The position numbers and the translations under genes are program-made. DNA of 31,211 nt from a virus. The DNA is taken from positions 1 to 31,211 of IMG/VR virus record IMGVR_UViG_3300037674_000248. One strand, 5' to 3'. Below are positions 1 to 31,211 of the stretch, in pieces. Positions within the stretch are counted from its first letter, which is position 1. Each line of letters begins with the position of its first letter. A model generated the notes under the pieces. It ran no database searches. It saw only the letters and a program-made list of their open reading frames with translations, and was not told where the DNA came from.

Positions 1-324
1 CTAACTAAATTCATGGGAACAGAAGTTGAAATAACTTCGGCATGGATTTCACCTAAAAACTTTTTTGAAATACTAACAGAAGAACTATCTGGTTATGACC
101 CAGAGGTAGAACTTACCATGACCTATGTGGATGAGTTTTATAACTTTGCTGGTGCGTATTGGTTTGCAAATCTATACGGTCCTGGCGGAGGACTTGGCAA
201 TAGGGAAGAGAGTGGTGGTTGGTTTAAAATAGAGCATGATAAAATTGAAGATTCAAACCCTTCAGATCTGCCTGACTATATAACAGATACAATAGAACTT
301 TGGGGGCAAGAAGGATGCGCTTAG
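1..324 (+). CDS. Api92-like protein (ferredoxin-like fold), 5' partial
   Basis: The frame is open to the first base (codons for L-T-K-F precede the first ATG at 13), so the gene probably starts upstream of the window. The visible part reads TKFMGTEVEITSAWIS, then a Phe/Leu-rich stretch, then Y-N-F-A-G-A-Y-W-F. This order (W/T-K, SAWSPP-like, then D/N-FAG-Y-F) is that of the C-terminal ferredoxin-like domain of Api92/YubB-type proteins, common on phages and plasmids. No enzymatic role is known to me. It ends by overlapping the next gene's start. The family call is from memory of the pattern; the alternative is an unrelated small phage protein starting at 13. Confidence 0.6.
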   Translation, partial: LTKFMGTEVEITSAWISPKNFFEILTEELSGYDPEVELTMTYVDEFYNFAGAYWFANLYGPGGGLGNREESGGWFKIEHDKIEDSNPSDLPDYITDTIELWGQEGCA

Positions 325-800
325 ATTATAAAGGTGTAGGCAAAGTAGGAATTACCTGTAGCACATTTGATTTCTTACATGCTGGCCATGTTGTTATGTT
401 AGAAGAAGCCAAACGACATTGTGATTATCTTATTGCAGCATTACAAGTGGATCCAACCTTAGACAGAGAATTTAAAAATTATCCTGTTCAAAGTATCGTG
501 GAAAGACAAATACAGTTAGCTGCTGTCAAGTTTGTAGACGAGATTGTTATGTACAATACTGAAAAGGATTTAGAAGATCTATTTTTAACATTACCTTTAG
601 ATGTAAGAGTTATAGGTGATGAATACAAGAGTAGAGAGTTTACAGCAAAAGCAATTTGCCATCAAAGAGGCATACAAATAATTTATAATAAAAGAGATCA
701 TTCGTTTAGTACAACTGATCTCAGAACTAGAACCGTGAGGAGAGAAAATGAAAACAACGGCACTTCAAAGAGTGATAAACTGTCTAAAAGCAGAAAATAG
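315..800 (+). CDS. Cytidylyltransferase-like nucleotidyltransferase (TagD/HldE-C type)
   Basis: 161 aa from the ATG at 315; a TTG at 300 would add five residues but 315 fits the family N-terminus. Visible motifs of the HIGH-type nucleotidyltransferase fold: G-I-T-C-S-T-F-D-F-L-H-A-G-H at residues 12-25 (HxGH, nucleotide binding), V-I-G-D-E-Y at 99-104, and S-T-T-D-L-R-T-R at 132-139 (the ISTTxLRxR signature). Enzymes of this type join CTP or ATP to a sugar- or polyol-phosphate to make an activated sugar or glycerol; the substrate cannot be told. A glycosyltransferase gene lies just downstream, which suggests a role in glycan or surface modification. The basic, low-complexity C-terminus (after residue 140) overlaps the next gene by 53 bases. 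Confidence 0.85.
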   Translation: MRLDYKGVGKVGITCSTFDFLHAGHVVMLEEAKRHCDYLIAALQVDPTLDREFKNYPVQSIVERQIQLAAVKFVDEIVMYNTEKDLEDLFLTLPLDVRVIGDEYKSREFTAKAICHQRGIQIIYNKRDHSFSTTDLRTRTVRRENENNGTSKSDKLSKSRK

Positions 801-939
801 AACAATGGAACCAAGCTTTAGATCATATTGGAAACATACAGCTGAGACATTGGCTGTTAAGAACAATATAGATATAGCAGATGTAAAAAATAAATTGGAG
901 ATATACGATGCCTCAACTAAAAGTCGTAGCATGCACTAA
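748..939 (+). CDS. Small hypothetical protein (63 aa)
   Basis: Not recognised. A strong ribosome binding site (GAGGAG, 737-742) sits five bases before the ATG, which favours a real gene although its first 53 bases overlap the cytidylyltransferase gene in another frame. The product is basic, without membrane segments or cysteine clusters; residues 25-50 look helical (W-K-H-T-A-E-T-L-A-V, then a D-V-K-N-K-L segment). It also overlaps the next gene by 32 bases, so the group is probably cotranscribed. Confidence 0.6.
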   Translation: MKTTALQRVINCLKAENRTMEPSFRSYWKHTAETLAVKNNIDIADVKNKLEIYDASTKSRSMH

Positions 940-1237
940 TATTTGGGAGTCCAAAGGAGAGAGTAGAGACTTTCCTATGTGGCAATCTATTGGTTGTAGA
1001 GAATATATTATAGGTAGAACTAACAAGGTTCCTACCCTGGAAGATATTGGTGCAATGATAACCTCACTTCAACATATATTAGAAGGGAGAATTACTCCTT
1101 CGGTTATTGAAGTTATAACAGGTCATGAAGTTTATGAACAAAATAATTTGACACATAATGAAAATTTCCAATTAAAATATGGAGACGCGATTGATTTTCC
1201 CGCAGAAGACATCACCAACATCCAGGTTGAAGAATAG
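908..1237 (+). CDS. Hypothetical protein (109 aa)
   Basis: Not recognised. The ATG at 908 follows GGAG (898-901) with six bases between. The product is soluble and acidic, with a beta-rich start (L-K-V-V-A-C-T-N-I-W), a central T-L-E-D-I-G-A-M-I-T-S-L helix and an acidic end. No catalytic motif is visible. It overlaps both neighbours and belongs to the same run as the cytidylyltransferase and glycosyltransferase genes. Nothing in it supports a function. Confidence 0.65.
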   Translation: MPQLKVVACTNIWESKGESRDFPMWQSIGCREYIIGRTNKVPTLEDIGAMITSLQHILEGRITPSVIEVITGHEVYEQNNLTHNENFQLKYGDAIDFPAEDITNIQVEE

Positions 1238-1949
1238 GTTTACAGCAGGTTATACCTACTACCAAGAGCCGGAGCATTTAGAGAAGCAAATTAAAGTTTG
1301 GCAAACCTGGCCAGATCAAATAGATATATTTATTGTTGATGATGGATCTGAAATATTTGAAGCACACGATATTCTGAAAGAGGTTTGGATACCTGATTCA
1401 GGACCCACCATACAACTGTGGAAATGCACTAGAGACCTAGGGTTCAATTCACATGGTTGTAGAAATTTAATAGCACAATACGCAGAAACAGATTTCATAG
1501 CATTCTTTGATATGGATATGCGTATGCACGCTCCTGATGTCGCTAGATTAAAAAGAAAAAAGTTTGAGGAAGGTAAATTATATTATCATCATGCCTATGT
1601 GGCACCAAAACAAACAATGATGCAACAACCAGGACACAGGAATTGCTTTGTAATAGGTAAGAAAACGTTCTGGAAAGCAGGTGGTTATGATGAATCTTTC
1701 ACAGGACATCACTTTGGTGATAGAGAATTTATAGAAAGAGTTTTGGATACAGGAGCAGATATAACATTTACAGAGACTTCTATTGTTTTAGATAGATTGG
1801 GAAGACATGGAATAGTTAAAGGTGATGAGCCAAAGACAAAATATATAGATGATGAGTTCTTTTATGTTCCTTTAAAAGAATCAGAGGTTAGAAAATTAAA
1901 AGGAACGGTAAAGAAAAGATTAAATTTTCCGTTCATTAAATTATTATAA
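1227..1949 (+). CDS. Glycosyltransferase, GT-A fold (family 2-like)
   Basis: Probable start TTG at 1227 (240 aa), just before the first beta strand (F-T-A-G-Y-T-Y-Y); an ATG at 1179 gives 256 aa but adds a Pro/Thr-rich tail atypical of the fold. Neither start has a clear ribosome binding site. Motifs of GT-A enzymes: I-F-I-V-D-D-G-S (nucleotide-sugar binding), R-D-L-G-F-N-S-H-G-C-R-N, F-F-D-M-D-M-R (the DxD-type metal site), and a later G-G-Y-D-E-S-F-T-G-H-H-F-G-D-R-E-F acceptor-side segment. It would transfer an activated sugar, to virion protein, DNA base or host glycan; which one is unknown. Its stop codon overlaps the TATAAATA box of the next gene, so this is the last gene before the late block. 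Confidence 0.8.
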   Translation: MKNRFTAGYTYYQEPEHLEKQIKVWQTWPDQIDIFIVDDGSEIFEAHDILKEVWIPDSGPTIQLWKCTRDLGFNSHGCRNLIAQYAETDFIAFFDMDMRMHAPDVARLKRKKFEEGKLYYHHAYVAPKQTMMQQPGHRNCFVIGKKTFWKAGGYDESFTGHHFGDREFIERVLDTGADITFTETSIVLDRLGRHGIVKGDEPKTKYIDDEFFYVPLKESEVRKLKGTVKKRLNFPFIKLL

Positions 1950-1952
1950 ATA
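1945..1952 (+). promoter_or_regulatory. T4-type late promoter (TATAAATA)
   Basis: An exact match to the T4 late-promoter box, overlapping the stop codon of the glycosyltransferase gene and ending five bases before the ATG at 1958. In T4 the box spans about -13 to -6, so the predicted transcription start falls on the A of the ATG and the mRNA would have no leader. Late promoters of this kind need the phage sigma factor (gp55) and its coactivators. Confidence 0.65.
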
Positions 1953-1957
1953 CTGTT

Positions 1958-3118
1958 ATGAGATTTACTGAATTTTTAAAAGAAGAGTCGGAAGAAGATA
2001 AGCTCAAACACCTAGAGCATGTCGAAGATCATGTTATCCATGCGGGTAAAAAAGGGTTTGGACACGCCTTCCATACTATAAATGACGTTCATAAAAAACT
2101 TGCAGGTAAAGGCGGAAAGGATACAGATGTTACAATGAAGTATGATGGCAGTCCTGCTGTTATATTTGGTGAACATCCTGAAACAAAGAAGTTCTTTGTA
2201 GCATCCAAATCAGCATTTAATAAGAATCCTAAGATAAACCATACCCATGAGGATATAGAAAAGAATCACGGACATGCACCAGGCTTAGTAGAAAAATTAA
2301 AAGCAGCCTTAGATCACGCACACAAAATTAAGCCACAAGGCATATACCAAGCAGACATTATGCACGCTGGAGATGTCAACCATGATAAAAAGAATAACAG
2401 AGTAGATTTTACACCCAACACAATAACATACCACGCACCCGCTGATTCGGAGCATGGCAAAGCAGCAACTAAAGCTAAGCTAGGGTTAGCAGTACATACA
2501 CAGTACGAAGGTAAGGATATTAAGTCGTTAAAGGCAGTACATAACCCTGATATGAGCCATTTTAAGGGTCATAAAGACGTTCATTTAATGAACACAGCAC
2601 ACGATACATCTACACATAGATACTCCTTAGAGGACAGGAAACAAGTAGATCATCACCTAGAACAGGCTGTAGCACACTTTAAACAAACCCCAGACGAACA
2701 TCACGACACAGTAGGCAAACATTCTGTTGCTTTAAAGACATATATAAACCACGGAGTACGAACAGGAGAAGAACATTCTCACGAAGGATTCGTAAAACAT
2801 CATTCAAATACACATCAAAAGAAAATAGATGGTGTGAAAACTGACGCGGCCAAAGCTCGTCATCAAACAACAAAAGACAACACAATAGATCACATAAATA
2901 AGAATAAAGAGCATTTTGAAGGCCCTATGAATATGCACAAACATCTTCAAGCTGCAAAGAATATTATAACAAATAATTTATCCCAGAAATCACAATGGGG
3001 GCATGAGATATCAGGGGCAGATAGTAAACCAGAAGGTTTTGTAGCTATAAGAAGAGGCAGGCCTTCTAAATTTGTAGATAGAAAAGAATTTAGTGCAGCT
3101 AATTTTAATAAAGGATAA
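1958..3118 (+). CDS. Ligase-like nucleotidyltransferase-fold phage protein, His-rich (DUF6267-like)
   Basis: 386 aa. K-Y-D-G-S at residues 61-65 matches motif I (KxDG) of the ATP/NAD-dependent DNA and RNA ligase/capping-enzyme superfamily, where the Lys takes the AMP. G-I-Y-Q-A-D-I-M (about 127-134) resembles motif III, and E-G-F-V-A-I at 359-364 followed by S-K-F-V-D-R resembles motifs IV/V. The start M-R-F-T-E-F-L is typical of T4-like virion-region genes, and I know the family from marine T4-like phages as DUF6267; its role is undescribed as far as I know. About 43 of 386 residues are His, far above normal. A late promoter lies directly upstream. It could be an active ligase or adenylyltransferase, or a structural protein that kept the fold. 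Confidence 0.7.
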   Translation: MRFTEFLKEESEEDKLKHLEHVEDHVIHAGKKGFGHAFHTINDVHKKLAGKGGKDTDVTMKYDGSPAVIFGEHPETKKFFVASKSAFNKNPKINHTHEDIEKNHGHAPGLVEKLKAALDHAHKIKPQGIYQADIMHAGDVNHDKKNNRVDFTPNTITYHAPADSEHGKAATKAKLGLAVHTQYEGKDIKSLKAVHNPDMSHFKGHKDVHLMNTAHDTSTHRYSLEDRKQVDHHLEQAVAHFKQTPDEHHDTVGKHSVALKTYINHGVRTGEEHSHEGFVKHHSNTHQKKIDGVKTDAAKARHQTTKDNTIDHINKNKEHFEGPMNMHKHLQAAKNIITNNLSQKSQWGHEISGADSKPEGFVAIRRGRPSKFVDRKEFSAANFNKG

Positions 3119-3120
3119 AC

Positions 3121-3231
3121 ATGGGTAAAGGACAGAATAGAGAACGAGGGAATAAAAACAAAAAGAAACCCTCACTAAGCATTAAAGAGAAAAAGGCAAA
3201 GAAGAAAGATAAACGTGGAAAAACCAGATAA
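3121..3231 (+). CDS. Very basic 36-aa peptide
   Basis: ATG at 3121, two bases after the stop of the ligase-like gene, with AAAGGA (3110-3115) as ribosome binding site, and a TAA at 3229-3231. The peptide is almost entirely Lys, Arg, Asn, Ser and Gly (M-G-K-G-Q-N-R-E-R-G at the start, K-K-K-P-S-L-S-I-K in the middle). I know similar tiny basic proteins in marine phages but no function; nucleic-acid binding is a guess from charge. Its last 17 bases overlap the GTG start of the next gene, so the three are probably translationally coupled. Confidence 0.6.
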   Translation: MGKGQNRERGNKNKKKPSLSIKEKKAKKKDKRGKTR

Positions 3232-3844
3232 ACATATAGTATTTTCATACGGAAGGATGAATCCACCTACTGCTGGACATAGCAAAGTCGTAGATAAGGT
3301 TAAGTCACATGCAGATAAGATAGGTGCAAATCATGCTGTAGTAGTTAGCCACAAACAACACCACAAAGATAATCCTTTACACCACGAACACAAAAAAGAT
3401 TTTTTAAAGCACGTGCATCCAGATGTAAATTTTGAAAATTCAACAAAAGAACACCCTTCATTCTTACATCAATTAAAAAAGTTTAATCAGGAAGGACATA
3501 CACACGCAACAATGGTAGTTGGTTCTGATAGAGTAAAAGACTTTAAATCACTAGCTAAAAAATATAATGGAAAGGAATACAATTATAAGAAAATACATAT
3601 ACTTTCAGCAGGCCAAAGAGATCCAGATGCCACAGGGGTGGAAGGCATCAGTGGAACTAAAATGAGAGACCATGCTAGAAACAATGATTATAAATCCTTT
3701 AAATCAGGACTACATTCTAACCACGCAGAAGATCATGCCAAGAAATTATTTAAAGCGACAAGAGAAGGTATGAAATTGAACGAAGATGAAACAGGATACT
3801 ATGATTTTAAAAGATTCCTCCTCTCTGAAGAATTCAAATGCTAA
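3215..3844 (+). CDS. HxGH-type adenylyl/cytidylyltransferase-like protein, His-rich
   Basis: 209 aa from the GTG at 3215; an in-frame start fits because F-S-Y-G-R-M-N-P-P-T-A-G-H (residues 10-22) is the classic first motif (GRFNPPTxGH) of NMN adenylyltransferase-like enzymes. V-V-G-S-D-R at 101-106 and G-I-S-G-T-K-M-R at 144-151 (the ISxTxxR motif) complete the active site. Such enzymes join a nucleotide to a phosphorylated partner (NMN, pantetheine-P, glycerol-P); a role in NAD or RNA metabolism is possible. About 21 of 209 residues are His. It sits directly after the ligase-like gene and shares its late promoter, a pairing I recall from T4-like marine phages. The C-terminus (F-K-R-F-L-L-S-E-E-F) resembles N-termini of virion-region proteins. 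Confidence 0.75.
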   Translation: MEKPDKHIVFSYGRMNPPTAGHSKVVDKVKSHADKIGANHAVVVSHKQHHKDNPLHHEHKKDFLKHVHPDVNFENSTKEHPSFLHQLKKFNQEGHTHATMVVGSDRVKDFKSLAKKYNGKEYNYKKIHILSAGQRDPDATGVEGISGTKMRDHARNNDYKSFKSGLHSNHAEDHAKKLFKATREGMKLNEDETGYYDFKRFLLSEEFKC

Positions 3845-4134
3845 TATTTTACAGACTATTAATATCAATGGCAACTGCCACCTTTGGCACAGCATTTGCT
3901 AAATGGTTTATAACAACTAAATTAGGTGGTTGGGTTCAAATTAAGTTTGATACATTCATGGAATACTTAGCACAAAAATATGATATTGAAGTGGCTAAAA
4001 AGCAATCTAAATTTGAACAAGATTATCCTTTGATGAAACAAAGAATTGAAAAACTTGAGAAGTGGAGTCATCCAGATAGGCAGAAACAATTTAACAAAGT
4101 AATTAAAGAATTAGAGAGACAGATAAATGAGTAA
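3838..4134 (+). CDS. Small membrane-associated hypothetical protein (98 aa)
   Basis: Starts at an ATG overlapping the previous stop by seven bases. Residues 1-25 are hydrophobic (M-L-I-F-Y-R-L-L, then A-T-F-G-T-A-F-A-K-W-F) and could form one membrane segment; the rest is a charged, mostly helical tail ending in a short coiled coil (E-K-L-E-K-W-S, K-E-L-E-R-Q). It directly precedes the spanin pair and overlaps its first gene by eight bases, so a place in the lysis cassette is possible, but there is no diagnostic motif. Confidence 0.6.
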   Translation: MLIFYRLLISMATATFGTAFAKWFITTKLGGWVQIKFDTFMEYLAQKYDIEVAKKQSKFEQDYPLMKQRIEKLEKWSHPDRQKQFNKVIKELERQINE

Positions 4135-4504
4135 AATATTTATGGGAATAATAGTATCTTTGGTACTAGCCTTTGGTACTTACTATTGGTTGTCTGAAAG
4201 AAAGATAGAAAGACTAACAGAAAATAATGCGGCACTAACAATAGCAGCAACGACTAACCAAGAAACAATAGAAAAAATGGATCTAGATAATAGAGCCTTC
4301 CAGTTAGCCAACGATGAATTAAAAGTAAAATTACAGGCATCCGAACAATATGGTGAACAGTTATCTGAGAAGTTACGAACACATGATTTAACCATGTTAA
4401 CCTTGAGAAAACCTGGGTTAATAGAAAAGAGAGTAAACAATGCAACAAATAAGCTATTCGAAGACTTTGAGTCTTCTACTGCTACCAATTCTGATAAGCC
4501 TTAG
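4127..4504 (+). CDS. Rz-like inner-membrane spanin (i-spanin)
   Basis: 125 aa with a single N-terminal membrane anchor (residues 4-22, M-S-K-I-F-M-G-I-I-V-S-L-V-L-A) followed by a long periplasmic helix/coiled coil (about 25-90), the standard i-spanin plan. I-spanins pair with an outer-membrane lipoprotein and fuse the two membranes in the last step of Gram-negative lysis. The next gene starts inside its last 65 bases in another frame and encodes a lipoprotein, the arrangement typical of Rz/Rz1. Sequence similarity to known Rz proteins is not obvious, so the call rests on architecture and gene order. Confidence 0.7.
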   Translation: MSKIFMGIIVSLVLAFGTYYWLSERKIERLTENNAALTIAATTNQETIEKMDLDNRAFQLANDELKVKLQASEQYGEQLSEKLRTHDLTMLTLRKPGLIEKRVNNATNKLFEDFESSTATNSDKP

Positions 4505-4832
4505 TAGCTGTAGTCTATTACCTAAAGAAGTACAGGTACAGACCAAATTTGTAGAGAGAAACATACCTATAATGGGACACCCACAGGGTGTTAACCTATA
4601 TCCGGTACAGTTTTATGCAGTTACGGCAGATAACTATGACGAGTTTAAAGAAAAATTTGAAAAAGATTATGGAGATTTCGTTTTCTTCGCTATTAGCGTC
4701 CCTGACTACGAAAATCTGTCCCTAAACATGGGAGAACTAAAAAGATACATAGAACAACAAAAAACTATCATTGTCTACTATGAGAAAAGTATAAATAATG
4801 AATATAAGGCACAAATAGGCATAGAAGAATGA
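4440..4832 (+). CDS. Rz1-like outer-membrane lipoprotein spanin (o-spanin)
   Basis: 130 aa. A lipoprotein signal peptide is clear: K8, hydrophobic core (L-S-L-L-L-L-P-I-L-I), lipobox L-S-S-C with the lipidated Cys at residue 24. The mature part (107 aa) is longer than classical Rz1 and not strongly Pro-rich: Y-P-V-Q-F-Y-A-V-T-A-D-N-Y-D-E-F, then a C-terminal helix. The start lies within the i-spanin gene (65 shared bases), as in overlapping spanin pairs. The stop overlaps the next gene's ATG (ATGATG at 4829). A late promoter box lies inside its 3' end (4790-4797). The spanin role is inferred from context; a generic lipoprotein is the alternative. Confidence 0.7.
   Translation: MQQISYSKTLSLLLLPILISLSSCSLLPKEVQVQTKFVERNIPIMGHPQGVNLYPVQFYAVTADNYDEFKEKFEKDYGDFVFFAISVPDYENLSLNMGELKRYIEQQKTIIVYYEKSINNEYKAQIGIEE
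4790..4797 (+). promoter_or_regulatory. T4-type late promoter (TATAAATA)
   Basis: Exact TATAAATA inside the 3' end of the o-spanin gene. The predicted start near 4803 would give a leader of about 26 bases before the ATG at 4829, with AGAAG (4823-4827) as a weak ribosome binding site. Spacing and the virion-type downstream gene support it; an AT-rich background makes chance possible. Confidence 0.55.
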
Positions 4833-7405
4833 TGAACCTGAAAGAAGCGGCAAAATATCTTGACATTCCCCAGCACATAGCTGAGGAAGTAAGCCTTACG
4901 GAAGTGAAAGAAGGCTACAAGCAGGACTTCAAAAGACAAGAACTGGAACATGAATTGAGACACGAAAAATCAAAACATGATACCGGTGGATTTAGAATTT
5001 CAGATTCAGATGCCAAAAAAGCTAAAGAAAGATTAAAAAAGAAATACGGTAAGTTTGCCCGTCATTTTAGAGAGTTTGTTGATATAGATGAAGCTAGAAA
5101 AATGTATGACGGTGGCAGAGCAGCCAAAACAGGCTGGAATTGTGGCGACTGTGGCGCAGAGAAGAATCGTAGCGATCAATGTAGAAGCTGTGGTTCGCCT
5201 AAGAGATTCCATAAAGTGAATGAGTCTCATGCATCAATGGATAGAATGGCTGATAATTGGAACGATCATGCAGACCATAAACATCCTAAAGTCCAAAAAC
5301 ATATCAAGGCAGCAGAAAAAGCATACAATTCTAAAGATCATGAAGGCTTTTTTCACCACACACAAAGAGCAATGGATAACGCGCACACTCTAAGCCAACA
5401 GGCTAAAAAGAAATCTGTTAAAGAAGATCTAAAAAAAGACTTTCAAAAAGCCTCTGATGCCGGAGATAACCTGCGCAAATTTGTCAAAGGGAAGGCTAAA
5501 AAGAAAGAACAAAAAAGAGTAATTGAATCTTTAGCTCAACTGGCCAGCTCAGGCCTAAACCATAAGCCAATTCAAAAAAAAAAGTCTAAGATAGACCCTG
5601 GAAAAGCAGTAAGATCAGCAGCTGCTGAAAGATTACAAAAACAAGCCAAAGCTGAAACTAAAAACACAACAGTCAAACAAAAGTTTGGTGAAGCGTATCC
5701 TGTTTATAAAACACAAGAATATATGGATCGTCCAGGTAGAGCAACAAGACAAGCAGTATATAATATAGATAAAGCAGCCAAGAAGATTTCTAAGAAAAAA
5801 GTAACTAAAAAAGCAGAGAAAACTACACCTACTATGAAAGATGTTAAAAAGAGTATGTGGGGTGAAGGATTTAAGGATCAATTTGAGCCAGAGTATTCAG
5901 AAGCTAAGAGAAGACTTACTAATAAAATTAGAGCAAAAGTTGGTATGAAAAAGAAACCTGTTTTAGATTGGAAGAAAGAAAGATTTGGTAAGTTGGCACA
6001 CGCACACGAGGCTACGCACGATGTTCACCGTACAATAATTGTACCAACTGAAAACCAAAATGATCGTACCCACCAGCCTCCTAAGAAAAAAAAAATAAAA
6101 GAGGACGCAGCTTCCGGCCGTCCTATTAAAAAACCAGTTAAAAAAGTTAATAAAAAAGACAGCGGCAAAGATGGATCGTTCGTATTCACAAGCCCCAAGT
6201 CTAATGTCATAGGTTCCTATCAGTTAAGAAACAAAGTTGGTGCCAGACTGGGACTAAAACCAATCGTTGCAGAGACAGCAGAATATAAAGCAGCAATGGG
6301 TCCTGGTAGTCATGAGTGGGGAACAGATATTGGAAGAGACTATTTTAAAAAACTAACACCTGGACAAGACAATCCACCAGAGGATCCTATTAAGCCTTTA
6401 AACATTAAAGCTAGGAAGCCACAAGACGAGAAAGGTGTTAAGGTAACAGAAACTAAACTTCCTCCACATTTGGCTAAGTTTATAAATCCTAAAACAGGAA
6501 ATTTAAAAGCAAAGTACGAAAAACGTATTAAGACAGGAAAGAAGCCCACATTTACAGTTAAAGATGTAACTCCAAAAGGTTACGGTCCTGTAGAAGAAGA
6601 ATTTAGTTTAGATCATATTGTCGCGAAACAAGCAGAACATTCAAAAGAAAAATACCCAGAAGATAACGAAGTAAATGCACAATGGCAAGCAAATATCGAT
6701 GGCATTCTTACAGGAGCATATGAGGGCGGAGAAATTACTTGGGCTGATGTTGAAGCATTAGATAAAGAAGCAGAAAATATTACCTGGGATCAAGAAGTTG
6801 ATATGGGATTGTATGATGACGATGAATTAGATATGGTTGATTTTGACGGAGATCCTTTGAACGATGTAAACATCATCGAAGTCCTATCCGTACAAGGACG
6901 TATGAAAAGACGTTTTGCTGCTAGACGTAACAGACAAAAATTAAAAGTTGCACGTGGCATAGCCCTAAGACGTGGTTCTACTCCAGATAGAATTAAAAAG
7001 AGAGCAACACGTGGTGCCAGACTTATGGTTTATAAAAGACTATTAAGAGGCAGGTCCAGAGCTACTCTACCACCTGCTGAGAAGGAACGTTTAGAGAGGA
7101 TGATAACAAGATTTGCGCCATTAGTTAATCGTATTTCAGTTAAATTAATGCCTCAAATAAGAAAGAACGAAATTAAACGTATGGGAAATAGAGGCAAAAA
7201 AGCAGCCACAACCAGTAAAAAGTTTAAAGCAGCTAAACCAATACGTGGAGCGGCTAGTGCAAAGGCTAAACGATATAAAATCAAGAAGCCAGGCAAATAC
7301 AAAGCTCCTAAACCTAAGAAATTTAAGTCAGCCCATAGAACAGGCGGACCTACCCTCAAGAGAAAATCAAAAGCTTATAAGGCCTTCAGTTACTCTGTAG
7401 GTTAA
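4829..7405 (+). CDS. Giant Lys-rich virion-region protein with zinc ribbon (858 aa)
   Basis: No enzyme domain is recognised. In order: a charged N-terminus; a RanBP2-like zinc ribbon with W103, C105, C108, C118 and C121; a His-rich helical patch (about 130-185, helical-repeat-like); long Lys/Ala-rich low-complexity linkers with recurring K-K-K-(V/I)-K-E-(D/S) strings (193-200, 419-426); an acidic segment (about 600-680); and a very Arg/Lys-rich helical region (about 688-800, Q-G-R-M-K-R-R-F-A-A-R-R) that I recall at the C-termini of several T4-like phage proteins. The basic ends suggest nucleic-acid contact, perhaps an internal head protein, which is inference. Two runs of ten adenines (5574-5583, 6086-6095) lie in the gene. 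It has its own late promoter candidate. Confidence 0.6.
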   Translation: MMNLKEAAKYLDIPQHIAEEVSLTEVKEGYKQDFKRQELEHELRHEKSKHDTGGFRISDSDAKKAKERLKKKYGKFARHFREFVDIDEARKMYDGGRAAKTGWNCGDCGAEKNRSDQCRSCGSPKRFHKVNESHASMDRMADNWNDHADHKHPKVQKHIKAAEKAYNSKDHEGFFHHTQRAMDNAHTLSQQAKKKSVKEDLKKDFQKASDAGDNLRKFVKGKAKKKEQKRVIESLAQLASSGLNHKPIQKKKSKIDPGKAVRSAAAERLQKQAKAETKNTTVKQKFGEAYPVYKTQEYMDRPGRATRQAVYNIDKAAKKISKKKVTKKAEKTTPTMKDVKKSMWGEGFKDQFEPEYSEAKRRLTNKIRAKVGMKKKPVLDWKKERFGKLAHAHEATHDVHRTIIVPTENQNDRTHQPPKKKKIKEDAASGRPIKKPVKKVNKKDSGKDGSFVFTSPKSNVIGSYQLRNKVGARLGLKPIVAETAEYKAAMGPGSHEWGTDIGRDYFKKLTPGQDNPPEDPIKPLNIKARKPQDEKGVKVTETKLPPHLAKFINPKTGNLKAKYEKRIKTGKKPTFTVKDVTPKGYGPVEEEFSLDHIVAKQAEHSKEKYPEDNEVNAQWQANIDGILTGAYEGGEITWADVEALDKEAENITWDQEVDMGLYDDDELDMVDFDGDPLNDVNIIEVLSVQGRMKRRFAARRNRQKLKVARGIALRRGSTPDRIKKRATRGARLMVYKRLLRGRSRATLPPAEKERLERMITRFAPLVNRISVKLMPQIRKNEIKRMGNRGKKAATTSKKFKAAKPIRGAASAKAKRYKIKKPGKYKAPKPKKFKSAHRTGGPTLKRKSKAYKAFSYSVG

Positions 7406-7447
7406 ACTCCCTCAATACAAATATTTGGACATCTAGTGGTTCAGATG

Positions 7448-7455
7448 TATAAATA
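7448..7455 (+). promoter_or_regulatory. T4-type late promoter (TATAAATA)
   Basis: Exact TATAAATA in the 70-base intergenic gap. The predicted start near 7461 leaves a 15-base leader carrying AAGAGGA (7463-7469) six bases before the GTG at 7476. Being intergenic, with correct spacing to a good ribosome binding site, this is the best-placed late promoter in the window. Confidence 0.75.
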
Positions 7456-7475
7456 CGAGTATAAGAGGAATTTGA

Positions 7476-9353
7476 GTGGAATCACAAACACAAAGACTGG
7501 ACAAACTAATTAGACAAGGCATGATGCCGGCTAGGCAGTTACCCATATTACACAGGGCCTTAGCAAGTGTTAAAATGGGAAAAGTTTTAACCCCTTACGA
7601 ACGAGAAGCGCTATCTAAATTGATAGACTCGATGATGGGGTTTACCTTTGGGGACGATATCACATATAACAGAGCAAGGATGCACACTCAAAAAACTAAA
7701 TATCAGACTGAGGAGAATGAAGTGATTAGTGAAGAAGATGTAGTCGTTTATGACGGCACTAAAGACGAACAAGAAGCTAAAAAAGATAAAAAGAAATCTT
7801 TTAAAAGCAAAAGAACCACTAAAGACACAAATGGTCCTGGTCAATCTAATGCAGAGGAAGAAGACATGAAAGAAGAACATGCAAGAGGCGCTAATCGCCC
7901 AGCAGACAAACATGAGGGTGATATAGAATCCCCGAAACAAGGTAGTTCAGTAGTTCCACCAGTTACTGATGGTCCTAAACAAACAGGTAAGCCTGGAGCA
8001 GAAGAGCCCAGTAGCCACAGTAATACGGCAAACGTATCTGAAGGAAGACCTTCCATAGGAGAAGGTTTAATTTCTGATCTAGACGCTGAAGGTTTAAGAT
8101 CAAGGCAGTCCAGAAGGTTTAAAAGAGCAGGCAAAGCATCTAAAGAGAAATTGATGCAAGGCATGTCTAAGTCTCTAAGAAAACAAAAAATGAAGACTGA
8201 ATCCACAATAACTAAAGACATTGAAGCATTTAACGATGCTTATAAAGAACATCTTAACAAGTCATTAGAAGATAAAGGTGTAGATAACATCAGAGATATT
8301 CCTCAAGCAGAAAAGAAAGAATTTTTTGACGACTTAGACGAAACAATTACAAGCAAACATCTTAAACAAGCCAAAGGAATTGCCTTTGACAAGAGATACA
8401 AAGGCGGTAACTATTCTGGAGCAGCCAAAGCAATGGAGAAGCTTCATAAAGGATTATCAGATCATCCAGAAGCCTTAAAACATCTTAAACATGCTAACGA
8501 ACAAGTAGAAACACCATTAGACGAAGGTTCACTTAAAGATTACGCTTTAGGTCACGGATACTTTGACAACAGTGGTGAAGGAAAAAGAAAACGAGCTGAT
8601 AAAAATTGGTTAACAAAACAAAGCGCACACGGAGATAAGACGCTACCATATCCTAAAAAATCTCTTAAGAAGAAAGTTAAAGAGTCCCTTGAAGAAGGCG
8701 GAATTGGTGGATTAGTTAAAATGAAAGACGCTTCAAAAGTAGTCAAGTCTATGGAAAAGAGTATGGGACTTAAAGTCAAATCTAAAGAACGATTTACTTC
8801 TAAAAACAAAGACGGTAGGGTTACAGGATACGGCGGAAAGACTACATACACAAGAGAAGAAGCAGAAGTAGTAGAAGAAGTAGCAAAAACTCCTAATGAG
8901 AGAGTTAAAGCACTTCATAATACAGTTAGGGATATGAAAAAGGCTCAATTTGATACCTTAGTAGTTGATCCTAATGTAGAACTTCAAGACGAAACAAACA
9001 GATTATATAACGATGTCCAAGAAAGCGCTAAATCAGACGCTTTGAGGGATATTAGAAATGATTCAGGCAAAGGAATGGCTCCTTTAAAGAAGGACCCTAA
9101 GCCAGGAAAAAGTAAACATGATGGTTCAGCCAATAAAGGGCCTGAACATATTGTCGCTCAAATGAGAAAGGTAATATCATTAGGTGATAAGCACGATGGA
9201 GTTAAGTTTAAAGACGGTAAAACTCATAAAGTGAGTGTGGCACACGCCCATAAATTTCATAATAAATATATGGAAAGTAAGCCCGCAGAAAAATTAAAGA
9301 TGCAAGATCACGCTCATGCATCACATGACAATTTTAAAAAACACGTAGAATAG
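7476..9353 (+). CDS. Lys-rich virion-region protein (625 aa)
   Basis: Starts at GTG 7476 behind AAGAGGA. The first 70 residues form a folded-looking domain (L-D-K-L-I-R-Q-G-M-M, L-P-I-L-H-R-A-L, L-T-P-Y-E-R-E-A-L) that I recall at the start of conserved proteins in marine T4-like phages. After it come low-complexity charged stretches (80-190), basic helices, a K-K-K-V-K-E-S string at 398-404 like those in the preceding gene, and a His-rich C-terminus (A-H-A-H-K-F-H, D-H-A-H-A-S-H). No catalytic motif is visible. Its own late promoter and place before virion-type genes suggest a virion or assembly role. The shared strings with the 858-aa protein suggest common origin or a common partner such as a protease. 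Confidence 0.6.
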   Translation: MESQTQRLDKLIRQGMMPARQLPILHRALASVKMGKVLTPYEREALSKLIDSMMGFTFGDDITYNRARMHTQKTKYQTEENEVISEEDVVVYDGTKDEQEAKKDKKKSFKSKRTTKDTNGPGQSNAEEEDMKEEHARGANRPADKHEGDIESPKQGSSVVPPVTDGPKQTGKPGAEEPSSHSNTANVSEGRPSIGEGLISDLDAEGLRSRQSRRFKRAGKASKEKLMQGMSKSLRKQKMKTESTITKDIEAFNDAYKEHLNKSLEDKGVDNIRDIPQAEKKEFFDDLDETITSKHLKQAKGIAFDKRYKGGNYSGAAKAMEKLHKGLSDHPEALKHLKHANEQVETPLDEGSLKDYALGHGYFDNSGEGKRKRADKNWLTKQSAHGDKTLPYPKKSLKKKVKESLEEGGIGGLVKMKDASKVVKSMEKSMGLKVKSKERFTSKNKDGRVTGYGGKTTYTREEAEVVEEVAKTPNERVKALHNTVRDMKKAQFDTLVVDPNVELQDETNRLYNDVQESAKSDALRDIRNDSGKGMAPLKKDPKPGKSKHDGSANKGPEHIVAQMRKVISLGDKHDGVKFKDGKTHKVSVAHAHKFHNKYMESKPAEKLKMQDHAHASHDNFKKHVE

Positions 9354-9363
9354 GAGAAAACAC

Positions 9364-9948
9364 ATGTCAAATTGGGGAGCAACTGACGCGGACGAAAGTA
9401 AGCCTAAATATCTTACAACCGCTCAGAAAAAAGAAGTATTTGCTAATTCCAGTGGATGGGTAGTCGAAGCAGGATCAACTATGACAGGAAATGGCCGTAC
9501 AGGCGCTGACCCTGAAGTATTAGTTGCAATGAGTTCATTAACTACTAATCTTGGATCAGCAGACATTACTGAAATAGAATGGATTACAACAACAGCAGAC
9601 GTATCAGCAGGATACAACATGTCCGTTAGAGTAAGATTCAATGAAGAAGTAGCTGTTACAAGTACACCTTATGTGGCTGTACAAAATAACAACGCTGGAG
9701 CAGGATCAGGTCGTGGACCATACAACTTGCAATATGCTAGTGGTACAGGAACAAACGAACTTGTCTTCACTTCAGTTATAGCAGCAGCTTCACCAGCAAC
9801 AGCAGCAAACGATGTATTAAGCATCGGAGCTAATGCAATGAACCTTGACGGCGGTACAGTTAAAGATAATGGAACTAATACAAATTCCAGTATCTTAAAT
9901 GTAGTCGGTATTGGTACAGCAGCTGGCACAATAACAGTCGTAGCTTAA
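9364..9948 (+). CDS. Virion-type protein with Ig/SwmB-like beta domain (194 aa)
   Basis: A strong AGGAG precedes the ATG. The start S-N-W-G-A-T-D-A-D-E-S-K-P-K-Y-L-T is one I know from structural proteins of T4-like marine phages. Residues about 60-150 resemble a SwmB/bacterial Ig-like domain: V-R-V-R-F-N-E-E-V-A-V, T-P-Y-V-A-V, then Y-A-S-G-T-G-T-N-E-L-V-F-T. The composition is Ala/Thr/Asn-rich, with no cysteine and little charge, as in decoration or fibre proteins exposed on virions. Whether it binds capsid or tail cannot be told. It and the next gene have matching AGGAG sites and similar composition. Confidence 0.7.
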   Translation: MSNWGATDADESKPKYLTTAQKKEVFANSSGWVVEAGSTMTGNGRTGADPEVLVAMSSLTTNLGSADITEIEWITTTADVSAGYNMSVRVRFNEEVAVTSTPYVAVQNNNAGAGSGRGPYNLQYASGTGTNELVFTSVIAAASPATAANDVLSIGANAMNLDGGTVKDNGTNTNSSILNVVGIGTAAGTITVVA

Positions 9949-9961
9949 TAGGAGTTACATA

Positions 9962-10408
9962 ATGGCAGATAGTAAAGTATCAGAGCTAACGGCTGCTACG
10001 AACGCAGCCGCTACCGATCAAGTGTATTTGGTTCAGAGCGGAGCCTCTAAATCACTTACAGCTGCAGCATTATTTGGAAACATAGGAACATCAGCAGTAT
10101 TTAACGATAAGGTTTCAATAGGAAATCACGATACAATAACTGCTGCAGGTGCCATAAACGTAGCAACAAACGTCACATGGATTAACGATGTCTCAGCAGC
10201 AGGTACATGTACCCTAGCTGCTGGAACGGATGGACAAATTAAGATAATTATAATGTCTTCCAACAGTGGTGGCCATACAGTAACCTTAGCAAACGCAAAC
10301 ATAGCTAACAGTATATCTTTTAGCACGGCTGGACAAACAGCCACATTATTATATGACACAGGGTTAGCAAAATGGTACCTCATTGGAGGAACAGCAACCG
10401 TGGCTTAA
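9962..10408 (+). CDS. Virion-type beta-rich protein (148 aa)
   Basis: AGGAG upstream of the ATG. The N-terminus (D-S-K-V-S-E-L-T-A-A-T-N-A-A-A-T-D-Q-V-Y-L-V) is a recurrent opening of virion and tail-fibre-like proteins in marine phages, where it probably acts as an attachment segment. The rest is a repetitive beta-type sequence rich in Ala, Thr, Asn and Ile ending in T-A-T-L-L-Y-D-T-G-L-A-K-W-Y-L-I-G-G, a common fibre-like C-terminal motif. Fibre, decoration or head-fibre roles are all possible. Confidence 0.65.
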   Translation: MADSKVSELTAATNAAATDQVYLVQSGASKSLTAAALFGNIGTSAVFNDKVSIGNHDTITAAGAINVATNVTWINDVSAAGTCTLAAGTDGQIKIIIMSSNSGGHTVTLANANIANSISFSTAGQTATLLYDTGLAKWYLIGGTATVA

Positions 10409-10410
10409 TA

Positions 10411-10797
10411 ATGACTGAACTTAATAATGATAACTTTTTGATCTTTGCTATTAAAAACTATGACAACCCGTCATGTACGGGAATGTCAGAATTAGAAGAT
10501 GATTTAAAACGATTTAAATATTTGAAACGCTTGTTTAACAGATATGAAAAGACAGGCGATCCAAATGAAAGATTGATTATAAATCATCTTATTCTTTTAT
10601 ATAATGTGTTTGGAAACGGAACAACAGAAATGTTATTTTTCAAACTAGAAGAAAAATATTGGAGTAATTTGAAAACGTTTTTAGTATTTTTAGATAGGAT
10701 ACCAGAGGAAGTAGTTTATTCTTCTAACCTACCAAAAAATGTCGAAACAGATGTTCCTTTAAATGAGGAATTAATAGGAGTTTTAAGGAAAATATAA
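10411..10797 (+). CDS. Conserved T4-like phage protein (DUF7207-like, 128 aa)
   Basis: Start chosen at ATG 10411, two bases after the previous stop; in-frame codons further upstream lie inside the previous gene. The pattern N-F-L-I-F-A-I-K-N-Y-D-N-P, F-E/D-D-D-L-K-R-F-K-Y-L-K-R-L, N-H-L-I-L-L-Y-N-V-F-G, Y-W-S-N-L-K-T-F-L is strongly conserved in marine T4-like phages in my memory (I believe DUF7207); no function is known to me. The stop overlaps the next ATG (TAATG), so translation is coupled. Neighbours suggest virion assembly rather than replication. Confidence 0.75.
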   Translation: MTELNNDNFLIFAIKNYDNPSCTGMSELEDDLKRFKYLKRLFNRYEKTGDPNERLIINHLILLYNVFGNGTTEMLFFKLEEKYWSNLKTFLVFLDRIPEEVVYSSNLPKNVETDVPLNEELIGVLRKI

Positions 10798-11369
10798 TGT
10801 CAAGAGCATTAGACGCAATAGTAGCATTAAGGATCTTAAAGATGTTAGCCAAACCGATTGAGAAGTCGGACGCGTTCATTGCCGGCATTGTAGACAAAAC
10901 AGGAAAGAAACTTCGTGAACCATCAGGAACACAAGAATTAAACATGTATTCCATGCTTCAGAAATTCGTATATAAAATTCAATATGCACTTAAACATTCG
11001 CCAGATTATAAGAGTAGAAGATTATTATCTTTTGCCTCAGCACTGGCTTTGATGCGTGAGTATGAAGAGACGGACACTAGAGAAGAAGTCTTAGCATTAT
11101 TCGAGCTTTATATGAACGATGAACAAGTTCAACAGAACGCTAAATTATTAGAACATAATCTTATATCATTCAGAGATTATTATACAGAGGAAGTAGCAGC
11201 TAATGCAGTCGGACATGGTGCCGTCGATGCTATTGGAATAGGACCAAAAGGTGAGCCAGGGGTTAGAACCCTAAACAAATGGCCTTTTCCAGGTATCGGT
11301 ATGCCAAATATGTTTAGGCGTAAAGCCAACATAAATAAGAGAATAAAGAAAAATGCCGACAGTAAGTAA
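10797..11369 (+). CDS. Conserved phage protein, virion-region type (190 aa)
   Basis: Coupled to the previous gene by TAATG, with AAGGA (10788-10792) upstream. The start S-R-A-L-D-A-I-V-A-L-R-I-L-K-M-L is familiar from T4-like marine phages, followed by D-A-F-I-A-G-I-V-D-K-T-G-K and a helical core with Y-M-N-D-E-Q-V-Q-Q. The C-terminal 60 residues are Gly/Pro-rich then basic (K-W-P-F-P-G-I-G, R-R-K-A-N-I-N-K-R). A structural or assembly role is probable from neighbours only; no catalytic motif. Confidence 0.65.
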   Translation: MSRALDAIVALRILKMLAKPIEKSDAFIAGIVDKTGKKLREPSGTQELNMYSMLQKFVYKIQYALKHSPDYKSRRLLSFASALALMREYEETDTREEVLALFELYMNDEQVQQNAKLLEHNLISFRDYYTEEVAANAVGHGAVDAIGIGPKGEPGVRTLNKWPFPGIGMPNMFRRKANINKRIKKNADSK

Positions 11370-11811
11370 AACTGACAGAGAAATAGCTACAATTAAAGCA
11401 GACATAGCCTCATTAGGCCATATGCTTGGTAAATTAGATAATACTTTAGATAAAATCGGAGAGGCCAGTTCAGTGATAGCAGCAACAATAGCTGTACATG
11501 AGGAACGTCTCAACACATCGGAAAAAGATCGAATGGAAAGAAGAAAAGAATCAGACGCAGTAGTTAAAGAGTTACATTCCAGAATTACGACCGCATCCAG
11601 AGAAACCGCCGACTCATTAAAAGATCACAACGAAAAGATATTATTAGCTATTGAAAAACTTCGTGGCCATATAGATAAAGAACAAGCCCACTTAGAAAAA
11701 CGTATAGATCAGCTTGAGAAATGGAAATGGGTTTTATTGGGCGCTCTAATTGCTGGATCAGCACTCTTCCCAAACATGGGAAAACTTGTGTCTTTACTCG
11801 GTAGCGGGTAA
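11353..11811 (+). CDS. Coiled-coil protein with C-terminal membrane anchor (152 aa)
   Basis: Starts 17 bases inside the previous gene. Residues 5-120 are one long amphipathic helix with heptad spacing (K-A-D-I-A-S-L-G-H-M-L-G-K-L-D, H-E-E-R-L), ending in L-E-K-R-I-D-Q-L-E-K-W-K-W followed by a hydrophobic segment (126-141, V-L-L-G-A-L-I-A-G-S-A-L-F). The plan resembles XhlA-type proteins associated with holins, and many phage proteins of unknown role. A part in lysis or membrane attachment is a guess. It is the last gene before the promoter and hairpin at 11833-11862. Confidence 0.7.
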   Translation: MPTVSKTDREIATIKADIASLGHMLGKLDNTLDKIGEASSVIAATIAVHEERLNTSEKDRMERRKESDAVVKELHSRITTASRETADSLKDHNEKILLAIEKLRGHIDKEQAHLEKRIDQLEKWKWVLLGALIAGSALFPNMGKLVSLLGSG

Positions 11812-11832
11812 CACCAAAACGGTATATTACAT

Positions 11833-11856
11833 GTTGATTCCTGGTTAGGAATCAAC
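11833..11856 (+). repeat. Perfect 9-bp inverted repeat in a promoter spacer
   Basis: GTTGATTCC (11833-11841), six-base loop, GGAATCAAC (11848-11856). There is no T-tract after it, so it is not a standard terminator. The left arm covers the -35 hexamer of the promoter below and the right arm ends one base before the -10, which suits an operator for a dimeric repressor, though a transcript hairpin ending the late unit is also possible. Confidence 0.7.
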
Positions 11857-11862
11857 TATAAT
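11834..11862 (+). promoter_or_regulatory. Sigma-70-type promoter for the replication/metabolism run
   Basis: TTGATT (11834-11839), 17-base spacer, TATAAT (11857-11862, perfect -10). The expected start is near 11869, only a few bases before the primase ATG at 11872, which has no ribosome binding site. So either this mRNA starts almost at the ATG, or primase is translated from a longer transcript. Confidence 0.7.
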
Positions 11863-11871
11863 AACGACTAT

Positions 11872-12903
11872 ATGATACACATTGACTTAAAATATATCTT
11901 GATGATCTCGCACAGGTTTGATCGATTCAAACGTAAGGATGATTACCTGTTTAACTTCCGTTGCCCCATCTGTGGCGACAGCTCCACCAAAAAGAACAAA
12001 GCTAGAGGCTATATCTATCGCAAGAAGAATGACATGTTCTATAAATGTCATAATTGTGAAGCAGGTAAAACTTTTGGTGGCTTGTTAAAGATAACAGATC
12101 CATTACTACATAAGCAATACCTATTAGAAAGATATTCAGAAGGAGTTGCAAGTCCTAGAGCTAATAAGACCCCAGAGTTTGATTTTAAACCACCTGACTT
12201 TTCTGATCTATTGGCTGATAGATTAATAGACAATTTAATGGACAGAGTTGATAAGTTGCATGAACAATGTGAACTCTCAGATTCTAATCATATTGCAGTA
12301 GACTACTGTAAACAGAGAAAGATACCAAAAGAACAATGGCATAGATTATATCACATAGAAAACATAAAAGATATATGTCAGTTAAATCCTAAGTATAGAG
12401 ACAGGATTAAGTCTGACGAATCCAGACTAGCAATACCATTTTTTAATGAAAATGGTGTATTAACAGCAGTTACGCTAAGAGCATATGGTGCCTCACCATT
12501 AAGGTACATATTGGTTAAAATAACTGATCAATATCCAACAGTTTTTGGATTAGATTGTATAAGTAAAAGTAAGCCTGTAAAAATTGTTGAAGGTCCTCTA
12601 GATAGTTTATTTCTAGATAACTGTATAGCATGTGCAGGCACATCATTTAACAAAATAGAAACATTAGATCTTCCGGAAGATAGTATTATAATTATAGATA
12701 ATCAACCAAAGAATAAAGAGGTCTGCAATATATTAGAGAAATATATTAAAGCAGGAAAACGTGTAGTTATTTGGCCTGATGATTTACCTAAAGACATTAA
12801 TGATATGGCTTTGGGAGGCGTCAATGTTGAGACTCTTATAAGTAATAATGTGTTCCAAAATCTGGAAGCTGAACTGAAATTTATTAATTGGAGAAAGTGT
12901 TAA
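11872..12903 (+). CDS. T4 gp61-type DNA primase
   Basis: 343 aa. The N-terminal zinc ribbon has C31, C34 (C-P-I-C-G-D-S) and C59, C62 (K-C-H-N-C), with K-A-R-G-Y between, as in T4 gp61. The Toprim part shows V-E-G-P-L-D-S (239-245; catalytic Glu), an I-I-I-I-D-N-Q segment at 272-278 and D-I-N-D-M near 308-312. It makes RNA primers for lagging-strand synthesis and in T4 works with the gp41 helicase, which is not in this window. Length is close to T4 gp61 (342 aa). The start at 11872 keeps the D-L-K-Y-I N-terminus common in relatives. Its stop overlaps the next ATG. Confidence 0.92.
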   Translation: MIHIDLKYILMISHRFDRFKRKDDYLFNFRCPICGDSSTKKNKARGYIYRKKNDMFYKCHNCEAGKTFGGLLKITDPLLHKQYLLERYSEGVASPRANKTPEFDFKPPDFSDLLADRLIDNLMDRVDKLHEQCELSDSNHIAVDYCKQRKIPKEQWHRLYHIENIKDICQLNPKYRDRIKSDESRLAIPFFNENGVLTAVTLRAYGASPLRYILVKITDQYPTVFGLDCISKSKPVKIVEGPLDSLFLDNCIACAGTSFNKIETLDLPEDSIIIIDNQPKNKEVCNILEKYIKAGKRVVIWPDDLPKDINDMALGGVNVETLISNNVFQNLEAELKFINWRKC

Positions 12904-13121
12904 TGGCGAACCCGATGACATCTGACGAAGATGCGCTTTCATTAGGCGGACAGGCTGAACTTTACAGACGAAAGTTAGTTCAAGTAGAGCAATCCCTAGA
13001 GGCAATGATTAATTTGCTGAAAGGCGAAGTGGCCACAATGCAACGTCAGCTAAGTAGAGCGTATATACGCATCAATGAGTTAGTAGAAGAGAACGCAGAG
13101 CTTAAAGAAAGATTAAAATGA
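12903..13121 (+). CDS. Small coiled-coil protein (72 aa)
   Basis: Starts at the ATG in TAATG at 12903, behind TTGGAG (12889-12894); an upstream TTG adds only five residues from within primase. The acidic N-terminus is followed by a nearly continuous coiled coil (from L-V-Q-V-E-Q-S-L-E-A-M-I to L-V-E-E-N-A-E-L-K-E-R-L). Not recognised by name, though short coiled-coil proteins after primase are frequent in T4-like marine phages. Stop and next start overlap as ATGA. Confidence 0.7.
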   Translation: MANPMTSDEDALSLGGQAELYRRKLVQVEQSLEAMINLLKGEVATMQRQLSRAYIRINELVEENAELKERLK

Positions 13122-13657
13122 ATCCAATCTATGTGTTAGATCGGAAATTTTGGGATCTGGATAAATTAAGAGCTGAGGCACGCACTGTCAAAGAGCATGC
13201 TTTAGAGATGCCTATTTATGATGGTGATAAACGTATGGGAATAGTGACAGCTCTCCCTGCAACACCAGCGTATGAGCCTCCTGAGTTAATAAACCTCAGA
13301 AAGAGTTTTATAGAAGTATATCCATATGATTGGGGTGAAATAACACCTGTCTATATGTGGATTAATACTGTTTATCCCTGGCATGTTGATAACAAGCCAA
13401 ACGCACAATGGGCAAAGCATAAAGGGTCAGGTAGACTGCCTCATTGTGCTATAAACATAATATTAGAAGGAGGGGCGGCTCCTGTAGAGTTTGAAGGATA
13501 TAAAGAAACTACATACGAAGCAGCCCTATTGAATACATCAGTGCCACATAGAGTGACACCGTTAACAGAAAGAGTATTAGGAAGATTATCATTTAAAGAC
13601 AAAACATTTGAAGAAGTAGTAAAAGGATTAAAAGAGTGGCAAGGGAAAAATATTTAG
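13118..13657 (+). CDS. 2OG-Fe(II) oxygenase-like protein (179 aa)
   Basis: A double-stranded beta-helix pattern is visible: W-H-V-D (H89, D91), a strand with C-A-I-N-I-I-L-E-G, then S-V-P-H-R-V (H144) and R-V-L-G-R-L-S-F, giving the His-x-Asp...His iron triad and an Arg for 2-oxoglutarate. Such enzymes hydroxylate or demethylate protein, nucleic acid or small molecules; marine T4-like phages carry many. The substrate cannot be told. It is coupled to the coiled-coil gene (ATGA) and its end overlaps the GTG start of nrdA by 22 bases. Confidence 0.7.
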   Translation: MNPIYVLDRKFWDLDKLRAEARTVKEHALEMPIYDGDKRMGIVTALPATPAYEPPELINLRKSFIEVYPYDWGEITPVYMWINTVYPWHVDNKPNAQWAKHKGSGRLPHCAINIILEGGAAPVEFEGYKETTYEAALLNTSVPHRVTPLTERVLGRLSFKDKTFEEVVKGLKEWQGKNI

Positions 13658-15432
13658 ACATACAAATTGATAGAGATCGTGATAATTTATTTGATGAATT
13701 AGGCCTGCAAAGATTACGAGAAAGCTATATGAAAGATTCAGAGACGTCTCCTCAAGAGCGTTTCGCTTATGTAAGCTCACAATTTGCCACTAACCAAGAA
13801 CACGCACAAAGGCTATATGAGTATGCCAGTAAGCATTGGCTTTCATACAGCACACCTATTCTCTCCTATGGACGCTCTAAACGTGGTATGCCTATATCAT
13901 GTTTCTTAAATTACATCGACGACACAGCAGAAGGTTTAGTTAAAAACCTGTCTGAGACTAATTGGTTGTCAATGTTAGGAGGAGGTGTAGGTATAGGATT
14001 TGGTATAAGAAGTTCTGATGATAAATCAACAGGAGTTATGTCTCATTTAAAAACATACGATGCCTCATGTCTGGCCTATAGGCAAGGACGAACAAGAAGA
14101 GGATCTTATGCTACTTATCTAGATATATCTCATCCAGATGTTTTAATGTTTTTGGATATGAGGAAATCAACAGGCGATCCTAATATGAGATGCCTGAACC
14201 TTCATCACGGTATTAATATAACTGATCGCTTTATGGAAATAATAGAACGATGTATGTTAGATGATGACGCCGATGATGGTTGGAATTTAACAGATCCACA
14301 TACAGGAGCAGTCACAGAAACAGTATCAGCCAGAAATTTGTGGCAAAAGATATTAGAACTTAGAATGGAAACAGGAGAACCCTACCTACATTTCATAGAC
14401 ACGAGTAATAGAAATTTGCCTGAATGGCAAAAGGAATTAGGGTTAAGAATTAATCAAAGTAATCTCTGTTCGGAGATTATTTTACCAACAAACGAAAAAA
14501 GAACAGCAGTATGTTGTTTATCGTCTGTGAACCTAGAGCACTACGCGGCCTGGGTTCGAGATCCAAAGTTTTTAGACGATGTTGCAGAGATGTTAGATAA
14601 TGTCTTGCAATATTTTATAGATAACGCACCTTCAGAAGTAGCAAGAGCAAAATACTCTGCTAGTCGTGAAAGGAGTATAGGGGTTGGTGCTTTAGGATTT
14701 CATGCCTACCTTCAGAAAAACGGTTTAGCATGGGAAAGTGCAGCAGCACGTGGCGCCAACTTGAGAATATTTAGATACATTAGAGGGAAATTAGATGAAG
14801 CAAACAAAAGACTTGGAAAGGAGAGAGGAGAAGCACCAGATGCTAAAGGACGAGGGCTTCGTTTTAGCCATGTTATGGCTATTGCTCCTAATGCTTCCAG
14901 TAGTATTATTATGGGGAACACTTCGCCATCTATTGAACCGTTTAGAGCTAATGCTTACAGGCAAGATACGTTATCGGGTGCATTCCTCAACAAGAATAAA
15001 TACCTTGATACAATCATCACTGAATATTGTGAAAAACATCCGAGAACGCATTACGACGACATTTGGTCGTCGATCATAAGTAATGATGGCTCTGTTCAAC
15101 ATTTAAAAGTATTATCTGACGAACAGAAATTAATATTTAAAACATCTATGGAAATAGATCAACGTTGGATGATAGAACATGCAGCGGACAGGCAAGAGTA
15201 TATAGACCAAGCACAGTCTTTAAATCTTTTCTTTAGGCCTGATGCGAATATAGCCTATATACATGCTGTTCACTTCCTAGCTTGGAAGTCAGGGGTTAAG
15301 ACTTTATATTACTGTCGTTCAGAGAAATTAGGTAAAGCAGATAAAGTTTCTAAACGAATAGAAAGAGAAATAATACAGGAATTAGATATGCGAGACGTAG
15401 CGGATGGCGAATGTCTGGCATGTGAGGGTTAA
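13636..15432 (+). CDS. nrdA: Ribonucleotide reductase class Ia, large subunit, no ATP cone
   Basis: 598 aa from the GTG at 13636 (AAAAGGA upstream). It reduces ribonucleoside diphosphates to deoxy forms for phage DNA synthesis. Active-site features: C89 (P-I-S-C-F), N276-L-C278-S-E280 (catalytic N-x-C-x-E), C293/C294 before L-S-S-V-N-L, the radical-transfer pair Y558-Y559 (L-Y-Y-C-R-S) and a C-terminal C593-x-x-C596 shuttle. The protein is about 160 residues shorter than E. coli NrdA (761) and begins next to the catalytic barrel, so the N-terminal ATP-cone activity domain is missing. It should therefore lack dATP shut-off (inference). nrdB lies four genes downstream. Confidence 0.95.
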   Translation: MAREKYLDIQIDRDRDNLFDELGLQRLRESYMKDSETSPQERFAYVSSQFATNQEHAQRLYEYASKHWLSYSTPILSYGRSKRGMPISCFLNYIDDTAEGLVKNLSETNWLSMLGGGVGIGFGIRSSDDKSTGVMSHLKTYDASCLAYRQGRTRRGSYATYLDISHPDVLMFLDMRKSTGDPNMRCLNLHHGINITDRFMEIIERCMLDDDADDGWNLTDPHTGAVTETVSARNLWQKILELRMETGEPYLHFIDTSNRNLPEWQKELGLRINQSNLCSEIILPTNEKRTAVCCLSSVNLEHYAAWVRDPKFLDDVAEMLDNVLQYFIDNAPSEVARAKYSASRERSIGVGALGFHAYLQKNGLAWESAAARGANLRIFRYIRGKLDEANKRLGKERGEAPDAKGRGLRFSHVMAIAPNASSSIIMGNTSPSIEPFRANAYRQDTLSGAFLNKNKYLDTIITEYCEKHPRTHYDDIWSSIISNDGSVQHLKVLSDEQKLIFKTSMEIDQRWMIEHAADRQEYIDQAQSLNLFFRPDANIAYIHAVHFLAWKSGVKTLYYCRSEKLGKADKVSKRIEREIIQELDMRDVADGECLACEG

Positions 15433-15434
15433 TT

Positions 15435-16088
15435 ATGGGTAATACATTTTATTCAGAGTATTATGACAAGCACTTTTTAATAATACTTAAGAACGCGCAT
15501 AGTTCAATGAGAAAGGTAATGACTGATCATGTTACATCAAATGTAACTCTAGTTGACTCTCATAAAACTATATTAATATACAGGGAACCGTTTCAAAGGT
15601 GGTTAAGTGCAATGAATATGGTAGTAGATAGCCACCCTTGGTTTGTTGGACACTCAACTAGCAAAGGGAAGATGACTTCTGATATACCTACAAGCTATGA
15701 AGATCAGCATTTTGGTTTTCAGAAAGATGCTGTAGAAACAATAGATATATCCTTGGCGCATGTATATAAGTTTAATTATAATGTTATAGAAGAGATATTA
15801 GTACATGAAAAGATGTGGAGATACTGGCCAGGACGTAATAAAAGAATTAATAATATCAGTGAAATAGATAAATACCATTCTGCAGATGTTTTACAGGAAA
15901 GAAGGAGCCAAGGATTCTCTTATGTTGATGAAGACCCTGAGAAAGCATATTGGTGGTTAAAAAAATTAGACCGTGTTCCTGAGATGTTCTTATTATACCC
16001 AAACTGGGAAGACACAGTAGATGCTGTTAATGAGCATTATCAAGATGATGTTGATCATTTTGAAGGAGTTAAATTTATAAATGACTAA
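15435..16088 (+). CDS. Sulfotransferase-like protein (217 aa)
   Basis: ATG two bases after nrdA, with GAGGG upstream. F-L-I-I-L-K-N-A-H-S-S-M (14-25) matches the PAPS 5'-phosphosulfate loop (K-x-x-x-S-S) of carbohydrate sulfotransferases, and I-L-I-Y-R-E-P-F-Q-R-W-L-S-A (46-59) matches the 3'-phosphate-binding strand (Y-R-x-P-x-x-R-x-x-S). The C-terminal half has a predicted helix-rich acceptor side. Such proteins would sulfate a sugar or small molecule using host PAPS. The substrate is unknown; related genes occur in marine phages. It overlaps the next gene by eight bases. Confidence 0.75.
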   Translation: MGNTFYSEYYDKHFLIILKNAHSSMRKVMTDHVTSNVTLVDSHKTILIYREPFQRWLSAMNMVVDSHPWFVGHSTSKGKMTSDIPTSYEDQHFGFQKDAVETIDISLAHVYKFNYNVIEEILVHEKMWRYWPGRNKRINNISEIDKYHSADVLQERRSQGFSYVDEDPEKAYWWLKKLDRVPEMFLLYPNWEDTVDAVNEHYQDDVDHFEGVKFIND

Positions 16089-16377
16089 ACAAAATTTTGA
16101 TCCAAAAGAATTAAAGAATTCTAATAGAATATTTAAATCAGCAACACCTAAATATACTGCAGACTGGTATATTAAATGGATAGCTAGTGCTTTTATATTA
16201 ACAGCAATGGCCATTCGAGGAACAGAGTCGTTGGTAATATGGGATCTCTCTTTGTCTTTCATTGGAGTTTCATTGTGGTTAATTGTTTCTATATTATGGA
16301 ATGACAGGGCGTTAATACTTTTAAACGGTATTGGAATCGTTTTTTTACTTAGGACATTGGTTAGTTTATGGAATTAA
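16081..16377 (+). CDS. Small membrane protein (DUF6552-like, 98 aa)
   Basis: AAGGAG precedes the ATG at 16081. After a soluble 25-residue N-terminus, three hydrophobic segments follow (about 32-48, 52-72, 79-96), with W-L-I-V-S-I-L-W-N-D-R-A-L-I-L-L-N between the second and third. The pattern (Y-I-K-W-I-A-S, then W-L-I-V-x-I-L-W-x-D-R-x-L-I-x-L-N) matches what I remember as DUF6552, found in marine alphaproteobacteria and phages; no function is known to me. It gives weak support to an alphaproteobacterial host. Confidence 0.7.
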   Translation: MTKQNFDPKELKNSNRIFKSATPKYTADWYIKWIASAFILTAMAIRGTESLVIWDLSLSFIGVSLWLIVSILWNDRALILLNGIGIVFLLRTLVSLWN

Positions 16378-17027
16378 TAATACCAGAGAATAAAAAGATA
16401 GGTGTTGTAGTCTCAGGAGGATTTGATAGTTCTGTCTTGTGGCATATGATTTATGGAGAATGTTTAAAGCGAGGACAAGAGTGTATTCCATTTACAGTAC
16501 CTAAAGTAGATGGAGCATTAACATACGCTACTAAAATGTTAGAATGGTCTTGTAGTTATTATGGGACGAAAAGATTACACCCTTGGATCGTAAACGCTGA
16601 TGCTGTAGACTGGAACAGAGCAGAGCCATACCAAGGAGAAGAAGTGCAACAACAGCTGTTAGGTGGAATGAAAGAACTAATACTTAATGGATATGCTGAC
16701 GTAGTATATACAGGAATGAATGATTATCCACCTGATTATGAGAACTTATGCTCTTATCACACACCAGGCCCTAGGGCATTAGCCAGGGACTCTGATTATA
16801 AGCATGAGGGTGTACCAATAGGAGAGATATATCTACAACCTATGGCAGATTTAACTAAAGATCAAATAGTTCTATTAGCAGATAGTCTTGGAATATTAGA
16901 GGAAGTAAGTAGTTTCTCACACAGCTGCGTAGAATTAATACGTGGAAGATGTGGTGAATGTTTTTGGTGTAAAGAAAGGGAATGGGGATTTAAAGAAGCA
17001 GGAGCAACAGATCATGGCAAGGCCTAG
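16368..17027 (+). CDS. QueC-like PP-loop ATPase (7-cyano-7-deazaguanine synthase family)
   Basis: 219 aa. S-G-G-F-D-S-S at 16-22 is the PP-loop that binds ATP in adenylating N-type pyrophosphatases. The C-terminus has the QueC zinc site C187, C195, C198, C201 (S-C-V-E-L, then C-G-E-C-F-W-C) followed by R-E-W-G-F. QueC converts 7-carboxy-7-deazaguanine to preQ0, a precursor of queuosine in tRNA and of 7-deazaguanine DNA modifications in phages. No queD, queE, folE or dpdA/tgt is seen here, so partners would be elsewhere or in the host. The family also includes enzymes with other substrates, so exact function is open. It begins inside the membrane-protein gene and overlaps nrdB. Confidence 0.75.
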   Translation: MELIIPENKKIGVVVSGGFDSSVLWHMIYGECLKRGQECIPFTVPKVDGALTYATKMLEWSCSYYGTKRLHPWIVNADAVDWNRAEPYQGEEVQQQLLGGMKELILNGYADVVYTGMNDYPPDYENLCSYHTPGPRALARDSDYKHEGVPIGEIYLQPMADLTKDQIVLLADSLGILEEVSSFSHSCVELIRGRCGECFWCKEREWGFKEAGATDHGKA

Positions 17028-18015
17028 AAAAGCAAGATTAACAGAAGAGAGAACATATTTCAAACCCTTTAACTACCCATGGGCGTACGAGGCCTGGCTT
17101 AAACACGAACAATCACATTGGATACATACAGAAGTACCTATGGCAGATGATGTAAAGGATTGGAAAGATAAGGTAACAGAACCTGAAAAGGCTTTCCTCA
17201 CAAATATATTTAGATTCTTTACACAAGGAGACATAGATGTGGCTGGTGGTTATGTAAATAATTATTTACCACACTTCCCACAACCTGAAATTCGTATGAT
17301 GTTATCAGGATTTACAGCCCGTGAGGCTCTCCACATAGCAGCGTACAGTCACCTGATCGAGACGTTAGGTATGCCAGAGTCTACTTATAGTGAGTTTTTA
17401 GAGTATCAGGCCATGGCAGACAAGCATGAATACTTTATGAACCTATCAAATGAGAATGGAACGCCTGAGTCTATTGCTACAAATATAGCAGCGTTCTCAG
17501 CATTTACAGAAGGTATGCAACTGTTCTCATCTTTTATTATGCTACTAAACTTTCCTCGCCATGGCAAGATGAAAGGTATGGGACAGATTATAACCTGGAG
17601 TATTGTTGACGAAACAATGCACGCAGAGTCCATGATACTATTATTCAGAGAGTATATAAAAGAGAATAGAAAATTGTGGAAAGACAAATTAAAGAAAGAT
17701 ATTTATGACATAGCAGAGAAAATGGTAGAACTAGAAGATAAGTTTATTGATTTAGCATTTGCCATAGGTCCTATGGAAAATTTAAAACCCGACGACGTTA
17801 AGAAATATATTAGATATATAGCAGACAGGAGACTAATATCTATGGGAATGAAAGGAATTTTTAAAGTGAAAAAGAATCCATTATTGTGGGTAGAAGAGAT
17901 GATAAACGCTCCTACTCATACAAACTTTTTTGAAAACAGAGCTACAGATTATGCCAGAGGAGCCCTTGAAGGCGACTGGTCCGACGTATGGGGAGCAGCT
18001 AAGAATGGCAGATAG
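17014..18015 (+). CDS. nrdB: Ribonucleotide reductase class Ia, small subunit
   Basis: 333 aa from ATG 17014 with CAGGAG nine bases before; an in-frame ATG at 16942 lies within the queC-like gene and has no site. Diiron and radical residues by family comparison: D73 or D75, E104 and H107 (R-E-A-L-H), Y111 (the radical Tyr, seven after E104), E166, E200 and H203 (D-E-T-M-H). It makes the tyrosyl radical used by NrdA. The Tyr marks it as class Ia-like and not the Mn/Fe Ic type. It is separated from nrdA by three unrelated genes, and overlaps the zinc-ribbon gene that follows. Confidence 0.95.
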   Translation: MARPRKARLTEERTYFKPFNYPWAYEAWLKHEQSHWIHTEVPMADDVKDWKDKVTEPEKAFLTNIFRFFTQGDIDVAGGYVNNYLPHFPQPEIRMMLSGFTAREALHIAAYSHLIETLGMPESTYSEFLEYQAMADKHEYFMNLSNENGTPESIATNIAAFSAFTEGMQLFSSFIMLLNFPRHGKMKGMGQIITWSIVDETMHAESMILLFREYIKENRKLWKDKLKKDIYDIAEKMVELEDKFIDLAFAIGPMENLKPDDVKKYIRYIADRRLISMGMKGIFKVKKNPLLWVEEMINAPTHTNFFENRATDYARGALEGDWSDVWGAAKNGR

Positions 18016-18187
18016 ACAAAGATTTGAATGCCTTAAATGTGAAGGTGTAGGACATATAGAGTCAGACTTAGATCATCATTTTTATTCACTAGCCTTTTGT
18101 CCTTTTTGTGGTGAAGAGATAGAACAAGAAGAAACATTTGAATTAACAGATATATATGAGCAAGAATATGAAACTAACAATCAATGA
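18005..18187 (+). CDS. Small zinc-ribbon protein (60 aa)
   Basis: Start ATG 18005 with GGGGAG nine bases before. Two Cys pairs, C9-x-x-C12 (E-C-L-K-C) and C32-x-x-C35 (F-C-P-F-C-G), form a likely zinc ribbon; the C-terminus is very acidic. Small proteins of this plan are common in phages and may be transcription or nucleic-acid adaptors, but none is recognised by name. It overlaps nrdB by 11 bases and the cupin gene by 32. Confidence 0.7.
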   Translation: MADRQRFECLKCEGVGHIESDLDHHFYSLAFCPFCGEEIEQEETFELTDIYEQEYETNNQ

Positions 18188-18500
18188 CATCGGTGGTAAG
18201 GTAGTTAAAGATAATGATACTTACGTTGTAAAAGACAACACACACCTAAACAACCTAGTGGTGAGCAGTACATTGCTCTACCCAGGCAAACAAACAACAG
18301 GACATACGCATCCAGGGCAAGAAGAAGTTTACCATTTTGTTAGTGGTAAAGGTCTAATGAAGATTGAAGAAGGCTATTGGCCAGTGAGAGCAGGCGATAT
18401 AAAGTTAATAGAAGACGGAGAGTTTCATCAAGTTATTAATGATGGCGATGAAGATCTATACTTTGTCTGTGTTTTCGACGGTAAAAGAACTCACAAGTGA
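18156..18500 (+). CDS. Cupin-domain protein (114 aa)
   Basis: A single cupin_2 domain: G-H-T-H-P-G-Q-E-E at 49-57 (H50, H52, E56/57) and G-E-F-H-Q-V-I-N (H91) give the metal site, with G-D-I-K-L in between. Start at 18156 or 18168 (M5); neither has a clear ribosome binding site. Cupins of this size include sugar isomerases/epimerases, dioxygenases and sugar-binding proteins, so the reaction cannot be assigned. Neighbouring sugar-transfer genes would suit nucleotide-sugar processing (inference). Its TGA overlaps the GTG start of the next gene. Confidence 0.8.
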   Translation: MSKNMKLTINDIGGKVVKDNDTYVVKDNTHLNNLVVSSTLLYPGKQTTGHTHPGQEEVYHFVSGKGLMKIEEGYWPVRAGDIKLIEDGEFHQVINDGDEDLYFVCVFDGKRTHK

Positions 18501-19024
18501 AACAACTTCTTGCAATATCAGATCCCTATTTAAAGCACAGTGGGAGCTTAAAAAAATTAGATTCAGGCAAATTAGTCCCCTTTCTTCCTGAACCATATCC
18601 ATGGCTATCTGATATGATGGCCACTCAAAGTCTGTTAATACATCAACAACTACCTAGATTAAAACCATTGTTCGATGACATTATAGTTCTTAATGGAGGC
18701 CTTGGCCAAGGGGTGAAGTGTAATCCTTTATTTGATGAATACGAACAATTTCAATTTTTAAACAAAGTGGAAGACCTACAGGAACATGACATTTGGTTAT
18801 GTGGATTTCATTATGGCAGATGCCTCCATCAAAACATTTTAAGTGCTGTGTATGATGATCCATACATTAATAAAGAACAATTTAAAGTTATAGTAAATCT
18901 CTCTTTTTCGTTTCCTGGGGATGGACACGGCCAAAGAACACAAAATTTTCAAGGATTAGCTAAAGAGTACCATTGGGATTATGTTGATCGCTTAGAAGAA
19001 GTAACCGCTAGGACACATAAATAG
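18497..19024 (+). CDS. Hypothetical protein (175 aa)
   Basis: GTG start overlapping the cupin stop (GTGA). Not recognised. The sequence alternates strands and helices (D-D-I-I-V-L-N-G-G-L-G-Q-G, H-D-I-W-L-C-G-F-H-Y-G-R-C, Q-F-K-V-I-V-N-L-S-F-S-F), consistent with an alpha/beta fold; L-C-G-F-H-Y-G-R-C-L-H faintly recalls the Cys loop of isochorismatase-like hydrolases, which is too weak to use as a name. Coupling to the cupin gene suggests a shared pathway. Confidence 0.65.
   Translation: MKQLLAISDPYLKHSGSLKKLDSGKLVPFLPEPYPWLSDMMATQSLLIHQQLPRLKPLFDDIIVLNGGLGQGVKCNPLFDEYEQFQFLNKVEDLQEHDIWLCGFHYGRCLHQNILSAVYDDPYINKEQFKVIVNLSFSFPGDGHGQRTQNFQGLAKEYHWDYVDRLEEVTARTHK
19016..19023 (+). promoter_or_regulatory. 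Weak late-promoter-like box (CATAAATA)
   Basis: One mismatch from TATAAATA, but with the same five-base spacing to the ATG at 19029 seen at 1945 and 28798. Alone it would be unremarkable in this AT-rich sequence; the repeated spacing is why it is listed. Confidence 0.25.
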
Positions 19025-19028
19025 TCAT

Positions 19029-19397
19029 ATGGCTAAAAAGAAAGTAAAAGAGAAGAAAAAACACAGAGTCTACTGCACTTATTTCCCTGACGGGAGATAC
19101 TATATAGGTTATTCATGTAAGACAGACAAATTGTTTGAGAAGTATTTTGGAAGTTCAAAGATTGTTAAAGAAAGCACACAAACACTAACCAAAGAGCTTA
19201 TTGCAGAATTCCCTTCACGAGCACCAGCAAAGATGCAGGAGTTTTTATTACAGTGGCAACAACGAGAAGACGATAACTGTGTCAACGATATGCTACACGT
19301 TAGGTTAAGAGCCAGTCATTTAAAAGATTTTACACCTATTAAATGGCAACCTAATATAACAAATAAGGCCACATGGAGAAGCTTTGGAGTTAATTAA
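19029..19397 (+). CDS. GIY-YIG-like domain protein (122 aa)
   Basis: H-R-V-Y-C-T-Y-F-P-D-G-R-Y-Y-I-G-Y-S at 12-29 has the two spaced strands of the GIY-YIG fold (here V-Y-C and Y-I-G), and K-Y-F-G-S-S at 38-43 matches the segment after it in T4 Seg-type endonucleases. The later catalytic Arg/Glu are not clear and the protein is only 122 aa, so it may be a stand-alone small nuclease or an inactive relative. T4-like phages use such enzymes in homing, recombination or host DNA breakdown. The N-terminus is a Lys-rich tail. The stop overlaps the next ATG (TAATG). Confidence 0.6.
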   Translation: MAKKKVKEKKKHRVYCTYFPDGRYYIGYSCKTDKLFEKYFGSSKIVKESTQTLTKELIAEFPSRAPAKMQEFLLQWQQREDDNCVNDMLHVRLRASHLKDFTPIKWQPNITNKATWRSFGVN

Positions 19398-20965
19398 TGT
19401 TAGAAAGTAGAAGTATCACGTTCATTATAGGAACATTATTTTCAGCACTAGCTGTTTCAGCAGTCGCTGCCTATTTTTCTATCGTAGGTTTAATGGCTAT
19501 ATTCTCAGCGTTACCTGTTGCTATATTGTCTATGGGAGTAGTATTAGAAATAGCTAAACTCGTAACGGCCTCATGGATATATCAATATTGGCAACGCACA
19601 AGTGTATTAATGAGGACCTACATGGTTACGTCTGTTGTGGTGTTATCCATAATAACTTCCATAGGTATATTTGGGTTCTTATCTAAGGCACATTTAGATC
19701 AAGCAGCAGTATCAGGCGACGCACAAGCAAAAGTCCAGCGTATTGAACAATTAATAGAACGTGAGAATGGCAAAATATCAGCAGGTGAAGAGAGGATAGT
19801 AAGAATTCAGTCAGGCGGAACGTTAGACATATCAGAAAGCATACGTCAACAGGAAGAGATACGAGATAAGGCATGGGAAAGGATCCAAGGCGATATAACA
19901 TACGCCGAGGAACAAATAGACAAAATACGGGCTAGTCTGGATACAGATTTAGCTCTAAAACAACAAGAACTTGACGGTTTAGACGCTATAGTGGCATCTT
20001 ATACTAACCAAGGGACAACACAACAAGACTTAGGAGCTTTTAGAAGAGACGAGGTTGTTGACAATGTGGCATTGGGTGTCCAAGTAAGGGAAAGTCAACG
20101 AGAGGATAGAGACGAGATAGACGCAGAGATGTCTGAACTCAGGACTTATGCTGAAGGACAAATAGCAGGATATCGTAACCAAATTATACAATATAGGACA
20201 GACACACAGACTGATATAGATAGTGCCACTAATGAGATAAACAGATTACGAGATAACGAAAGTGATAGCCAATCAAATAGAGATATACAGATAGATGAGA
20301 TCCAGGAAGATATCGACGAGGCATACGATCAAATAGGATTGTATAACGAGGACTTATTCGAAGAAAGAGCCATAGTAAGAGATCTTGGTAAGGAAGTAGG
20401 ACCAGTTAGATATGTCGCACAATTTCTTTATGGTGATGATACAACAGAGAGTATCGACAGGGCTGTACAAATCCTTATACTCTTATTAATATTTGTATTT
20501 GATCCACTAGCTATTATCTTAGTAATAGCAGCAAATGTCAGTATAAAAGAGAGAAAGGGAGAGTTAATAACACCCGTAAGACTAGACGATGATGTTGTTG
20601 AGAAAGAATCAGTACCAGAAGTAGGTATATCAACAGCAGAAGCACCAGATCCAGACTCTTGGCAAGCAAAAGGATCTCAAGCAACAGCTAAACAGTATGA
20701 CTTAGGCCCGGATATTGTGAAGGTGACAGAAGATATGCACATCGATATGTTCTTAGAAGAAGATAAAACATTAGAACCAGAACAAATGAAAGGAACGTTG
20801 AAGTGGCAGGAAACAACAGAGAATCAAGTGATAGATAATTTTAAGCCATCAGAAGATGACTGGTTACCAGCAAAGTATGGTAATGAGTCTGCGATGGATC
20901 CTAAAAAAGAACAAAATTTACAATGGCTAATTGATAAGAAAACAAAGGAGAAAGAAGATGCCTAA
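19397..20965 (+). CDS. Membrane protein with long periplasmic coiled coil (522 aa)
   Basis: GGAG precedes the overlapping ATG. Three membrane segments (about 8-30, 31-55, 74-95), then about 260 residues of Gln/Glu/Asp/Arg-rich helix (100-345, clear heptads such as I-R-Q-Q-E-E-I-R, E-I-N-R-L-R-D-N), a fourth membrane segment (358-380, V-Q-I-L-I-L-L-L-I-F-V-F-D-P-L) and an acidic cytoplasmic tail. I recall proteins of this plan in marine T4-like phages, annotated only as coiled-coil membrane proteins. A role at the host envelope, such as superinfection exclusion or membrane reorganisation, is possible but not shown. Confidence 0.8.
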   Translation: MLESRSITFIIGTLFSALAVSAVAAYFSIVGLMAIFSALPVAILSMGVVLEIAKLVTASWIYQYWQRTSVLMRTYMVTSVVVLSIITSIGIFGFLSKAHLDQAAVSGDAQAKVQRIEQLIERENGKISAGEERIVRIQSGGTLDISESIRQQEEIRDKAWERIQGDITYAEEQIDKIRASLDTDLALKQQELDGLDAIVASYTNQGTTQQDLGAFRRDEVVDNVALGVQVRESQREDRDEIDAEMSELRTYAEGQIAGYRNQIIQYRTDTQTDIDSATNEINRLRDNESDSQSNRDIQIDEIQEDIDEAYDQIGLYNEDLFEERAIVRDLGKEVGPVRYVAQFLYGDDTTESIDRAVQILILLLIFVFDPLAIILVIAANVSIKERKGELITPVRLDDDVVEKESVPEVGISTAEAPDPDSWQAKGSQATAKQYDLGPDIVKVTEDMHIDMFLEEDKTLEPEQMKGTLKWQETTENQVIDNFKPSEDDWLPAKYGNESAMDPKKEQNLQWLIDKKTKEKEDA

Positions 20966-21296
20966 TATAGATGAACCGGGATATGAACCCAGACGTAATG
21001 ATAACGACTATCGACAAGAAGTAGAAGGATTATTGCAAACAGGCTACGGACAGTTTAGATTCCACAAGGTAGATGGAAGTGTAAGAGAAATGACTTGCAC
21101 ACTACTACCTGGTGTTATTCCTGAACCAAGTACCACACAAAAGTCTAGGTCAGTCCCTGGCCAGGTGGTGGTATATGATGTTGACGTAGATGGCTGGAGG
21201 ACTGTTACCTATGATAGAGTCCTTAGTTGGAAGTTCTTAGGTGAAACAGCAACACCCACACCACAAGTATCTACCTGGCAAGAAGAAAGCAGTTAG
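20958..21296 (+). CDS. SH3-barrel-like phage protein (DUF2693-like, 112 aa)
   Basis: Start ATG 20958 with AAGGAG eight bases before. The core V-D-G-S-V-R-E-M-T-C-T-L-L-P, then V-V-V-Y-D-V-D-V-D-G-W-R-T-V is the pattern of phage SH3-beta-barrel proteins I know as DUF2693, seen in T4-like phages. Function unknown to me; the small beta barrel suggests protein or nucleic-acid binding. The end is Thr/Pro-rich. It overlaps the membrane-protein gene by eight bases. Confidence 0.7.
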   Translation: MPNIDEPGYEPRRNDNDYRQEVEGLLQTGYGQFRFHKVDGSVREMTCTLLPGVIPEPSTTQKSRSVPGQVVVYDVDVDGWRTVTYDRVLSWKFLGETATPTPQVSTWQEESS

Positions 21297-21299
21297 AAA

Positions 21300-21920
21300 A
21301 TGGGTGACGTATTCCGCAAGAGTGGGAAATATTATCCCACTAATGCCCCCACTAATGCTGTTATAGTAGAAATAGGTAGTGATCGTTTTGAAGGTTCTAC
21401 TATATACTATTCCACGCTAGCGCAAAAACACAACACAGAATTATATTCAGTGGATGTTCTTCCGGAAGCATCTGAACGATTAGGTGATGTACCAAATACC
21501 AAATGGTGTGTGGAGAAGGGTTCAGTTTGGAGTAAAGACGGCCTTCTTGGAAAGACAATTTCTTGTTTATACTTGGATAATTATGATTATATATGGGAAG
21601 TAGGCCTTCCAACCGATCATATTGATCGATTGAAGGGCTTAAACAACCAAGATTGTGCACTAGAACATTTACAACAGATGATTAACCTACTGCCATATAT
21701 GTGTCCAGAAGGTATTGTAGTGTGTGATGACACTTACACGTTTAATGGTTGTTGGATAGGTAAGTGTGGCGCAGTGGTGACATATTTATTGGCACATGGA
21801 TATGAAATAGTCGAAAATGATGATCGTTTGATTAAACACCCCCCTGATTCACCAGCATTTGATCCAAAGCAACCGCAAACACAAAGCAATGGCTTAATTC
21901 TAAAGGCTCCTAGAAAATGA
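21300..21920 (+). CDS. Class I SAM-dependent methyltransferase-like protein (206 aa)
   Basis: V-I-V-E-I-G-S-D-R-F-E-G-S-T at 21-34 is a SAM-binding motif I variant, L-Y-S-V-D at 48-52 supplies the acidic motif II residue, and I-V-V-C-D-D-T-Y gives the motif IV-like catalytic strand. The layout matches Methyltransf_24-type enzymes that methylate sugars or small molecules in surface-glycan clusters. It is followed, with ATGA overlap, by a GT10-like glycosyltransferase, supporting glycan modification (inference). Confidence 0.75.
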   Translation: MGDVFRKSGKYYPTNAPTNAVIVEIGSDRFEGSTIYYSTLAQKHNTELYSVDVLPEASERLGDVPNTKWCVEKGSVWSKDGLLGKTISCLYLDNYDYIWEVGLPTDHIDRLKGLNNQDCALEHLQQMINLLPYMCPEGIVVCDDTYTFNGCWIGKCGAVVTYLLAHGYEIVENDDRLIKHPPDSPAFDPKQPQTQSNGLILKAPRK

Positions 21921-22906
21921 TCAGCCACTTTGGAGAACAGCGGGGCTATATCGTTCAGATTTTTAATCAGTATCTTAACACCGATAAACATATTGGAGTG
22001 ATACATTGGTGGGATATAAGAAACACAATCAACACAAAAGATTTAGAAAAGTTTGTTGACGGCGTGGATGTGTGTTTTGTATTTTGTGATGAGTTCCTGC
22101 ACATTCCAGGAGGCATCCAACGATATTTGGATGTATTAGATCATGATAAGGTGCACTTCATATTATCTAGTGAGGAATCTGAGATGCCAAACAATAGATG
22201 TTTCAATTCTCTTTGGTTTACACAAAAGACCCTTCATGGAAGGCCCACCCTTAGTCAGGATTATATGAGAAAACCTTACACGTTCAATATGCTTTTAGGT
22301 TCTGAGAAAGAACATAGAACAACTCTCTTCAATAGATTAAAAGATAATAATAAAGTTTATAGCACTTACTTTGGAACGCCTCAAGGAAGATCATTAAGTG
22401 ATACACACTTAGAAGATAAAGACACCCTGGATAATCTAAAACAACAAGACCTTGGTAAAAAACTCAATACACTTGAGAAAGTTAACGGAACCACAATCAG
22501 CCACACCATACCAGCTGAAATATATGATAACAGTCATTTTGATATAGTGAGTGAGATGAGAGAGGACGTTATGAAAAACCAGATCCTTTTTGCTACTGAA
22601 AAGACTGCCAAACCCCTCGCTACTGGGAGATGGTTCTTGTCGTATGCGGAACATAATATGAACACTTACTTGGAAAGGTATGGTTTTGACTTTACTGACT
22701 ATCTACATGACTATGACGTTGAAGACAACAACTATAGATTAGAACTCATTGTACAGAAAGTCGAAGAAATAACTAAAGATAGTAGCTTAGTCAAATACAT
22801 TTATTCAAAAACTAAGGCAAATAGGATACACAATGTCCAGGTTTACCACCGGTTATGCAGGAATATGGCAAAGGATTTAATAAAGTTTATAGGAATGGTA
22901 CTCTAG
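21917..22906 (+). CDS. GT10-like (fucosyltransferase-type) glycosyltransferase
   Basis: 329 aa, start overlapping the methyltransferase stop. The C-terminal domain has F-A-T-E-K-T-A-K-P-L-A-T-G-R-W-F (225-240), followed by Y-L-E-R-Y-G-F-D-F and Y-D-V-E-D-N-N-Y-R-L, the order seen in GT10-like proteins of marine phages (E-K-x-x-K-P, then a G-F-D/x-x-Y-D block). An earlier N-M-L-L-G-S-E-K-E-H-R (124-134) is the linker motif before the donor domain. Donor and acceptor are unknown. Together with the GT2-like, cytidylyltransferase and methyltransferase genes it suggests glycan decoration of the virion or the host surface. Confidence 0.65.
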   Translation: MISHFGEQRGYIVQIFNQYLNTDKHIGVIHWWDIRNTINTKDLEKFVDGVDVCFVFCDEFLHIPGGIQRYLDVLDHDKVHFILSSEESEMPNNRCFNSLWFTQKTLHGRPTLSQDYMRKPYTFNMLLGSEKEHRTTLFNRLKDNNKVYSTYFGTPQGRSLSDTHLEDKDTLDNLKQQDLGKKLNTLEKVNGTTISHTIPAEIYDNSHFDIVSEMREDVMKNQILFATEKTAKPLATGRWFLSYAEHNMNTYLERYGFDFTDYLHDYDVEDNNYRLELIVQKVEEITKDSSLVKYIYSKTKANRIHNVQVYHRLCRNMAKDLIKFIGMVL

Positions 22907-22910
22907 GTCG

Positions 22911-22939
22911 TTGACCTTTAGTTCAATAGGTCTTATAAT
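22911..22939 (+). promoter_or_regulatory. Sigma-70-type promoter
   Basis: TTGACC (22911-22916), 17-base spacer, TATAAT (22934-22939). Start expected near 22946, with AGGAG (22961-22965) seven bases before the ATG at 22973. AGGTC occurs at 22905-22909 and 22928-22932 with its complement GACCT at 22913-22917 between, so two overlapping inverted repeats surround the -35, a possible operator. The left one (AGGTC-GTT-GACCT) might also act as a weak terminator hairpin for the upstream gene. Confidence 0.75.
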
Positions 22940-22972
22940 TATACATGTGAATATAAAAATAGGAGTCCTTTC

Positions 22973-24082
22973 ATGGCACGAACTAAACAACGTACGGTAT
23001 ATCTTGTACAAGAACCCAATTGGGGCAAAGCCTCACTAGCGGTAACTGAAGAAGATAAAGAAGCGGCATATCAGAATGCACACAGTTTTATCCACAACGA
23101 AATAGCTAACAAAGAATGTTATAATTCTTTTAGGACTTGGGTTAAAACAAAATCAGGCTGGACCAAAGAAGAGATTAAAGATACTTTGGCAGCACCTGAC
23201 TGGGCCTTTCTATCTATTTCAAAATACACATGGTTTGAACAGAAAGTCGGATGGATGGCTAAAACTCATTCAGATTATATCTATAAATGTTTACCCAAGA
23301 TTAGAAAAGCTGCTGAGAGACATGCGGCAGAAAAGAGACTTAACCAAAGTCAAGTGGTTGTTCAAATACGAGAAGAGTTACCTATCCTTCTAAATGCTGT
23401 TGATCAAATAGTAGACAGATTAGCAATAGGTAGAAAAGTAATGGAGATTGAATCACTGCTTACATCCTTAAAACTTAACAAAGAAGAGATGGCAGAGGCA
23501 CATAAGGAAATATCTTATACCTATGAAGAGTTTTTAGAACTTGCCAGGGTGCGTGGTTTAAGGAATAGAACAGACTGGGATGAACAACTGATTGAAGGCT
23601 ACAGCCATGTCAATAAGCCTAATGGAAGGAAGATAGTTGAGTATTTGAAAGAGCTATTAGACTCGTTGCAATTAGGAGCAACACCTAAGAAGGCAGTTAG
23701 ACGTAAGAAGCCACAACCACCACATAAGATTGTAGCACGTCTACGCTTTATGAAAGCCAGTAAAGATTTAAATATAGCATCCTTTAGTCCTGTAGACATA
23801 TTAGGCAGTTCAAGTGTCTGGATATATGATACTAAGCGAAAACGCTTAGGATTATACAAGTCTAAAGAGTATGGAGATCTAGGTGTTAAAGGAACATCTA
23901 TTACAGGCTATGACCCAGATGAATCTTATGAAAAGACTCTAAGGAAACACGAAGATCAGTTAAAACAATTCATGAGGCTAAGTCCAAATGCTATTGAGCC
24001 GTATGTAGATAAAATACGAGGCAAAAAGATGAAGGTTAAGACTCGTATCAACCCACACATGCTACTCTTAAAGGCAAACTAA
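22973..24082 (+). CDS. Conserved phage hypothetical protein (369 aa)
   Basis: AGGAG seven bases before the ATG. Not assigned a function, but K-I-V-A-R-L-R-F-M-K followed by S-P-V-D-I-L-G-S-S-S-V-W-I-Y-D-T-K-R-K-R-L-G recurs in T4-like marine phages in my memory. The N-terminal third is rich in Trp and Lys (W-V-K-T-K-S-G-W-T-K-E-E-I), the middle is helical, the C-terminal third beta-rich. It has its own promoter and is followed directly by the tRNA gene, so transcripts probably include both. DNA binding is a guess from basic charge. Confidence 0.65.
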   Translation: MARTKQRTVYLVQEPNWGKASLAVTEEDKEAAYQNAHSFIHNEIANKECYNSFRTWVKTKSGWTKEEIKDTLAAPDWAFLSISKYTWFEQKVGWMAKTHSDYIYKCLPKIRKAAERHAAEKRLNQSQVVVQIREELPILLNAVDQIVDRLAIGRKVMEIESLLTSLKLNKEEMAEAHKEISYTYEEFLELARVRGLRNRTDWDEQLIEGYSHVNKPNGRKIVEYLKELLDSLQLGATPKKAVRRKKPQPPHKIVARLRFMKASKDLNIASFSPVDILGSSSVWIYDTKRKRLGLYKSKEYGDLGVKGTSITGYDPDESYEKTLRKHEDQLKQFMRLSPNAIEPYVDKIRGKKMKVKTRINPHMLLLKAN

Positions 24083-24083
24083 T

Positions 24084-24161
24084 GGTGAATGTAGCTCAAA
24101 TTGGTAGAGCTCCTGGTTGTGAGCCAGGCGGTCATGGGTTCGAACCCCATCGTTCACCCCA
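24084..24161 (+). tRNA. tRNA-His (anticodon GTG)
   Basis: A full cloverleaf: acceptor G-1 plus G1-T-G-A-A-T-G7 paired with C-G-T-T-C-A-C and C73, then encoded CCA (24159-24161). D arm GCTC/GAGC, anticodon stem CCTGG/CCAGG around TTGTGAG (anticodon GTG), and a T arm ATGGG-TTCGAAC-CCCAT. The extra 5' G (G-1) facing C73 is the identity element of His tRNAs. It decodes CAC and CAT. The D loop is one base longer than in E. coli tRNA-His. It lies between a conserved phage gene and the RNase H gene. Confidence 0.95.
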
Positions 24162-24181
24162 AATAACTAGAAGGCAAAGTA

Positions 24182-25084
24182 ATGATAGTCGTAGATTATA
24201 ATCAAACAGCTATAGGTAATTACATGGCAGAGGTCCGTGGACGTACTGATGTGGAACCTAACGTGCCTATACTCAGACATATGATATTGAATACCATACG
24301 CTCCTACAAGAGACGTTGGGGTAGTGAATATGGAGATATTGTAATAGCCTGTGACAACAGGCACTATTGGAGACGAGAAGCGTTTCCTTATTATAAAGCT
24401 AATAGGAGAACCTCACGAGCAGCCAGTCCAATGGATTGGGGTAGTATATTTGATGCTATTAATATTGTTCGAGATGAGATAGCAGAAGTATTTCCATACC
24501 CTGTTATAGATGTCGACGGTGCAGAGGCAGACGATATAATAGGAACACTAGCTGCATACAGTCAGACACATGGTACAAGTCCTGAGGAAAGTGGCATGTT
24601 GCCATTTGATGAACACATACCAGATCCTTTTCTTATAGTCTCAGGAGATCACGACTTTAAACAATTACAGAAGTGGCCTAATGTTAAACAATGGGCACCA
24701 GCACAAAAGAAGTGGGTTAAGATAAATGAGCCAGCACATCAAGTTCTATTAGAACATATAATCAGAGGTGATAAGGGTGACGGTGTACCTAATATATTAT
24801 CAGCAGATGATGTCTTCATCAAAGGCATACGTCAAAACCCTATTAAAAAGGTTAAACTAACAGAATGGAAGACCCAAAAACCAGAAGAGTTTGTTAATGG
24901 TGCCATGGCACATGGTTATAATCGTAATTCTTTACTAATCGACTTAACCAAAACACCAGAAGACATGAAAGAAGATATTATAAATAGTTATATCACACAA
25001 CGCGGTGGTGATAGAGGTCAGTTATTAAACTATTTTATTAAACATAAAATGAAAGGATTAATTGACGTAATAGATGATTTTTAA
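24182..25084 (+). CDS. rnh: T4 RNase H-type 5'-3' exonuclease/flap endonuclease
   Basis: 300 aa (T4 RNase H: 305). FEN-family metal ligands appear in order: I-V-V-D-Y-N (D4), I-A-C-D-N, D-G-A-E-A-D-D-I-I-G, V-S-G-D-H-D-F, and R-G-D-K-G-D-G-V-P-N (the H3TH/third-metal region). F-P-Y-Y-K-A-N-R-R is the usual segment after the second Asp. It removes RNA primers and flaps behind the lagging strand, cooperating with primase, polymerase and ssDNA-binding protein. AAGGC upstream is a modest ribosome binding site. A TATAAATA at 24979 is inside the gene and probably chance. Confidence 0.92.
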   Translation: MIVVDYNQTAIGNYMAEVRGRTDVEPNVPILRHMILNTIRSYKRRWGSEYGDIVIACDNRHYWRREAFPYYKANRRTSRAASPMDWGSIFDAINIVRDEIAEVFPYPVIDVDGAEADDIIGTLAAYSQTHGTSPEESGMLPFDEHIPDPFLIVSGDHDFKQLQKWPNVKQWAPAQKKWVKINEPAHQVLLEHIIRGDKGDGVPNILSADDVFIKGIRQNPIKKVKLTEWKTQKPEEFVNGAMAHGYNRNSLLIDLTKTPEDMKEDIINSYITQRGGDRGQLLNYFIKHKMKGLIDVIDDF

Positions 25085-25103
25085 TAATGAAAGGTAATAA
25101 ATA

Positions 25104-25373
25104 ATGGAAAATATACTACTATACATCGTTATAGGAGCTATAGTAATAGCAGTGGTATTAGGTTACAACAAACCTACAAAAACAACCACAACCACACACA
25201 AGGCCCCTAAACCAACCCCCAAGCCAATAGACAATATTGCACCCAGCAAAGCTAGTCTTCAGAAGCTAACTAAAAAGCAAATTGATGAAACAGCAGCAGC
25301 ACAAGGTGTTAAACTTGATGCCAGGGAAACGAAAGCTAAGATGATAGCAGCATTTCTAAAGCAGGCGAAATAA
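25104..25373 (+). CDS. Membrane-anchored HeH/LEM-like domain protein (89 aa)
   Basis: AAAGG before the ATG. An N-terminal membrane segment (4-21, I-L-L-Y-I-V-I-G-A-I-V-I-A-V-V), a Thr/Pro/Lys-rich linker (24-46), then L-T-K-K-Q-I-D-E-T-A-A-A-Q-G-V-K-L-D (55-72) with E-T-K-A-K-M-I-A-A-F-L, the helix-extended-loop-helix pattern of HeH/SAP-like domains that bind nucleic acid. A protein tying DNA to the membrane would fit this plan; nothing shows it directly. Confidence 0.75.
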   Translation: MENILLYIVIGAIVIAVVLGYNKPTKTTTTTHKAPKPTPKPIDNIAPSKASLQKLTKKQIDETAAAQGVKLDARETKAKMIAAFLKQAK

Positions 25374-25374
25374 C

Positions 25375-25905
25375 GTGGCACAGAAATTCAGACAAATCAA
25401 TGAAGCTTTTGACTGGATCTTTGAACCCAGAGGTAAGAAGGCACAAGTAGACAGAATCAAGGAAGTTGCTGCTACTAATCAGACAGTCGTCCCATTTGTA
25501 AGATGGGGTGTTGGAGCTGATCAGCCTGATTGGGGAGTGCCAGAAGGCCATCCAGATAGAACTAAGATAGAAGATGACATACCTGATGGTATGGGTGAAA
25601 CAACACTTACATTAGAGTTTCGTAGAATCAAACAATTTACAGATCCTAATGCTAACATTAAGAACCTTCCTCCTTGGAAACAAGAGATGAATTGGATGAA
25701 TATCTTAGAAGGCGTACATCACAAAGAAGCTGAGTTTTTAACAGCAGTGAAAGATCAGCAATTGATCTCACTCTATCCTAAACTAGAAGGTATTCTAAAG
25801 GATTTAGGCATAACGGATTACGTTAAACCTAAGAAGAAAAAGTATAAAGCTAAAGACGTTTCCAAGAAAATGGAAGAGTTGAAAGCTAAAGTCGATTTTA
25901 CATAA
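25375..25905 (+). CDS. Conserved T4-like phage protein (DUF6433-like, 176 aa)
   Basis: GTG start two bases after the previous stop. V-V-P-F-V-R-W-G-V-G, W-G-V-P-E-G-H-P, then W-M-N-I-L-E-G-V-H-H-K-E-A-E-F-L and a basic K-K-K-K-Y tail match what I recall as DUF6433, a family found near late-transcription and replication genes of T4-like phages. No function is known to me. Its 3' end overlaps the convergent minus-strand gene by eight bases, with no terminator visible. Confidence 0.7.
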   Translation: MAQKFRQINEAFDWIFEPRGKKAQVDRIKEVAATNQTVVPFVRWGVGADQPDWGVPEGHPDRTKIEDDIPDGMGETTLTLEFRRIKQFTDPNANIKNLPPWKQEMNWMNILEGVHHKEAEFLTAVKDQQLISLYPKLEGILKDLGITDYVKPKKKKYKAKDVSKKMEELKAKVDFT

Positions 25906-26428
25906 AAGATTCGGGATCAGGTTTATATGGATCATAGAACCTACCCCATTGCCAACCTTCAGGTCTAGGCTCACTAACAGGAATCGTTGTTGTCTTACCA
26001 TCAGGTGAGACGATCCAACGACGCTTCTCTTTATAAAACGCAGCCTCAGACATTTTAATCCTTGTTTCCTTTGAGTGTGTCCTACGCCACATTGGATTAT
26101 TTTCACCACGTCTAGTGCCTGTCATTGTCCTTGATGTCTTCTCTCTGTGTTCAGGAGAGACACCATGTATTCTACTAGGGTGATTGTCGCCTAGTTTTGC
26201 TTGTCTTATTCTTTCTAATCCTTCTGGTGTATGTTTCTTTGTACGATCTCGAGCACTATCTTTAACAACAGGCAAGCCTAAGTGTAAGGCATGCTCTCTA
26301 ATAGCTTCTATTTGTGAAAAACGTCTGATTAAATCACGAGGCTTGGGAACATCTTGTACATGATTGTTGTCAACGATATACAATTCACCGCCATGATTAA
26401 ACAAAAAGAATAAACTAGCTCTCACCAT
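25898..26428 (-). CDS. NUMOD3-type DNA-binding protein, homing-endonuclease-like
   Basis: 176 aa, last gene of the leftward unit, overlapping the SGNH-like gene by 14 bases. G-E-N-N-P-M-W-R-R-T-H-S-K-E-T-R-I-K-M-S-E-A-A is the NUMOD3 pattern (G-x-N-P-x-x-G/R-x-x-H-S-x-E-T) used by GIY-YIG and HNH homing endonucleases to bind DNA; one or two weaker copies precede it (H-T-P-E-G-L-E-R-I-R-Q-A-K-L-G-D-N-H-P). The C-terminal R-W-I-V-S-P-D-G-K-T-T, P-E-G-W-Q-W-G-R also recalls such proteins. No GIY-YIG or HNH catalytic core is seen, so it may be a relic, a regulator or a new nuclease type. Confidence 0.65.
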   Translation of the reverse strand: MVRASLFFLFNHGGELYIVDNNHVQDVPKPRDLIRRFSQIEAIREHALHLGLPVVKDSARDRTKKHTPEGLERIRQAKLGDNHPSRIHGVSPEHREKTSRTMTGTRRGENNPMWRRTHSKETRIKMSEAAFYKEKRRWIVSPDGKTTTIPVSEPRPEGWQWGRFYDPYKPDPESFM

Positions 26429-27329
26429 AACCTAAGTCCACATTATAATTTTCGTTGTTATATGCTTTTACAAAGAGTGGCGCAACATTTTCCCTATACT
26501 GCTTAGGACCTGGGTGCATCATATCCCTAGCTATTTCAGCATTATCTGTCTTTGATTGTGTGAAGATAAGCTGTGAGCCTCGAAGCAACTCTTTTGAGTC
26601 TTCATTGTTCATTGTGGCGCCCCTTGAAAACTGTATTAGTCTGCTGTCTTTACATAACCAGCTTATGGCATCCAAATAGGCCATTTTGTATATATCTGCT
26701 TCACGTTTTGATATTTGCATCTTCCAATACTCATAGTATTTCTTATCCCAACCTGTCTCCGAATGCCAATGTCCTATCTGCATTGCTGCATCTCCATACT
26801 CCTCGCGATGTTCTCCTTCTTCATCAGGCCACAATTCCTTTCTATTTGGATCTGGAACGTAGAACATTACTGCCTTGGGCTTTATAACAGGTAACCACAT
26901 TTTAGCAACACGATAAGCAGACTGAATACCTGTGCCTGGTTGTCCTAAATTTATACAGTCGAGGCCTAGCTCTTTAGATACATAATAAGGCCATGTTTGT
27001 TCGTAATTAACACCCACACCCATCGTTAAACTGCACCCTAGAAATACTATTGAATTTGGATTCTCAACGAAGTCTTCATCATGTCTGAAACCCCACTGAT
27101 TAAATCTATAACTGACATTGTCCTCGGTCCAACCTAACTCATTACTTTCTTTTTGCTTACTCCCATACTGAGCTCTATTATCAGAAGGGCACCACTTCTG
27201 TGTCCAACCATTAGATAATTCTTGTACTTCAACATCGTCTGGCTCACCAGAGCTTGTTCGGTGGATGTCGCTATATTTACGTCCGGGTCTGTATTTGTGG
27301 CAGTACCCGTATTTGTATGCTGGATCCAT
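26415..27329 (-). CDS. SGNH/GDSL-hydrolase-like protein (304 aa)
   Basis: I-V-F-L-G-C-S-L-T-M-G (94-104) gives the block I nucleophile S100, N-L-G-Q-P-G-T-G (127-134) resembles the block II Gly region, and D269-M-M-H272-P-G matches the D-x-x-H of block V. The block III Asn is not certain. SGNH enzymes remove acyl or other ester groups from lipids and glycans. Starts one base after the previous gene's stop. A Trp/Tyr-rich N-terminal 90 residues precede the fold. Substrate unknown; no signal peptide, so it acts in the cytoplasm or in the virion. Confidence 0.7.
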   Translation of the reverse strand: MDPAYKYGYCHKYRPGRKYSDIHRTSSGEPDDVEVQELSNGWTQKWCPSDNRAQYGSKQKESNELGWTEDNVSYRFNQWGFRHDEDFVENPNSIVFLGCSLTMGVGVNYEQTWPYYVSKELGLDCINLGQPGTGIQSAYRVAKMWLPVIKPKAVMFYVPDPNRKELWPDEEGEHREEYGDAAMQIGHWHSETGWDKKYYEYWKMQISKREADIYKMAYLDAISWLCKDSRLIQFSRGATMNNEDSKELLRGSQLIFTQSKTDNAEIARDMMHPGPKQYRENVAPLFVKAYNNENYNVDLGYGES

Positions 27330-27330
27330 A

Positions 27331-28725
27331 TTAATCTATTTCAACAGCTTGTGCAAACAGTACCGTAAATCCTTCTTGTTTTTCAAAAACATTACGATAG
27401 TATGGTGTGCCGTCAGCGCTTCGCTCTCCACGTTTTACTCTTATCTCTATCAGTGGCATTTTGGTAGTTAGTTTAGATCCTTGTCCGAAGATCATTAGCT
27501 TAGGCAAATTCTCTTTTACCACCTTGTTACCAACCTTTTGTGCCTCTGCTACATTTAGTTCTGATACAAGTTCTAAACCTTTAAAGGCCTTCTCTAAGTT
27601 ACTTGCATCATATTGAATTGCCTGATCTCCTTTTAAGTCTACGAGTTTGAAACCTTCTTCACGTTTTGAGAAATGATATTGTACAAAGCTACTGAACGCG
27701 TTTCTACCTTTTGATGTTAGTAGAGCTTTAGGCACTTTCGGTGCCACTTCCTCATAGACTGCCATTATGGCATTAGCGGTATCGTTGAAATGTTCTATTC
27801 CTCCCTTAAGCTTATCATAAGACTGCTGAGTCATATTAACATCAATACCAAATGAGTCTTTCCAGAGTTTCTTTTGTACATCTAAGGTTGTGCCTCCCAT
27901 TTGGCCAAATTGTTTTACACCATCTACTTTAAGTGATATCTTTAGGAAATCAGGCCCTGATAAATCACCAGCATGGTCTGTGACTTGTACTCTAACATCT
28001 ACCTTTGTTCCTTTTTGATCTGTTTCGCCGTCTGATAGTACAATGATACTATTTTTAACACCATTGCCCCACACTTCTGCAACCAGATCTACTACATTGA
28101 CTGAGTTAGCATATTTGATGGAAGCCTCTACAATTTGACTCCACATAGGCCATAGCTTGGGGTTTTTGACAGCTCGCCAATGAGGCTCGCCTATTTGATA
28201 TTTAAAGACGAGATCATCCTTTATCGTCGTTCCCTTATTAGGAGACTCCAACGTGATAGTGTTATTATTGATTTTACACAGCTCCATTATTGCTTTAATC
28301 TCTGTCTCACCGATCCTGGTATGGTTGCCACACCCTGCTTTAAAGCGAGCTACTATAGCAGCAGAGAATAATATTTCTGCTATGTTTCCTCTATTGTAGT
28401 CCTTTCTTCCATTAAGTTGATACTCCGGTGTTTTCTCTAACTTGCCAAGAGGCACCAGCTCTTCATCTTGTAGTATTAATTGGTTATAAGATCCAGACTG
28501 GATAAGTCTTACCAAAGTCTGGCCAGGGTTTGCATTACTCATTAATGAGGTAATTGATGTTGCTTTAGCTGTTTTTGCGTTTTGTCCTGTGACTACTCCA
28601 ATGATAATCTGATCAGTTGCAAACCCACTTAAGGAATGTCCTTCGTTATTAGAACATTTGTCTAGAAATACTCCTGGCCTGAACCCAGCATATTTAAGAA
28701 AGTCTGCTTTTGCCATTGTTGCCAT
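27331..28725 (-). CDS. Unknown 464-aa protein, possible PD-(D/E)XK nuclease
   Basis: First gene of the leftward unit, with AAGGAGAG before the ATG and a near-consensus promoter. No family recognised. R-G-N-I-A-E-I-L-F-S-A-A-I (112-124), D243 in T-K-V-D-V-R-V-Q-V, and L-K-I-S-L-K-V-D-G (261-269) followed by K-Q-F-G-Q-M-G-G are the kind of E...D...x-x-K array seen in restriction-type endonucleases, where an S-L-K-x-G-x-x-Q-F-G segment follows the catalytic Lys. This is a suggestion from pattern, not homology. C-terminal regions are beta-rich (M-P-L-I-E-I-R-V-K-R-G-E-R). No membrane segments. Alternative: a structural or unrelated accessory protein. Confidence 0.55.
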   Translation of the reverse strand: MATMAKADFLKYAGFRPGVFLDKCSNNEGHSLSGFATDQIIIGVVTGQNAKTAKATSITSLMSNANPGQTLVRLIQSGSYNQLILQDEELVPLGKLEKTPEYQLNGRKDYNRGNIAEILFSAAIVARFKAGCGNHTRIGETEIKAIMELCKINNNTITLESPNKGTTIKDDLVFKYQIGEPHWRAVKNPKLWPMWSQIVEASIKYANSVNVVDLVAEVWGNGVKNSIIVLSDGETDQKGTKVDVRVQVTDHAGDLSGPDFLKISLKVDGVKQFGQMGGTTLDVQKKLWKDSFGIDVNMTQQSYDKLKGGIEHFNDTANAIMAVYEEVAPKVPKALLTSKGRNAFSSFVQYHFSKREEGFKLVDLKGDQAIQYDASNLEKAFKGLELVSELNVAEAQKVGNKVVKENLPKLMIFGQGSKLTTKMPLIEIRVKRGERSADGTPYYRNVFEKQEGFTVLFAQAVEID

Positions 28726-28748
28726 ATTATCTCTCCTTGTTTATATAC

Positions 28749-28777
28749 ATTATGAAGCCTGCACTACCAATTGTCAA
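28749..28777 (-). promoter_or_regulatory. Near-consensus sigma-70 promoter, leftward
   Basis: On the minus strand TTGACA (28777-28772, perfect), 17-base spacer, CATAAT (28754-28749). A start near 28742 gives a leader of about 17 bases with AAGGAGAG before the ATG at 28725. It is the closest match to the host consensus in the window and drives the three-gene leftward module. Confidence 0.8.
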
Positions 28778-28788
28778 GCCCTTTACTG

Positions 28789-28796
28789 TATTTATA
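28789..28796 (-). promoter_or_regulatory. Possible late promoter, leftward (TATAAATA)
   Basis: TATTTATA on the plus strand reads TATAAATA on the minus strand. With the plus-strand box at 28798 it forms a near-palindrome, so one of the two may be a by-product. If used, its transcript would start near 28783 and run through the sigma-70 promoter. Confidence 0.3.
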
Positions 28797-28797
28797 T

Positions 28798-28805
28798 TAT
28801 AAATA
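28798..28805 (+). promoter_or_regulatory. T4-type late promoter (TATAAATA) for the lipase
   Basis: Exact match, intergenic, with five bases to the ATG at 28811, the same geometry as at 1945. The predicted start lies on the ATG; if the downstream ATG at 28823 is the true start, the leader is 12 bases without a ribosome binding site. Confidence 0.6.
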
Positions 28806-28810
28806 ATAAC

Positions 28811-29581
28811 ATGATTAGTAGTATGTCAGAAAAGGAGAGACGTGTTCTCTTTGCCAAATTAGCACAATACGCCTACTATCCAGAGAAAACAGGAGCTAAG
28901 TCCGGTAAACGGAAAGGGTTCACTAAGTATAATTTCTTTGATATAGACGGTGCCCAATGCTATGTGTTCTATAATAAGAATGATATTGTCATTTCATGTA
29001 GAGGAACACAAAAAGATCATGGTGCCATGAATGATATCATAGCTGACTTACAAGTTTTTAAATCCGACTCTGTCTCTGGTAATAAAATCCACCAGGGTTT
29101 CAAGGAAGAAGTAGATAAGATTTATGATCTTGTAGAATCGCTTGTTGATAAAATAACACATGGTAAGAAGATATGGGCAACAGGCCACAGTTTGGGCGGG
29201 GCAATGGCTACTATTCTAGCTCAACGATTAGAGTTCACGGGTGGACATGATGTCGACACATTGTACACCTATGGTTCACCTCGAGCAGGCGGACCTCAAT
29301 TTAGAGCATGGTGTGATAAACATCTTAATCATCAGAGATTCGTTAATAATAATGACGTGGTACCTTGTTTGCCTAGTTGGATATGGTACAGGCACACAGG
29401 TGACTGCTATTATATTAAATCAACTGGAGAGATTACTCGCTTAGGCCGTTGGTCTACAGAGCGTGTAAGAGATAAAGGTTGGTCCTTATTAAAGACGATA
29501 TTGAAGGGTCGATTGGATTTTGTGGCTGATCATAATATTAAAGATTACATTCAGCATCTAGAAAATGATAACCAAAACTAA
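28811..29581 (+). CDS. Class 3 lipase (alpha/beta hydrolase)
   Basis: 256 aa from ATG 28811, or 252 from 28823; a further upstream in-frame ATG at 28658 lies inside the divergent gene and is unlikely. W-A-T-G-H-S-L-G-G-A (122-131) carries the nucleophile S127; N-N-N-D-V-V-P (179-185) gives D182, and A-D-H-N-I (239-243) gives H241, the Lipase_3 triad. Y-G-S-P-R-A-G (154-160) is also typical. It would cleave ester bonds of glycerolipids. There is no signal peptide. With a late promoter and a small membrane protein next, a part in lysis or virion entry is possible. Confidence 0.85.
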   Translation: MISSMSEKERRVLFAKLAQYAYYPEKTGAKSGKRKGFTKYNFFDIDGAQCYVFYNKNDIVISCRGTQKDHGAMNDIIADLQVFKSDSVSGNKIHQGFKEEVDKIYDLVESLVDKITHGKKIWATGHSLGGAMATILAQRLEFTGGHDVDTLYTYGSPRAGGPQFRAWCDKHLNHQRFVNNNDVVPCLPSWIWYRHTGDCYYIKSTGEITRLGRWSTERVRDKGWSLLKTILKGRLDFVADHNIKDYIQHLENDNQN

Positions 29582-29596
29582 ATAGGAGAAGACGAC

Positions 29597-29767
29597 ATGA
29601 ATACAGCAATTCAATTCGTAAAAGACCGTATTGCCGAGCGAACTAGCTGGGACGGCGGTGTAATTATTGGTGTCTCTCTAGCAATCATAATGTTTGGCGG
29701 ACTTGCAAAAGTTGCAGCCTGGGTAGCTTTAGGCTACGGCATATGGACGCTAGTTAAAGGCGAGTAA
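29597..29767 (+). CDS. Small membrane protein (56 aa)
   Basis: ATG 29597 with AGGAG (29584-29588) upstream; TAA at 29765-29767. An amphipathic start (A-I-Q-F-V-K-D-R-I-A-E-R-T-S-W-D-G-G) is followed by two short hydrophobic segments (about 22-35 and 37-52) separated by a single Gly-Gly. I recall very similar small proteins in marine T4-like phages, without function. Size and plan would suit a holin or pinholin, and the position after the lipase fits lysis, but that is inference. Confidence 0.75.
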   Translation: MNTAIQFVKDRIAERTSWDGGVIIGVSLAIIMFGGLAKVAAWVALGYGIWTLVKGE

Positions 29768-29772
29768 TTACC

Positions 29773-29831
29773 GACAGATCAATAGGACCAAAAGGGGCTA
29801 ATGTTAGTTGACTTTAGGTCCTATTTCTGTC
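29773..29831 (+). repeat. Long interrupted inverted repeat around a promoter
   Basis: GACAG-ATC-AATAGGACC (29773-29789) pairs with GGTCCTATT-T-CTGTC (29817-29831); 14 paired positions with a small internal loop, loop of 27 bases. The right arm lies in the spacer of the promoter at 29808. It may be an operator, or a terminator-like hairpin for the lipase transcript, followed by no clear T-run. Confidence 0.55.
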
Positions 29832-29836
29832 ATAAT
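29808..29836 (+). promoter_or_regulatory. Sigma-70-type promoter
   Basis: TTGACT (29808-29813), 17-base spacer, CATAAT (29831-29836). Start expected near 29843. The leader carries a tandem 8-mer GAAATCGA (29845-29852, 29853-29860) just before GAGGAG (29859-29864) and the ATG at 29870. Confidence 0.7.
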
Positions 29837-29869
29837 AGTAGTTAGAAATCGAGAAATCGAGGAGATTAA

Positions 29870-30127
29870 ATGACAGAATATACCGACAAAGTAGCAGCAG
29901 TTAAGTTGCAACGAGAACTGGATGAGTACGCAAAAGGAGTTAGTTATATACATGCCAATGGTGGTGTGATTGAGACTAAATTCAATAATGGCGATATCCA
30001 ATATCAATACACCCGTGGTCCTAAAGAGGGACAAGTTGAATGGCACCGTGAGAACTTAACCAATTTATCACTATTAGATAAAATGGAAAGAGCTCTTGCA
30101 GACAGAAAGTATAAATATTCAAAATGA
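29870..30127 (+). CDS. Hypothetical protein (85 aa)
   Basis: Strong GAGGAG five bases before the ATG. Not recognised. A helical start (V-A-A-V-K-L-Q-R-E-L-D-E-Y) is followed by a beta-like region (Y-I-H-A-N-G-G-V-I-E-T-K-F, N-G-D-I-Q-Y-Q-Y) and a basic tail. No motif. Its own promoter suggests early expression. Overlaps the next gene as ATGA. Confidence 0.65.
   Translation: MTEYTDKVAAVKLQRELDEYAKGVSYIHANGGVIETKFNNGDIQYQYTRGPKEGQVEWHRENLTNLSLLDKMERALADRKYKYSK
30110..30117 (+). promoter_or_regulatory. Possible late promoter box (TATAAATA), low confidence
   Basis: Exact match, six bases before the ATG at 30124, but it encodes Tyr-Lys-Tyr at the end of the previous gene, and the downstream genes look early. 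Probably chance. Confidence 0.2.
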
Positions 30128-30345
30128 ATATGCAGTCAGACTTTACAGTTATATCTACACCAGAGCCCGAAGTGGACAGAATCGCAGAGGTTATTAAAAG
30201 ACTAAGCGGTCCTGCCTTAGTGGAACTAGGTAGATTATTAGCTGATGACTACATGGCGGATAAACTCGCTCCCATTTTAGAATATGAGATGAGGGAGAGA
30301 GATAATCCCTTATTAAGAATAAATGATGTACCCTCAGAGGACTAG
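30124..30345 (+). CDS. Small acidic hypothetical protein (73 aa)
   Basis: Starts in an ATGA overlap with the previous gene. Not recognised. Acidic, mainly helical (V-D-R-I-A-E-V-I-K-R-L, A-L-V-E-L-G-R-L-L-A-D-D-Y), with no cysteines or membrane segment. Probably cotranscribed with its neighbours from the promoter at 29808. Confidence 0.65.
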   Translation: MNMQSDFTVISTPEPEVDRIAEVIKRLSGPALVELGRLLADDYMADKLAPILEYEMRERDNPLLRINDVPSED

Positions 30346-30348
30346 AAC

Positions 30349-30834
30349 ATGCACCCAGCCAATACCATTAAGGTATGCGGTGGACTAGCAAAACAACGAG
30401 CGATAGCTACAGATGTTGCAGCCCATTGTATAGAAAGTTTACTACCTAGACACAGAACTCTATGGCTCGAGATTGAATTCCGTAATCTTGGGCGAGACAA
30501 CGTGCTAGGATATTGTTATAAAACTGATCATCACATATACACATTAGAATTAGATAAATTCCAAAGGGTTTATGATCTTATTCTCACCACGTGTCATGAA
30601 ATGGTTCATGTCAAGCAAGGTGTGAGGAAAGAACTTACAGAAAGTCATTTAAAACAGTTTTGGAAAGGTGTAGAACATCCTGATAGAGAAGCAAACCACG
30701 TTGGGCCTAAACAACCATGGGAACGTGAAGCTTGGGATATGCAAGAGGAGTTGGCTCATTCCTATATAAGGAATACAGGCAATAGTGTGAGATATGTTAA
30801 ATCAGTGGAAGAACGATGCATGGAATTATATTAG
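30349..30834 (+). CDS. HExxH zinc metallopeptidase-like protein (161 aa)
   Basis: AGAGGA before the ATG. L-I-L-T-T-C-H-E-M-V-H-V-K-Q carries H83-E84-x-x-H87, the zinc-binding HExxH helix; W-E-R-E-A-W-D-M-Q-E-E-L (124-135) supplies a likely third ligand (E125 or E127) about 40 residues later. Small single-domain proteins of this plan are SprT-like or other phage metalloproteases and could process virion or host proteins. The rest of the fold (Y-T-L-E-L-D-K) is consistent with a short beta sheet before the helix. Its end overlaps the next gene by 19 bases. Confidence 0.75.
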   Translation: MHPANTIKVCGGLAKQRAIATDVAAHCIESLLPRHRTLWLEIEFRNLGRDNVLGYCYKTDHHIYTLELDKFQRVYDLILTTCHEMVHVKQGVRKELTESHLKQFWKGVEHPDREANHVGPKQPWEREAWDMQEELAHSYIRNTGNSVRYVKSVEERCMELY

Positions 30835-31211
30835 GCGGACACTTAGAACGCGAAGACACAAGCGAATCTAGGAATCAACTAACCCGTCAAGAGGAAAAGG
30901 ACAAGCCAGACTACTGGCCTAGTATCAAACGTTCAGCAGGTGGACATAGGATAGCCACATGGATAAGAGAACATGACTGGGATATAGAAGTTATAGACTT
31001 TTGGCCTGCCTGGAGTCGTGAAGAACTCGTAGAACTATTCGAAAAGAGAGTAAGAAAAGACACAGTTTGGGTGGGCTTGTCTGCTATGTTTCCACTAGGT
31101 GGATCAGGCATAAAGAATCAGAACAAAGTGTTAGAGATCATGGATAATATACAACATCTTAGGACACTCTATCCTGACCTAGTCTTTATAGGAGGCTCAC
31201 AAAACATATCA
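30816..31211 (+). CDS. B12-binding/radical-SAM-like protein, 3' partial
   Basis: ATG 30816 with GGAAG four bases before; open through the window edge (132 codons). The visible part has an alternating alpha/beta plan: G-I-I-L-G-G-H-L-E, a segment with R-S-A-G-G-H-R-I-A-T-W-I, D-I-E-V-I-D-F-W, V-W-V-G-L-S-A-M-F-P, and P-D-L-V-F-I-G-G-S-Q-N, the order of a cobalamin-binding-like Rossmann domain that precedes a radical SAM core in marine phage and bacterial proteins. The diagnostic C-x3-C-x2-C lies beyond the edge, so the radical-SAM part is expectation only. Confidence 0.6.
   Translation, partial: MHGIILGGHLEREDTSESRNQLTRQEEKDKPDYWPSIKRSAGGHRIATWIREHDWDIEVIDFWPAWSREELVELFEKRVRKDTVWVGLSAMFPLGGSGIKNQNKVLEIMDNIQHLRTLYPDLVFIGGSQNIS

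Follow-up and report, generated by a model that had tools for sequence, protein, structure and literature searches.

Since the genomes of marine T4-like phages proved to be without denA, ndd and denB, it has been an open question by what means these viruses degrade the DNA of their hosts (PMC2984593). A leftward cluster of three genes in an uncultured T4-like phage, judged marine by its relatives, raises this question again, together with that of what the three genes have to do with one another. The window analysed is the whole of a 31.2-kb IMG/VR virus record (31,211 bases); its primase is ~40% identical to primases of T4-group pelagi-, methylo- and cyanophages, and genes for ribonucleotide reductase, RNase H and DUF6267 are present. 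A preliminary description had taken the three genes for one functional unit, or for cargo travelling with a homing-type gene. The features are listed below by window position.

25375–25905, plus strand: DUF6433 gene (context), downstream of rnh (24182–25084)
25898–26428, minus strand: gene of the 176-aa NUMOD3 protein, with predicted DNA-binding modules and without a recognised nuclease domain
26415–27329, minus strand: gene of the 304-aa SGNH-like hydrolase, an optional insert between the nuclease and NUMOD3 genes
27331–28725, minus strand: gene of the 464-aa probable DNA nuclease, here called family A, PHROG 3560/33928 (ORF call, family search, alignment, model)
27928–27936, minus strand: codons of S264-L265-K266, strand 261–267 (S264 and K266 invariant; strand from the model)
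27997–27999, minus strand: codon of D243, start of strand 244–248, TKVDV motif (invariant in 54 relatives; strand from the model)
28375–28377, minus strand: codon of E117, helix 112–130, NxGxxxE motif (invariant in 54 relatives; helix from the model)
28733–28738, minus strand: ribosome-binding site AAGGAG, ahead of the ATG of the nuclease gene (from sequence)
28749–28777, minus strand: sigma70-type promoter TTGACA-N17-CATAAT (11/12 match, best promoter-like site of the region)
28789–28796, minus strand: TATAAATA, T4-late-promoter-like, facing the nuclease gene (kept in the nearest relative, L002)
28798–28805, plus strand: TATAAATA, T4-late-promoter-like, facing the divergent lipase gene
28811–29581, plus strand: class 3 lipase gene (context), divergent from the nuclease gene

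The layout given in the preliminary description proved right to the base: the genes for the 464-aa, SGNH-like and NUMOD3 proteins run leftward behind the 11/12 promoter and converge on the DUF6433 gene. The SGNH gene starts (27329) one base after the nuclease stop (27331), the SGNH and NUMOD3 genes overlap by 14 bases, and the NUMOD3 and DUF6433 genes meet tail to tail in the 8-base overlap that had been described. The three were also correctly named as the only leftward genes, no other minus-strand ORF of more than 126 aa being present in the whole window. In most linked relatives the position of the lipase gene is taken by a DUF1353 gene. All three genes look coding, since dN/dS against L002 was 0.48 for the nuclease, 0.32 for the SGNH and 0.08 for the NUMOD3 gene. 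In L002 (8843–10451), a 165-aa gene and a 378-aa radical SAM/SPASM gene lie between the NUMOD3 and DUF6433 genes; the pair is likewise found in many linked relatives and is absent from the window.

The end of the sigma70-type promoter lies 23 bases from the nuclease ATG. Promoter-like sites in the region numbered 13 vs 11.1 in shuffles, a total not above chance. TTGAC[A/T] was found upstream of the nuclease gene in 11 of the 16 loci compared, and the sigma70-type promoter is missing in L002. The nuclease/lipase intergenic region holds one TATAAATA box in each direction, out of 7 in the window (chance expectation 4.1).

The 464-aa protein matched PHROG 3560 (E 2.8e-23) and PHROG 33928 (E 2.6e-13), both of unknown function, and its relatives were found in Synechococcus and Desulfovibrio phages. 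From IMG/VR, 80 nuclease loci were recovered; a scan of genome contigs gave no bacterial relatives, and PADLOC models matched neither the nuclease nor the SGNH protein. Among 54 relatives, aligned down to 26% identity, G113, E117, D243, S264, K266, Q272 and Q275 were invariant, among others, so that the nuclease-like array suspected earlier from E117, D243 and K266 held on inspection. The AlphaFold2 model (pLDDT 89.8, pTM 0.85) has the order helix(E117)-strand-strand(D243)-strand(S264-x-K266)-strand-helix. Foldseek searches with this model retrieved no resembling solved structure, no PD-(D/E)xK enzyme and no virion protein, a match to the last being what the preliminary description had wished to see checked; strong matches were uncharacterised phage proteins only. 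A sequence-profile search of Pfam and PDB likewise yielded no PD-(D/E)xK member. Between window (27331–28725) and L002 (6001–7395), synonymous divergence of the nuclease gene was 0.16 vs 0.59–0.82 in its neighbours, which, with the high dN/dS, suggests that lineages exchanged the gene recently and that the protein changes fast. Downstream of the nuclease gene in relatives (L025–L086), an Acb1 anti-CBASS homologue and a TET-associated glycosyltransferase were each encountered a single time.

The PD-(D/E)xK superfamily includes Holliday resolvases, MutH, lambda exonuclease and many restriction enzymes. The 464-aa protein resembles these in its helix(E), strand, strand(D), strand(xK), helix order and its invariant E, D and K; a conserved D opens core strand 2 and a K lies in strand 3 (D243, K266), and the element order of the model fits the alpha-beta-beta-beta-alpha-beta core, with no solved member retrieved. 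It differs in the third motif, where S replaces D/E: two residues before the lysine there is no acidic residue (S264-L-K266 here, S-x-K in the other slot families treated below), the acidic residue being supplied instead by the preceding helix (E117). It differs further in a long insert between the helix and the first core strand, and in retrieving no member by Foldseek or profile. On sequence and model the protein may thus be said to work like a PD-(D/E)xK enzyme; superfamily membership is not claimed, because no solved structure resembles the model and the strong matches are confined to uncharacterised phage proteins. No report of a PD-(D/E)xK nuclease in cyanophages was found in the literature covered.

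The known genes closest to the nuclease are those of PHROG 3560/33928 in Synechococcus phages ACG-2014f, S-RIM8, Syn19 and Syn2, which belong to the same family by sequence and have the same invariant residues; they differ in being annotated as hypothetical only and in having no NUMOD3 gene beside them, their place being on the core strand with mazG on one side and DUF6267 or Dam on the other. In ACG-2014f (L001 5053–5952) a Dam-type methyltransferase gene directly follows the nuclease gene. A restriction-modification pair was considered and rejected, as in S-RIM8, Syn19 and Syn2 it is DUF6267 that follows, so that the pairing with Dam is not general. To T4 DenA and DenB the likeness lies in the proposed role only; family searches with the 464-aa protein matched neither.

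That the 176-aa protein carries NUMOD3 was confirmed by Pfam (27.3 bits in the window, 50.2 bits in L002; cut-off 20.4). Outside this stretch its N-terminal part is conserved, and its C-terminal part shows W..P.GW.WGR. No GIY-YIG, HNH or other catalytic domain was detected in it by Pfam, NCBIfam or Foldseek, and its structure model (pTM 0.37) matched other structures only weakly, through a small MbtH-like sheet. With I-TevI and T4-like homing endonucleases it has the NUMOD3 module in common; it also matches the DNA-binding domain of I-TevI (1i3j, E 0.057) and a PADLOC homing endonuclease model, both weakly. It differs from these enzymes in that no GIY-YIG or HNH domain was found, in its fixed genomic position, and in that the full-length form was absent from 50,697 phage records. 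Relatives of the gene were found in 71 loci, nearly all adjoining DUF6433 and rnh and mostly facing them. At this locus ~70 uncultured contigs carry it, and in most of them the nuclease gene is absent. Mobility, in the form of varied sites among close relatives, was not seen, the rnh/DUF6433 neighbourhood being the same in nearly all loci. The earlier idea of a homing-type element found no support, given the lack of a catalytic domain and the near-constant neighbours, and the protein is best seen, from its sequence, as a predicted resident DNA-binding protein. In L134–L136 a same-strand gene for a 306-aa protein comes before the NUMOD3 gene (L134 5084–6004).

The SGNH-like call rests on motifs: the 304-aa protein has GCSLT and DxxHPG, and four homologues have GCS(L/I)T (block I Ser) and D(M/L)(M/V/I)HPG (block V Asp-x-x-His). 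While the motifs agree with the preliminary call, family matches stayed below curated cut-offs (Pfam DUF6473, 19.1 vs 27 bits; NCBIfam GDSL, 13.7 vs 325). The gene lies between the nuclease and NUMOD3 genes in 4 of 15 non-redundant linked nucleases (window, L002, L100, L103). Between window and L002, nucleotide identity is ~90% in the nuclease gene, falls to 62% just inside the SGNH gene and is 81–93% in the NUMOD3 gene. Going by these sequences, the SGNH gene is an optional insert that changes fast.

The nuclease gene stands upstream of the NUMOD3 gene in one NUMOD3 clade only (17 rows, support 100/97), and the NUMOD3-linked nucleases in turn form one clade (support 96/99). With one clade on each side, the two genes were most simply joined once, the nuclease gene coming to a resident NUMOD3 gene, and have probably stayed together since. 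Between them there is nothing (often a one-base TAATG overlap), a 175-aa gene or the SGNH gene; no fusion of the two was found among 54 nucleases. The module described as one block thus held for the nuclease-NUMOD3 linkage, which is stable, and failed for SGNH, which most relatives lack. Most nuclease relatives are without NUMOD3 and lie elsewhere on the core strand among core replication genes. L101 and L102 have, where the nuclease would stand, a 418-aa protein (family B) that looks unrelated to it and has E...TDVTV...LSLK motifs of its own. An upstream ORF in L104 was considered as a nuclease remnant and rejected.

Relatives of the 418-aa protein occur in S-CAM1, S-RSM4, S-RIM44 and other cyanophages between mazG and DUF6267 or cytidylyltransferase, that is, in a slot of the order gp41-mazG-X-DUF6267. 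Family A takes the same mazG-DUF6267 slot in S-RIM8, Syn19 and Syn2, and in ACG-2014f it lies between mazG and the Dam gene, which cytidylyltransferase follows. Both families have N-x-G-xxx-E, T-x-D and L-S-x-K motifs, and a profile-profile comparison aligned them in register over all three, weakly (E 0.009); starting from a single sequence, no relation of family B to A2 was detected. By Foldseek the window model matched a 407-aa protein of S-CAM1 (E 5.6e-9), which has the same length as the slot gene SXBG_00153, a correspondence by length alone.

Fourteen further cyanophage slots each held a hypothetical protein of 259–576 aa. By BLAST, 22 sampled slot proteins fell into six clusters, the largest with an invariant W-x-P-x-D ... 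S-L-K; no Pfam family scored above cut-off in the ten slot proteins scanned. A strict slot pattern, D[ILVMF]...[VILMY]S[LVAIM]K, chosen after the sequences were seen, was present in 20 of the 22 (21 counting S-E7, with DIW...GFSLK) and in 42 of 431 long control ORFs. Counted by family, it occurred in 5 of 6 slot families vs 5 of 50 control families (Fisher p 3.6e-4, for a post hoc pattern). At least five sequence-unrelated slot proteins carry D...S-x-K (L160 3611–4834, L165 2166–3314, L167 2035–3432, L168 2023–3480 and L170 1755–3389, among others). The slot protein of P-TIM40 (259 aa, L175 2663–3442) is without the signature, either through loss or as a member of another family. Since the other slot families gave no significant score against the A1, A2 and A4 profiles, no claim is made that they descend from the same ancestor as family A. 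The usual neighbours of the nuclease and of the slot are replication and nucleotide enzymes (gp41, UvsX, MazG). In four contigs of the window's lineage and the outgroup, no motif-bearing protein was found after gp41. In the window (1179–3844) the gene upstream of DUF6267 codes for a 256-aa protein, glycosyltransferase-like by eye, and a cytidylyltransferase-like gene follows; this slot is without a nuclease.

On the best reading of these results, the nuclease belongs to a diverse set of interchangeable nuclease-like proteins, with E in a helix, D before a strand and S-x-K in the next. We propose, at about even probability, that the cluster consists of a probable DNA nuclease joined to a resident NUMOD3 gene and an optional SGNH gene, and that the nuclease acts early, through E117, D243 and K266, on non-self DNA, likeliest the host chromosome. 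The nuclease gene would have joined the NUMOD3 gene in an ancestor of this T4-like lineage, T4-like marine phages otherwise keeping such nuclease-like proteins among replication and nucleotide genes. Transcription would probably be early, from the nuclease gene's own sigma70-type promoter, and a metal-dependent active site of the three residues would cut DNA, feeding the nucleotide pool. The enzyme may so stand in for T4 DenA and DenB; breakdown of host DNA is the likeliest role in view of the nucleotide and replication neighbours and of the absence of denA, ndd and denB from marine T4-like phages (PMC2984593). Whether the NUMOD3 protein helps to direct the nuclease is judged differently from the lasting linkage, which speaks for it, and from the independent occurrence of both genes, which speaks against. 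Against the proposal as a whole count the S in place of D/E in the third motif, the failure of Foldseek and profiles to retrieve a solved or Pfam PD-(D/E)xK enzyme, the post hoc slot pattern with the signature-less P-TIM40 protein, and the lack of the sigma70-type promoter in L002.

The tight pairing would also suit a two-part site-directed endonuclease, a split homing-like or phage-exclusion enzyme in which the NUMOD3 protein brings a separate nuclease to its DNA sites: the genes are close in every linked lineage, commonly with the TAATG overlap, the NUMOD3 protein has binding modules and no recognised nuclease domain, and family B, another probable nuclease, takes the place of a missing family A. 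We consider this fairly unlikely, as most contigs have the NUMOD3 gene by itself and the nuclease is found in other places without it, the SGNH or 175-aa gene can separate the pair, and neither a fusion among the 54 nucleases nor a sign of mobility was found. Neighbours such as gp41, UvsX and MazG, and the position next to rnh in linked phages, are what a replisome nuclease for recombination or repair (resolvase-like or end-processing) would show; extreme divergence and the swapping of unrelated families in one slot are unusual for a replisome part, and such a role in place of host-DNA degradation appears decidedly unlikely.

It is very improbable that the 464-aa protein is no enzyme at all and is a virion-associated or other DNA-binding protein, with its conserved residues serving some other purpose. 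The lack of a structural match to any solved nuclease fits that possibility, as does virion proteomics of S-SM1, which detected a putative cytidylyltransferase, encoded by a gene of a kind found in the neighbourhood (PMC3037559); the model matched no virion protein, and the D and S-x-K pattern is common to unrelated families in the same slot. That the three genes form one functional system, as first supposed from the compact junctions and single promoter, is extremely unlikely in spite of the trio recurring in L002, L100 and L103: SGNH is missing from most linked lineages and diverges abruptly (62% vs 90%), and the histories of all three genes are separate, NUMOD3 and nuclease genes being mostly found apart.

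Returning to the proposed host-DNA nuclease, what is new is a likely nuclease family, along with a slot in which T4-like marine phages carry one or another of several interchangeable nuclease-like proteins. A wider extension, which we regard as fairly improbable, is that each such phage has one 'self-sparing' nuclease, drawn from unrelated or deeply diverged families that swap in the slot or beside NUMOD3. Families would replace one another under the need to cut the DNA of hosts or rival phages without harming the phage's own genome; phage competition would drive the diversity, and NUMOD3 would set the cut sites in the present lineage. The commonly filled, hypervariable slot beside mazG and gp41 offers a direct candidate for the enzyme of host-DNA degradation, one that could be tested in isolates, among them Syn19, S-RIM8 and S-CAM1, with no need of the uncultured virus itself. 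Phage-phage exclusion could also be sought at this slot, should its nucleases prove to differ in specificity.
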